Assembly: GCA_022539475.1 (NCBI GenBank)
Contig: VCMS01000092.1
Span: forward strand, 62,001-126,000
DNA from: Gracilaria domingensis
Taxonomy: Eukaryota > Rhodophyta > Florideophyceae > Gracilariales > Gracilariaceae
Direction: 5' to 3'
DNA: 64,000 nucleotides
This document shows, one piece after another, positions 1 through 64,000 of this stretch. The notes under the pieces are model-generated. The model was not told where the DNA came from and did not search any database. It worked only from the letters and a program-made list of their open reading frames with translations. Numbering within the stretch: position 1 is the first letter of the stretch; each line of letters opens with the position of its first letter. The position numbers and the translations under genes are program-made.

Positions 1-809
1 AGTTCGTTAAGACTAGTGGAAAGCCTTGCTCGCCAACTCATGGTGATCTCTGCTTGATAAACTGACGTTCGCGATGCCTGCTTCTACGTTGATGTTGTTG
101 ATCAGGTGAAGAGAACAATCTCTGGTTTGCGAGTTCGAGGCAGTTTTGGCTGTTCAGATTGCAGAAAGATAATTAAAACATAAAACCAGAATTGCGTTTT
201 TAAAAGCTCCTCCAGCCTTTCTTGTGTACCCTTTTATGTATGACACAAGTGCGTAGTAAACGTACAAACCACTCAAACGTTGCGGAAGTCTTGCAGGAGT
301 TCCAGTCCTGGCCCCCGTTCGTACCTTCAGTACCAAAGGTACCGCCGTACCGAACGCTTCAGTGGGTTCGAGAGGGTTCCTGTTCAACAACAACCCACTA
401 ATTCTATACCTTCCCGCATCCAAACGCGCTACATCGAAAGCCTGCTTTAGATTTGGCTCTCGCCAGGTGCCCATCGCAACTGTGGGATTTTCTCGAAAGG
501 AAATCAGGAAGGCCGTTGTCCCAAAAGAGGTCTCTTGCAATCAACTGTATCCAATTCGACAGTCGTCAAAAGTTAAGGTTCAAGGTCTCTTCTTGGAAGT
601 TGTCAGGTATTGCACTGAGGAACGAATTCGTCCCTAGGGGGAAAGTCGAGGCGTGGATCCCGCCTAGAAGAAGGACTCGTTTTGTTGGACCTGGACATGA
701 TTCAGCGCTCGCGAATGTAGGAAAGATCCTGTCCGCCTCGTTATATCTTTATCATTGCCCACGTATATATATCCTCGTTTTGCATTCTGCCATGTGACGA
801 TAATAGTTC
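1..809. other. No gene recognised
   Basis: Open frames here are short, lie on both strands and match no family I know. The stretch may hold the promoter and 5' leader of the gene that starts at 810. An upstream exon cannot be excluded, but I see no convincing splice pair. Confidence 0.4.
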
Positions 810-1769
810 ATGAGCAAATCCAATAGCATGATTCAGGAGAAGGAGTACGTATCCTTTCTCTCATTTGATCATGATTTGAAGCTGAAATGGAGCGTTTCTA
901 TTCCGCACAATGTTGCGGAAGATTTCATCCTTGAAAAAGTACACCTGTTTCTTGCCTCTGTTTCGATCTCTTCAGCGGTTTTCAAGCCGTATTATGTTGA
1001 TCCTTTTGCAGATTCTGGGTCAGACGGTACTAAAGAAACTTCTAGAGCTACCTATGTCAATTGCGAGGATAACACAATGATAGTTGCCAAGCAGATTGAA
1101 CAAGGTTCTAATGAATGGCATGGTTTTATCGTCAATCCATCATATATTGTCAGTGAGCAAGTAATTTTACCAATGATTGACGCGTTTGAGCAAGCCGCGG
1201 AGTACCTCGTAGGGAAAGTCGCCGACAAACGCATGCAATTCTTGAACCTCTCAGAAAGTGTCCGAAGACTGTACGGCAGTGACAACTGGTGGAGAGAGAA
1301 GTCGCTTTTTCTTCATTTACGAGATGGTCTTATCAATTTAGGAAATTGTCATTTCAAGGAAGTAGAAGCATGCTCAAATGAGGAGAAACCGGAAACGCAT
1401 ACGCGCCTTTCGAGCACCGGAGCCCTAACCAAACTTAAAAGTGTATTGTTTCGGTGGCACCCTTGCGTTCCGTCCATCTGGGTTGCTTCATCATCTAACG
1501 AGCGAGTTTACTATGATAATATGACAATTGGCGAAACAAAAATACTTTCGTGGTACCACGATTCTGTCTATTCCATCGGAAACCGTGAACGACGACAATA
1601 CTACGTTGAGATTGCCCCAGATGAGACTGTTCGATTATGGTTTAGACATCGTGATTGGTTAACAATAATACAGTTTACAACGGACAAGTCCTTTTCGTTG
1701 ACAATGCCGAGGGCAGTGCACCGTGCCGCAAACGGACTAATGGATGAAGTAACTAAAAGTCAGAGATGA
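810..1769 (+). CDS. Hypothetical protein, 319 aa
   Basis: A single open frame of 319 codons begins at an ATG and ends in TGA. I do not recognise the family. The product looks globular and soluble, with no signal peptide, no membrane span and no low-complexity tract. The C-terminal third is rich in aromatic residues, with several Trp and Tyr pairs (for example WYHDSVYS and WFRHRDW), which suggests a beta-rich fold. The C-terminus runs toward the 3' end of the minus-strand ABC transporter gene, so the two genes are convergent. Length, an ATG start and balanced amino-acid use argue for a real gene. It could be one exon of a longer gene, because short introns occur elsewhere in the window. Confidence 0.55.
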   Translation: MSKSNSMIQEKEYVSFLSFDHDLKLKWSVSIPHNVAEDFILEKVHLFLASVSISSAVFKPYYVDPFADSGSDGTKETSRATYVNCEDNTMIVAKQIEQGSNEWHGFIVNPSYIVSEQVILPMIDAFEQAAEYLVGKVADKRMQFLNLSESVRRLYGSDNWWREKSLFLHLRDGLINLGNCHFKEVEACSNEEKPETHTRLSSTGALTKLKSVLFRWHPCVPSIWVASSSNERVYYDNMTIGETKILSWYHDSVYSIGNRERRQYYVEIAPDETVRLWFRHRDWLTIIQFTTDKSFSLTMPRAVHRAANGLMDEVTKSQR

Positions 1770-2121
1770 CCACTGGATGGCCAAGCAGCTAGCTACTGCA
1801 GGTTTCACAATGTTCGTGTCGGAAATGGTCTGTATGAGCATTCATGTATTATGGCGTTACTTAGAGCACGACGTCACCTCGCCCGCAGCGAATGCTGCTC
1901 AAGAAAGAATTCAATCACTGCACTGGGACCAGTTGACTTCGGAGCAGTTGCCACTATTGCAAGTATCTGCTGCTTGTCTTTGAAACCGTTGGCAATGAGG
2001 ATAACGCTCCGTCTATATTCCGTACAGCGTATAATACACAATCTACCTCCTCTGTAGCTTTCAAAGAATTGATTGACATGTGCAGCAGGGTTCACACTAC
2101 CCTAAAACGAAGATGGCTAGC
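1770..2121. other. Convergent 3' intergenic region
   Basis: This is a short spacer between two genes that end toward each other. Only short open frames without family resemblance are present. It presumably holds both polyadenylation regions. Confidence 0.4.
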
Positions 2122-4164
2122 CTAGAACGAAACTTTGTGGTCTATAGCGTTGGTCGCCGACTGCACGAGAGTCCGAAAATAACCATCCTCCATTGACAAC
2201 AGTTCTTCATAGTTTCCCTGTTCCAGTATTCGCCCATCCCCCACGACCAAAATCTTGTTTGCAGATCGCACGGTGCTCAGCCGATGAGCTATCAACAAGA
2301 CTGTGCGATTCTTCATTATCCGTTCCAAAGCTGTTTGAACCAGTCGCTCACTCTCTTGATCCAACGCTGAGGTAGCTTCATCAAGGATGAGTACGCTCGG
2401 AGACTTGACAAGGCTACGTGCTATCGCAATCCGCTGTCTCTGGCCTCCTGACATGTTGGAACCTGGATTCCACGCAGTGTCATAGCCTTGTGGTAACTTT
2501 GTGATGAATTCATGGGCATTGGCTTCCTTCGCTGCTCTCACAATTTCGCTATCCTCAACGACTTCGTCTGGACGACCATATGCGATATTATCACGAATAG
2601 TGCCTTGAAACAGAACAGGGTCCTGTTCTACAACTGAAATTTGCTTGGCGTATACATCAGGTGGAATTGTCTGAATGTCAACTCCGTCCAAGTATATTCC
2701 ACCTAAAGTGGCAGCATACATCCGGCTGAGGAGCGCAGCGACGGTTGACTTCCCTCCCCCAGAAGCACCAACAAGCGCAACCATCTCTCCAGGCCTCATC
2801 GACAAATTGATCCCCTTTAGGACAGCAACGTTTGGCCTGCTAGGATAATGAAAGTACACGTTCTTGAATTCTACCTCCCCTTTGTATAGCTCTGGAAAAC
2901 TATGTGCAACGCCGTTGTCTCTTTGGTTCGAGTTTGCAGAGTAAGAACTCGCACCGTCAAGGACGGAGTAAATGGAGCGTAGGGAGTTCGAAAGTTTTGA
3001 CGAATCAGAAAGAGTGAAGGACAGACCAGCGACGCAGAAGTTAAGGTTCCAGATGTACCCGGTTAAGCAAGCGTAGAGTGCATATGTCATGCGTCCAGAA
3101 CATATCATCAGTCCCCCAAGGGTTAAATAAGTAATCATAGTTGTGTAAATAGCAAACCGGCTTGTAGATTCAGACAAAGCGCGACTAAACGACGACTTCT
3201 TTGAAACCTGTTCGAGCTTGCCCAGGACATTTCCAAACGATTGTGATTCCCTATTCTCGGCCCCAAACGCTTTCAGAGTTCTGAAGCCCATAATCCTTTC
3301 GTTAACAAACCTGCGTACTTTTGATTCTTGTTTGTTGACATTGAAAGCCAACCTCCCAGTACGCATTCCGATGCGAGCAGAAGTCGTGGCCAAAAATGGT
3401 ATCATTATGGTAAACACCGGTATCCCCGCGACACCTGTGATGGACATGGATATTATTAAGCCAAAGAACACCTCAATCATGGCGCGGATACCTCGATCTT
3501 TGCTGAGATTTGCCCAAATAGTGTCTCGCACAGTCGTGATTTCGGCAGTGATATTCTGTTCAATGTTTGTCCTCCCCGCCATATCGAGGTAACCCACATC
3601 GTTTCGGATAGTCTTATCGAACACGCGCTCTCTCAAGCGTCTTGTGGCTCTGTCGACTGCTCGCGTTGCCATAGCGACAAAAGCAAGAGTCATGAAGGCT
3701 TCGGTAATATATAAAGCGATCAGACGCGTAATATGCCCGATAAGCTCAGCTCTACCAAGCACGGGGTTCATACTTCCCGCACGCGCCAAGAACGCCACTG
3801 TTCGTCCGTACACGACGGGAACGCATATCGCACATAAACTGGCAGTAACAGCTGCAGCTATCGCTGGAACCAGAAAGCGCCATTCAGCTCTCAAACTCTT
3901 CAGGAAGCGAACCGAGGGATTCGAAGGCTCTCCTCCTTCGTTGGTTCGCGCGTTATTATCCGGTTGCACTGCCGGTTGAGATAGCTTATTGGATATCCCT
4001 GCATACAGAGAACTAGTTATCACAGACTTCCCAGTACGAAGGGTACTTTGGCGAGGCTTAAGTCGGAGGAACGTCACTCGGTTTCCGGGAAGAGGGTACG
4101 TTCGCTGCTTCACGACTGGCGCACTCGCTACGAAAGCATAATTCTGTCCCGACATTCCAGACAT
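2122..4164 (-). CDS. ABC transporter, half-size exporter (ABCB/TAP type)
   Basis: This encodes 680 aa starting at the first ATG of the frame (4164); the frame extends two codons upstream without another ATG. Residues about 105-385 form the multi-helix exporter domain. The C-terminal third is a nucleotide-binding domain with Walker A GASGGGKST (near residue 463), signature SGGQRQR (near 573), Walker B ILDEATSALD (near 592) and a switch histidine in IAHRLST (near 624). This order (one membrane domain, then one ATPase domain) defines a half-transporter of the ABCB/TAP group, which works as a dimer to export lipids, peptides or metal conjugates. The first 60 residues are rich in Ser, Arg and Ala and poor in acidic residues, so an organelle-targeting peptide is plausible (inference). 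The substrate cannot be told. No intron is needed. Confidence 0.92.
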   Translation of the reverse strand: MSGMSGQNYAFVASAPVVKQRTYPLPGNRVTFLRLKPRQSTLRTGKSVITSSLYAGISNKLSQPAVQPDNNARTNEGGEPSNPSVRFLKSLRAEWRFLVPAIAAAVTASLCAICVPVVYGRTVAFLARAGSMNPVLGRAELIGHITRLIALYITEAFMTLAFVAMATRAVDRATRRLRERVFDKTIRNDVGYLDMAGRTNIEQNITAEITTVRDTIWANLSKDRGIRAMIEVFFGLIISMSITGVAGIPVFTIMIPFLATTSARIGMRTGRLAFNVNKQESKVRRFVNERIMGFRTLKAFGAENRESQSFGNVLGKLEQVSKKSSFSRALSESTSRFAIYTTMITYLTLGGLMICSGRMTYALYACLTGYIWNLNFCVAGLSFTLSDSSKLSNSLRSIYSVLDGASSYSANSNQRDNGVAHSFPELYKGEVEFKNVYFHYPSRPNVAVLKGINLSMRPGEMVALVGASGGGKSTVAALLSRMYAATLGGIYLDGVDIQTIPPDVYAKQISVVEQDPVLFQGTIRDNIAYGRPDEVVEDSEIVRAAKEANAHEFITKLPQGYDTAWNPGSNMSGGQRQRIAIARSLVKSPSVLILDEATSALDQESERLVQTALERIMKNRTVLLIAHRLSTVRSANKILVVGDGRILEQGNYEELLSMEDGYFRTLVQSATNAIDHKVSF

Positions 4165-4863
4165 CGCCAATGCGGAGAAGGGCGAACAGGCTTAGTGTCA
4201 ACAGGCTTAGTGTCGCAGCGCACAGCACAGCGTTGTTGGCAGTTAGCTTTTCAGGTGGCAGCTAGTCGCATAGCATATGATTACGAGGGGTAATGAGGGA
4301 ACACTGTTGACCAGAATGTAGATGACGCAGAAAGCGCGATGGGCAGATGTAGGAAGTTCAGCCCCAATGCGACAAGAACCATCCCCTTTGTACGACGCTG
4401 CTGACTGCGCTCATCCGCTCAATACGCCGTTCCAATCACATCAATTATCTGCAACGCCGAGTTCGGTCCCGGTAAACAATGAACACGGTAGGGTGTTTCC
4501 ATGGGCTCTCTGTGTGGCAGAAGCGGATTTGCTGGGAGGCGTTTCTGACAAATGAAAGGACGCAAAATTATGCCACATGCCATTTTGACGTTTGGGACAA
4601 AATCCCCTATCGGGATTTGTGTGGCCTCAGATTTCTACTCCAACAAATCTGCGGCTTGCGTCATCTCCATCGCCCTCCGCCGTCACGATAAACATACCGG
4701 GCTGGTAAGGCTATGCCGCTGAATGCGAACTTTATCCTGAAACGTGAAAAGTTCACCACAAATCAAAATCTTTATCTGCACCATCCTGACGATGGTGGTG
4801 CAGACATGCTCATGGTGAGCGCCGGAGACCAGCGTTATTGCGAGAAGTTGCAACTGCGAAAAG

Positions 4864-4968
4864 GTAACCTTCAGGGGTTGGTTCCAATCGATTGCTTGCG
4901 CAATCGATTGCAATCACCAATCGCAATCGGCGATTGCTTGAAGAGCTAGTGAACCTTCCGAAGGTTAC
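4864..4968. repeat. Nested inverted repeats (hairpin cluster)
   Basis: An inner perfect stem of 11 bp (CAATCGATTGC at 4885-4895 with GCAATCGATTG at 4900-4910, loop of 4 nt) is followed by further AATCG motifs. An outer 9-bp pair (GTAACCTTC near 4864 and GAAGGTTAC near 4959) brackets it. The nesting could be a small structured RNA, a protein-binding palindrome cluster or a miniature transposon remnant. Confidence 0.6.
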
Positions 4969-5741
4969 TAACCTTCCTTCAAGAACAAACCGCATGTCTT
5001 ATGATGCACGTCGTAGACCAACCGGCCAGTTTTAGGGGTTTTTCGTCTGGTATTATAGTTCATAGAGGCGCAAACTGAGTCTCAATCTTCTTCACCTCGA
5101 GAAGTAAATCCTGTTTTCGCGTTTAGAAATGTTTTCTAGGCTTTACTTATTGCGAAACGAGTAACAATTTTACAATCATAACTCGCCGACGTTTCCTGGA
5201 AACGACTTGTTTTTGAGCTCAAAGAGAACGTACGAAGCCATACGGAGGTACTGTTGCACCGTCGCACTTCACAGAAATCTGGCTGTGTGCGCGATACGAT
5301 CCCCTCTTTCTCTTCTCCCCCTCCGTTCCCTACACCTACACCAAGTTCTACACGACGATAGCTACGATATGGAATGTGATGCATCCAAATGATTTAAATC
5401 TGACGCAAGTAGCTCAGCAACTTGCTGACAGCAAGCGGACAAAACCACAAGAATATAAAACAATCTCAAAAACCAGCAGCTTCCTCTGATACGAGTACTA
5501 GCAAAGAAGCTCGTTACAGGCGCAAGAATGTAACCGCATCTTTCGGATCCCCTTGGACTTTCTTGTACTTGAGAGACACAACTAAGGCCTGAAGCTCTTG
5601 AAAATCGTTCGTAGTGCAAGTGTCCCATGACCATTCGTCCCGCTTCAGTTGCGTGGGATCACCGTTCGCGAAGTCCGCCATTACGGAAATTGTGGCCGGG
5701 GATAACGCGGCGTAGCGGGTCGCCTTCTGGAGTCCTGTCAA

Positions 5742-5769
5742 GCGTTGACGACGCGTTGACGACGCGTTG
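5742..5769. repeat. 11-bp tandem repeat, 2.5 copies
   Basis: The unit GCGTTGACGAC is repeated twice in full and once in part. No function is evident. Confidence 0.7.
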
Positions 5770-6629
5770 TCGGAATAATGGATCTACTGTACTGTAGCAA
5801 GGGTCAAAGAGTGTAGCGTTTATTATACGCGAAGAGTAGTAAAGCATGCACATCATCATGATGTGCATCATCTTTTGGCATGATGCCGCTAGCCTTTGGA
5901 AATCCGAGAGAATTATGACTTCTTCTTCTTTAATGTGGACAACAGCCTCTAAAGAATTATGACAACCGCCCCGAATCTCATCACGAAAGGAGATGAGCCG
6001 GGAAATGCCTATGTTGCGAGAGAAAGCAAGTCTGCATGGAGTATGCACGATCGGGGAGCGAGTTGTTGTTGCAAGGGTGGAAGACAGGGAAAGAAATGCT
6101 TGCTGGACGTCTTGTAGCTTTGAAGAGCGATTCTGGTATTATAAACGAGCTCTCAACATGCAAACCAGCATTCTTTCAAACTACATGCTGATGATTTCAA
6201 TCGCTGCTTGGCGAAATTGAGAACTTGACAAGCACGTTCTTCTTCATGTGGTTCTCATCGGACAATGAAGCGTATAAAGATCAACATCGTACAGCAAGAA
6301 CTACAAACGAAATTAGAACAACATATGTGTTCCTCGCTTAGCCGCACATGTGCTCCGCGTTTCCGCGAACGGAGAACATTCTCTCGAGATAGTTCTTCAA
6401 GTCAGAATGCAAACCAAGAGTACAGTGAAATCCATTGCGTGCTCATTCACCCGTAAGTTCTTCTCTCAATAGTAGATGAAGCATTCATATACGATTGTAG
6501 AACAATTGAAGCTCACGTAGTAATTGCAATGTCGATTGCAAGAGCAGCAATATCTCGTACTATTCTGGCCGCTCCGAATGAACAAAACACCTCGATGTGC
6601 TCACATGCTGCCAAGCCGATGAAATGTAC

Positions 6630-6655
6630 GTCTTCTTCTTCTTCTCCTTCTTCTT
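6630..6655. repeat. TCT microsatellite
   Basis: This is an imperfect trinucleotide run of TCT units. A complementary GAA run lies at about 7150-7170. Confidence 0.8.
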
Positions 6656-6684
6656 TATTTCGGACATCGAACTCTAATTCCTAG

Positions 6685-7014
6685 GCCGAAGTAGAACCTT
6701 CGTTACCGAAAGTTCTTTCTCGTCAGGAAGGATGTACGTCAACAAACGCTCTGTTAGCGCAACTCTGCACAAAACACGTTCCCGGACTCCATCCGGTGGC
6801 GTCTTATTTAGACCAACGCCTGTTGAAGTGTGATTGTGGTGCGCACGTCAAAAAGAATGTAGAACACGTTCTTTTTCGATGCCCACTCACAAACGTATCT
6901 CGGCGGGACACGCTCCCTAACTCAAGAGAGCGAGAAGACAAACCTCTGTTAGACCTGATTAAGCAATACCCGTCGAAATTTTTGGCCTTCTTAAGGAGAG
7001 AAAATTACCTCTAG
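6685..7014 (+). pseudogene. C-terminal remnant of a LINE (non-LTR) reverse transcriptase
   Basis: The open frame ends in TAG at 7014 and has no ATG at its start, as expected for a 5'-truncated element. It shows the block that follows the RT domain in many non-LTR retrotransposon ORF2 proteins. There is a helical segment (LLAQLCTKHVPGL, then SYLDQRLL) followed by a zinc-binding pattern, C-x-C-G, then VEHVLFRCP. The segment corresponds to the usual 'high-scoring tail' with Cys and His ligands. No RT core is present upstream, so this is a 5'-truncated, dead copy. The assignment rests on motif order alone and remains moderately certain. Confidence 0.6.
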
Positions 7015-8291
7015 TTTAACGTAGTTTTCCTGCTTCTTCGCAATAAGGAGTTGCAGACCATACTAAAGAAGAAGAAGTCAACAAACAGAGTGCAAAGGCC
7101 TATAAAATAACCTATTTTGCACAATGACAGCGAGCCCTTGCCTAAGATAAAGAAGAAGAAGAAGAAGAAAAGACGAACCATATGGTATAAAAAAGAGGCA
7201 AAAGAACCACGAGGGGGTTTCAACCTTAGAATCGTTTTCTTCCGTGGGATTATCGCCTTCTTCGTATCTGGCAATCTCACTAGGGTTGAGGCAAGTTGCC
7301 TGAGGTAACATTATGGTAAATGGGTTGAGAGCGGTTGATTTATTGAGTTATCACTCCTTTGTCAACAAAAGTGCGTTGTCTTTTCCGAGGGTGTGCACAA
7401 TGTGGACTCAGCATGTGTTTCGGGGTAGTGAGAATCTGTTTGGGAGGGCTGCAAAAGAGGATAAATGTCTCGTGAAACTTTTTGGTGTCTCTCGACTGAC
7501 ATATAAAACTGGACACACAGTGTCTCAGCCCTTTTGACGAGAATATGAGCATATTCTTGAACAATATCTATTGGTCGAATAAGATCTTCTCAGTACCAAG
7601 GTACATAGACACAGCATCGCCACTCAATGGGTGTATTGAAATGCTTTAATAGCCAGTTCTTCCTATATCGATGCATTTCTCAAGATTCTACGGTGAATGA
7701 CAAGGATACCCATGCTTGTCATCAGAAGGTGAAGCCAAAGTGTTCAAGGCGCAAGGCAAGAGCCGCAGTGCTTTCGTTTTGCATATCATAGCCAGCATGT
7801 TTTTTGCCAATTGAAGAAAAAGGAGCTTGGGAATTACAGCATTGTTACTCTACTGTGTTCTGTACTAACCGCTACACGTAGCCTTCAACAGCGGCGCTGG
7901 TACGACAACATCATGTTAATGATAAGCAGGCTCTGATCGCCAGTGTGTTTTGAGCATATTGGGTTACGGCCGTTAGACGAAGACAATAAGGGAAGGACCA
8001 AGCATAATCTGTCATTGACTTCGCTGGTATCGAAAAACCCGAGATGATATTCAGCGCCACGTGACGGTGGTGGAGTGAATGTACGCGCCAACATGAGAAG
8101 ACAGCGACAATAGATGGACAAAGGATACGCGGGTAAACTACAACCAACGATTGTATGTTACTCTATGCTTGATTGTTGCTTCTCCTCTCGTGGCAGACAG
8201 TTTTGACCATGATCATCATGCATTATGCATGGACATCCGTGACAACACGCGCATTGCAACGTAGATAAGGTCAAAACACGTGTTATTTAGG
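7015..8291. other. Intergenic region; GAA microsatellite
   Basis: No gene is supported. A GAA trinucleotide run sits at about 7150-7170. The frames across it are repeat-driven and not genes. Confidence 0.4.
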
Positions 8292-9056
8292 TCATTGTAC
8301 CTTAGAAGCATGCGAGATAAGATAGGCGTTCCAGAAGAATGCAACAACACTACCGAACAGCACTCTCAATTGCAGTGGGACGAACAAATAGTTGACGAAA
8401 TTGGCGGGAACCCATACGGCCCAGTTGCTCTTCATGATTTGAAAGAGCTCTTTCTTGAGTCTTTTGGTGGTGTACGACAGACTGCGATCCTCGCTGAGAG
8501 CGCGCAGATAAAAGTACAGCGACGTGAAGATGGGGGCAAAGATGAGTTGGTCGATTAACAACTTGGCAACGACGACGGTCGGTGACGTTTGGTTGGCAGC
8601 GATGAATACTACACGATCCAGAAAGTTGTGGAAGGCGTGAATAAGCGGTCCTCTATACGCGTGTTGCATGCAGGCGTCTTGAAAAGGGTCAGTTGCATGG
8701 TATCATACGGTACGCACGCACGGTGTGGCAGAAATTTGCGTGTTGGCGACAATCTACGCACCGTAAGATAAGCCCGATGGTGAGCTCGTGCATTGCCGTA
8801 CTGGACTTGAACGGTAAGCGTTTAAGCCGCTTTGCAACGAGCTCGCTGAATACGGACAAGACGGCTGACGTAACGGACTGCAAGTGCATCACACACGGTT
8901 AGACAAGGAAGGCGACATGGCGCGTGAGTTGGGGGAGGGGATGCATACCTTGGTGAGCAGCGGGTCTGAGCGCAGCTTCTGCAAGTACGACCTCCACGCC
9001 AAAGTGAGCACGACGGAGGGCAGCGTCAGCCGCGGCGGCAGCAGTGGCATGGCCAT
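8292..9056 (-). CDS. Mpv17/PMP22 family membrane protein, three exons
   Basis: Exons on the minus strand are 9056-8949, 8877-8762 and 8652-8292, giving 194 aa in one frame. Intron 1 (71 nt) has a GTATGC donor, a CTAAC branch point and a TTGCAG acceptor. Intron 2 (109 nt) has a GTGCGT donor and a TATAG acceptor. Exon 1 gives the family start (WRSYLQKLRSDPLLTK), exon 2 a membrane helix, and exon 3 the family core FHNFLDR plus the diagnostic WAVWVPANFVNYLFVP and a final helix. Members are small four-helix proteins of the inner mitochondrial, peroxisomal or plastid membranes. Their biochemical role is debated (channel or metabolite homeostasis). An in-frame ATG at 9116 would add 20 residues at the N-terminus; I chose the ATG nearer the conserved part. 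No gene symbol is given because the paralogue cannot be told. Confidence 0.9.
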
Positions 9057-9710
9057 AGTGAGGTACCGTCGCACGCGTGCTTGGTGCCGAAGCCTGCGAG
9101 GGGCGGGACGGGTCATCCGTGAATCACGGACCGTGATGATGCGCCGCTTGCTGTCCGGGCGCAGGTTCGAAAATTTCAGTTTCGACCGCCAAGCGGGCCG
9201 CATTTCCCCACGTGTTTCGGGGTGTCATTGGCGCGAAGAGAAGAAAAGCAAATCTCTGATCCGGCGGTGACATCAGCAACAAACGCGCGCGTACGGCTGG
9301 GACGAAGCGCCGTCTGCCTGCCGCGAGCCCATTGGCGGCGCCCACGCGCCGACGCGCGCGTTCCTCTCGCCGCGTCCAATCGCGCGCGGCTCGCGCGCGC
9401 GCGCCCTCGTGGCGACGCGCTGCTTCCCTGCAGTCTCGCGTGGCGCACCTCCGCCTCCACTGCCATGCTTTCCTCGCGCGCGTTTCGCGTCTGTACATGA
9501 GCGCCAGCGGCGCTCCCCTTTCCGCAACTGTTGCGCGCCCCACCCTCCTCCACCCCCCCCCCCCCCCCCTCCCCCTGACGCCATAACGCATAGCCCGCGC
9601 TTCCGCGCCGCTTCCATTCTCGGCCTCACGCGTGAATTCGTACTATTCCGCTCCCCGCCCATATTGGCACTTGCTGTTGCTGTATTCGTCCTTCGCCGCT
9701 TTTGTGCGTC
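9057..9710. promoter_or_regulatory. GC-rich divergent promoter region with C17 tract
   Basis: The Mpv17-like gene leaves to the left and the bZIP-like gene to the right. The stretch is very rich in CG and CGCG, far above the flanking coding DNA. It has a run of 17 C at about 9553-9569. Long frames on both strands are by-products of the high GC content. Confidence 0.6.
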
Positions 9711-11213
9711 ATGGCGTCCACAATCGCTCTTCGCATGCCGCCTGAGCTCGCTGCGAGCACCGCGTTAGCTACCTCAAGCGTCGATAGTAAGGCGCCTCTT
9801 TGGGTCACCAAGGACGTCATCAATCCCATTCATCTCTCCAACTTCGAGCATGTGGTCGCGCGTCGTCAGCGCCAGATTTTTCGCATCCCAGATATGGGTG
9901 GTCCCATAGCCAACTGGTTATACACCCGACCCGAGCCCGAGGCCATTAGCGAGGATGCGTTTCGCAACAGCGCCATCGAAAGCACCTCTCTTTTCCGAAT
10001 GGAGGGACTTTCACAAGATGGCACTTCCATTACCATCACCCCTTCTCTGTCGAGCCATTGGCTCATGGTCCCCGTTCAATCCATGAACGGCTTTACTCTA
10101 GGTCTTGCCTTTCTGGACATTCTGTTTCAACGCGAGACGGGCAAAAATACCGTACCCCCGCTACCTGTCGGTCGCTTCGTGGTGGAGGACGCCACCGGAG
10201 AGGTGTTCATCACCGGCTGGACCGCTGATATCATGATTTGCGGCTGGATTCAGAGCGTCATCAAGTGCGAACGCGTGCGTGAACTGCTTCTGTACAAGGC
10301 TCCTGCCGTCAATGGCGTGAAGCCCACACAACTGCTGCTGCGCAACTCCTTTTTCGAACGTCGCGCATGTCATTTGTGTGGTCAGGGTCGTACCTTTTCG
10401 TCTTTACCAAATCCATGTTCGGGTATCAACAGACGTGGTGCATCCGTCATTCCCACCATGGACAAAGTTACAAACGTGGCTTCTGTGTACCGTCGTTTTC
10501 GTGGCGCTTACTTTGGCGTGTGCGTAAAGACAAGTTTCATGGCCGGTCAACCCGCCAGAGAGGTACTGCCGGTTTTCATCGATCTTCGCCACGGGTTGCT
10601 GTCTGTTAAACGCCAGTTTCGAAACTCCCTTCGGAAGAATGTTACGTGTGAAATTCCCCTCAATTCGTACTTCGGCATGCACCCTGCTTCATCCAAAAAG
10701 ATGCTTCTCTTTAAACCAGAGCCTGTGGAAGCCGGGTATCCATTGATTGCCTTGCCAGAAAACGAAGACGAGAAATCTGGGTCGGACGAGAAATCGGAGA
10801 CCAGTTATCCTAACGCTTTCTCCCCGGAGAGCAGTCAGCGTGATAATGTTTCGGTATCATCGGATAGTAATTCCAATCAAGGCAAAGCTCAGAGACGAAG
10901 ACGGCGCGTCGATGATGAGGTGGGAAGAATGTCGGCAGCACATAGGAGAAGGGTTCGAAATCGAGAGTCTGCTCAACGCAGCAATCTTCGTCGCAAAGAA
11001 CGGCTTGCTCGTGAACGACATGAACTCACGCAGTATAAGACTCTAATACCAATACTGAAGCAAAAGTACGAAGACCTATTGAACGAACAAATATCTTTGC
11101 TGATTGACGCCTCCTTGAAGGGCAAGCATCATGATGTCGAACACATCATCAGCAGAAAGGGTTTGGACCTTGCTGCGCAGCAGAATTTGTCGTTGTTAAG
11201 TGACGAACAATAG
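9711..11213 (+). CDS. bZIP-like protein with large N-terminal domain, 500 aa
   Basis: The start is the ATG at 9711; the three codons upstream contain no ATG. Residues 1 to about 350 form a domain I do not recognise, with a CHLCG motif near residue 225. Residues about 350-405 are acidic and Ser-rich. Near residue 417 lies a basic region, NRESAQRSNLRRKE, followed by a helix with leucines, so the protein resembles a nuclear bZIP transcription factor. Two points are odd. The invariant Arg of the N-x7-R signature is Asn here, and a Pro falls inside the expected zipper. DNA binding may therefore differ from classical bZIPs. No intron is needed. The gene is divergent from the Mpv17-like gene across a GC-rich promoter. 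Confidence 0.75.
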   Translation: MASTIALRMPPELAASTALATSSVDSKAPLWVTKDVINPIHLSNFEHVVARRQRQIFRIPDMGGPIANWLYTRPEPEAISEDAFRNSAIESTSLFRMEGLSQDGTSITITPSLSSHWLMVPVQSMNGFTLGLAFLDILFQRETGKNTVPPLPVGRFVVEDATGEVFITGWTADIMICGWIQSVIKCERVRELLLYKAPAVNGVKPTQLLLRNSFFERRACHLCGQGRTFSSLPNPCSGINRRGASVIPTMDKVTNVASVYRRFRGAYFGVCVKTSFMAGQPAREVLPVFIDLRHGLLSVKRQFRNSLRKNVTCEIPLNSYFGMHPASSKKMLLFKPEPVEAGYPLIALPENEDEKSGSDEKSETSYPNAFSPESSQRDNVSVSSDSNSNQGKAQRRRRRVDDEVGRMSAAHRRRVRNRESAQRSNLRRKERLARERHELTQYKTLIPILKQKYEDLLNEQISLLIDASLKGKHHDVEHIISRKGLDLAAQQNLSLLSDEQ

Positions 11214-12114
11214 TGAAATGCAAACCATTGTGCAGGGTGGTGAAGAGATTGCAACTTTGCACAGACGACGAAAACGTTCATTTTCTTTCGAAGTACCAAG
11301 CCCTAAAGATACCTACCGTAACTGTTATGTATATTTCTTGAGTGAATCACTCGTGATGTTGAGATTGAGATATCCCAATGATACTCTTGTTTTAAGTGTG
11401 AGACTGCTACTGATACTTGCGTAGAATAACCAGGTTATGTGATGTAAAGCATCACACCGTTTAACTATTTCGATACCTTTCCATGAAGAACAGGATGCAA
11501 CAAATTCTTTTGACAATAAATCCACCGCTTCCTGCCCCTTTGGTTCACTGCACCAGTTACTAACCATCCTCTGAGGTTTAGAATTAGTTTGGGAATTCAA
11601 CGATAAGAATCGGCTGATGTACATCGTTCATGGTAATGATGATAAGGTATCCTATTCCTTTGTCACGTCGTCCACCATTAAGATGCTTTGTTGCTTATAA
11701 ACAACAGCCCATTCCAGAGTGTGGGGCTGTGTTTCGCTCCCACTGATCTTCCATCGTTCTGTGTTATTAAAGGATACCTTTCATACCACACGATGGACCC
11801 CATATTTTGCGTTCCTCATAATTCTTGTTTCAATTTCATGACATGTTCACCCCAGGTACTTGCCCTCTAAACTCCTAACCATAAGCCTAAGGATTGTAAA
11901 GGTCCGAGGAGTATGCAGCACGACGTGTACCGTGATTCAATATTGCAACGCAGGAATTGTTCGCCGCCTTTGATTCTGAAAAGATTCCGACCTCCGTTGG
12001 AGACCCGACCGCAGATCCGTTTTGCTTCCCGAAGGAAGACAGACTCACCACGTGAAGGCGGATCGCATGAGTCCCCTCTGATTCTGCTTGTACGCATGAG
12101 CTAAGATTTTATGT
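11214..12114. other. Convergent intergenic region
   Basis: About 0.9 kb lie between the bZIP-like gene and the convergent PWWP gene. No supported gene is present. AATAAA-like A+T stretches (AATAAA at about 11515) may serve polyadenylation. Confidence 0.4.
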
Positions 12115-14259
12115 TCACTTCAAAATAAAGTCCACCAACTTGGAGGCTCTTTCTGGGTGCTTCAAAGCATCTGCAAAGAACCTAAGTCCGGCATTTTCTT
12201 CATCGCTGTTCATTTCATCTGGGTCGGACTGCTTATAGTTCTTCACGAGTCTTTGAATTCCATGAGTCATCAGCAATCCGGTCTTGTAGTAACGCTTTGT
12301 GCATGGTTCGAAAAGGGCCGAAAGTTGCTTCTCTAGGGCTTTGATGAACTCCATATGTTCATCCTCGTCCGTGGTCTTTTTGAGGGGACCTAACTGCACC
12401 GTTATAACCTGTATAAACCTGTCTTTAGAAAAATCCTTCCAACGATTCTTCTTCTTTGCAGCTTCCGTAGAGTGCGGGGTTCCTTGTTTCTTCTCCCTAG
12501 CACTCGAACCTGGCGAGTCGCGATGACTTTCTTCCGAAGTACGACTTCTGACTCGCTTAGTCCGCTCCCCGTCATCCGGAGATTCATACCTCCTCTTTCT
12601 ACTTTCTCGTTTGTGAGATTCAGTTTCATCCTCCGGCTCTGCGGCTTCTTGTTCCACTTTTGTCTTTCTGGTGCCCGATTTTGGGGAATCGCTCGCAGCA
12701 TGAGAGTCAACAGATTCTTGTGACTTTCCTTTGTGTTCATGAAGCGTTGAATCACCTCTTGGTTCCTCTTTCACTTCTGATAAAGAATCAGCATCATCCA
12801 TGACGAAGTCGCTTTGCTCAAATTGTGTTCCATCAAGCATGCATTCCTTAAGTGGACCTGAAGCATAAATGTCGTTCCAAAGGATGAGAATGTCTCTGAA
12901 GCATCGAGATGCAGCCCGTGAGATGTCAGCCAAACTCTTCATTACGTCACGAAGCTTTGCTCCAGCAACATCTAGTTTCTCTGATGCAAGCTCAAAGTAT
13001 ACGTCCTGAACTGCAAGAGCTTTTTCAATCGCCTGTTTCTCCAGGTTGCCAAACTCAGCAGCAGTATCTTGTGTCTTAGGCTTCTCTTTCGCTACCCACC
13101 GAACGAGGCGTCGACCACAGATTAGAGCTGGGACAACAGCTTTTAGTAGATCCCGTTCTTTCCGGATTATATTCGACTTATCTGCGTTCTTTAGTCCTTC
13201 TTTCCACTGCTTCACATTGCTTTCTCGAATTGCGCGCAGGTGTTCCATGAGCATTTTGAAACGAGCCCCTTTCGAAAGTTGGGCAACATTTTCCGTGTCG
13301 CGCATCATGCTCTTGTACGCCTCTTCTGACAAAGACGGAGGACGAGAAGACGGCAGAGCAACCAGTGAATCTGAGGCCTCTCTCGACATGGTCTGCTTCT
13401 TCGAACGATTTTTGATTGGATGAACATCCTTGTCCTGAACGTCCACATGCTGAGAAGGAGTTGTGGCATCAGACCGTGATTTGTGAAGTTTCTTCTCCGA
13501 CTTCACTGGTTTCATATCGCGATGCGAGCGGGAGCTCTTTCGTTCGGAGCGGTGACGTTTTTCAGAGCCGGCGTCGCCCCATAACTGTTTCTCATGCTTC
13601 GCCCTCTTACGACGACGTCTAGCACCATCGTCGTCACCACCGACATCATGCCCGCTTTCATCATCAGACGGTGCGGCCCCGAGCTCTTCACCATCTTCGC
13701 CTTCTTCTACAATAAAGTCTTCCATTGGATCGGACTTTGCTTTCTTCCGATGTGAAGATTTGCGCTTCCCAAGAGATGTGCTACTTTTGCGGGCTACGAC
13801 AGGAGAATCGGCACGCTTCCTTTTGTCAGCCTTCAACCGTTCGCTTTGACCCTTTGACCCATGAGAACGTTTTGAAACAGGAGTTGATGGGGAGTCATTG
13901 ACATGCGACTTCAGAGTCTTGGACTGTGGATCTTGAGATGGTATTCCTTGAGCGTGAACCTTGACATCAACTTCCGCAAATTCAATTGCCTTCAGCAACT
14001 TAGCTTTTAGACTGCCCTTCTCTCTCTGGGCCCTATGGTGCAAGGCGCGGTTTTCGAACGGCGAGAGGTTGTAGTCCGCACAAACGCCAATCTGTTCATT
14101 GTCGTTGTAAAACACGACCAAGTATTGCGTCCTTCTAAGCTTGCTAACATGAAGCTGGCTCAAATGTACAGGTTCGGGTTTGATGACTCTCGCCGGCCAC
14201 CACGGGAAGCTTGGAATCTTAGCCCACACAACTGAACCATATGGGAACTCTTCAGACAT
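12115..14259 (-). CDS. PWWP-domain chromatin protein, 714 aa
   Basis: The ATG is at 14259. The N-terminus opens with a PWWP domain (residues about 6-65): YGSVVWAKIPSFPWWPARV, where the FPWWPA core is plain. PWWP modules bind methylated histone H3 tails together with DNA. A long Lys/Arg/Ser/Glu-rich disordered region follows, with many basic clusters that could act as nuclear localisation signals. A helical block lies at about residues 335-470, and a second disordered charged segment follows. A final helical block of about 105 residues starts at NRWKDFSKDRF. The layout (PWWP, charged linker, C-terminal helical domains) resembles HDGF/LEDGF-type readers, but I cannot show an integrase-binding or TFIIS-like domain. 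It probably acts in the nucleus on nucleosomes. No intron is needed. Confidence 0.85.
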   Translation of the reverse strand: MSEEFPYGSVVWAKIPSFPWWPARVIKPEPVHLSQLHVSKLRRTQYLVVFYNDNEQIGVCADYNLSPFENRALHHRAQREKGSLKAKLLKAIEFAEVDVKVHAQGIPSQDPQSKTLKSHVNDSPSTPVSKRSHGSKGQSERLKADKRKRADSPVVARKSSTSLGKRKSSHRKKAKSDPMEDFIVEEGEDGEELGAAPSDDESGHDVGGDDDGARRRRKRAKHEKQLWGDAGSEKRHRSERKSSRSHRDMKPVKSEKKLHKSRSDATTPSQHVDVQDKDVHPIKNRSKKQTMSREASDSLVALPSSRPPSLSEEAYKSMMRDTENVAQLSKGARFKMLMEHLRAIRESNVKQWKEGLKNADKSNIIRKERDLLKAVVPALICGRRLVRWVAKEKPKTQDTAAEFGNLEKQAIEKALAVQDVYFELASEKLDVAGAKLRDVMKSLADISRAASRCFRDILILWNDIYASGPLKECMLDGTQFEQSDFVMDDADSLSEVKEEPRGDSTLHEHKGKSQESVDSHAASDSPKSGTRKTKVEQEAAEPEDETESHKRESRKRRYESPDDGERTKRVRSRTSEESHRDSPGSSAREKKQGTPHSTEAAKKKNRWKDFSKDRFIQVITVQLGPLKKTTDEDEHMEFIKALEKQLSALFEPCTKRYYKTGLLMTHGIQRLVKNYKQSDPDEMNSDEENAGLRFFADALKHPERASKLVDFILK

Positions 14260-15240
14260 CTCAAGTTACAATGAAACTCCTGTCGCGGCAGCAGATATGC
14301 CACAGAGTTGGCAGGAGGGGAGGGGAGGGGAGTGAGGTTAATTGGAAGGACGCAGCACTATGCGCAGCACGAAGAAAGAACCGCAAGTCGTGAAGGGAGT
14401 CCGGTGAATTTTCGTCGTAGCAACTTCAAAGGCAAACCTGACGTTGGTAAGTTGGTAAGGGTAGACTCTACCTGGTAGAGTATAAAAAAAACTTTGCAGA
14501 GGAATTCGGCAGTGCACCTTTTGTGGGGCTTTTTGTATCGAAGTTGTAGGAGCAGTGCTCAGGGCTGTGCCTTATAGCGATCGGGACGCCTCCAGGACAC
14601 GCAGGCAACGTTCTTGGGCATGGCAACCTTTATCACCTTTCGAGCGCCTCTGTTTTGGTGCAACGCACCGGGGATGCTACTGATTAGGTCCCCCAAGCAG
14701 ATCTGAATCATGACCTAGTAGGAAAGGAATTTCATTTTGAACCCCTGGAAGTATGCCACCATCTTACGGAGCGATGGTAGTCAGATACCGTCGCCATGAA
14801 GCAGCGTGACAGCTTCTTCGAGTCATAAGTAGCGAGCTGGTTTGAAGAAGCTGTACTATACGGAATGTCTCGAAAACGCATTCAGCAGACTTAACAGTAT
14901 CAGGCGCCGTAACCATTGGCTCCCCAATGAGGAAAAGGGTGAGAACAGAGCCTTTTGACTTCTTCACTGATCCGTTCACTGCGTCTTCTCCGACGCAGCA
15001 TAGTTTTACTCTGTGTTCTACCTATATTAGATCTATAGATAATTTGCCGTTACTTGTAACGTTACAAGAGGCCATGAAGGTTAAAAGGGCTTGTTATACA
15101 ATGAAAACCGAGGATGATTGCTGCTGCTGCTGCCATGAAGTCAAACAACAAGATTCCTTGGCAAATCGTCATGATAGGCACACTTCAGCAGCCGGACAGC
15201 CATTTCGCAGATTATGAGGCTCGTCGTTGAAAAGCTCAAA
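14260..15240. other. Intergenic region with no recognised gene
   Basis: This stretch lies between the PWWP gene start and the NYN gene end. A GGGGA-rich patch at about 14315-14332 lies just upstream of the PWWP gene and is probably part of its promoter. Short frames only. Confidence 0.4.
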
Positions 15241-16527
15241 CTAACGAAAACAACACCACAGCCACCAAGATGAAAGAGAATGGGCGGGGCGAAACCAAAG
15301 CAACACGCCCAGCGTGCACAAAACCGATAGAAGTGATACGAAATACATAGGGCACCAAATTCGGGTCGTGCTGCGCACTGGAGTTAAAACGCTCGAGTTA
15401 AGGGACTGTGTGGCGGTAGCAGAATGCGATCGCAAAACAGGCGAGTCGTTCACATCATTGGTGGCGCTGCGTTGAGTTACTTTCCGCTGCGCATTGGCGT
15501 TGTCGGTGGAGGATTTAGAGCTGCTGACCACTGGGGATTGTTTCGGGGACTTCGGCTTCTGTTGTCGTTTGCTGGCATTTCGTGGTTTCTTCTCTGCATC
15601 TTGCTGTGCAGTAGCGGCCTTGGTTGATGCCTTGGCGTTCCTTTGTCGCTTGCGCGCATTTCGTTGAGCACGTTGTTTCTGGTCCACTGGTTGCTGAGAA
15701 GTGACGGGCTTGACTTCAGGGCTGGTCTGTTGTTTGTGGGGGTTTCGTGCAGCACGTTGTGTCCGATGAGCCTGTTTCTGTGCAGTTGCGGGTTTGACGT
15801 TAGGGTTGTTTTGGGATTGAGGGACAATAAGCGGAGTGAAATGTGCAAAGATGTGATCGAAAGTAAGCACGGCGTTTGGCACAGATGCGAGCTGGCGAGA
15901 GATTGTTCCCATGTTTGGGGCAACCACAACGGTGTAATAGCCCAGGGCCGTAAGACGGGAGAGAGCGTACGCGAAATCGACGTCGGCAGACAAAAGCGCG
16001 ACTCCCATAGGCGGTGCATGTTCGCGAGGCAGAAGACACAGTTCAGTGATTAGCGCCTTGTCACAAGCGTCCTTGCGACCATTTGTTTCAAAGTGCAGGA
16101 TGGAGACGCCGCTAGACTGAAGCGACTTGCGTTGATGAAGCGGGATTGAGTGAATATTCGCAACAGCCAACATGCGAAGCACGGGTTGCGGATGGCTCAA
16201 GCTGGGGTGCGGCGCGACGGAGCGCAGCGCGCGACACAGCGCATGTACGAAAGCAGCGGGAGACGTGGACGACGGCACGTGGATGTTCTCCAGGTCCCAG
16301 AACACCACCCACGAGAACGGGCGCGCACCCGCGGTGGCGCACCTGACGAGCGGTGGAAGCGGAGCGGAACGCACCGCGAGCGTGCGCGGCGAGGACGAAG
16401 ACGCGCGCGCGCGAGCGGCGGCGCGCCTGTAGCGGCGGATGGCGTAGCACAGCGACGCGGTGGCAGCAACGGCACTAAGCACCGCGGCCGCGGCGCCGGC
16501 GCGGCCGGCGGGAGCTCGCAGCGACAT
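15241..16527 (-). CDS. NYN-domain (MARF1/limkain-like) putative RNase with terminal hydrophobic segments
   Basis: The start is the ATG at 16527; the frame is open for 40 more codons without an ATG. It encodes 428 aa. Residues about 10-30 form an Ala-rich hydrophobic segment, possibly a signal anchor. Residues about 70-220 are a NYN domain, a PIN-like nuclease fold: WDLENIH, then GRKDACDKALITEL, then LLSADVDFAYAL and a VVVAP strand. These place the conserved acidic residues expected for a metal-dependent ribonuclease. A Lys/Gln/Ala-rich basic linker of about 140 residues follows. Near the C-terminus is a second hydrophobic segment (MYFVSLLSVLCTLGVLLWF). A membrane-tethered RNase is the simplest reading (inference). 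The gene shares a 256-bp promoter region with ORMDL. Confidence 0.8.
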   Translation of the reverse strand: MSLRAPAGRAGAAAAVLSAVAATASLCYAIRRYRRAAARARASSSSPRTLAVRSAPLPPLVRCATAGARPFSWVVFWDLENIHVPSSTSPAAFVHALCRALRSVAPHPSLSHPQPVLRMLAVANIHSIPLHQRKSLQSSGVSILHFETNGRKDACDKALITELCLLPREHAPPMGVALLSADVDFAYALSRLTALGYYTVVVAPNMGTISRQLASVPNAVLTFDHIFAHFTPLIVPQSQNNPNVKPATAQKQAHRTQRAARNPHKQQTSPEVKPVTSQQPVDQKQRAQRNARKRQRNAKASTKAATAQQDAEKKPRNASKRQQKPKSPKQSPVVSSSKSSTDNANAQRKVTQRSATNDVNDSPVLRSHSATATQSLNSSVLTPVRSTTRIWCPMYFVSLLSVLCTLGVLLWFRPAHSLSSWWLWCCFR

Positions 16528-16783
16528 GGAAGCCGTCACGTCATGACGGCGCGCCGTAGCGACGCGCAACGCGCTGGTGCGTCGCGTCAGCCGCTCCGCG
16601 CGCTGGACGCGCGCTCCATTTGGCTTTTGATTTGTTTGGCGCGCCACCTGCCAGTATTCCGCCCATCGGCCGCTCTGTTCCGGTCCCCACGCGACCCCCG
16701 CCCCGCCTCCGCTGCCGCTGCGCCGTCGCTGTCGCGCTCTCCTCCTCCTCCGTCAGCCCCGCGGCTCCCTTCCGCACAGGCGC
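16528..16783. promoter_or_regulatory. Bidirectional GC-rich promoter between NYN gene and ORMDL
   Basis: Only 256 bp separate the two divergent ATGs. The sequence is CG-rich like the other host promoters here and has no TATA box I can see. Confidence 0.6.
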
Positions 16784-17254
16784 ATGCAGGCTGGCCACGG
16801 CTCGCAGCCCGACGACGTGGGCGTGGAGTGGCTCAACGCGCCGGCTGCGTGGGCCTTCTACCTCTCCATCATCGCCACCGTGCGTCTGCTTGCCGGCTTG
16901 TTTCCCGGTTGCACTCCCTTCCACGCCTGGACCGTCGTCAACGTCTTGCACGCAGTCATCACCTTCTACATCTTTCACTGGCTCAAGGGCAGTCCGTTTC
17001 CTACGTACTGGGCGATAGGCACCCCGTCCAACGATAAGCGCACGTGGTGGGAGCAGCTTGATCATCGTTGGCAAAACACCCCTAGTCGCAAGTTCTGCAC
17101 CGCCATTGTCTGTCTGCTCTACTTTTGCGCCGCTCTTACTACACCGCCTCATCTTGCCTTCTATCACTTTGTCAACTTTGTTGCGTTTGTGGTCGTATTC
17201 GTTGCAAAGCTACCCGCCATGGATTCTGTGCGCATCCTTGGTATCAACAGATGA
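16784..17254 (+). CDS. ORMDL: ORMDL family protein (sphingolipid synthesis regulator), 156 aa
   Basis: The ATG at 16784 opens a frame of 156 codons, the family's usual length. The family hallmarks are clear. WAFYLSI begins the first helix, VVNVLHAVITFYIFHWLKGSPF the second. Then WWEQLDHRWQNTPSRKF precedes two more helices, and the C-terminal KLPAMDSVRILGINR matches the conserved family end. ORMDL proteins are four-helix ER membrane subunits of the serine palmitoyltransferase complex. They hold the first step of sphingolipid synthesis in check according to ceramide level. The gene is intronless here and is divergent from the NYN-domain gene. The exact paralogue cannot be told. Confidence 0.93.
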   Translation: MQAGHGSQPDDVGVEWLNAPAAWAFYLSIIATVRLLAGLFPGCTPFHAWTVVNVLHAVITFYIFHWLKGSPFPTYWAIGTPSNDKRTWWEQLDHRWQNTPSRKFCTAIVCLLYFCAALTTPPHLAFYHFVNFVAFVVVFVAKLPAMDSVRILGINR

Positions 17255-18180
17255 GCCTGCTTACGCTTCGCACTTCCTGCATCCTCGCAACCACCACTTT
17301 CCGTTTTACGCTGTACTCTTCGCTATGCCGCATAACGTACATCTAATTCAATACCTAAAATTGCTCCCGCACTAGTTCTCTTGTGGCTAAGTTGTCTATC
17401 TCCTCCCCACATGACCATTTACATGTACTCACTGTAACGCAAGTTCCGGCTGCTTCAAATGCTTCGCATACGTTTCGCTCATCGATTCATGCTTATTTTC
17501 TTTCAGTCACTCAGTGTCATCATGGGTAATGCTATGCTTCAAACATGCTTATCGTTGATCCCTGTTCTGCCTAATCGTTCACGGAGCCCCAGTAGCGTTA
17601 TAAGGTACGACCTGCGCCAAAATCAGTAAATGCAAAGTGCTTGAAACTGCGTCCTTGGCACAGTCACATTCACCCATGCGTTACAAGCATATCTTTCTCC
17701 TCTCTTGCTCTCGCTTTTATATGTACATAGCATATCATTGGCACACCAACCTCATCGATACCAATATCCAAACTATCGAGCTAACACCTGCCCACTATGC
17801 ATCGTGCGGGTAAGCTTGCGACTTTGTCCTCCGTACCCATGTAGCGTCTATCAACTCGTGCAGTGTAATAAAATGGGATGATGTAGACGTGGTGTTAGCA
17901 AGGTCCTTCAAAGACTGGCAGCCTAAGCATTGGTAATATGTGAACAAAAAAAGTCACATCTACGCCGAGGAGTTTTCCCCATACCACGGTTACAGTAGTC
18001 CAAAAAGCGAGCTTAAGACGTCAGATCAACTAGAGGGAAGCAGATTACTCGCCTCGACGCGTTTGCCGCACAATGTTGAGCATTTTCCTGAAACTGCTCA
18101 TCGTAGTACAAGCAATCTTTTTCACGAGACTGCTGAAACATTTCAGTGGTTTGTTAATCGTTCCTACCCAAATTACAGCA
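17255..18180. other. Intergenic region after ORMDL
   Basis: No supported gene. ORMDL and TrmO converge here, so 3' untranslated regions probably fill most of it. Confidence 0.4.
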
Positions 18181-19109
18181 TTAGTTCTTGTTCGATTCTA
18201 TGGCAGCCATAATTGTACTTGCCTTGTCTTCGCGTTTGTCGTTCTCTTCTTCAGCCCCGGATGGCTCTGTCGAGGTGCCTTGCATAAGATGGGACGGTGG
18301 AGGGTAATATCCCAATGCATCTGGAGCTTTCATATCCTCTTTCAATTTGTCCAACCAGCCAGATCTGGCGTTTGGAAAGCTATCGCAGTACGGAACGTCT
18401 TTGATAGTTGAGCGGTTTTGTTCGGTTAGAATAGTTAAGACAAGAAGTTGTAGACAACTGGTTATTAAACTTACAAGGCTTTATGTCCAGAACTGGGGTA
18501 CCGTCTAAAAGATCAACGCCTAAAAGGTGGATCAAACCTTTCCTCTCATCAACTCCTGTAATGCGAATACAAGAAAGTCCAATTGAGTTGGGTCTATGAG
18601 GGGACCGAGTTGCGAAAACGCCTTGTTTCTGCCTGGGTCCTCTCGGAGGTGTTACAAGTGGGTTAAATCCTTGATTGAGATGGAAGAATGATACAACCCA
18701 GCAGTACTCGAACTGTGCAAGACCACGGAGCGCGAGTTCATGCTTGCAATTTTTATACAACTCGATTGTTGCAGGCTGCATTTTGTTTCCAAGAGTATTC
18801 TGGGTGACATTGGGTTGTCTCGGAGTTCCGAATCGCTCCTTAAATCGTTGAGCGCATATCGTCGGAGACGGCAAAACTTGTTAGTGCTGATCACATGTAG
18901 CCTTACTATTAGCAACACTACGTTCTTGGTGAACTACTAACCTTATACGGCGATCGAACGATGCCAATGGTCTGCAATGTGACCGTCTCCGGAGTTTCAA
19001 AATCATCAGTGTACCGCATGGGTGGCTTTTCTCGACGCTTCGCTGCTAATTGATCGGAAACAGTTCGCGACGGCGGTGGTTCACTGTGTTGTGCACTGGC
19101 TTTTTCCAT
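18181..19109 (-). CDS. TRMO: tRNA N6-methyl-t6A methyltransferase TrmO-like (TsaA/VirR family), three exons
   Basis: Exons on the minus strand are 19109-18942, 18838-18475 and 18398-18181: 750 nt, 249 aa, frame kept throughout. Intron 1 (103 nt) has a GTTAGT donor, a CACTAAC branch point and a TTTAAG acceptor. Intron 2 (76 nt) has a GTAAGT donor, a CTAACC branch point and a CAAAG acceptor. The joined protein shows the family order: TIGIVRSPYK joined to ERFGTPRQP, then LAQFEYCWV, then ATRSPHRPNSIGLS, then LLDGTPVLDIKPY. TrmO uses S-adenosylmethionine to methylate t6A at position 37 of some tRNAs. An ATG at 19331 in the same open frame, or an upstream exon spliced at the TTGCGCAG just before 19109, could give a longer N-terminus. 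Confidence 0.88.
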
Positions 19110-19966
19110 TTCTGCGCAAAAAGTATTACATGTAAACGAAGGAGGATGGGAGTATCGGAAACGGTTGATACGCGTCTTTGCGGCATGGGAATACGTGCGT
19201 ATCCGCAGCGAAGAACTCAAAACGAAAGCTAACATCACGGTGGACTTGAGCTCTTGTACCGAAGGTAGAATGATTTTGCAGTGCAAAAATGCAATCACGA
19301 AAGTGATGTATATTTTTCTGAGCACTGACATTGATTTTGAAATCAGAAAAATCGGTCGGAGGAGTAATGATTTAATACTGTACCTTTCTAGAGTTTACTA
19401 CCTGCAGTTGATACCCGTTATCCGGTGTGAATATAAAGTGCCGTGTCTCGACTTCTGATTATAGACAACAGCTCATGTCACGTTACGGTGTCAAAATTGT
19501 TGGGCAGAAGAAGACATGTGGGCGTTGTCTCATATTGCGCGCAGAGTCTTGAGACGGTGGGGAACGACACGATATGTATTTGGTTGCAAGTATATTTGGA
19601 CCTAGGTGTCTACAGTGCCCGGAAGCAAGCAGCGCATACTCGATGAGGGTGACTACTGCTTCCAAAAACGCTCACATGCCTACTCGTCAAATATACAAAA
19701 GGAAGGCCAAAGCCGATATTGCATTGATTCTGTTGCTCAAATCCATAGTCTTCACCTTAATACTACCAAGTTGGTACATATTGCGCATTCCAAAAGTGTG
19801 ATGAGACCAATACGTACGGAAAGGGCGCTCAAAACTTTTTTTCATGACTCCGCAGCTCAAATCTAGTACATGAGAAGAGAAAAGCACGAGACGCAAAGAA
19901 TGTCAAAAACAGACAGAATGAAATAGCGAGCGACAAGTATGACTTGTAAATTTGCGTAGTCACACC
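19110..19966. other. Intergenic region
   Basis: Short frames only. It lies between the TrmO 5' end and the 3' end of the next minus-strand gene. A TrmO upstream exon is possible but unsupported. Confidence 0.35.
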
Positions 19967-20482
19967 TCAATGGATAATATTATAAACTTTCACGTTTCGC
20001 ATGCCAGACGAGATTGCACGAAGGCGGATTTCAAGTGTATCCATTCGTTGATGACAGTGAGCCAAATCTCGATGAAGTTGTTCAATCTCAGCGTGCAAGT
20101 CAGGTACATGTAGGGCCCGATGATGCGGGAGATTCTGCACTGGAGGAGACGAAGGAGCCGAACTATGACAACTTGACACGGGTGAAGAAACGTCCAGCAT
20201 AGGATGTGGAAGTTGAACTTCTTGCGCAGTGGGGGTGATAGGATTGGGAGCCAGAATTGGAGCGACGGGTGGTTTGTTCGCGGATACGCTTTTACGCGGT
20301 CGTCGAGGAATTGACGGGAAGCGTATGACGCCCTCGGAGCGTGGTGGCGATAGAGGAGGAGTGAGCGGCGTGGGCGATAACGGAATGGGACGCTGATGTG
20401 AGGGTTGCGCGTGTTTACCGAGGCGTGTTTCCCAGAGCAAGGCCATCTGCAATGCGGACGGTCTAGGCGCGGAGGTAGTCAT
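19967..20482 (-). CDS. Small proline-rich protein with C-terminal coiled coil, 171 aa
   Basis: The ATG at 20482 opens 171 codons. Residues about 25-115 are rich in Pro and Ser (PIPLSPTPLTPPLSPP), typical of a disordered tail with possible proline-directed kinase or SH3/WW sites. Residues about 125-160 form a heptad-like helix (LHAEIEQLHRDLAHC), which suggests dimerisation. I do not recognise the family. A GC-rich promoter-like region lies directly upstream, as for the other host genes here, which supports a real gene. Confidence 0.55.
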   Translation of the reverse strand: MTTSAPRPSALQMALLWETRLGKHAQPSHQRPIPLSPTPLTPPLSPPRSEGVIRFPSIPRRPRKSVSANKPPVAPILAPNPITPTAQEVQLPHPMLDVSSPVSSCHSSAPSSPPVQNLPHHRALHVPDLHAEIEQLHRDLAHCHQRMDTLEIRLRAISSGMRNVKVYNIIH

Positions 20483-21134
20483 TGCGAAGCTGAAAGAGAC
20501 ACTGTGGGCGCGCGAAGGAGATAGCTACAAAACCTTGTAGCCAAAGCGAAGGGCTGCGTCGACCGTCCGCCGGAGCTGTGCGTCGCACTCTTAAATGCAC
20601 GGGATACTGGTACGAACGAATCGCTTCCAGAGCGTCGATAGCTGTAGGCGACAAGGACTCCTTGTCAAGGAGTGGCGCAGCCGCGAGAGGGTGGGGGATC
20701 AAGCGTGCGCCCGCGCGTGACACTGTACGGTCACGTGTTTGGGGCATCGGCGCGCAGCCGCGTCGAGATTGGCCGCCGGTGGCGCACAACGGCCGATAAC
20801 CGCCGCCGCGCCGACAAGCACCGCTGTAAGGCGCCGTGTGGGCGGCGCTGAGCGCTCCAGGCACGCGTAGTTTTTGTCAGCTTGACGACTGCGTGACGCT
20901 GCACTGACGATATTATATCGCTGCCGCGAGATGGATTGTCATTCGTGGTGAAGCGTTACCTGCATGTGCAAGGGTAACAGTAGGGACAGAGTGGAACAGT
21001 TTTTGCGCGACCGAGGTCGGCAGTGTTTATCTTAACTTGTAGCTTATCTGGAACTTTTTAACCTTACAGACAATCTTGAGAGCGAGCTCTATGGAACCTC
21101 TTCGATCACGTGGTGGAACCCAAGGTCGAGACTC
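20483..21134. promoter_or_regulatory. GC-rich promoter-like region
   Basis: The first 400 bp upstream of the proline-rich gene are rich in CG and CGCG, like the promoters at 9.1-9.7 and 16.5-16.8 kb. The rest is the 3' side of the SPT2-like gene. No coding region is supported. Confidence 0.5.
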
Positions 21135-22502
21135 TCAACCTCGTCTTTGTTCAAACTCACGACGCCTTTGAGCTTTCTCCCGCCTGCCTCGTCGCAGTTT
21201 CTCAAGCTCCTGCTTGTCTTCCATTCTTGCAATTCGCGCGCTCTCTTCTTCCTCTCGATCGATTGCAGCAATGTCGTACAAGTCTCCATCATCTGAATAC
21301 TCCTCAGAGTCATCGCCCTGGACTTCCCAACGTCTCTTTCGCTTACGTTCCGCCGCGCTAGAGCTTCCATACGTTTCAACTGAACCATCGTCATCTGAAG
21401 AGTAGTCTACATCCGTGCTCAATTTGCCTCTCGTAAGCTTCTTCGCACCATCAGAGCCCGTTCTGCAAGGAGCTTTTCTTGCAGTGCGGGGTTTCTCAAG
21501 TTCAGAATCGTTCGAATCGGAAAAGTAAAGCTTAGCACCGTCACCGGTAGCCTTCTTCAACGATTTTTGTTGAGCGTTTGACGCTTTCTTTGGCGTCGAT
21601 GCTCCAAGAGCCAGAATTCGCTCTCTCAGACGTCGAGCCCGCTCGTCGAGCTCCTTTCTTTTTCTTTCCTTCGCAATTCGTCCATCTGCAGCTTTTTCTT
21701 TTCTCGCTGAAGCCTTGCGAAACTTGGTAGACGCTTTCTGCGCTTGTTTCACAACTTCAGACCCCTTCTGCAAACGAGTTGGAATTGCAACATCTACAGC
21801 AACCCAATCCTTGTCAGAGAACTCCAAGCGTCTTTTGCTCTTGCTTGGACCATCGAGCAAGCCTTTCTTCTCCAGCGCTTTTTCTTCACCAAAGAAATCT
21901 ATTCTTTCTTGTTTACGTCTTTTTCGATCCGCCTGTTGTTCGGCGATGATCTTCTCATTTACAGCCTTTGCTTCAGCAGTTTCTTTCGCAGATTTCTTCG
22001 CAAAGCCCAATTCAACTCCTAGCCAAAACTTGCCTCCGAACATATCAGAGTAGTCTGAAGTATGAGGAACTTTAATCTCCTTCTTTTCTTTCGGCCTTCG
22101 GACCACAAACTCCATGTCTTCGCCGAGCTTTGGAGGAGGGCGCGAAGCGCGTGCCTTTCGAGGTGCGCGGTAGTTAACCCGTGCACCATGTACTCCCAGC
22201 TGCTGATTTGAAGTTGCTTTTGATGAACGTTTTCGCCCAGGAGTTGTAGCCTTTGGCTTTACGTCTTTCTTCTGGCCTTTCTTGCGTCTCCAAGGTGACT
22301 TCGGTGCAACGCGACTAAACATATCTACTACCTCATCTGCAATTCGCGCTTTCTGCGCTTCATCCCTCGCCTTCGCTGCTGCTTCCTCCAGTAACTTGCG
22401 CTTATTTGCAACTCGTCTCGCACGTTCCTGTGCTCGTTCGTGCGCTGCATCAACTCTTGCTTTGTAGTCCCTCAGGAACTGGGCAGTGAAGTCGTCCTGC
22501 AT
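21135..22502 (-). CDS. SPT2-like histone chaperone, 455 aa
   Basis: The ATG at 22502 opens 455 codons without introns. Most of the protein is highly charged and probably disordered or helical: an N-terminal Ala/Arg/Glu coiled coil, basic Lys clusters and a conserved-looking middle (DYSDMFGGKFWLGVELGF). The last 60 residues match the SPT2 C-terminal pattern: an acidic stretch, then EEEESARIARMEDKQELEKL and a basic end. In SPT2 this C-terminal segment binds histone H3-H4 and helps keep nucleosomes in transcribed genes. The central part is not known to me from SPT2, so the assignment rests on the C-terminus and overall composition. It is expected in the nucleus. Confidence 0.65.
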   Translation of the reverse strand: MQDDFTAQFLRDYKARVDAAHERAQERARRVANKRKLLEEAAAKARDEAQKARIADEVVDMFSRVAPKSPWRRKKGQKKDVKPKATTPGRKRSSKATSNQQLGVHGARVNYRAPRKARASRPPPKLGEDMEFVVRRPKEKKEIKVPHTSDYSDMFGGKFWLGVELGFAKKSAKETAEAKAVNEKIIAEQQADRKRRKQERIDFFGEEKALEKKGLLDGPSKSKRRLEFSDKDWVAVDVAIPTRLQKGSEVVKQAQKASTKFRKASARKEKAADGRIAKERKRKELDERARRLRERILALGASTPKKASNAQQKSLKKATGDGAKLYFSDSNDSELEKPRTARKAPCRTGSDGAKKLTRGKLSTDVDYSSDDDGSVETYGSSSAAERKRKRRWEVQGDDSEEYSDDGDLYDIAAIDREEEESARIARMEDKQELEKLRRGRREKAQRRREFEQRRG

Positions 22503-24469
22503 AATGGAATGTGGATGATAGGTAAGAAATGTCCTCTTCTGTGAAGAATGCTTAGGTGTACTATTATTGGAATATCCTCTTTAATAGAGAGGCGCCAGAA
22601 CTTTTGGATATTAGCACTTGGTCGAATTGGATATAAGACATAATATATGAAAAACATAAAAGCAGATATTGAATGAAAGTTTTTGCATCAAAATGCGAGT
22701 CCAAAGGAGCTAGAAAGTATGATTCGCAATCAATATAGTACACCTTTGCGACCGAAGATAACTGAATATAATCACTTGCGAAATACTCTAGAGTATGATA
22801 TTTGCTGATGGACCTGATGGACCTCAACCTTTTTAGAGATTGAATTATGCAGAATGTTTAGTGAAGAACTCCTTATTAATGAGCGGGAGCGGGTGTATCG
22901 CAGCCATTAAGTGAAAAGCATCAATATAGATTGGTGCCAACTGATAACCACTCTGGGACAAATACGTTTACATCCAGATGAAAACGTCTTGCTGTAAAGG
23001 ATACAGATCCAGAAAATTGCAACCAAATCAGTAATGCGGTACTGATATGCAGAAAATGTTAAGGAGGAATGCATACGAAGGCGCAAGTACGTGCTGCAGA
23101 CTTGCAGCGCTCATTAAAAGAGAGACCAGTAGCGATAGAGAAGAATATTTAGCGCTCCATCTATAATGCAGATGGAGCACTAGACATCCTTTTACATGTC
23201 CAATGCAGACACTTTAACATGTTCAATGCAGACACTTCTCAACCTGGGTGGTATGTCCTAAGAAGGCCCCCGTGTAGCTGCACGCAAGCAGCAGGCCACG
23301 AGCCGATCACCGAGAACGATCTTACCGATGTTTTCCCTGGCTTTCCCTCCCCATGGAGTGATACATCCAACGGAGGCAACCATGTGGGGGCTTTCTACAG
23401 GGTTTTTCCTCGGAGAATCTTTGACGCATTTGCTTAGCGTCGAAAAACGATGTGAAGCGACAGGATGCTCCTTTACATGGTGTCGCCAAGGAAATGAGAA
23501 CTACTTAGTTCACTAAGTGAAGGAGAGCCGTCACAGCCCCTTGTACTGCGCAATGAGGTACGTGCAGAGCGCCTTGCCGTGGTGTACCCCTTAGCCGATG
23601 ACCTCAAGACGAAGAAGGAAGAGGTAGTTCAAAAGGAAGAAGAGATGAAGAGGCTGAATCATCGGTGACGAAATGCTCACGCAGACGAGAACATCTTAGA
23701 GGTTAATTCTTTTCCTAACACATAGAGCAGTGCGCGTAAGACTGTACAAATCAGATTTGTAGTCAGCAGCTAAGTTGATAGGGCAAGCATTATCGATGCT
23801 GGGGGTCCTTAGCAAAACCCCACGCGATACGAGTAATAAGCGTATCACGCTCATAATAAAGAAGAAGCAGACACTTCGCACTTGTGGATTTTTTCACGTC
23901 AGGGTAAATACAGCGCCTCTTTCTTTTCTAAAACTGGTTGATATGTGTTTACGAACACCACAATATCTTCAAAACAGCTTTTAGACTATACATGGAATAA
24001 CCCATCATGGTCTTTTGCTTCGAAGGAGAGCAATATCTTTAGAGATGGGTCTCCTCGTACATCGGAATCAAAAATTTCAGATCCCAATAGAAAGCCAGAA
24101 AGAACTACCCAACGGTGGAACAATACATTGAAAGCTTGTTCTTAGAGCCAAATTACCTTCGTCAATCAAAAATTATGACAATGTGTTTTGCTCGGCAATT
24201 CAGAACACTTATTTGCTTCTTCTTTTCCTCGAAATACTATCGCAATCATCGAAATAGAACATCTGCATCATTGATACTCACAAAGAGAACGATGTGCACT
24301 TCGACTTTTTTAAGGTCCTGAGTTCTTTTAAAAAGAATCCACGTATCCAGAGTGAACCGTAGTGTACGTCACAGCAGGTGACACGCATATGTGAAGAAGG
24401 TAAGTGGTGTAGCCCTCTACTCAAGTCCAAGTACGCACACGGGTGCGAGCCGTACGACGGTAACCTTCC
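22503..24469. other. Intergenic region before the retrotransposon array
   Basis: About 2 kb of A+T-rich DNA with only short frames. No transposon protein motif is visible. It marks the switch from gene-dense host sequence to repeat-dense sequence. Confidence 0.4.
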
Positions 24470-24907
24470 TGTGGCCCGTCAAACGGTACACGGACAGGTG
24501 TGCGTGTCTACACTCCTGCGTTGTGCCCAACGCAGCGGTAATACAGAATATAGTTTAAAAATGCTTTATTATAGTTAATCCTATCTTAGGTTTAGTTAGT
24601 TTTCTACGCAGAATCTACCTTGCGTGTGGCCAGGAGGCGCCGCACTACAAGCAGGGCGACATGAGATTGTCTACTTAAGTGGCAGAGAGCGCTCCAACGC
24701 TGACCACCCGACCTCATCGGCTGTCAATTGCCAAATTCGTGGTCACCCACAGGAGGCGCCTGCGCTTGCGCAAATACACGTGCATTCCACGCTGTGTACT
24801 GCGTTGCGTAGGCGCCCCCTGTGGCGGCATATGCGCTTAAAGTATCTACCACCTACGCCTCTTATAGGCTAGTACGGTAGATACAACGCATCCATTGGCC
24901 AAGCCAA

Positions 24908-24997
24908 CCGTACCGTCGATTCCCGCCTGGGATCGACGGTGCGGTTGTGCATAAAAGGGCCGGAGCAGTCGCCTCCGACTCAACTCCGGCCAGACCA
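24908..24997 (+). promoter_or_regulatory. LTR core promoter: palindrome, TATA-like box, R hairpin
   Basis: A perfect 9-bp inverted repeat (ACCGTCGAT ... ATCGACGGT) lies just upstream of a TATA-like CATAAAAGG at about 24950. A second inverted pair follows directly (GGCCGGAG ... CTCCGGCC, about 24958-24991) and would form a hairpin at or near the RNA 5' end. The same arrangement recurs in LTR2 (about 33240-33330) and LTR3 (about 41360-41450). The last upstream ATG lies before this promoter, and none follows until gag. Confidence 0.75.
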
Positions 24998-25585
24998 CTT
25001 CCCTTCGACGACCTCCCCCCCCCACCCCCCCACAACCTTCCAACCTCTCTCCTTTTCCCTTTGTCGTCCTCAACCTTTCCTCATCCCCTACTTCTCTCTC
25101 TACTTCTCCCCTTGGCGGCCTGGTCTCACCGCCCTCCCTCGCTCACTGCCACTCACACTGACCCTCTGTCTGGGCGCGTCCTGTGTGAGTAGGCAAAGCG
25201 TCTGCACCACCCTTCCATTGGGTTAGACTTGTGAAGGCGTGACTCTGCCTTTCATTATCCGCTTTGTTTGGCCTTTCTTGTCTCTTTTGTTCCCTTCGTT
25301 GGTTTCTTTCGCTGTTGTTGTTCCATCTGCCATTCTGTCTTTCCCGAACTACCGTTGTTGTTGTCATCTTCGTTTTTTCCCCGTTTCTTGCTGTTTGGCG
25401 GCTTTCTGCTGCCTGCATCCGTTCTATTGCTTCCCGTTTCGGCCTTGGTCCCTGGTTTTGCTGGTTCTTTCGCGTTGCGATTCTGTTCCTCACATAGTGT
25501 TGCTTTGCACCTGTTGTTGCTAGACGCACTGTGTGATACAGCGTAAGGTTGTCCTTAACCTACGGCCCTGAGGCAATCGTTCAAG

Positions 25586-26086
25586 AGTAGGTTGTCTACA
25601 GCTACTCTTTTGGCATTTTGTGTGACTACTAACGTTTCGTTTGTTTCACATCAAGTGCCAAGGTCTATCGTTTCATCCAGCGAGTATTCGTCCGTGGTCG
25701 ATCCGGACGAGCGTATAGAAGAAGTCCCCGATCCCGTTCCTCAGATAAAGAAGTCGGCTGTTCAGCCTCTTGACGGGCCACGCGAGCGCCACATCTTTCG
25801 TGTAGCCCACCAGAAGGAGAAGCGCCGTCGTAACCCCCCGCCACGTAAGCAAATCCTAAAGCGCTGCCGCGTCTGCGACATTAAGGTTCAGAGTCAACGC
25901 CAGCTTGAAGTTCACCAAGCAGGCCGACGCCATCGTAGAGCCGTACGTCGCGCCAACTACACCGAGCAGGACATCCACTGCGAGGTTTGTGACATCAAGT
26001 TCTCCGAAGCTCACGATCTGCGTGTGCACTACAGAAGCCGTCGCCATCGTGCGACCCTTAGGAAGAAGAACAATACTATCTATTAG
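25586..26086 (+). CDS. LTR-encoded two-finger C2H2 protein with splice-created start codon (copy 1)
   Basis: Predicted join of base 25586 with 25656-26086, 143 aa. The frame has no ATG anywhere in the DNA. A 69-nt intron (25587-25655) with donor GTAGGT, branch point TACTAAC at 25627-25633 and acceptor CATCAAG joins A to TGCCAAGG. That creates ATG in frame, giving a start MPRSIVSSSEYSS. The C-terminal half has two zinc fingers of form C-x2-C-x12-H-x5-H (CRVCDIKVQSQRQLEVHQAG... and CEVCDIKFSEAHDLRVHYRS...). This spacing is that of U1/matrin/JAZ-type fingers, many of which bind double-stranded RNA. The two fingers look like an internal duplication. The rest is basic. A role in binding element RNA or in regulation is inference. 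Intron use must be shown with RNA. Confidence 0.75.
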   Translation, partial: SRLSTATLLAFCVTTNVSFVSHQVPRSIVSSSEYSSVVDPDERIEEVPDPVPQIKKSAVQPLDGPRERHIFRVAHQKEKRRRNPPPRKQILKRCRVCDIKVQSQRQLEVHQAGRRHRRAVRRANYTEQDIHCEVCDIKFSEAHDLRVHYRSRRHRATLRKKNNTIY

Positions 26087-26371
26087 AGCACAGGTCTCTC
26101 TTTTCATTGTCCAGTTGTGACACATTTCTATTCATATCTCATTACATATATTATCCTTGTTTGTTCTTCTTTATCTTCTCGCCTATCGTTTGGTATCCCT
26201 CTTCTGTTCTTGTGTTCGTGCTTTGTTGTTTGGCTTCTGCCGCACTCTATCTACGTAAGCTTATATTTGGCTAGTGCTTCTTCGTCCGATTGGACTGGTA
26301 CTCTACGAGAGCAAACTTTATTTTCATTGTTTTTGCCCCCTTTGGCTGTAACCGCCGGCGCCGTCACCAAA

Positions 26372-29350
26372 ATGGCGTTTTCATGGTACTCTCGCCGAGG
26401 TGCCCTTGGCCCCGATACTATGGACACCTCGACGCCTCTCTTCGACGGATACAATTCCGATGTTCGTCGATTTCTCTTTTTCTTCGAGAACGTTGCCACC
26501 CGTGGAAAGCCTGATGAGGAGCGTTCCTCCGAAATCTTGGGCTTCCTAAGTGGTGACGCCTTCGATCATTATTATAATAATTTCTCTGTAGATGGCGTGC
26601 TCACCCCGAACGCGGCCAACTACATATCAGTTAAGAAGTCCCTGCTCGATCGCTTTGGCGCTGCTGAGGAACCCGAGGAGTATATCCGAGAAGCTGTGAC
26701 TGCCCGTTTGGACTACGGTGATCTCCTTGGTTCCCTCCAGCGCATGGACGCTTGCTTCGACAAGGCCGAGTTCAACGCGAAGGCCAAGTTCGGCCTTCTC
26801 CGTAAAGCGGTTATGGAGTACGCAGACCTAGCTCAGTTTGTGATATTCCGCGGAGCAAGCGACTATAAGTCGTTGAAAGACCTCATCAAATCCTTTGTGG
26901 CCGGCAAAAAGGCCCTCGGAGCAGGTGGTTCACTGGCGTTTATGCCTCCTCCGAAGAAAGTGTTACAAAGGAGGCCCGTCGACCCTTCTGATAGGGATCC
27001 CACTGCAGACAAGGTGGATCAGCTAGCTAGTCAGCTTGCAGAACTCACTCTCTTGATGAAGAAGAAGTCAGGACCACCTCCGAAGGCTGATGGAGAGCAA
27101 GTTTGTGGCTACTGTCAGAAGCCTGGTCACTTTTCTACTCGCTGTCCACAGAATCCGCATCGCGATACGCGTTGTGGGGGCTGTGGAAAGATGGGACATT
27201 CCATCGCAACGTGTTGGAAGCGCCATTCGGAAAAGAAGGTCCGTTTCGATGCCGAAAATCAGAAAGAAATCCCGGAAGTTCCCAGACCCAACCAAGTTTC
27301 TGTAGTCACCGAGGATGACGTTCAGGATCGCGAGACTGTAGCGATGGCCAAACGAGCCGCTGATGGCGCCCCATTGCCAAAGCAGGCCCGCCTGGAACAT
27401 CGGGTTGGTGTCAAGGAGCTTCTGAACCCAGCAAGCGACACCCCATTTCGCTTGATTCGCTCAGCTACGCGTAATCGATCCGGGAAGCCTAAGAAGGCCT
27501 CCACAAAGAAGCTCTCTGGTAAGTCAATGCTCCAGGAGCACGCCGGAAAGTATAACGTAATGGAGGAGCTCGCGAATGCCCCGACCGGGCTCACATTCGG
27601 TCAACTCATTCGCGGGGACGCCGATGCGGCCAAGAAAGATCTGCGTCGAATCATCTCTGGCCGTTCAACGACCAGAAAGGTCAATGCGACCCAGGTCGAG
27701 CGTGAAAACTCTCGTCTTAAGGTTGTGCCTATTACAGTCTATGGGACCATGACCCAAGCCTTCTTGGACTCTGGCGCTGTCCCGAATCTAATGTCAGCAG
27801 AACTAGCGGACCATCTGCTACTGACACCGAACCCCACTGAAAGGACGATTAAAGTAGCTGATGGCAATGTTGCCCGCATTCGTGGTACTCTAGAGGGCGT
27901 TCCTGTAAGGTTCGATGACCTCCGAGTATCCCTCGAGTTTCTTGTTATCGAGAAGCCCCCCTTCGATGTAATCATCGGGAACCCCACGCTAGAAAAGCTG
28001 CATGCCTGTATCGATCTTGGTACACAAGAAGTCACCATGAGTTACAACAAGAAGCACGTCGTTATAGGACTCGACTCCGATCGTTCCGGATTAGAAGCAT
28101 TTGTCCCGTTGTCTGAGACAGATAGCGAAGATTTCACGTCAGACTCTGATGCTATCCCGTCTGACTCTGAAGATGAGTCGGAGGACTTTGCTAACCTCCC
28201 CCTTCCAAAGCAGCGAACAACTGGTGGCGCCGAAGTGACCCTAGTGGCAGTAATGGAAAGGGATGGGGACGCAGGATCCCAGGATGGCGAAGAGGAGAAC
28301 GATGGTGAGGAAGAACCCGCCAATGTGACAGCGCAGCCCACCCAAGCCGGGCCGTTCGAAGGACCTCAAGTATCTGACCAAGCCCGTCGACCGACTCAGG
28401 CTGAAGATTCCAACGGCCCTAACTTCACCTGGCGTACCATCGGGACTCAGATTCATCTGGATAGTTTGACCGCGGAGCGTGGGGAGAACCCTCATGCAAA
28501 TAATGTGCATATTGCCGGACCCGATGGCCCACAAATTCCTCCAGAGGGAGAAAGGGTGGCAGTCGGACCAGCACCGCGTCAGCAATCCCAGCTGATCTCC
28601 CAGTATGATGATGACGAGGATCGACGATTCGAAGACGCGGAGGAAGAAGTGCAGGCAGATCCCCCTGTCGAAGAAAGGTCCGGACCCAATCCCTCCTCCT
28701 TCCAGAGCGAGTCTACGGATACCAGCGTACAGCCAGAAGATGTGAATGTCGTGATTCCTACAAGTATTGCACCCAGAGCTAATAACGCCAGCGAGGACAG
28801 TGAAGTCCGGCCTCCTGACGATGGGCCCGTAGGTGAAAGCCCGGCGGAGTTCCCAGACGGTAGTGACGATGAGGACGACTCCTCACCGGAGGAAGTAGAC
28901 CTCATTGGCTCACCACTCTACCGCGACTCTGACCTTACCATCCCGATCAGAGACGAAGTAGTTCTGCTTCCTTTAGCCGAAGGACAGTCAGTTACTGACT
29001 TCTTGGACGTGCGGGTTCAATTGCGACATCCAGTACCGTCACCCGCGCGTCCCCCTCATCTAGAAGCACAGAACTTACCGCTCAACCGCGTAGGAATGCT
29101 GGAGGACGACGACTCCGGCGGTTATGTCATAGCATTTGAAGAAGAACTACCTCCGGACGAAATCGACGCCCGGACCCCGGGAGATGATGAACATTCACAA
29201 GACCCAAGCCGCGACGAAGAAGTTGTGGCCGAGCCTACGTGCCCAGCGCAAGACATTGAGTATTCTCTGCAAGATCCAATTGCGCAAGATTCACTCGGTC
29301 GCACGCTCGACCGACGTGATTACCCCCCCACACCAACAAGGAGGAGGTGA
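26372..29350 (+). CDS. Gag-protease-acidic linker of copy A
   Basis: The start is the ATG at 26372, the first ATG after the LTR promoter; the frame is open further upstream but without ATG. Residues about 1-230 are Gag capsid-like helical sequence. Two CCHC zinc knuckles (C-x2-C-x4-H-x4-C) lie at about 245-281. An aspartic protease follows with FLDSGA near residue 464. A long acidic, disordered linker of about 400 residues then leads toward RT. The frame stops at 29350, because a C run at about 29323 has seven C where copy B has eight. In copy B the frame runs on into RT. The break may be a sequencing error, a mutation or, less likely, a programmed shift. Confidence 0.9.
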   Translation: MAFSWYSRRGALGPDTMDTSTPLFDGYNSDVRRFLFFFENVATRGKPDEERSSEILGFLSGDAFDHYYNNFSVDGVLTPNAANYISVKKSLLDRFGAAEEPEEYIREAVTARLDYGDLLGSLQRMDACFDKAEFNAKAKFGLLRKAVMEYADLAQFVIFRGASDYKSLKDLIKSFVAGKKALGAGGSLAFMPPPKKVLQRRPVDPSDRDPTADKVDQLASQLAELTLLMKKKSGPPPKADGEQVCGYCQKPGHFSTRCPQNPHRDTRCGGCGKMGHSIATCWKRHSEKKVRFDAENQKEIPEVPRPNQVSVVTEDDVQDRETVAMAKRAADGAPLPKQARLEHRVGVKELLNPASDTPFRLIRSATRNRSGKPKKASTKKLSGKSMLQEHAGKYNVMEELANAPTGLTFGQLIRGDADAAKKDLRRIISGRSTTRKVNATQVERENSRLKVVPITVYGTMTQAFLDSGAVPNLMSAELADHLLLTPNPTERTIKVADGNVARIRGTLEGVPVRFDDLRVSLEFLVIEKPPFDVIIGNPTLEKLHACIDLGTQEVTMSYNKKHVVIGLDSDRSGLEAFVPLSETDSEDFTSDSDAIPSDSEDESEDFANLPLPKQRTTGGAEVTLVAVMERDGDAGSQDGEEENDGEEEPANVTAQPTQAGPFEGPQVSDQARRPTQAEDSNGPNFTWRTIGTQIHLDSLTAERGENPHANNVHIAGPDGPQIPPEGERVAVGPAPRQQSQLISQYDDDEDRRFEDAEEEVQADPPVEERSGPNPSSFQSESTDTSVQPEDVNVVIPTSIAPRANNASEDSEVRPPDDGPVGESPAEFPDGSDDEDDSSPEEVDLIGSPLYRDSDLTIPIRDEVVLLPLAEGQSVTDFLDVRVQLRHPVPSPARPPHLEAQNLPLNRVGMLEDDDSGGYVIAFEEELPPDEIDARTPGDDEHSQDPSRDEEVVAEPTCPAQDIEYSLQDPIAQDSLGRTLDRRDYPPTPTRRR
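26384..26402 (+). other. Candidate primer-binding site
   Basis: TGGTACTCTCGCCGAGGTG begins right after the LTR end and would pair with a tRNA 3' end in ...GAGAGTACCA. It lies inside the gag coding region, since gag starts 12 nt upstream within the LTR. I cannot name the tRNA. Confidence 0.6.
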
Positions 29351-31155
29351 TTCTAGAACGGATCTCTCATCTCCCAAGGGATAGACGGGTGGACCTCCTC
29401 GCTGTTCTGGATAACTTGAATGTCATAGCATGGTCCTTGTATGATCTTAGGCCCTCTGACGTGCCGGTAACGCACAGGTTTGACCTCAGTGTCGAGACCC
29501 CAATTCATTCGAAGGTCCGAAGGCTACCCCCAAAGCATGACGACGTTGTTCGGAAAGAGGTCGACAAAATGTTGTCCGCCGGGATCATCAAGCCGTCCAC
29601 CTCTCCTTGGTCCTTCCCAGTTGTCATCGCACATAAGAAGGATGGAAAGCCCCGGTTCTGTGTCGACTATCGGGGTCTGAACCAGGTCATGACGCCCGAC
29701 AGGTGGCCCCTGCCAAACATGGAACAGATTTTTGACGATTTGGGTGGTTGTTCGTTCTTCACGACCCTAGACCTTTTCTCCGGATACTGGCAGGTGCGCA
29801 TGGCCCCTGACTGCAAAGAAATGACGACTTTCGTTTGTCGTCAGGGAACCTTCCAGTTTGAAGTCATGCCTTTTGGTCTCATGAATGCCCCAGCCACGTT
29901 TCAAAGAATGATGGACGCGGTCCTTCATGGGGTGGAGTTTGCTCGCGTCTATATAGACGACGTTGTCATCTTCTCGAGAAGCCTGGAAGAACATTTGTAC
30001 CACCTAACCAGGGTGCTCGAGATCCTTGCAAGTCATGGTCTGAAGATAAAAATATCCAAATGTGATTTTGCACAACCCCGTATCAAACTGCTTGGTCACA
30101 TCATCAACAAGGAAGGCACTTCGGTTGATCAAGACAAGATCGACGTCATCCAAAAGGCCCCCGAACCATCGACGGTAACCGAGCTCCGAAGTTTTCTCGG
30201 TCTAGCCAGTTATTATCGAAGGTTCATAAAGGATTTCGCAGATACGTCAGCAGTATTGCATGCTGCCACTACAGGGAAGGGAAAGCTGAATTTCACCAAT
30301 GAGATGAAGACAGCGTTTAATGATCTAAAGGGAAAGTTAGTATCCCCGCCGGTCTTAGCATTTCCCGACTTTGAGAAGCCTTTTAGAGTTGAAACCGATG
30401 CTTCTTCAGTCGCGCTTGGTGCCGTTCTGTCACAAAAGAAAGAGGACGGAATGTATCACCCAATTCAATTTGCCAGTCGCACGCTTAATGCCGCCGAGCG
30501 AAAGTATTCTACTTGCGAGAAAGAGGCCCTAGCCGTGGTCTTTGCCTTGAAGAAGTTTCGCATGTATCTACTCGGAGGTCTCCCCTTTGAGCTTGTTACG
30601 GACCACCAAGCTCTGAAGTATGCATTCCAAAAGAAGGACATTCACGGGCGCCTAGCCCGATGGATGGACCTGCTAGCGGAATACGAGTTCGTTATAGTCT
30701 ATAGATCTGGCGATAAGAATCGGGCTGCCGACTATCTCTCTCGCTTTGCCGTTGGGGATCCACCGGAGCCGGATGATGACGTGTCTGTTGTACTGAATGC
30801 AACGGACGAGGTCTATGACTTGGAGCCCTTCTGCGCGCACATCAAGTTGTACCTTGCCGCCTTTTCTTTTCCTGAAGAAGACCCTAAGATCCGCGCTTTG
30901 GTTAAGAGGAATGCGAAGAAGTTCTTCCTTTGGGAAGGTCTTCTCTATCGCCGTACCAAGAAAGGATTAAGAGTGGTACCCTCTGTAAGCGAGCGCCGTG
31001 GCATCCTCTCATCCTTTCATGATGACATAGGACATTGGGACTTGGAGGCTACTAAGGATCTGGTCCAGTTCCGATTCTGGTGGCCTGGAATGTACCCCGA
31101 CATCGTTTCATATGTTCGCAGTTGTGAGGGGTGTCAGTTCACCACCCCTGCTTAA
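29347..31155 (+). CDS. Reverse transcriptase / RNase H / integrase start of copy A
   Basis: This is the continuation of the polyprotein after the C-run frameshift, so its first ATG is probably not a true start. RT shows the fingers and palm motifs and the catalytic YIDD box (near 29949). RNase H follows with ETDASS and TDHQAL. The tether and the integrase HHCC zinc domain (H...GHWD... C-x2-C) come next. The frame stops at 31155, where a small indel, compared with copy B, shifts the reading into the next frame inside the integrase. Confidence 0.92.
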   Translation: MILERISHLPRDRRVDLLAVLDNLNVIAWSLYDLRPSDVPVTHRFDLSVETPIHSKVRRLPPKHDDVVRKEVDKMLSAGIIKPSTSPWSFPVVIAHKKDGKPRFCVDYRGLNQVMTPDRWPLPNMEQIFDDLGGCSFFTTLDLFSGYWQVRMAPDCKEMTTFVCRQGTFQFEVMPFGLMNAPATFQRMMDAVLHGVEFARVYIDDVVIFSRSLEEHLYHLTRVLEILASHGLKIKISKCDFAQPRIKLLGHIINKEGTSVDQDKIDVIQKAPEPSTVTELRSFLGLASYYRRFIKDFADTSAVLHAATTGKGKLNFTNEMKTAFNDLKGKLVSPPVLAFPDFEKPFRVETDASSVALGAVLSQKKEDGMYHPIQFASRTLNAAERKYSTCEKEALAVVFALKKFRMYLLGGLPFELVTDHQALKYAFQKKDIHGRLARWMDLLAEYEFVIVYRSGDKNRAADYLSRFAVGDPPEPDDDVSVVLNATDEVYDLEPFCAHIKLYLAAFSFPEEDPKIRALVKRNAKKFFLWEGLLYRRTKKGLRVVPSVSERRGILSSFHDDIGHWDLEATKDLVQFRFWWPGMYPDIVSYVRSCEGCQFTTPA

Positions 31156-32227
31156 GTACCGGCCAGGACAAAGAGCCCCATTGACTGGCCTATTTCATAC
31201 ATTCTCTGTGGACTTCGCCGGTCCTCTTCCGGCTACCAAGAATGGCAACCGTTTTGCTCTGATTGGTGTAGAACACATAACAGGATGGCCTATTGCCGCG
31301 GCCTACGGTAATCAGACCTCTACCACCGTCATTCACTTTGTTCGATCTCAGATCGTTTCCCCGTTTGGTCCCCCGCTGACGATCGTGTCCGACAACTTCA
31401 GTTCCTTCAAAGCCAAGGCAGTCGAGGCATACATGGAAAGTAAGAAGATATCCCTCAAGCCCACCATGGCCTATGCCCCTATGTCTAATGGCCGTGCTGA
31501 AAGAATGGTTGGAACATCAAGAAATCGATTGCCAAGACAATCTTCAATAAGGGACAAGAATGGGATGAAGCCCTCGAGCAAATACTTTACGGATACAGGA
31601 GGCGCCGGCTGGGTGGCGGGGTTTTCTCCTTTTGAGCTCATGTATGGCACAGTCCCGCGGATGAGCTCAGACGACCTACCCCCGCTCATCGTAGATCCAA
31701 CCCCCACTAATCGTCATCATGAACTACTTGCAAATTCCGCAGGCAGAGCTTCCAGAGTTCTATCTCAACCCAATCGACAGACGACCCCAAGTCCGGGCAC
31801 CGGTTCAACGTCGGTGATGAGGTCTTGGTGATACATGGGAAGGCTCTGATCCCAACGTGAAATGGCCTGCCTTCAGTCAAAATTCTACGGACCCTGTAAG
31901 GTGGTTAAGGCCAGGCACCCCCGATATGTCCTAGTGTCCCCTCATAATCGCTACACTAGAGAAGGGGTCCACGCCCGCCGGCTCAAGCGGTATCATCGCC
32001 GACCAGTTCATCTGCAGGACGAGGTGGTAGCCACTATTACGGAAGGCGAAGACACCCCTGTCCCATATCCCACTCAGATCACTGTAATGCCACTCCGCGT
32101 TGACTACAATATCCTCACTGCACCCCACCTCTCGTGTCACTTTATCATTGGAGGGAAAAGCATACATTCATGGCTTAGCCCTTTGAACGTCTCTATCCGG
32201 AGGTGGAAAGGGTTACCTGGACGCTGA
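31112..32227 (+). pseudogene. Integrase and C-terminal extension of copy A, frameshifted
   Basis: The integrase catalytic core is visible: first Asp in FSVDFAG, second in VSDNF (near 31387) and Glu in GRAERM (near 31496), the D-D-35-E pattern. At least one further single-base loss near 31516 disturbs the frame relative to copy B, and others follow. Pieces of the GP(F/Y)-like C-terminal module (GPCKVVKARHPRYVLV) and the terminal extension lie in different frames. Copy A therefore cannot make an intact integrase as assembled. Confidence 0.85.
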
Positions 32228-32591
32228 CGCATGCCTCACTCGCCCTGTTCTCAATCTCGGGGCCCGTTCTTGAGTCGTAGAGGAGGATCTATCTTAAGAA
32301 CATTATTTCGACGTGTGCACCAGAACTACGGCAGCAATATCGAGCCAGAATTCGCGGTATATCTTTACCACCATGCAGTCTCCTTGCATGGGCATCTCCC
32401 AGAATCGCAATTCTACATACAAGAGACTCAGGACCATATTTCGCACTATGCTCGCACAGGAATCGCTCGGATACTCAGCTACACCCCCGACCCAGAGAAG
32501 CTAGCAGTACCCTTTCTCTTCCCTAACACCCACCGAGAATTAGCCCAGTACTTACGAACGCCCGGCGTAGCGTCGTTTGGGTTTGTGGTCG

Positions 32592-34714
32592 TGTGGCCCG
32601 TCAACGGTAACACGGACAGGTGTGCGTGTCTACCACTCCCTGCGGTTGTGCCACGCTAGCGGGTAATACAGAATATAGTTTAAAATGCTTTATTATAGTT
32701 AATCTATCTTAGGTTTAAGTTAGTTTTCTACGCAAGAATCCTACTTGCGTGTGGCCAGGAGGCGCCGCACTACAAGCAGGCGACAATGAGAATTGATCTA
32801 CTTAAGTGGCAGAGAGGCGCTCCAACGCTGAACNAACGCCAGCGGTAATACAGAATAATAGTATTAAAATGCTATTAATTAATAGTTAAATCCCTATCTA
32901 TAGTTTAGTTAGATTTATCTACGCAGGATTCTACCCTTGTCGTGTGGCCACGAGGCGCCGCACTACAAGCAAGGGCCGAACATGAGAATTGTCTAACTTA
33001 AGTGAGCAGATGAGCAGCATCCACGCTGACCACCCGAACCTTCATACGAGCTGTCAATTAGCCAAAATATCAGTGGTCACCCACAGGAGGCGCTGCGCTT
33101 GCGCAAATACACGTGCATTCCACGCTGTGTTACTGCGTTGCGTAGGCGCCCCCTGTGGCGGCATATGCGCTTAAAGTATCTACCACCTACGCCTCTTATA
33201 GGCTAGTACGGTAGATTACAACGCATCCATTGGCCAAGCCAACCGTACCGTCGATTCCCGCCTGGAATCGACGGTGCGGTTGTGCATAAAAGGGCCGGAG
33301 CAGTCGCCTCCGACTCAACTCCGGCCAGACCACTTCCCTTCGACGACCTTCCCCCCTACCCCACCACAACCTTCCAACCTCTCTCCTTTCCCTTTGTCGT
33401 CCTCAACCTTTCCTCATCCCCTACTTCTCTCTCTACTTCTCCCCTTGGCGGCCTGGTCTCACCGCCCTCCCTCGCTCACTGCCACTCACACTGACCCTCT
33501 GTCTGGGCTCGTCCTGTGTGAGTAGGCAAAGCGTCTGCACCACCCTTCCATTGGGTTAGCCTTGTGCAGGCGTGACTCTGCCTTTCATTATCCGCTTTGT
33601 TTGGCCTTTCTTGTCTCTTTTGTTCCCTTCGTTGGTTTCTTTCGCTGTTGTTGTCTATCTGCCATTCTGTTTTGCCTGAACTACCGTTGTTGTTGTCATC
33701 TTCGTTTTTTCCCCGTTTCTTGCTGTTTGGCGGCCTTCTGCTGCCTGCATCCGTTCTATTGCTTCCCGTTTCGGCCTTGGTCCTGGTTTTGCTGGTTCTT
33801 TCGCGTTGCGATTCTGTTCCTCACATAGTGTTGCTTTGCACCTGTTGTTGCTAGACGCACTGTGTGATACAGCGTAAGGTTGTCCTTAACCTACGGCCCT
33901 GAGGCAATCGTTCAAGAGTAAGTTGTCTACAGCTACTCTTTTGGCATTTTGTGTGACTACTAACGTTTCGTTTGTTTCACATCAAGTGCCAAGGTCTATC
34001 GTTTCATCCAGCGAGTATTCGTCCGTGGTCGATCCGGACGAGCGTATAGAAGAAGTCCCCGATCCCGTTCCTCAGATAAAGAAGTCGGCTGTTCAGCCTC
34101 TTGACGGGCCACGCGAGCGCCACATCTTTCGTGTAGCCCACCAGAAGGAGAAGCGCCGTCGTAACCCCCCGCCACGTAAGCAAATCCTAAAGCGCTGCCG
34201 CGTCTGCGACATTAAGGTTCAGAGTCAACGCCAGCTTGAAGTTCACCAAGCAGGCCGACGCCATCGTAGAGCCGTACGTCGCGCCAACTACACCGAGCAG
34301 GACATCCACTGCGAGGTTTGTGACATCAAGTTCTCCGAAGCTCACGATCTGCGTGTGCACTACAGAAGCCGTCGCCATCGTGCGACCCTTAGGAAGAAGA
34401 ACAATACTATCTATTAGAGCACAGGTCTCTCTTTTCATTGTCCAGTTGTGACACATTTCTATTCATATCTCATTACATATATTATCCTTGTTTGTTCTTC
34501 TTTATCTTCTCGCCTATCGTTTGGTATCCCTCTTCTGTTCTTGTGTTCGTGCTTTGTTGTTTGGCTTCTGCCGCACTCTATCTACGTAAGCTTATATTTG
34601 GCTAGTGCTTCTTCGTCCGATTGGACTGGTACTCTACGAGAGCAAACTTTATTTTCATTGTTTTTGCCCCCTTTGGCTGTAACCGCCGGCGCCATCACAA
34701 AAATGGCGTTTTCA
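32592..34714 (+). repeat. LTR2 (middle LTR), about 2.1 kb, damaged at its left part
   Basis: It is about 210 bp longer than the other LTRs. Bases 32592-32833 are a poor copy of the LTR start with many small indels. After an N at 32834 the LTR sequence restarts at about LTR position 65, again with many indels until about 33060. From there on it matches LTR1 and LTR3 closely. This looks like a bad assembly join made from low-quality reads. Confidence 0.85.
33917..34417 (+). CDS. LTR-encoded two-finger C2H2 protein with splice-created start codon (copy 2)
   Basis: Predicted join of 33917 with 33987-34417, 143 aa, identical in protein to the copies in LTR1 and LTR3. Here the 69-nt intron (33918-33986) has the stronger donor GTAAGT. 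The branch point TACTAAC and the acceptor are unchanged. Confidence 0.75.
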   Translation, partial: SKLSTATLLAFCVTTNVSFVSHQVPRSIVSSSEYSSVVDPDERIEEVPDPVPQIKKSAVQPLDGPRERHIFRVAHQKEKRRRNPPPRKQILKRCRVCDIKVQSQRQLEVHQAGRRHRRAVRRANYTEQDIHCEVCDIKFSEAHDLRVHYRSRRHRATLRKKNNTIY

Positions 34715-36136
34715 TGGTACTCTCGCCGAGGTGCCCTTGGCCCCGATACTATGGACACCTCGACGCCTCTCTTCGACGGATACAATTCCGATGTTCGTCG
34801 ATTTCTCTTTTTCTTCGAGAACGTTGCCACCCGTGGAAAGCCTGATGAGGAGCGTTCCTCCGAAATCTTGGGCTTCCTAAGTGGTGACGCCTTCGATCAT
34901 TATTATAATAATTTCTCTGTAGATGGCGTGCTCACCCCGAACGCGGCCAACTACATATCAGTTAAGAAGTCCCTGCTCGATCGCTTTGGCGCTGCTGAGG
35001 AACCCGAGGAGTATATCCGAGAAGCTGTGACTGCCCGTTTGGACTACGGTGATCTCCTTGGTTCCCTCCAGCGCATGGACGCTTGCTTCGACAAGGCCGA
35101 GTTCAACGCGAAGGCCAAGTTCGGCCTTCTCCGTAAAGCGGTTATGGAGTACGCAGACCTAGCTCAGTTTGTGATATTCCGCGGAGCAAGCGACTATAAG
35201 TCGTTGAAAGACCTCATCAAATCCTTTGTGGCCGGCAAAAAGGCCCTCGGAGCAGGTGGTTCACTGGCGTTTATGCCTCCTCCGAAGAAAGTGTTACAAA
35301 GGAGGCCCGTCGACCCTTCTGATAGGGATCCCACTGCAGACAAGGTGGATCAGCTAGCTAGTCAGCTTGCAGAACTCACTCTCTTGATGAAGAAGAAGTC
35401 AGGACCACCTCCGAAGGCTGATGGAGAGCAAGTTTGTGGCTACTGTCAGAAGCCTGGTCACTTTTCTACTCGCTGTCCACAGAATCCGCATCGCGATACG
35501 CGTTGTGGGGGTTGTGGAAAGATGGGACATTCCATCGCAACGTGTTGGAAGCGCCATTCGGAAAAGAAGGTCCGTTTCGATGCCGAAAATCAGAAAGAAA
35601 TCCCGGAAGTTCCCAGACCCAACCAAGTTTCTGTAGTCACCGAGGATGACGTTCAGGATCGCGAGACTGTAGCGATGGCCAAACGAGCCGCTGATGGCGC
35701 CCCATTGCCAAAGCAGGCCCGCCTGGAACATCGGGTTGGTGTCAAGGAGCTTCTGAACCCAGCAAGCGACACCCCATTTCGCTTGATTCGCTCAGCTACG
35801 CGTAATCGATCCGGGAAGCCTAAGAAGGCCTCCACAAAGAAGCTCTCTGGTAAGTCAATGCTCCAGGAGCACGCCGGAAAGTATAACGTAATGGAGGAGC
35901 TCGCGAATGCCCCGACCGGGCTCACATTCGGTCAACTCATTCGCGGGGACGCCGATGCGGCCAAGAAAGATCTGCGTCGAATCATCTCTGGCCGTTCAAC
36001 GACCAGAAAGGTCAATGCGACCCAGGTCGAGCGTGAAAACTCTCGTCTTAAGGTTGTGCCTATTACAGTCTATGGGACCATGACCCAAGCCCTCTTGGAC
36101 TCTGGCGCTGTCCCGAATCTAATTCAGCAGAACTAG
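34703..36136 (+). pseudogene. Gag and protease start of copy B, frameshifted
   Basis: The start ATG is at 34703, in the end of LTR2. It matches copy A through Gag and both zinc knuckles to the protease LLDSGA motif. It stops at 36136, since one G is missing near 36123 compared with copy A. The rest of the protease and linker continues in another frame. Confidence 0.88.
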
Positions 36137-39100
36137 CGGACCATCTGCTACTGACACCGAACCCCACTGAAAGGACGATTAAAGTAGCTGATGGCAATGT
36201 TGCCCGCATTCGTGGTACTCTAGAGGGCGTTCCTGTAAGGTTCGATGACCTCCGAGTATCCCTCGAGTTTCTTGTTATCGAGAAGCCCCCCTTCGATGTA
36301 ATCATCGGGAACCCCACGCTAGAAAAGCTGCATGCCTGTATCGATCTTGGTACACAAGAAGTCACCATGAGTTACAACAAGAAGCACGTCGTTATAGGAC
36401 TCGACTCCGATCGTTCCGGATTAGAAGCATTTGTCCCGTTGTCTGAGACAGATAGCGAAGATTTCACGTCAGACTCTGATGCTATCCCGTCTGACTCTGA
36501 AGATGAGTCGGAGGACTTTGCTAACCTCCCCCTTCCAAAGCAGCGAACAACTGGTGGCGCCGAAGTGACCCTAGTGGCAGTAATGGAAAGGGATGGGGAC
36601 GCAGGATCCCAGGATGGCGAAGAGGAGAACGATGGTGAGGAAGAACCCGCCAATGTGACAGCGCAGCCCACCCAAGCCGGGCCGTTCGAAGGACCTCAAG
36701 TATCTGACCAAGCCCGTCGACCGACTCAGGCTGAAGATTCCAACGGCCCTAACTTCACCTGGCGTACCATCGGGACTCAGATCCATCTGGATAGTTTGAC
36801 CGCGGAGCGTGGGGAGAACCCTCATGCAAATAATGTGCATATTGCCGGACCCGATGGCCCACAAATTCCTCCAGAGGGAGAAAGGGTGGCAGTCGGACCA
36901 GCACCGCGTCAGCAATCCCAGCTGATCTCCCAGTATGATGATGACGAGGATCGACGATTCGAAGACGCGGAGGAAGAAGTGCAGGCAGATCCCCCTGTCG
37001 AAGAAAGGTCCGGACCCAATCCCTCCTCCTTCCAGAGCGAGTCTACGGATACCAGCGTACAGCCAGAAGATGTGAATGTCGTGATTCCTACAAGTATTGC
37101 ACCCAGAGCTAATAACGCCAGCGAGGACAGTGAAGTCCGGCCTCCTGACGATGGGCCCGTAGGTGAAAGCCCGGCGGAGTTCCCAGACGGTAGTGACGAT
37201 GAGGACGACTCCTCACCGGAGGAAGTAGACCTCATTGGCTCACCACTCTACCGCGACTCTGACCTTACCATCCCGATCAGAGACGAAGTAGTTCTGCTTC
37301 CTTTAGCCGAAGGACAGTCAGTTACTGACTTCTTGGACGTGCGGGTTCAATTGCGACATCCAGTACCGTCACCCGCGCGTCCCCCTCATCTAGAAGCACA
37401 GAACTTACCGCTCAACCGCGTAGGAATGCTGGAGGACGACGACTCCGGCGGTTATGTCATAGCATTTGAAGAAGAACTACCTCCGGACGAAATCGACGCC
37501 CGGACCCCGGGAGATGATGAACATTCACAAGACCCAAGCCGCGACGAAGAAGTTGTGGCCGAGCCTACGTGCCCAGCGCAAGACATTGAGTATTCTCTGC
37601 AAGATCCAATTGCGCAAGATTCACTCGGTCGCACGCTCGACCGACGTGATTACCCCCCCCACACCAACAAGGAGGAGGTGATTCTAGAACGGATCTCTCA
37701 TCTCCCAAGGGATAGACGGGTGGACCTCCTCGCTGTTCTGGATAACTTGAATGTCATAGCATGGTCCTTGTATGATCTTAGGCCCTCTGACGTGCCGGTA
37801 ACGCACAGGTTTGACCTCAGTGTCGAGACCCCAATTCATTCGAAGGTCCGAAGGCTACCCCCAAAGCATGACGACGTTGTTCGGAAAGAGGTCGACAAAA
37901 TGTTGTCCGCCGGGATCATCAAGCCGTCCACCTCTCCTTGGTCCTTCCCAGTTGTCATCGCACATAAGAAGGATGGAAAGCCCCGGTTCTGTGTCGACTA
38001 TCGGGGTCTGAACCAGGTCATGACGCCCGACAGGTGGCCCCTGCCAAACATGGAACAGATTTTTGACGATTTGGGTGGTTGTTCGTTCTTCACGACCCTA
38101 GACCTTTTCTCCGGATACTGGCAGGTGCGCATGGCCCCTGACTGCAAAGAAATGACGACTTTCGTTTGTCGTCAGGGAACCTTCCAGTTTGAAGTCATGC
38201 CTTTTGGTCTCATGAATGCCCCAGCCACGTTTCAAAGAATGATGGACGCGGTCCTTCATGGGGTGGAGTTTGCTCGCGTCTATATAGACGACGTTGTCAT
38301 CTTCTCGAGAAGCCTGGAAGAACATTTGTACCACCTAACCAGGGTGCTCGAGATCCTTGCAAGTCATGGTCTGAAGATAAAAATATCCAAATGTGATTTT
38401 GCACAACCCCGTATCAAACTGCTTGGTCACGTCATCAACAAGGAAGGCACTTCGGTTGATCAAGACAAGATCGACGTCATCCAAAAGGCCCCCGAACCAT
38501 CGACGGTAACCGAGCTCCGAAGTTTTCTCGGTCTAGCCAGTTATTATCGAAGGTTCATAAAGGATTTCGCAGATACGTCAGCAGTATTGCATGCTGCCAC
38601 TACAGGGAAGGGAAAGCTGAATTTCACCAATGAGATGAAGACAGCGTTTAATGATCTAAAGGGAAAGTTAGTATCCCCGCCGGTCTTAGCATTTCCCGAC
38701 TTTGAGAAGCCTTTTAGAGTTGAAACCGATGCTTCTTCAGTCGCGCTTGGTGCCGTTCTGTCACAAAAGAAAGAGGACGGAATGTATCACCCAATTCAAT
38801 TTGCCAGTCGCACGCTTAATGCCGCCGAGCGAAAGTATTCTACTTGCGAGAAAGAGGCCCTAGCCGTGGTCTTTGCCTTGAAGAAGTTTCGCATGTATCT
38901 ACTCGGAGGTCTCCCCTTTGAGCTTGTTACGGACCACCAAGCTCTGAAGTATGCATTCCAAAAGAAGGACATTCACGGGCGCCTAGCCCGATGGATGGAC
39001 CTGCTAGCGGAATACGAGTTCGTTATAGTCTATAGATCTGGCGATAAGAATCGGGCTGCCGACTATCTCTCTCGCTTTGCCGTTGGGGATCCACCGGAGC

Positions 39101-39400
39101 CGGATGATGACGTGTCTGTTGTACTGAATGCAACGGACGAGGTCTATGACTTGGAGCCCTTCTGCGCGCACATCAAGTTGTACCTTGCCGCCTTTTCTTT
39201 TCCTGAAGAAGACCCTAAGATCCGCGCTTTGGTTAAGAGGAATGCGAAGAAGTTCTTCCTTTGGGAAGGTCTTCTCTATCGCCGTACCAAGAAAGGATTA
39301 AGAGTGGTACCCTCTGTAAGCAAGCGCCGTGGCATCCTCTCATCCTTTCATGATGACATAGGACATTGGGACTTGGAGGCTACTAAGATCTGGTCCAGTT
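36120..39400 (+). pseudogene. Protease end, linker, RT, RNase H and integrase start of copy B
   Basis: One open frame runs from the missing G near 36123 through protease remainder, acidic linker, RT (YIDD near 38280), RNase H and the integrase N-terminus. The C run at about 37653 has eight C, so linker and RT are fused in frame here, unlike copy A. A missing G near 39387 (AAGATCTGG, compared with AAGGATCTGG in copy A) then shifts the frame inside the integrase zinc domain; the frame stops at 39516. Confidence 0.88.
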
Positions 39401-39419
39401 CCGATTCTGGTGGCCTGGA

Positions 39420-40877
39420 ATGTACCCCGACATCGTTTCATATGTTCGCAGTTGTGATGGGTGTCAGTTCACAACACCCCTGCTTAAGTACCGGCCAGGA
39501 CAAAGAGCCCCATTGACTGGTCTATTTCATACATTCTCTGTGGACTTCGCCGGTCCTCTTCCGGCTACCAGGAATGGCAACCGTTTTGCTCTGATTGGTG
39601 TAGAACACATAACAGGATGGCCTATTGCCGCGGCCTACGGTAATCAGACCTCTACCACCGTCATTCACTTTGTTCGATCTCAGATCGTTTCCCCGTTTGG
39701 TTCCCCGCTGACGATCGTGCCCGACAACTTCAGTATCTTCAAAGCCAAGGCAGTCGAAGCATACATGGAAAGTAAGAAGATATCCCTCAAGCCCACCATG
39801 GCCTATGCCCCTATGTCTAATGGCCGGGCTGAAAGAATGGTTGGAACCATCAAGAAATCGATTGCCAAAACAATCTTCAATAAGGGACAAGAATGGGATG
39901 AAGCTCTCGAGCAGATAATTTACGGATACAGGAGGCGCCGGCTGGGTGGCGGGTTTTCTCCTTTTGAGCTCATGTATGGCACGGTCCCACGGATGAGCTC
40001 AGACGACCTACCCCCTCTCATCGTAGATCCAACCCCCACTAATCGTCATCATGAACTACTTGCAAATTCCGCAGGCAGAGCTTCCAGAGTTCTATCTCAA
40101 CCCAATCGACAAGACGACCCCAAGTCCGGGCACCGGTTCAACGTCGGTGATGAGGTCTTGGTGATACATGGGAAGGCTCTGAATCCCAACGTGAAATGGC
40201 CTGCCTTTCAGTCAAAATTCTACGGACCCTGTAAGGTGGTTAAGGCCAGGCACCCCCGATATGTCCTAGTGTCCCCTCATAATCGTTACACTAGAGAAGG
40301 GGTCCACGCCCGCCGGCTCAAGCGGTATCATCGCCGACCAGTTCATCTGCAGGACGAGGTGGTAGCCACTATTACGGAAGGCGAAGACACCCCTGTCCCA
40401 TATCCCACTCAGATCACTGTAATGCCACTCCGCGTTGACTACAATATCCTCACTGCACCCCACCTCTCGTGTCACTTTATCATTGGAGGGAAAAGCATAC
40501 ATTCATGGCTTAGCCCTTTGAACGTCTCTATCCCAGAGGTGGAAAGGGTTACCTGGACGCTGACGCATGCCTCACTCGCCCTGTTCTCAATCTCGGGCCC
40601 GTTCTTGAGTCGTAGAGGAGGATCTATCTTAAGAACATTATTTCGACGTGTGCACCAGAACTACGGCAGCAATATCGAGCCAGAATTCGCGGTATATCTT
40701 TACCACCATGCAGTCTCCTTGCATGGGCATCTCCCAGAATCGCAATTCTACATACAAGAGACTCAGGACCATATTTCGCACTATGCTCGCACAGGAATCG
40801 CTCGGATACTCAGCTACACCCCCGACCCAGAGAAGCTAGCAGTACCCTTTCTCTTCCACTATACCACCGAGAATTAG
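39420..40877 (+). CDS. Integrase and C-terminal extension of copy B
   Basis: An uninterrupted 485-codon frame covers the integrase zinc domain end (SCDGCQ), the catalytic Asp in FSVDFAG, the second Asp in VPDNF, the Glu in GRAERM and the GPCKVVKARHPRY module. About 190 residues more follow after the usual integrase end (from about VHARRLKRYHRRP). The extension has no motif I know. As a separate frame it has no proper start, since it belongs to the polyprotein. Confidence 0.88.
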   Translation: MYPDIVSYVRSCDGCQFTTPLLKYRPGQRAPLTGLFHTFSVDFAGPLPATRNGNRFALIGVEHITGWPIAAAYGNQTSTTVIHFVRSQIVSPFGSPLTIVPDNFSIFKAKAVEAYMESKKISLKPTMAYAPMSNGRAERMVGTIKKSIAKTIFNKGQEWDEALEQIIYGYRRRRLGGGFSPFELMYGTVPRMSSDDLPPLIVDPTPTNRHHELLANSAGRASRVLSQPNRQDDPKSGHRFNVGDEVLVIHGKALNPNVKWPAFQSKFYGPCKVVKARHPRYVLVSPHNRYTREGVHARRLKRYHRRPVHLQDEVVATITEGEDTPVPYPTQITVMPLRVDYNILTAPHLSCHFIIGGKSIHSWLSPLNVSIPEVERVTWTLTHASLALFSISGPFLSRRGGSILRTLFRRVHQNYGSNIEPEFAVYLYHHAVSLHGHLPESQFYIQETQDHISHYARTGIARILSYTPDPEKLAVPFLFHYTTEN

Positions 40878-40924
40878 CCCAGTACTTACGACGCCCGGCG
40901 TAGCGTCGTTTGGGTTTGGTGGTG

Positions 40925-42836
40925 TGTGGCCCGTCAAACGGTACACGGACAGGTGTGCGTGTCTACACTCCTGCGTTGTGCCCAACGCAGCGGTAATACA
41001 GAATATAGTTTAAAAATGCTTTATTATAGTTAATCCTATCTTAGGTTTAGTTAGTTTTCTACGCAGAATCTACCTTGCGTGTGGCCAGGAGGCGCCGCAC
41101 TACAAGCAGGGCGACATGAGATTGTCTACTTAAGTGGCAGAGAGCGCTCCAACGCTGACCACCCGACCTCATCGGCTGTCAATTGCCAAATTCGTGGTCA
41201 CCCACAGGAGGCGCCTGCGCTTGCGCAAATACACGTGCATTCCACGCTGTGTACTGCGTTGCGTAGGCGCCCCCTGTGGCGGCATATGCGCTTAAAGTAT
41301 CTACCACCTACGCCTCTTATAGGCTAGTACGGTAGATACAACGCATCCATTGGCCAAGCCAACCGTACCGTCGATTCCCGCCTGGAATCGACGGTGCGGT
41401 TGTGCATAAAAGGGCCGGAGCAGTCGCCTCCGACTCAACTCCGGCCAGACCACTTCCCTTCGACGACCTTCCCCCCTACCCCACCACAACCTTCCAACCT
41501 CTCTCCTTTTCCCTTTGTCGTCCTCAACCTTTCCTCATCCCCTACTTCTCTCTCTACTTCTCCCCTTGGCGGCCTGGTCTCACCGCCCTCCCTCGCTCAC
41601 TGCCACTCACACTGACCCTCTGTCTGGGCTCGTCCTGTGTGAGTAGGCAAAGCGTCTGCACCACCCTTCCATTGGGTTAGCCTTGTGCAGGCGTGACTCT
41701 GCCTTTCATTATCCGCTTTGTTTGGCCTTTCTTGTCTCTTTTGTTCCCTTCGTTGGTTTCTTTCGCTGTTGTTGGTCTATCTGCCATTCTGTATTGCCTG
41801 AACTACCGTTGTTGTTGTCATCTTCGTTTTTTCCCCGTTTCTTGCTGTTTGGCGGCCTTCTGCTGCCTGCATCCGTTCTATTGCTTCCCGTTTCGGCCTT
41901 GGTTCCTGGTTTTGCTGGTTCTTTCGCGTTGCGATTCTGTTCCTCACATAGTGTTGCTTTGCACCTGTTGTTGCTAGACGCACTGTGTGATACAGCGTAA
42001 GGTTGTCCTTAACCTACGGCCCTGAGGCAATCGTTCAAGAGTAAGTTGTCTACAGCTACTCTTTTGGCATTTTGTGTGACTACTAACGTTTCGTTTGTTT
42101 CACATCAAGTGCCAAGGTCTATCGTTTCATCCAGCGAGTATTCGTCCGTGGTCGATCCGGACGAGCGTATAGAAGAAGTCCCCGATCCCGTTCCTCAGAT
42201 AAAGAAGTCGGCTGTTCAGCCTCTTGACGGGCCACGCGAGCGCCACATCTTTCGTGTAGCCCACCAGAAGGAGAAGCGCCGTCGTAACCCCCCGCCACGT
42301 AAGCAAATCCTAAAGCGCTGCCGCGTCTGCGACATTAAGGTTCAGAGTCAACGCCAGCTTGAAGTTCACCAAGCAGGCCGACGCCATCGTAGAGCCGTAC
42401 GTCGCGCCAACTACACCGAGCAGGACATCCACTGCGAGGTTTGTGACATCAAGTTCTCCGAAGCTCACGATCTGCGTGTGCACTACAGAAGCCGTCGCCA
42501 TCGTGCGACCCTTAGGAAGAAGAACAATACTATCTATTAGAGCACAGGTCTCTCTTTTCATTGTCCAGTTGTGACACATTTCTATTCATATCTCATTACA
42601 TATATTATCCTTGTTTGTTCTTCTTTATCTCTCGCCTATCGTTTGGTATCCCTCTTCTGTTCTTGTGTTCGTGCTTTGTTGTTTGGCTTCTGCTGCACTC
42701 TATCTACGTAAGCTTATATTTGGCTAGTGCTTCTTCGTCCGATTGGACTGGTACTCTACGAGAGCAAACTTTATTTTCATTGTTTTTGCCCCCTTTGGCT
42801 GTAACCGCCGGCGCCATCACAAAAATGGCGTTTTCA
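40925..42836 (+). repeat. LTR3, 1912 bp
   Basis: It starts TGTGGCCCG and ends TTTTCA, followed at once by unrelated DNA (GATCGGCTC). This right edge fixes the LTR end for all copies. It shows that both the zinc-finger region and the gag ATG (42825) belong to the LTR. Here gag reads only ten codons before a stop in the flanking DNA. Confidence 0.92.
42040..42540 (+). CDS. LTR-encoded two-finger C2H2 protein with splice-created start codon (copy 3)
   Basis: Predicted join of 42040 with 42110-42540, 143 aa, same protein as in LTR1 and LTR2. The intron (42041-42109, 69 nt) has donor GTAAGT and branch point TACTAAC. Transcription from this LTR would enter the neighbouring DNA transposon. Confidence 0.72.
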   Translation, partial: SKLSTATLLAFCVTTNVSFVSHQVPRSIVSSSEYSSVVDPDERIEEVPDPVPQIKKSAVQPLDGPRERHIFRVAHQKEKRRRNPPPRKQILKRCRVCDIKVQSQRQLEVHQAGRRHRRAVRRANYTEQDIHCEVCDIKFSEAHDLRVHYRSRRHRATLRKKNNTIY

Positions 42837-45274
42837 GATCGGCTCAATTTGGAATAAGGGGTTTATTTGGACTGAAATCCATTCCAACTTCTTGACACCC
42901 AGAGATGAGAGCTGGTTGAGAGTACGTGCGACAATTCATAAGATAACAATGGCAGAAATCATCGCGCTTGTGTATACCCTTCGATTATCTTCTAAACGCA
43001 ACAATCATTGACGATAAACCATCATCAAGGGTCATCCAATACTACGTAGCGACTGCTCACGAGCTGCGCAAGAAACCAAAACTCATTTTCGTCCGAAACA
43101 CAAACTGGACACTCATCCAACATAAATGCAAGACTCCAACTGCAATGACTTTGGGCGACTCCAACTCCCAGCTCCATCTTATGCCGTTGTCTATGCGGCG
43201 ACAAACCGCCTTGCAAAAGCGTCGAGTTCAACGCGACACGCTTCGGGAGCATCACAGAAACCACGCTTTGCATTTGCTTCGTAAGCAGGCGCGCACAAGC
43301 ACAATTCTAACGCAAACAGGAATATCAAAGACCACACTACATCGCCTCCGCGTTGCTGTGTCGACCAATAATCAGGTCCAACTGGATAAACTTCTGAACC
43401 CTTCGGTCAATCGTGCTGGTCGAAAGCCAATTCTGGGTCAGGACGAGAACGCGCTCATTGTCGCTCATATGCAGCGTGCATCTGAAAGAGGATTTGCAGT
43501 CAACGTCGTCACTGCCAAACACATCATGGGACAAGTCGCGAACGATGGTAGAAAGCCGTTTAGCAGTGGAATCCTCTCAAATGACACAGTGCGAGCGTGG
43601 AGAGCACGCAATAGAGATATTTCTCTTCGCAAGATGGAATCCAAGCAGGCTGTCAAGTTTCTGGCCGAGAGACCGGAGCACATTCGAACCTATGCAGACT
43701 GCCTTCAGGCCGTACACAACTTCAACCCCACGCTTTTCGAAAACGCCGACTATGTTTGGAACCTGGACGAGACGGCCGTTGACCCTCAGTATGGAAAGCG
43801 AACCAGAACTTTCTGCAATGCAACCTCGAAGCACGGTGGGTACCGGGCGACTTTTGTCGGAAACAAATGTGGACGACATGTTACAGCGGTTTTGGCCGTT
43901 TCAGCTTCTGGTCGAAAAGCGCCACCCATCTTCGTAGTTGAGGGTAAGAACGTCATGTCAAATTGGGTGATGGGTCTGGATAAGGACATTTTTCATCGCA
44001 ATGGAGTTCCGCATCCTCTCTGTTCTGAACAGTGGTTGCCCGGAGACAGCCTCATCGTCCCCACGAAATCCGGCTCGGTAACGAAAGAAGTACTTCCTCT
44101 CATTATGGAGCATTTATCGAAGTTCATTCGAAACGTCGTTGATAAGTCGGTGCCTGTTCTTCTTCTTTTGGATGGACATTCTTCGCGAAATGGGGCAATA
44201 TGGCTGGAAACCTATCTGTCGCACAATATCGAAGTTGTGCAAAGTCCAGCGAATACCAGTCACTTTTTGCAGCCAATTGATCAATTTGTCAACAAGCGGT
44301 TCAAAGAGTCTGTTCGTGAGAAGCGATACGAGCTCATGGCCATAGCACCAGTGCCGCTGACGTCAATTGGTTTGAAATTGATGCTCGGGGTCTCTGGATG
44401 GCATTCTATTCAACCCGAAGATATCACGGAGAGTTGGAAACGATGTGGGCTTTGGCCCATGGACTACAGGTTTGTGGAGATGGCAATCAGAAATACCGCC
44501 GAACGAGGTGAAGATGATTGCTCTGGTTCGCACTCGGCGGTACTTCCTCGATTCAGTGAAAGAACTCGCGATCAAGACGCATACGAGAAAGTCAAAGCTA
44601 TAGTTTCCTCCGCCGCTTCTCCCGCAATTGCTTTGAATCAGATACTTTGCGTCCTGCAAAATAATGGTAGCACGGCTCAAATACTGAACAAGTATGTGAG
44701 GGAGCTTTCAGCACCAGCTTCGATTGCTACGAGAAAAAACAACCGTGTTCTTTGCGCTGGCATCCCAGCGAAGTATTTGACGATCAAGGAGCTGGTTGAC
44801 GCGAGGAAGAAGCGTGATTTGAATTCGGGTATACGCAAGGAAAGGAAGGGCAAAACTAAGATTTCCAAGCCAGTTGCAGTGCCACAAGAGACGTTGAATT
44901 CCGCTATTGCTGTGAACAAAGAAGTCCATTCAAATCGGTTTCAATCCGCTTTGCATTGTAACAAGGCGCTTGGTAATGGTAACGGTGGACAGGACGATGT
45001 TGTGAATCTTGTTCAGGGTCTATCGGAACACGAAAGTGCTGCTTTAGATGCTTTGCGTGACCTCAGCGATGGCAGTCCTAATTGAGCGGGTAGTGCTGCA
45101 CGTGCTTTTGCGAATCACAAGTAGAAATCAATTGTGCGTACATAGTTTGAGTAAGTAAACTGCGTAATGATGAGCTTTCATGGTGAAACAAACTTGTCGC
45201 CGTGGCTGAGAGCAAGGACGTATATCACAGCGCCAAGATCGCTCTAAAAACTTTCGTTCCAAATTGAGCCGAAC
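42837..45274 (+). mobile_element. pogo/Tigger-like DNA transposon, 2.4 kb
   Basis: Terminal inverted repeats of 18 bp match at 17 positions: GATCGGCTCAATTTGGAA at 42837-42854 and its complement at 45257-45274. One long transposase frame lies between them. The element starts at the very base where LTR3 ends. The flanks show no TA duplication (TTCA on the left, CGAGG on the right), so the left junction was probably remade by the retrotransposon or by recombination. Confidence 0.85.
43145..45085 (+). CDS. pogo/Tigger-type DDE transposase, 646 aa
   Basis: The first ATG of the long frame is at 43145; the frame extends about 59 codons upstream without ATG. The N-terminal 60-200 residues contain a helix-turn-helix-like DNA-binding region (TQTGISKTTLHRL). 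The DDE_1 catalytic core follows. The first Asp lies in VWNLDETAV, the second in PVLLLLDGHSSRNG, and the third acidic residue is Asp in SHFLQPIDQFV. The PANTSHFLQP block is the pogo/Tigger/Jerky signature. The frame is uninterrupted, so the transposase may be active. The C-terminal part is basic, with Lys-rich clusters. It acts in the nucleus by cut-and-paste at the terminal repeats. Confidence 0.88.
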   Translation: MTLGDSNSQLHLMPLSMRRQTALQKRRVQRDTLREHHRNHALHLLRKQARTSTILTQTGISKTTLHRLRVAVSTNNQVQLDKLLNPSVNRAGRKPILGQDENALIVAHMQRASERGFAVNVVTAKHIMGQVANDGRKPFSSGILSNDTVRAWRARNRDISLRKMESKQAVKFLAERPEHIRTYADCLQAVHNFNPTLFENADYVWNLDETAVDPQYGKRTRTFCNATSKHGGYRATFVGNKCGRHVTAVLAVSASGRKAPPIFVVEGKNVMSNWVMGLDKDIFHRNGVPHPLCSEQWLPGDSLIVPTKSGSVTKEVLPLIMEHLSKFIRNVVDKSVPVLLLLDGHSSRNGAIWLETYLSHNIEVVQSPANTSHFLQPIDQFVNKRFKESVREKRYELMAIAPVPLTSIGLKLMLGVSGWHSIQPEDITESWKRCGLWPMDYRFVEMAIRNTAERGEDDCSGSHSAVLPRFSERTRDQDAYEKVKAIVSSAASPAIALNQILCVLQNNGSTAQILNKYVRELSAPASIATRKNNRVLCAGIPAKYLTIKELVDARKKRDLNSGIRKERKGKTKISKPVAVPQETLNSAIAVNKEVHSNRFQSALHCNKALGNGNGGQDDVVNLVQGLSEHESAALDALRDLSDGSPN

Positions 45275-46849
45275 CGAGGGGTAAGTGACAAAACTCAGGT
45301 TCAAAGCATTTGAGCGTCTGGGATGGGAACTGGTCTAACGCCCTGCGCTACGTTGAGGCCTGTAAGACAAAATTTGGCCGTATTTGAACTTGAATAGGGT
45401 AAACAGAGTGATGCCAGCGCGATGCTTCCGAAGCTCAACAAGCATCGAAAGAAACGAAATCCTGTGCTGTCTCTTACGAGCAACTCGTTGTCGCGTCCAC
45501 CCCGGTTCCTCTGGGAAACAGAAGGCCCCATCTCCCCGACGAGCATGCCGAGACTCTTCAACAATCAGGACACAACTTCGGCCTTGTCGGGCATGACGTT
45601 TAGGATGGGGTCGAGGTCAATGACTGTCAACTGGGCGCTTTAGGTGCATTCGTAATTTATGCTCAGAGAGCATTCTACTTCACATGCAATCAATGCACAC
45701 AAAGCAGCAGCACATGAAAGGCGTATCTAGTGCTGGAAAGCATCGTGAAACTTGTGCTCTCTCGGCATAGAAGGATATCCACAGAAGCGATTGAAGACCA
45801 CTGCAGGAGATCGCGATGGATCTGATAGAATCTGATATGCCATCATAGCGTTCCAGATCACGGCGCTTGTCACGCCCGCACCTGAATCATGAATTATGGA
45901 ATTGGCGACCACACTGGTCACCTGCTCTTCCGCACCGTTGTGCTCCATCTCTTCAGCTTCTCTCGGTCGCCGCCAATGCCTTCAAAACGCCACGCGCTTT
46001 TCCGCCCACCGCCAAACCGTTATCGCGTCATACTCCGTAGCTTTCAGTGGTGTCTCCTCACTTGTTTGGGTTCATAAACAGGGTGTCGGATATGTTTCAG
46101 GCGGAAGGACATGTGACGCTACGGAGTAGGAAGCCACCTGTTCCCTTACGCATAACTGCTGCATGTTGTAGTTGTACGCAGCATGTTGCAAGTCTTTCCT
46201 CTTGTACTGTTGTATATTTTGAGGTCAATAATGTCCATCATCTTTTGTTAAGAGTTGTACAAAGTTTCACGGGGTTTGCAGCCAGCTGATGGAAATGAGT
46301 TTGTAACGCATGGTGTAGCTGAGGACGGCAAGGAGCCTATTCTCACAATTGCAGATGTTTCTATCGGAAAAGCGAAAGCCTCGATATTTGCTGTCAAAGA
46401 TGTTGTTTCTAACAGAGTATGATATTGCCTCGAACACAGTCCAATGTAGGCCCATACTTAACTACTCCCATCACGCTGTCTTTATCCGGTCATTTGCCGC
46501 CTCCTTCACTGTTGATGTCGCCTTCAACTCTGCGGGATCAGTACGCTGCGGAGTTCAAGCTAGACAACGCTTTACCTTTCCCGACATTTTAGCTTACTTC
46601 CTCTTTCTTGTCGCCATCTTTTTTGCCATGGTTGTCGCTGGCTTTGAGAAAGCTAGCTTCTCATGCCTTTTGAGTGCCTGATGATATCCGTTCTATAGAG
46701 ACTAAGCCGAGATGCTGGCAAACACTTCAAAATGGGTCTTGTAAGGGGACCGAACGACTCGGAAAGGTGTACCTCGAGCAACAGCAACACAAGCAAAAGT
46801 TATCCCATGGGCCTTAATCTCAAACTAAGAATGGTATTCAGGCTGTCGA
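45275..46849. other. No gene recognised
   Basis: This lies between the pogo-like element and the next minus-strand gene. Only short frames are present, none with a motif I can name. Confidence 0.35.
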
Positions 46850-47755
46850 TTACTTCTCCAAACGTGCTGAAAACAGACGTCTAATCACTCTTTCAAGTCT
46901 CTGATCATTTTTAACCCCCAAACAAACTCCGCTCATTCGCTTGGCAGGATATGGCTTGAAAACGTGGAAGGTTCGGTTGACCGTATACACGTCCGTGACG
47001 TTGTGAACATGATAGTGACCCTGTACGACATCGAAACCAGCAAATTGACCTGCTTCTGGTACTGTTGGCAGAAAAAAAGAGTTGGAACCAAAACCATCTT
47101 CTCCTTGGCTGGAATGCTTGGAACTTGCAGTAGAAGCTTGATTCTTCTTCTCATGATACCTAGCCCTTGCAGTTCTATTATATTTCTCACGCTGCCTTTG
47201 TCGGTATCTCCTTGATTTCTCGGCCACTCTTTGCTTACGGACTACTTTCAAATTATTGTCCGAACAGAAGGCTTTTTGTTTGAAGCCTGGCAGTATAATT
47301 TGATCACGATCACACTGAACAACATCCAGAAACGGGTTCGCGCCTGACTCACAAACGTAATGAATGCTGTCATTGAATGACTTCTGCACAGAGCCATCCT
47401 TGCTCTCCGTATACTGAAACGTGTGTACCGATTCCGGTATCAATTCTGCAACGATGCGAAATTGCTCGGTTGTGCGCGAATGGATGCTGGACATTGCAGG
47501 TCGCTCTCTTATTTCCCCACGTTGGATACAATTTCTACACATAACAGGAGCCCTTGAACCTTCTTCTGGGAATCCTGGCGCATATGCTGCTCTCACAGTT
47601 CCCCTCGGAGGGGATCCACAAACGCTGTGAATTGGTTCCTTACAAACTGGGCAGTAGTGGCTCGGGTTGGTTCCAATAACACCATTTTCAACGCGACACA
47701 CACCTTTCCAATGTTCTACACAGTATTGTATCGGTCTTGTGTTTTTACCTTTCAT
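46850..47755 (-). CDS. Cys-rich protein with basic helical region, 301 aa
   Basis: The ATG at 47755 opens 301 codons. Residues about 10-85 contain a Cys/His cluster: C...C...CPVC...H-x2-C...C-x2-C, like a PHD or other treble-clef zinc module. Residues about 180-215 are a basic helix rich in Arg, Gln and Tyr (RRYRQRQREKYNRTARARYH) that could bind DNA. The remainder has no motif I know. It lies downstream of the minus-strand genes beside the Tnp2-type transposase, so it may be an accessory gene of that element (inference). It could equally be an unrelated host gene. Confidence 0.5.
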   Translation of the reverse strand: MKGKNTRPIQYCVEHWKGVCRVENGVIGTNPSHYCPVCKEPIHSVCGSPPRGTVRAAYAPGFPEEGSRAPVMCRNCIQRGEIRERPAMSSIHSRTTEQFRIVAELIPESVHTFQYTESKDGSVQKSFNDSIHYVCESGANPFLDVVQCDRDQIILPGFKQKAFCSDNNLKVVRKQRVAEKSRRYRQRQREKYNRTARARYHEKKNQASTASSKHSSQGEDGFGSNSFFLPTVPEAGQFAGFDVVQGHYHVHNVTDVYTVNRTFHVFKPYPAKRMSGVCLGVKNDQRLERVIRRLFSARLEK

Positions 47756-48569
47756 TTCGGCTTCGCTCTTTCAATTTATGCTACTAATGTTTGTTCGATA
47801 GGTACCGGTGACGTTACGCGGAAGCCGAGAAGGCAGCAATTAAGTATGAAAATGTGCGAAGAACCGCATCCAGGGCAGGAATGTTGAGCGATCTTGGGCG
47901 GAGTTGTGCAGATATCGATGTCTGACGTTTGATTTTATTGTCACCACTCAGACCCAATGGAATGATCTCAATATCGTCACCCCCCTCCCCCCCTCCCGTC
48001 AAAAAATATTTTGAAATTTTATCGGATGCAGCGCAAATATATGCTGCTCGCACATGGACACGGATTCAAATATCAATTTCTTCGTCCTCAACATTGTGAA
48101 GCTCACAAGCATCTTGCTTTGTGGAGCGAAGGTCCCACCAAGCCAGGAATGCACACCAGCATCAGGATGCGGCCAACTATGTCTTATGTTTTGAAGTCAG
48201 GCGTTCTTCGGTTATTCAATTTTCTCTACAACTTGGCGGGGACTAAATTCAGTTACTGAGAATCGAAGAATACATAATTCTCTCTTCTGATTTCACTCAT
48301 CACGTTGGATCGTTTACTGAGCATGTTGACATTGTATTCGTTTTCGCGCTATGTGTACTGCTTCTCCAGATTCAACAGTGATACGGAAGATCAGTGATAC
48401 GGAAGATCTATGCATGAACTTATCTACACGGCGAACCACAGCATCACAAACAATGGCGTCTCTTGTCATGACTATGGCATGTTCTGTACTTATCGCACTC
48501 TAGGTTCCGACTGAGCTCGGTTTGAACCATTACCACTTACCAACGTTACATACTCACACGCCTTGAGTC
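47756..48569. other. No gene recognised
   Basis: A short C-rich tract (CCCCCCTCCCCCCCTCCC, about 47980) is followed by A+T-rich DNA. Frames are short. Confidence 0.35.
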
Positions 48570-48803
48570 TCACAATCGTTTCAAGCTACCGATGTTCTTC
48601 ACCCGTTTTGAGAAACACTTTGATGTCTTTTTCACCTCGGCCTCACCATTCGTACCACTAATTTCAACGCATGCAGAAATGTCATTTATTTTGGTTGTCC
48701 CCAGTACCATACCAAGAGGAATAGGTTCTACTTTCGAACATTGTTCTTCACCCTCGGGCAAACTTTCGTCAAACTCTGAAAAAGGATTGAAAGCTGAGTA
48801 CAA
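48570..48803 (-). CDS. Possible exon, acidic
   Basis: An open frame of about 77 codons without ATG at its start. It could be a terminal exon of the minus-strand gene upstream. A run such as NPFSEFDESLPEGEEQC suggests coding, but no motif is known and splice sites are uncertain. Confidence 0.25.
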   Translation of the reverse strand: MYSAFNPFSEFDESLPEGEEQCSKVEPIPLGMVLGTTKINDISACVEISGTNGEAEVKKTSKCFSKRVKNIGSLKRL

Positions 48804-48853
48804 TTCTTTTCCCGCTAACCGTACCTTTCATACAATGGTCATAACTGACGACC

Positions 48854-49120
48854 TTATTTGCCATTGAAGCATTGTATGCGTGTCCTGCTCTCATCGAGCA
48901 CACGCAGAATCGAGTTTGCGTATCTTCGGTGCAGCACGTGGTAATATGAGCTGTTGTCTTGTCGAAGTACTCTGGATATCGAGTCTATTACGTTCATGAT
49001 CTTGGATAACAATATTTGCTCTCCAATCAATTCAAGAAGAACTAATATCTCTCTCCAACATTTCACAATAACTTGTTTCGAATGCATATAAGACCCCAAC
49101 ATCCCACCAACAACATCCAT
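48854..49120 (-). CDS. Small helical ORF or exon, 88 aa
   Basis: The ATG at 49120 lies three bases after the stop of the upstream gene on the same strand. The product is helical, rich in Ile, Leu and Val, with no known motif. The tight spacing suggests either a misplaced exon of the same gene or a reinitiating frame. Confidence 0.3.
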   Translation of the reverse strand: MDVVGGMLGSYMHSKQVIVKCWREILVLLELIGEQILLSKIMNVIDSISRVLRQDNSSYYHVLHRRYANSILRVLDESRTRIQCFNGK

Positions 49121-49123
49121 GAG

Positions 49124-50343
49124 CTAACTTCGTCTTTCTAACTTCTGTAGTTTGGCCAAGAGAATCTGGATCTGTTCATCAATGGAACCTATTTCATCAT
49201 CATGTCCTTCCATGTCTCTGTTATGTACCGGCACTACAACAGGTGAGGATTCAATGTCATTTTCAGGCTTCTCTGTCAGAGAAAGATTATTTTGAACTGG
49301 TTTCGGCGAAGCGGATATCTGCTGGGAGTTCAAATCCCTATTTTCATATCCACGATTATGACTGTTACGCCTCTGTATAATCCTGGAACGATTTCTTCGT
49401 ACTTCATCAAAGGTTAATTACGCTCCCGAGTTGAGAGACCCTTTTGTCACGTCCCTTGATAATCGTTCGAACAGTCAGATGAATTGGACTTCTCCGGAAG
49501 TTCAATTGCTTCTCCGTTCTTATTTCTCCACTGCAATTGTGATCTACTATGGTCTTCATCTGCATCGTTGTCTTCCATGTACTTTCGCTTTTTTCCTTGG
49601 TAGTTTCGAACGATGCTTAGCTTCGAAGTATCGCGTACAGGATACTCATTATATCGCAACATCGAAGTCGGTATGTTGTTGGACTCACCGAGCACAGATA
49701 AACCTTTTCCATTATCTCCGATCACTTCTTGTTCCCCTTCGGGGCCTTTCACATCGTTCTGGTTCGCATCTCCTGTTTTCATGTGAGAAGGTAGCTTCTG
49801 ACTAACCGCTATATCACCAACTGGTTCCGATGTACGAAATGGAAGAAAATCTTTCTTGCGGGCTGAGGACCTCGGTGTAGTTACCCCCATCGCATTGGTA
49901 TCCACAACGTGTTCTGATGACGCTCTTTGACCTTCAGCGCAATTTTTGACAAAGCTGGAATGACCTTCTTGTGTTTCATTCCTGCTCTGCACATTCATAT
50001 CCGATCCTCCTTCTTCTCCTCGTGAATGACGCAGGTTTCCTCCGGACAAAGACTGTATGAAGGTGCCTTGATGCATATCGTGCGAATTCCTACCTTTCGC
50101 TCTACTTTTTGATCGAAGATTGGCACGAGAGACCGCCTCCATGTGTTGCTCAGTAAGCCATTTGACCATCCAATTATTATGACTGTGTGCAGCGTAATAC
50201 GCGAGGTCCGGTATGCGATACACTTGCTGCATTGCATCCCCCAGCTTCTGGTAACCTTGAATACGTGCTTGACTGAAGGTTTTGCGACGATAAACTCCTT
50301 CAAGTTTGGTTGCGAGAACTTCACCAATCTGACGTTTGTGCAT
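49124..50343 (-). CDS. Hypothetical protein, divergent from Tnp2-type transposase, two exons likely
   Basis: The ATG is at 50343. A 298-codon frame runs to a stop at 49447. An open frame in another phase (about 49410-49124) continues with similar composition, so a short intron around 49400-49450 is likely (candidate acceptor GATGAAG). The N-terminal 90 residues are compact and helical (RIQGYQKLGDAMQQVYRIPDL), the middle is a hydrophilic disordered region, and the end is a short coiled coil (DEQIQILLAKLQKLE). I do not recognise it. Its start faces the transposase-side transcription unit across about 150 bp. This is the divergent arrangement of accessory (TnpA-like) and transposase genes in some En/Spm elements (inference). 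Confidence 0.45.
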
Positions 50344-50495
50344 TTCGTTTCTTCTTTCTACATCATATCCATCGGAGAAGAGAGGAAACTTATTATCCGG
50401 ATGATCTGCATTCCATTTCTCTGCGACTCATTCATAGTAGTCGGCCACATGAATGTTCTTGGCCTAATCTTTCTCACCAAGACGCAGTGCACCGA

Positions 50496-50747
50496 ATGAA
50501 ATGCGTGCTGGCTCGCGCATTACCGGTGAACTTCCTTCTATTCTTGGCATTTTGTAATGCACTCTTCGCTCTTCTTGACGCTCATACGCTGTTTTGGCCT
50601 TCTTGCATGGCATATTTCCAGGATTCCGAGAACTCAGATCTTTGCACTGTCAAGTATAAGGGAATTAATTGTCGATGCAGTGAAACAGGTTCCTGCGCGA
50701 CGCGCAGAAACGGAAATGGTGTAGAAGTGACCAATATATCGACAAAG
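50496..50747 (+). CDS. Candidate first exon with hydrophobic N-terminus
   Basis: The ATG at 50496 opens MKCVLARALPVNFLLFLAFC, which looks like a signal peptide. It is followed by a Cys-rich stretch (CTVKYKGINCRCSETGSC). The frame meets a good GTGAGT donor after 50747. Whether it joins the transposase exons downstream is unknown. A leader-like hydrophobic start would be unusual for a transposase, so this may be a separate gene or chance. Confidence 0.3.
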
Positions 50748-50949
50748 GTGAGTTTTTTGTATGGTTATAACGTAGTACAGTTTACTTTCCTTTCGATGTT
50801 ATTTCAATAAGTGATGCGATTTTACATCTTTCTTTTCATATGGTGGCCGATATCCGGACGTTTCGCACTTTGAAAACCAGGTTGAACAATACTGCCATCT
50901 GCATTTTAAGGTCATTGCTCGGTTCTTGCTCAACTTCTCTTCAGAACGC

Positions 50950-53900
50950 AGTATCAAGGACGATGACTCACTGTTATATTTGTCTTGCTTCGTACAACTG
51001 CGTATGCCGGCCACCTGGAAAACCCGTCTCCTTGAGTACTTTGAAAAGGCACAGGAGAATAGCTAACGGTCATCGACATAGATTTGGCCTACAACCTTTA
51101 CCGAGGGGTCCGAAGTTCACACAGAACTCTGCAGATATAGAGAAAGCCCTTCATATGCAGCCGTTTTCCAACTATGTACTCACAGCTGACGAGGAGCTTA
51201 GATGCGTGTCATTTGGGTTCGCGAAAGTCTCAAGTAGTACTCCGCGTGGGAGACTACTCTCCACCTCTGTCTCATCTTGACGCCTGCCTACCGGCTTTGA
51301 TCAATACTCCATTTACAGGGGCCAACAATGTTCGTGTTTCATGCCCAGAAGGTGAGGCGATCTCAATGGTTTCTCTGTGTGCAAGACAACTTCGCACCAA
51401 CCTTTCATATGGCTGACATATTGTGGTCTTCCTTTTGACTACTGTGACTCATTAACACCCAATGCATCATCGAACACCTAACATCTCTCTCAAAACAACA
51501 GTCGGACCGTCTCAATTTGCTCATGATGGGCCTGATGCGTTTAGGGAGAGCGATAGCCGCCAGGCCGTAAGAAATGATGGAAGAGGTGAGAATGAACAAG
51601 TTGAAAGTTTGAACGATGTCAATGCCATTGATGATCAAAATTATGATACCGAGAGTAACAATGCTTTCGAAACAGCCAGTGCCGTTCACCACCATGTATC
51701 TCAAAGCTCTGAACAAATTGAACAGCCCTCACACGAGGAACTTTCGCAAACTGATGATATAGAAAGTAGTGACGAGTCGGAGACCGAGTCAATTTCATTG
51801 GTGACGGAACAAAATGGGGCAAGACTTGAAGACTGTGAATGGGGAGTAGGGGTCTGGAAGGGGGACTCATTTGAATCGTTTATGGATTGGTGCACCGATA
51901 ATAAGAAATGGATTGAACTTGGCGTCGAGTTTGGTTTGAAGGCAACGGTAATGGGAAAAATCCTCCGAAACATTGATGCACCATACAAGTCTTGACTCAC
52001 AATCAAGCGCAATATGATCAAATATGGAGATGGTCACACAGTGAAGTACTTGGCTTGCCCGGGGCATGAACTTCTCACCGTGGAAAACGTTCAAAATGAC
52101 GAGGGAACTTGTGGACAAGTAGAACCTTGCTCTGTTTGCCTCAAACTAGGTCAAGTTCCGCCAGCTCCTGATGTCTTCGAGTACATACCACTGCTACCTC
52201 GTTTGCGAAAGTGGGTGTCTTCTGCTCATACCGTGAAGCACCTTTTCGAATATAGGAAGCAGATTAGCGTTCGCAGAGCAAATCAGCAATCATCTGGGAA
52301 CTACTTCGAAGACTGCGATGAGGGCACACTTGGCAAATCTGTACTAAGAACTCGAGGTGGCGAAAAAATGGGAGAATTCGATATCTTTTTGGATGTGTCG
52401 ACTGACGGATTCGATGTCTTCTCGAGAACCCAGTACAATTGTTGGCCCATAATTGCCATGGTACACAATCTTCATCCTTCGTTAAGATTTCTCATGCGCA
52501 ACGTCGTCCCTTTGGGGTTCATAAAGGGCCCAAGAGAGCCTGTTCGTTTGGATACGTTTCTGTTGCCGCTAGTAGAAGAACTGAAGTCTATCAATAATGG
52601 TCCGGGCACCACGATAAAGTTTGCGGATGGAATGGAAAGGAATGTTAAAGTACACCTTCTTTGGGCAAAGGGTGACGATCCAGCGTCACAGAAAGTCGGA
52701 GGTTTGGTTGGAGCTAAGGGAAAGCGGATGTGTCGCTTCTGTGATATTGAGGACATTATTCTTCACCACGCAAGTCATATTACTTTCCTTCGAAAGTTAA
52801 AGTGGCAGATGATCGTTCTAGAAGACGATTGCGTTGGAAAAGGTGCTACGATCCCTCACGGCTTCCTGCGCGTTCTAAGTCAAGTATTGAGCGAAAGTGG
52901 ATTGAACTTGCAGAGAAGAACATATCCGATAATCGTCGTAAGGAAATCATCAGAAGCTGCGGAATCACTCGACACACATCTTTGTATGATATTGAGACGA
53001 TGGTTCCCTTTCATTTCCTACCACTGGATGTCATGCACATCACGAAGAACATGGTACGTTCGATAGTGATGCCACTCTGGAAGGGAGATCTTACGGTCGC
53101 GGTGAATGCTCCGGAATCGAGTCCAAACATTTCCGAAGAATTTGTTGTCCTCGAAAGATCGTGGTCCAGTATTGATGCGGAGATAAAAGCGCTTGGTTGC
53201 AACACGTCTGAATCCATGTTCGGGAGAAGGATGCGGGAGACATTATACTATAATCAGTGGAAAGCTGAAGAATGCCGAATGTTCATTATCTACTATGCGG
53301 TCGTGCTATTGAATGGTCATATTCCCCATAAGTATCTTCTAGGAATCCGCAAGCTATCGGATCTGTTGGAACTCTGCTTTCGATCTCAGCTTTCTAATGC
53401 TGATCTAGAGCAGGTGTACCGACTTTCAGTGGAATTCTTCGAACACTACGAGAAGAACTATTACAGATGTGAAGAACAGCGCGTGCATCTCTGCAGATCT
53501 ACCGTTAATGCGCTATTACATCTTGCCGAGAACATTGAAAGATGCGGCCCGCTTTTGCTTTGCAGTCAGTTTTGGATGGAACGCTACGTAGGATTTGTCA
53601 AGCAACGATTGAACGCTACAAACAGAGCAGCAGAATCCTTAACAGAGAATTCAAAGCTTCTTGAATCGTATCCACTTTTCTTTGAAGATCATTTTGTGGA
53701 GAAATGTGGGGAGAATGGCGAAAGCGGTGATTACGAAGGCATGGGAGCTGAAATTGGAAGTGCGGCCGGAACTCTCTTTCTAAGTCCCAAAAGAACCGTC
53801 ACCCTTGACTCAAGTATTTTTGGACCGTGGAATATAAAAGACTTGCTAATGCCTTACGCAACACAGACATGGTGTAGCTGTACCCCTGCAGATCTGCAAG

Positions 53901-54409
53901 CAGCTCTGTCCTCTGAGAGGATCATCGTTTATGGCAGGGCAAAGAAGAGATGCGAGGCTGGCTAGATGGATCTTGGTTCTATGACGATGAAAAGAGAGAA
54001 CCGAAAACGCTGTGACTATCTCATTGCTGCGCAGTTTGATGCCAATGAGAACGAGCGCCAGATATTTTATGGTCATGTTCTTCTCTTTCTCGAGTACAAC
54101 TTTCGTATTGATGGGGAGGAGGGAACGCATTATCTCTACCTGGCTGAGTGGGTATCCAGGCTCCGTCGCGATCGAATGGATGAGGTTTATACAGAGAAGC
54201 TCGGAGAACGTGTGTTCAACAATGAATGGTCTATTGAATGGGTTGGAACTATCTCTCATGGGATCGGAATGATTGAACACCACAGTCCTAGGGAACTGTG
54301 GCGGCGAACGTATTTCATCGATACGCAGCAGAGAGTCCACAATCTCCTGAAAAAAGGTACTCCGTCTCCAGATGGAATTGACAGATATCTGGTGAACATG
54401 TCGGATTAG
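50950..54409 (+). CDS. En/Spm (CACTA) Tnp2-type transposase, several exons or frame breaks
   Basis: Coding pieces in order are about 50950-51280, 51462-51995, 52014-52790, 52790-53965 and 53966-54409. The first holds a Cys motif (CYICLASYNCVC) and GKPVSLSTLKRHRR, as at the start of Tnp2 proteins. The second is acidic. The third has YIPLLPRLRKW, the STDGFDVF block and IKGPREPV with LLPLVEELK, typical of the Transposase_21 domain. The fourth has YDPSRLPARS, the diagnostic PLDVMHITKN and a long helical C-terminal part with SQFWMERYVGFVK. The shift between pieces three and four (near HHASH / YYFPSK) could be an intron or a one-base indel. I could not prove all introns, so the gene may be intact or slightly decayed. 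No CACTA-type ends were found. Confidence 0.78.
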
Positions 54410-54808
54410 TCAATTCAACTCTCGTCTAACACGTGCTATCCGCAAAGAACTGCCGTGATTGAGAAAGATGCCTTGCGATTGAGTACCATCTTCAACGTTA
54501 GAATGAATATAATATGTTAACCTGACAATCTGCACTGAATAAATGACATCCATCGCGCATTCGAATGTCACGTTATGCCTGGTCTATGTCAAAGCAACCG
54601 GGAAGGCTTTCTGAGGCACTCAGCGGGGTTCATAATCTGGTAGAAACTTGTTTCATGTCATATGTATGTCGCATATGACACAACAGGCACATACCAAGCA
54701 CTTGTTAGTCATCAGATGTCCACACAACAGTAATGCAGACAGGCCATACATACGGCATGTACCTGGCAAAAGATCACCTGGGAGCCTTGCTCGATCGAGC
54801 AAGGCTTC
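54410..54808. other. No gene recognised
   Basis: This is the spacer between the Tnp2-type gene and a copia remnant. It holds a near-perfect palindrome around GGAGCCTTGCTCGATCGAGCAAGGCTTC (about 54781-54808), which might be part of an element end. Confidence 0.4.
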
Positions 54809-55876
54809 GTGACAGTACTGGGCGTACCACAACTCTTCCTATGGGGAGAATCAGACAAACTTCACCTGTTACTAGCCAAAGTGGTCGACGACATGATATT
54901 CGCAAGAGAGCGATCCTTTGCGCAGAAGTTCCGCCAGCAGCTCGCATCCAAGTTTGACATCGGAAGGTTCTCTGATGGCAGCGACATTGTATTCAATAGA
55001 GTCTTCATTAGGCAGCGTCCCGACTTCAGCATATCCTTGAGTTTGGACGAGTTCCTCGCCTCAGTAACTCTCATACCGCTTTCGCAGACAAGGAGGAGAA
55101 AGACGACCAACCGTGCACGCCGCAGGAGTTCAGACAGTTCTAGAGCCTAAAAGCAAATTTGAACTTCCTAGGCCACGGAATTCTTTCCCAAGCGTCCTTG
55201 GTTGCCAGCAGGCTCCAGCAGAATGTCTCAAGGCTCAATGTGAGACACATTCGCCAACTCAACCAAGCGATGGCCCACATTAAGTCCCTGACGCCCCACC
55301 TGCTGTACAAAGCACCGGAATCCCCAATGTCAGAGCCGACTTCCGCGCTCACGTGCTCTCGTTCAGCGACGCCGCCTCGGGAACCTCGTCATATGGACAG
55401 ACCGGCTTCTTGTGTTGTTTGGCTTATTCGGGAGACGACGACACAGTGTGCCATTTCGTAGACTGGCAGAGCTCGGAACAAAGTCGAGTCTCCTTCTCCT
55501 CCGCTGGCGCAGGAATACTTGCTGCTGCACAGATGGCAGACCGGTCTATACAATTCACCGAGACCTCGCCCTACATCCTGCATCCGTCCGGCAAGGCGAA
55601 AAGACCAATCTTCTAAATGTTCGTCTATTCCCTCGGGCTATACGGCACGATCTCGACACTACATGAGCAACGAGATTTTCGCCTGAGACCGACTGTCGCA
55701 AGGCTCCGGGATTCATTCGAAGCGAAAAGGATTAATTCTCTACAATAGATTCCAGGTCCAAAGAGTCCGGTCGACGCACTTACGAAGATCAACCCGCATG
55801 CGTTCAAGAAGCTCAAAAACATAATGGTCACAGAAGCTATACCTGTCGACATACTAGAGCCCATCACTCCCATGTA
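54809..55876 (+). pseudogene. Ty1/copia reverse transcriptase / RNase H remnant
   Basis: The first frame contains LLLAKVVDDMIFARE, a variant of the copia RT catalytic region with the D-D pair, followed by F...KFDIGRF and further thumb-like sequence. After a stop at about 55150 and a frame change, the RNase H part appears: HVLSFSDAASG, then VDWQSSEQSRVSFSSAGAGI. Near 55620-55876 comes the end (LRDSFEAKRIN, an in-frame stop, IPGPKSPVDALTK). Stops and frameshifts show that the copy is dead. Gag, protease, integrase and LTRs are not visible here. Confidence 0.75.
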
Positions 55877-55898
55877 AACGGTTCAAACAACCTTGAAC

Positions 55899-57029
55899 TT
55901 AAGCTTTAATCATGTTCTTCTTAGCCTTGCATGCTGTCCTCTTCGCGCACCCATTCATTTTCCTTCTAGATCTGCCCCTACTACTGGCAATCTCTACCTG
56001 TCGAAGCTCGATCACTCGGAAAAGTTCCCTCGGATCACCAACGAAGCAGCGAAGTGCCTCGACGCATGCATGCATTGGATAATGCTCCACGCAATCCAGT
56101 ATGTGTCGCTGATCCATATCGATGCACACTACATGGTCCACGTTCCTCGCACGCAACTGCGCAAGAAACACACCGAAGCTCTGCGCCAAGACCCACCCTT
56201 CGTAGCTGTCCCACTGCTCCATATCCAGAGCAACTCGGCGGAGGAACATGTCGGGCAGGCTTTCGTTCACCCATTTAGCTGCATTTGCGAACTAAACCAT
56301 AGCAGGCACGTCCTGATGGAGAACGCTTTTCTTGGCCTCTTCTTCGCCAACGGTTCATCCAAGTGCATTGGTGACATCTCCCTGGGTGCCCATATTAGGC
56401 GTCATGTTTACGAGCATCCTTTCTTCTCTAAGTTCAAACCGTCGTGAGTGTTCTGTCTTTTCCCGCTCACCAGGGGAAGAAACTCGCACTGGGTCACCCG
56501 GATATCTTACGCAGTAGGAGTCAATTGAATCCAATACAATAGGATCCTCCCTATACTTCAGACGTATCGAATCCGTCACTGCCTCATAGCCCACATCGCA
56601 CTTCACGTGACCGTGCCACACTCCCTGTACACTGAGATCATTAGCCAAACCTGGCCCTCCCAGCGACCCAAACTGAATAGGCCACCAGCTCCAGTGGGGT
56701 TCATCATGGTTGCGGCCATAATACTGCGGGCCGCGATACACACGCACGCCACGCTCACCACCCATTAAGGTGTCTATGCTGATGTACATGACTGCATCTA
56801 CACTCCACTCAGTCTTGGTCGCCAATGTCTCGTACAGGCCATATCTGTGCGCTTTTGTATGATCCAGCCGACGTCCAGGTCTTTGCTGACACGACTGCAC
56901 GATTTCCCTCCCTACTGTATGCAACAACTCACTCGCGCCAAAGATGCGCTCGGTTCCATCGAGGTGTTGTGCAATGTACCGCTCGCGGTGGCCCTCGTCC
57001 CTGCGCCGGACCTCGGTGGTATCGCTCAT
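55899..57029 (-). CDS. Unrecognised coding region, possibly two exons or decayed
   Basis: An ATG at 57029 opens 224 codons to a TGA at 56355 (residues such as GRNHDEPHWSWWPIQFGSLGG look like folded protein). The same frame resumes after two stops and continues to 55899 with a coherent sequence (LDMEQWDSYEGWVLAQSFGVF). A short intron that removes the stops (between about 56440 and 56300) or decay would explain this. A plus-strand frame (55893-56447) overlaps the second part, and I judge the minus strand more likely, with low certainty. No family is recognised. Confidence 0.4.
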
Positions 57030-58244
57030 TTCCCAGGTCCGAATTTGGACTTCGTTCTCAGCCACAGACCCCCCCCCGCTTGGACACTTTGAGTTGATGT
57101 CGAGCGGACCTGTCTAGTCTAAACCGCTGTATGCCTCCACTCGCTGGATGATGCAAAGTTCGTTTCGGAGTCTTGTACAAGGGGTATTGATTTACTCCCG
57201 AAGGCACAATGGCATTTCGGCGGTGCGACGATCGCGTTGCAGTTGTTCTCAAATAAGGGCTGTTTCCAAGCGCAGCCCCAGCCCCGCGGCCGCCCAGTGC
57301 ACTTCCGCCTCTTCCTAGCCCAACCAAACACCCGCGGCCGTCCTGCTCCCAGACCGCCGACCGCCTCCTACGCACACGCCGCTGTTGCATCCTCCTGTTG
57401 ACTGCTAACTTTTTTCCAGTTCACTGTCCACTTCGTTCTTCTTCGCTCTTTTTCTTCCGGCGGGCTCGCTTTTCGCACGATCGCACTTCTGCGCAATGCT
57501 TCGCGGCTTCGCGCGCTGCCTCTCAGCCCTCCCAGTCAATAGACTGAGCGACCGGTACAGAGCGATGCACGAAACGAGAAGCCGCAGTTGCAAACAAGCG
57601 CTTGGTCGTGTCGTTGAAATGGGAAAGCGACGCCGGCCGCAGAGGCTCTGCGCGACAGCGCCCGCTCTGCGCTTTACACTCGTTGCAACAACGCCCATTC
57701 GCCGGCCGCTGCTGCTATCCGTTGTGGAACCACGGCGCTTTAGGTGCCGTATTTCGGTAACTACAAACTTTTTTGAAGGCAATATGGCCGATAGAGACGG
57801 CATCCTCGCCAAGAGGGGAAATATGGCAGCCGCCGCGCCTTGCTGTTCACCACCGGGGTCCTCGCCCCAGCTTTGCTGACTCGAAGGACCCGGGCAGCGC
57901 CCCGGCGCGAGCTCGAGAGCTCGTGCAGCTCCGCCGTTCCGCACAAGGACAATAAAGAAGGCCTGGCCCAGACGCCAGCCCGGGGAGAAGGGAGCAACAA
58001 CAGAGGACTCACTGTTCTACTCTCCTCGGTCCACTTTCCTTTGCCTCAGCCGTGCGGCGAGCCTCTGACCACACCGCCGATCCTGTAGCTCTGCGCTTGC
58101 GATGCCGACGCTCACCCCAATGAAGCCCTGTTTTTGGGTTGAGTTCTGATTGGCTCCAAAAATTGTCTTCATAATCGCAGCGCAAGGGGCGTTTTGCCAT
58201 TAATATTTGTTCGTGCGAATTATATGTCAAGCAGTTAGCAGTTA
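57030..58244. other. GC-rich region with overlapping uncertain frames
   Basis: CG content is high at about 57290-57960, as in the host promoters on the left of the window. Frames of 120-180 codons occur on both strands (for example 57496-57879 plus and 57405-57944 minus) but match no family. The likeliest content is the promoter of the minus-strand coding region or an exon that I cannot define. Confidence 0.35.
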
Positions 58245-61058
58245 GACTAACTAACAAAAGTGCCACAAGTCACAATTAGTCAGTAGCTGTACAAATTTAT
58301 AACACGTGTGACACGCTGTACAGGTTTCGTAGAATACAGAGGGGAATCTTCCGTTGGAAGAACAATTTGTTCCCAACAGCGATCTACGGTGTTGCACCAA
58401 TCAACCCGGCCTTTCACAACGATGGCTCCGACTCTGGACGAGAGCTCTTCCTCTTCTGAGCTTCGTGCTAAAGCTGTTATTCATAAACAAGCTGCAAAAC
58501 AGCTCAAAAGAAGGGGGCCAGGAAAAGGAGCTGGATCCAGTACAAAAAGTTCCATATGGAGCATTATTGCAGCCAATGTACTTAATGAGGCAGAGAAGTC
58601 AAAGTTTCAATATCTTGTATGTGGTGTGATTCGTAGCACCAACAAATCGTAACCTAACAATAATATTGTGTTGCATTACAAAACATATCATCTTCAAACC
58701 TTTCACAAAATTCAACAGTCACTGAATGCAAACCGAAACCCAGCAAAAACTCGTGCAATCAAATTTAATTCGAATATCATGGGATTTTCATTTCTCGTTC
58801 GGTCAATTTTCATTAACCCAAGTCGTGCGTCCTTATGTGTTCATTGCGTCAAAATCTACCGAAAATCTATTGAAAACAATTTTTTTGAAAGTTTTGATCC
58901 ATTGAAAATGCCTTGAGCATCTGCAAAAAAGTGCTTAGGTACAGAACAGTAAACGAATATCCAATGACGGAGAGTTTTACCTGGGAAATGAAAACCAAAT
59001 CCTGAAGCTCATCGACAACGAACTTTCAAAGTTTCTTAGTCCAAAACTCCACTCTTCTTTTTCATCTTTTTTTCAGGAGGAACAAAACATAATGCCCTTA
59101 CCTTCCATGTCAAACAAAATTCTACATCCTGTTGCTACTATTTTGTTTTCATGCATTGCTGAAGTGCCACTTTCTGGGATAGCAACACCAGAATTCCAGG
59201 GCCTTGTGGACCTTTTGGGAGGAAGAATGCCGTACTGCAGTAAAGGAATCTTTGACTCATACCTGTTGTCTACATACAAAGCAGTATGCAAGATTCTGAG
59301 AAAAAGAATAGGAAGAGTGAAGACAGGTTCACTTACTTTTGATGGGTGGAGTGCAGCACTTGGAGCCCGTATCATGGGTGTAACATGGCATTTTATTGAC
59401 CTCAATTGGCAGCTGAGTTCTATTCCAGTGACCATTTGAAACCTTGGAAACTTACCAAAGAATGCAGAGCAACTGTGTGAAGTTTTGCGTGCTATCGTTT
59501 CTACCAATTTGATTGTAGGGTCAGACGACATTTTTGTTTCTACAGTGACTACAGACAATGAGGCTGCAACGGCAAAGGCAGTTGATATTTATACGAATTA
59601 TATCGGTTCAGTACGCTGTGTGTGTCATACAATGGTATTGATGGTACATGATGTTTTTCAGACTGGCACAGCTTGGGGCAACAACATGAAACACGTTAAC
59701 AAAGTCACGTTTCACTTTAATTATCATCCTAAGGCTCCAATTTTGCTGCCAGAGCTGCAGACAAATGAGGGGATTACACCAGATCGTATTCAAAGGTTGA
59801 AGCATGACGTACCTACGCGCTGGCATTCTCGTCTCGAAGCTATGACTACATGTCTGACGAGAGCTGCAAACATACGCGAGGTTGCAAACTGTTTAAATAT
59901 AGCACATTCTGAGTTACCGAACCTCTGCGACGAGCATATTAGTTCTTTGGTAGAAATTGTCGCAGTCTTGAAAGAGGTTCGACTGGTCGCAAGACAACTA
60001 GAAGCTGACAGATCTGTTACGATGTCTGGCGCACCACGTTTACTTTTAGATCTTCACCAAACGCTTCAATTAATTCATGGAGATTTGCTACCCAACTCTG
60101 TTCCTTTTCATCAAACCGAACTTGAACAAGTTTCGACTAGCCTTTTCCCAACCGAGCCGATTGCACGACGTTGTATCATCAGCATCGCCAGCGCTGACAA
60201 AGCACGCGATCATGCTCGCGCACCACGTCTTGTTAAGCCTGTGGCTCGTGATTTATGTCGCAAACTTTGTACGTCTTTAGACGCTGGGTTGGTTGATTTA
60301 TGGAAGCCTGTTTCTGCTGCGTCAATTGCTTGGAATCCCAGTCAGGGTGATCATGATTTTGATTATTCAGGAGGCATTGTGTCATTGGTAGAGGGTAGAC
60401 GTGTCCTATTGTTTCATTTGGCGGCGCTGATGGACATTAATGAATGCGAGTTGGCGTTTCTGGTTTCTGGGTTCATCACAGTATGAAAGAGATGTTTTCT
60501 TTGACTTGTTATACGGCGCTCTGGTTCGAGAAATACAATCTCTTGATGAGTGTTCAGGATTCTCTACATCATCCCTTGAAACTTTGACAGAATTCTTTCA
60601 TAACAACATGCGTCAAGTCTTGAAAGAGAACGGTCGAAGAGACCCTGAAGAAGCTTTGATGTTTTTGAAAAGCGCTAACGAGAGACCTGGTCTCGTTAGC
60701 CCCGTTCCTTTTATCACTGTTACTCGCGCTTTGTTCGCTTCGCAGGCATCGTCGGCTGCTGCTGAGCGTCTTTTCAGTAACATTGGACGGAGGGAGGGCA
60801 TTCAATGCCAATCTTTATTGAGCAGTACGACGGAGATGTGCGAAACAATCCGCGTTTTCGTCCCAAATGAGCTTCGCGCGACGGACAATGTTCAGAAGGG
60901 TTTACTGCACGTTAGAGGTCACGCGTTTAGAGGTGTAGCGTACACTATTGCTTCAATGGTGTGGCATGATAATGAAAGTGGTGAGAATGACTAATTATGA
61001 ATAACTACTTGGTTTATGGGCTTGCCAATCACTACCGAAGTGAAAGAATTAGTTAGTC
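58245..61058 (+). mobile_element. Decayed hAT transposon
   Basis: A transposase pseudogene is bracketed by a 10-bp inverted match, GACTAACTAA at 58245-58254 and TTAGTTAGTC at 61049-61058. These may be the inner part of the terminal repeats. The usual 8-bp target duplication was not seen, so the exact ends stay uncertain. Confidence 0.55.
58422..60994 (+). pseudogene. hAT transposase pseudogene
   Basis: A first frame from the ATG at 58422 gives a Lys-rich N-terminus and a partial BED-type zinc finger region (W...YLVCG, later HYKTYH in another frame). The region 58650-59090 is broken. From 59092 to 60486 one frame runs with a single in-frame TGA at 59437. It includes LTFDGWSAALG, TVTTDNEAATAKAV (catalytic Asp region), CHTMVLMVHDVF and VPTRWHSRLEAM, all in hAT order. 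A frameshift near 60450 then leads to the C-terminal dimerisation domain (ASSAAAERLFSNIGRREG). With a stop, a frameshift and a broken finger the gene is dead. Confidence 0.85.
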
Positions 61059-61589
61059 AGATGTACGCCCCTGATTTAACCACCAGGTTTAGACGAACAT
61101 TCAACTCGCTTGCGCGAGTAAACCGGCGAAATGCAAGACAACTGTAAGCCCAACGCCTCCACGGCAGACCACCCGGAACCGGCCGGTAGTCCTTCTCAGT
61201 CAGCGCCCATGCTGCACATTTCTGCGATGCAGCAATTGCTCTCTTCTCTATGAAGTAATATCCCCACATGGGATTTCAGCGACACAACACTGAAGAAGCT
61301 CATGAAGCTTAACTACTCCCAATGAAGCGCTTCGCTCTCTGACATGCTAGCAACACATGGCTACTTCTATATTTTTGCAGAAACATTTGTTGGAGAAACG
61401 GAAGAAAATCGCAAGGCATTCGCGTCTTGTGGGTCATTGATCACCAACAGTATGTCTTTTCATGTGAACAAGCTAATTCCGCCCTCATTTCTCTTCCACT
61501 TGCTATGGATGATAGTGCAGTTTTTGAAAAATCTGCTTGACGTCACTGCCCAGCAGGACGTACACCAACTGTTTGCAGACGCGCAAAAA
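61059..61589. other. No gene recognised
   Basis: This is the spacer between the hAT remnant and a copia remnant. Short frames only. Confidence 0.35.
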
Positions 61590-62797
61590 CTTTGATACAA
61601 CAATGAAGAAGGACTCAACGATTATATTGAGCGACACCGACGATGTCAGGCGTTGCTCATCGAGGCCGGCGGTGTCGAGTTCACATTTGATGAACGTATC
61701 ATCAAGGTGTTACTCCGTGGCTTAATAGTAATCCCGAGCATTTTTTTCTGGTATTGCGGCTACCTTGTTTACCACAAACCTTCCAAATACTATCGCCAAG
61801 ACCAAACGTGCTTTAGCAACTTACAGATCAGCCACCTCAGATACACCAGACACACCGTTTAGGTTGCTTTCCGTGGCCGACGCTGGAACCCATTCCGCAG
61901 CCATAGACTCTCAAGTAGCGGTAGCAATTGAAAAACTTTCCAACATCTTAACACAAATGCCGCAATTCATAACACACATGTCGCAATCTATGGAGAGGAT
62001 GGAAACCAAGCTTAATGCAATCTCACGCTCACAAAAGCCAACGAAATTCCAACAAGGAGAGAGGCAAGGCCAGAGATCCAGCGCTAAAAAAGGCATCATC
62101 TGCCCACGACCAGCAATCCTCTGAGCTCACTCAGCAACTTCATAGCCAGTTTCAAGTGCTTCAGGAGTCGCCAGACCCCCAATCCGAGCTTGCAAACGAT
62201 CCGGGTAAGGTTTTGCTAAACACAGGATCACACCCTTCACATACGTCACTTTCTCTAACACCCACACGTTCTCCACAAACACCCGTGCACACGGTCATCG
62301 CAGATGTTTCTACAATCCCAATCACAAAAGCGGGGACATTGAAACTGAAGACTGATCATGGGAACACTTTACACGTTCCATCTCTCATGTCTCATCAAAT
62401 TTGTGGCACACTCCTGTCGGTCCACAAGCTCGCGAAACAATACGGGATTGTAATCTTCTCACCAAAAATCGCAGTAGTAGTAGATCTCTTAAAGAAAAAG
62501 ATCATCGCAACCACGACATGGAAACATAATGGCTACTTCCTAAACTGCACATCATCCGGCCGAGAAGGAGCCACTCACGCCGCCCGAACGTGTGGTACAA
62601 ACCCCGCGGACGGGCAAAGCCACGAAAATTGTTCAAAGCCTTCCCTCTATAGAGGTGTGCGCAGAAGTAGAGCTCCTCTCAGGGTGATCACACAAGGCGG
62701 GCATAAATCCGGGGATCACCATCACAACACGCGTAGAGGGCGATTAAAACAAGAAGACGGGGATAACGGTGGAGACAACGACACAGTTGGCAGTTAG
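61590..62797 (+). pseudogene. Ty1/copia gag and protease remnant
   Basis: A frame near 61600 reads LNDYIERHRRCQALLIEAGG with a following VLLRGL, as in copia Gag (UBN2-like). A second frame (61765-62124) continues with Gag C-terminal sequence. A third (62015-62797) holds a copia protease block, LLNTGSHPSH, in which the catalytic Asp of the D-S/T-G triad is Asn. Then come LHVPSLMSHQICGTLLSVHKL and a pre-integrase-like segment. The three-way frame split and lost catalytic residue show decay. It may or may not belong to the same element as the pol fragment at 54.8-55.9 kb. Confidence 0.65.
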
Positions 62798-63060
62798 CGT
62801 CACTCGAGTGAGACGCGGCACCCACGAGAGAGGAGAAGACACGCGATAGCGTTGAAAAGCCACGCGAGTGGTCGAGCTAAGAACCAGTGTGCACCAGTGT
62901 AGTGCAACGCTCATCTATGAGAAGTTTGGCCGGACTTTTTCATAATTCCCGTTCAGAGGTTTGCTTGGTACACACCAGTATATGACTAGTAATAACTAGT
63001 AGCTGCCATCGAGAGGGTTTGGACACATGGGACACAGTGGTGCTGATGGGAGGTTGATCA
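62798..63060. other. Spacer or U3 of the next LTR element
   Basis: No gene is visible. It may already be U3 sequence of the LTR whose end I place at 63743, because no left edge can be seen with one copy only. Confidence 0.3.
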
Positions 63061-63743
63061 CTATACGTGGGCGTTTGCCACAAGTAGTGGGTGTTTTAGT
63101 TAATATTATTTATTAATTTCGGGCCACGCACTACTTAGCGCGCCGGCGTCGCCGGCGTCGCGCCGAGTAAAGTTCCCAAACCAGGGTGATCCTACTTCAG
63201 GATCTCAGCTCTTGCCTTTCTCGCCTTCGGCGGTGCACAAATCTTTAGCGGTGGGAATCCCCGTTGCAACGGTTCGGCTATCCACCCTGCGTCCCCTAAG
63301 AAACCCAATTGTGGGAGTGTTCACCGCTTTTGTCACATTTCGACCCTGTACAGGGAACCCCCGGTTATACGCCGTATCCTTTCGCCCTTTTCTTCTTGAG
63401 TTCACCACACCTACGTGGGTGCCTCTCCTCTTTTCCCTTCCTTCTCCACTTCGTGGTACCGATCCTCTAGAGAGGTACACTCCACACACGTGGTTTGCTT
63501 TTTCAGCTCAACTCTCTACGCTCCGTCGTGATAGTTTGGCCCCGGTCTTACACTCGGCTAGCCGTGCCATTCCAGAGACGCTCTGTTCGCTGGCTGCCCT
63601 CCGTAGAGGAAGATCCCGAACGTCTTCGTGGTGTTTTCCTGCGTGCAGGCATTTCATTACAAACTGCTCTCCCGACCTAGAAGGTTAACTCACTTGTGTG
63701 TTCCCTCTTTGAGGTTCGTTCTTTTAGAAGCTCCCGTGTAACA
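63061..63743 (+). repeat. Putative 5' LTR (R-U5) and leader of a further LTR retrotransposon
   Basis: A+T-rich TATA-like sequence at about 63101-63119 is followed by a GC-rich hairpin-prone patch (GCGCCGGCGTCGCCGGCGTC, about 63140-63163). About 600 bp without any ATG follow. It ends in ...GTAACA, then two bases, then TGGTATGGATACC, a possible primer-binding site. The layout repeats that of the gypsy element at 24.5 kb. There is only one copy in the window, so the LTR nature is inferred. Confidence 0.45.
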
Positions 63744-63759
63744 GTTGGTATGGATACCG

Positions 63760-63996
63760 ATGTCTCCAAAGCCCTCCGATGCGGAGCCTACGATTACTCG
63801 CAGTCGTTCCACAAACGATGGTAATCCGACGGATAGTCTGCCTCCTTCGAGAATACCAGCTCGCCCTGGATCTACCCTCGGTAACAGGCCGCCCTCGCCG
63901 ACGTCTAACCCACCGGCGCGACGGACACTTACCGACTCCTGCAGGGAAGTTGAAGGCTGCCACCGAAGTGTCTCAGTCCCGGAGGGAGAAGGTTGA
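63760..63996 (+). CDS. Possible gag N-terminus of the further LTR retrotransposon
   Basis: The ATG at 63760 opens 78 codons of Pro/Ser/Arg-rich, disordered sequence (PPSRIPARPGSTLG), common at the start of Gag proteins. It stops at 63996. Another frame becomes coding-like near the window end (AATEVSQSRREKVEN) and is still open there, so a frameshift near 63940 is possible. A first ATG at 63750 opens only a short frame. The window ends too early to decide. Confidence 0.35.
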   Translation: MSPKPSDAEPTITRSRSTNDGNPTDSLPPSRIPARPGSTLGNRPPSPTSNPPARRTLTDSCREVEGCHRSVSVPEGEG

Positions 63997-64000
63997 AAAC

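Follow-up and report, generated by a model that had tools for sequence, protein, structure and literature searches.

In the red alga Gracilaria domingensis, the long terminal repeat (LTR) of a Ty3/gypsy element appears to carry an accessory zinc-finger gene that splicing turns on, while the unspliced RNA leads to gag. We put the probability of this reading at about 0.78. The element lies in the 64,000-nucleotide stretch of DNA that was analyzed (the window), where the LTRs, their splicing and coding features, the predicted hairpins, and the retroelement frames are all on the forward (+) strand. Within the first LTR, a 69-nt intron (25587-25655), predicted from the sequence and from a comparison of copies, separates an A at 25586 from a TG at 25656-25657. 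Conceptual joining of the two, backed by the same comparison, gives a start codon at the junction (25586-25657). Judged from its sequence, the arrangement is real, conserved, and selected, and the segment 25587-25655 is predicted to be spliced out.

Self-comparison of the window delimited a 1914-nt LTR with TG...CA ends (24470-26383) and further LTRs at about 32589-34714 and 40925-42836, forming a tandem LTR-internal-LTR-internal-LTR array. No target-site duplication was found in the flanks of this array. A primer binding site (TGGTACTCTCGCC, 26384) lies directly 3' of the first LTR and, with the TG...CA LTRs, marks the element as Ty3/gypsy (Metaviridae). Profile matches identified a gag-protease frame (26372-29350), whose ATG opens the last 12 nt of the LTR, followed by reverse transcriptase, RNase H, and integrase frames over 29347-31831 (29347-31155 and 31112-31831). 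The resulting order of protease, reverse transcriptase, RNase H, and integrase is that of Ty3/gypsy elements (reverse transcriptase E 3.9e-33; integrase H2C2 3.5e-16); an rve match had an E value of 2.7e-7, slightly below its cut-off. Gag starts upstream of the primer binding site, and its frame runs through that site (26372-26400). Past the integrase, 31862-32659 holds two short frames of 121 and 142 aa that have no Pfam or NCBIfam match. Elsewhere, LTR matches about 8.1-8.8 kb apart were seen on C94, C526, C313, and C192 of G000, a spacing that resembles the window array. The LTR contains a TATA-like CATAAAAGG at 24950-24958, and its transcription would start near 24985. In the divergence profile, 24960-25019 differs by just 1-4% between the young and old lineages of copies described below.

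The original prediction had placed the A, the donor, the branch point, the AG, the TG, and the resulting ATG CCA AGG, and every one of these positions is correct. The donor is GTAGGT (25587-25592), the branch point is an exact TACTAAC (25627-25633), and the AG at 25654-25655 is the first after the branch. Exon 1 ends in a strongly conserved block (25559-25586) with an in-frame CTG at 25568 and a terminal AAGA; exon 2 opens with TGCCAAGG from 25656. The predicted joined product reads ATG CCA AGG in the zinc-finger frame (MPRSIVSS...). The same junction, also foreseen at 33917/33987 and 42040/42110, is present there around equivalent introns in the second and third LTRs (33918-33986 and 42041-42109), with the better donor GTAAGT in both. 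These two copies encode the same finger protein as the first, whose weaker donor GTAGGT occurs in 13 of 78 copies. As a stretch of sequence, the segment has what a U2-type intron needs (GT donor, branch site, AG, and host-like length), and the start codon has the properties of one created by splicing, with no AUG before splicing and a junction AUG in the frame of a conserved protein. An intron of the form GTRRGT-TACTAAC-AG with an A|TG junction arose at 0.0001 per shuffled leader, with the frame requirement excluded. It counts against splicing that the intron length is a multiple of three and that the intron is open in the finger frame.

Copies of the LTR gene were collected by a protein search of the element's own genome (77.9 Mb), which gave at least 151 matches (150 of 279 candidates scored). 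The 93 places that were read, 90 genomic (98 loci, with 8 duplicates) and three in the window, yielded 78 distinct sequences. Thirty-seven of these make up a young lineage, with at least 90% identity to the first window copy (W1), and the 41 others an old lineage with 55-81% identity to it. Five signals were scored: the A, a donor GTNNGT, TACTAAC, the AG, and the TG. All five are found in 62 of the 78 copies (37/37 young, 25/41 old), and A|TG in 71 (37/37 young, 34/41 old). Whether other copies retain A|TG where they retain the frame had been named as a test of the idea, and the outcome supports it. The young lineage passes throughout (37/37), and among the 13 old copies with an open frame and all finger ligands, ten keep A|TG and nine keep all five signals. 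The exceptions are L055, L056, L074, and L075. L055 (identical to L054) and L056 have an open frame, a GTG junction, and a TACTGAC branch point; because L054, L055, and L056 have the same 3' flank, they represent one insertion copied with its surroundings. In L074 the fingers are open and complete, yet the TG, the AG, and the branch point are gone, and in L075, again with open and complete fingers, the branch point is gone. L078-L080, which are one insertion given their common flank, lack the donor and also two of the eight finger ligands. Within the old lineage, there was no significant association between splice integrity and ORF integrity (Fisher p 0.51) or between gained leader ATGs and ORF decay (p 0.50). 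Old copies are mostly relics whose ORF changes fit neutrality, so losses of signals are to be expected there. A search of the genome with one young-lineage junction pattern of 27 bases, allowing up to three mismatches, revealed no copy that lacks the intron. Spliced RNA could in principle be reverse-transcribed, and the lack of such copies fits no splicing, a spliced RNA that is not packaged, or one that ends within the LTR. A separate match, L089 (G000:C420), holds the finger frame from residue 23 at 86% identity, with one stop and a different upstream sequence, and C356 has a match similar to it.

The leader is free of ATG in all frames over 24834-26371, the longest such stretch in the window, which makes the absence of an ATG from the zinc-finger frame a stronger observation than had originally been stated. 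On either strand of the window, no ATG-free stretch is longer than those of the three LTR leaders, and the next in rank measures 704 nt. In 20,000 dinucleotide shuffles of 24985-26371, not one was without ATG (mean 11.2 ATGs; 8 shuffles with two or fewer). ATG is also the sole trinucleotide of the 64 that is missing from 24985-26089 in each of six copies (two young, four old), and a young copy aligned with an old one differs from it at 167 of 654 sites in 24985-25655. This same interval, 24985-25655, has no ATG in 37/37 young and 18/41 old copies; the ORF has none in 36/37 young and 17/41 old copies. Among 81 distinct LTR 3' ends, the gag ATG is retained in 75, and the stretch from the ORF to gag lacks ATG in all 37 young-lineage ends. 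Since there is no ATG in 24834-26371, unspliced RNA meets the gag ATG (26372) first. As to the proposal that unspliced RNA can use that ATG alone, the gag ATG comes first in every young copy but one, where an ATG lies inside the finger frame; among the old copies, 23 of 41 have gained an ATG in 24985-25655.

Exon 2 (25656-26086, with the stop TAG at 26084-26086) encodes, with the joined A, a basic two-finger protein of 143 aa. Both fingers follow C-x2-C-x12-H-x5-H and are of the zf-met/JAZ type, scoring above both curated cut-offs (zf-met 7.3e-11, 42.5 bits, cut-off 21.2; zf-C2H2_jaz 3.3e-9, 37.1 bits, cut-off 22.6; two stretches each). Weak sequence matches in the PDB were to ZNF622 (E 0.0038) and the RNA-binding ZFa (E 0.0043). 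An AlphaFold2 model (three identical sequences; mean pLDDT 75, pTM 0.30) agrees with a pair of bba fingers. Foldseek matched it to no PDB entry at E <= 0.001 and placed DNA-binding C2H2 proteins at the top of its ranking. Known zf-met/JAZ relatives bind dsRNA, and by analogy we infer that the finger protein may do so too. Among 5.8 billion predicted proteins, a word-based search gave 25 candidates, none at E <= 0.001, and a viral contig search found no relative of the finger protein, so that in those two collections it is without relatives outside this genome. Its frame is maintained between the two lineages. In a comparison of seven young with ten old copies, dN/dS was 0.14 for the finger ORF and 0.09 over 25853-26086, which holds the fingers, against 1.48 and 2.41 in control frames and 0.83 for the intron when translated in frame with the fingers; the finger frame contained no gaps. 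Relative to W1, 42 of the changes in young-lineage ORFs are silent (17.6 expected) and 21 are replacements (43.4 expected); in the young-lineage introns, the corresponding counts are 2 (2.5 expected) and 6 (5.4 expected). For the old lineage (31 of 41 copies, compared with one copy), the ORF changes were 89 silent, 202 replacement, and 5 stop, with 84.8, 202.6, and 8.6 expected. Purifying selection on the exon-2 frame is clear, and coding constraint in the intron is undetectable at the small counts that the intron provides.

Taken together with the flanking 4 nt of exon 1 and 6 nt of exon 2, the intron is predicted to fold into two adjacent hairpins. Hairpin 1 (25583-25609) would lie over the donor and hairpin 2 (25610-25661) over the branch point, the acceptor, and the TG. 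With a z score of -5.9, this was the strongest fold of 47 leader windows, ahead of -3.8 at 25135. The same fold was predicted in ten copies (five young, five old; z -4.3 to -6.1), although in one of them the tip of hairpin 1 is shorter. Among three decayed copies, this fold was lost in two (z 0.4 and 0.8) and replaced by a different one in the third (z -2.8). Of the 62 paired sites, a single one differs between the lineages, where a U-A pair became U-G and pairing was retained, versus six of 17 unpaired sites (Fisher p 0.0003). There were no double compensatory changes in the hairpins, and the percentage paired, 95.4, equaled that of shuffles, while sliding the partners brought it to 36-48; covariation thus gives the hairpins no support. 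RNAalifold on all 40 sequences recovered hairpin 1 and missed hairpin 2. The predicted fold therefore rests on energy and site conservation. In HAC1/XBP1-type Ire1 introns, two hairpins present the splice sites in their loops; an intron of this type was rejected here, as the predicted fold places both splice sites in stems. Other structured leader windows are 25465-25555 (z -3.2) and 25135-25225 (z -3.8), and 25470-25529 is merely 4-5% diverged between the lineages.

Taken as a mechanism, transcripts begun near 24985 would, if unspliced, present no ATG for about 1390 nt, and scanning ribosomes would arrive at the gag ATG (26372). The same unspliced RNA would double as the genome. From part of the transcripts, the host spliceosome would excise 25587-25655, making A|TG the first AUG, and translation from it would yield the basic two-finger protein of zf-met/JAZ type. 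The two predicted hairpins would mask both splice sites and probably hold splicing partial, which would leave enough RNA unspliced. Retroviral donors are likewise structured, a comparable means of restraining splicing. It is conceivable, although we consider it doubtful, that the finger protein binds the very hairpins masking the splice sites in its own RNA; its abundance would then control how much RNA becomes spliced message and how much stays unspliced as genome. If so, this would be a small Rev-like loop inside an LTR, borne by every solo LTR too.

The main rival to a splice-made start is translation of the unspliced RNA from the near-cognate CTG at 25568, with the 69 nt as an in-frame N-terminal extension and the hairpin from 25583 pausing the ribosome. 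Hairpins at such a distance stimulate weak start codons, and hairpin 1 begins 13 nt beyond the last base of the CTG. The CTG is in frame in 35/37 young and 32/41 old copies, and the segment from it to the junction is open in 34/37 young and 34/41 old copies. The placement of A25586 and TG25656 within stems would also offer another cause for their conservation. However, coding constraint is not seen in this segment, where the counts are small, and three of the 37 young copies carry frame-shifting indels in it; in two of these copies, L088 and L097, the finger frame is broken too. Two further young copies, L039 and L040, have CGG in place of the CTG with the finger frame open. A CTG start would moreover leave the donor, the TACTAAC, the first AG, and the A|TG to a coincidence of about 0.0001, before frame is considered. 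Weakened by an intron without coding constraint and by L039 and L040, initiation at the CTG seems to us unlikely.

The hairpins might instead be a signal for packaging or dimerization of the genome, in which case the splice-like motifs would be incidental, or splicing would remove the signal and so block packaging of the spliced RNA. A strong predicted fold suits this, as does the lack of intronless copies, which is expected if spliced RNA is not copied. With incidental motifs, though, a conserved finger frame is left without a start and the exact splice-site consensus is unexplained, and with splicing that removes the signal, packaging is compatible with the accessory gene. We hold a packaging signal as the explanation to be quite improbable. 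Least probable is that the finger frame is an untranslated fossil in the LTR. The old-lineage copies do decay neutrally (31 of 41 examined), but the dN/dS of 0.14 between lineages, the mostly silent ORF changes of young copies, and the gap-free frame between seven young and ten old copies speak against a fossil.

Several known systems resemble a finger gene switched on by splicing in an LTR. MMTV Sag and other retroviral LTR genes are, like it, LTR-borne; MMTV Sag is expressed from the 3' LTR and has its own ATG. The original prediction knew of no LTR element that works in this way, which proved too broad a claim. For springer-subclade insect endogenous retroviruses (Metaviridae), the available part of the source describes an env spliced "from an AU dinucleotide" (PMC12992720). 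Read as AU|G, this is a start codon completed by splicing, so the principle of a splice-made start is already known in Metaviridae. Both are then gypsy-type elements with a splice-completed start. As far as that text goes, the springer env is a sub-genomic mRNA (PMC12992720), whereas here the intron, the start, and the whole gene are inside the LTR, with a 69-nt intron, an A|TG junction, and a zinc-finger accessory product. In the accessible portion of another paper, the AUG of Epstein-Barr virus EBNA-LP is generated by alternative splicing (PMC12451641); it shares the splice-made AUG and differs in being from a herpesvirus, with alternative promoter exons and no LTR. Cer1 CERV of C. elegans is a gypsy element that, according to the sections available, makes an accessory protein from spliced mRNA and uses unspliced RNA for gag-pol and the genome, as proposed for the LTR element here (PMC10309623). 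In those sections, unlike here, its predicted initiator ATG is downstream of the splice acceptor, there are several exons, and the role is genomic RNA export (PMC10309623).

As far as the literature searched goes (subscription papers were outside its coverage), what is new is an intron, start codon, and whole gene within an LTR, the zinc-finger product, the hairpin-covered intron, and the host group. If the reading of a splice-activated LTR gene is true, one long ATG-free leader would suffice for two proteins, with no need for leaky scanning or an IRES: retaining the intron would give gag, and removing it would give the accessory protein. A spliced regulatory gene would sit inside a red-algal LTR, in a group whose retroelement biology is, to our knowledge, little known. 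The splice-made start, as in insect springer elements, would seem to have arisen more than once, and every solo LTR would act as a scattered unit of promoter and gene. Gene finding based on ATG would miss genes of this type: the word-based search of predicted proteins turned up no relative.

A neighboring ABC-transporter frame is 79% identical, across 83% of its length, to one from the red alga Agarophyton chilense, the closest named among the 120 matches listed (the next named was at 35%), in keeping with a host in the Gracilariaceae. We take this species to be the same as Gracilaria chilensis. The male reference of G. chilensis has 0.372 introns per gene with a mean of 78 bp, and three other Gracilaria species have longer mean introns of 168, 342, and 462 bp in the reference columns, as given in the available part of the source (PMC12502185). 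In our genome-wide probe, a strict GTAAGT-TACTAAC-CAG pattern occurred 24 times, slightly above a control (16); two places are doubly listed, and one match is itself a copy of the LTR described here. Thirteen of the 24 were readable in the orientation tested, and seven of these join open frames, as assessed by eye and without a control. These seven host introns measure 64-95 nt, one exactly 69, and have the same make as the LTR intron; L100, L102, and L117 are the clearest. The host is thus probably intron-poor yet uses introns of this kind. Host kinases were rejected as a source of introns, as they are mostly single-exon. Elsewhere in the window there is a Transposase_21 frame at 52014-53066. 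A second ATG-free leader (63049-63749, 704 nt) ends at an ATG near the window edge and holds an ATG-less frame (63212-63688); it is perhaps the leader of another retroelement family under the same rule.
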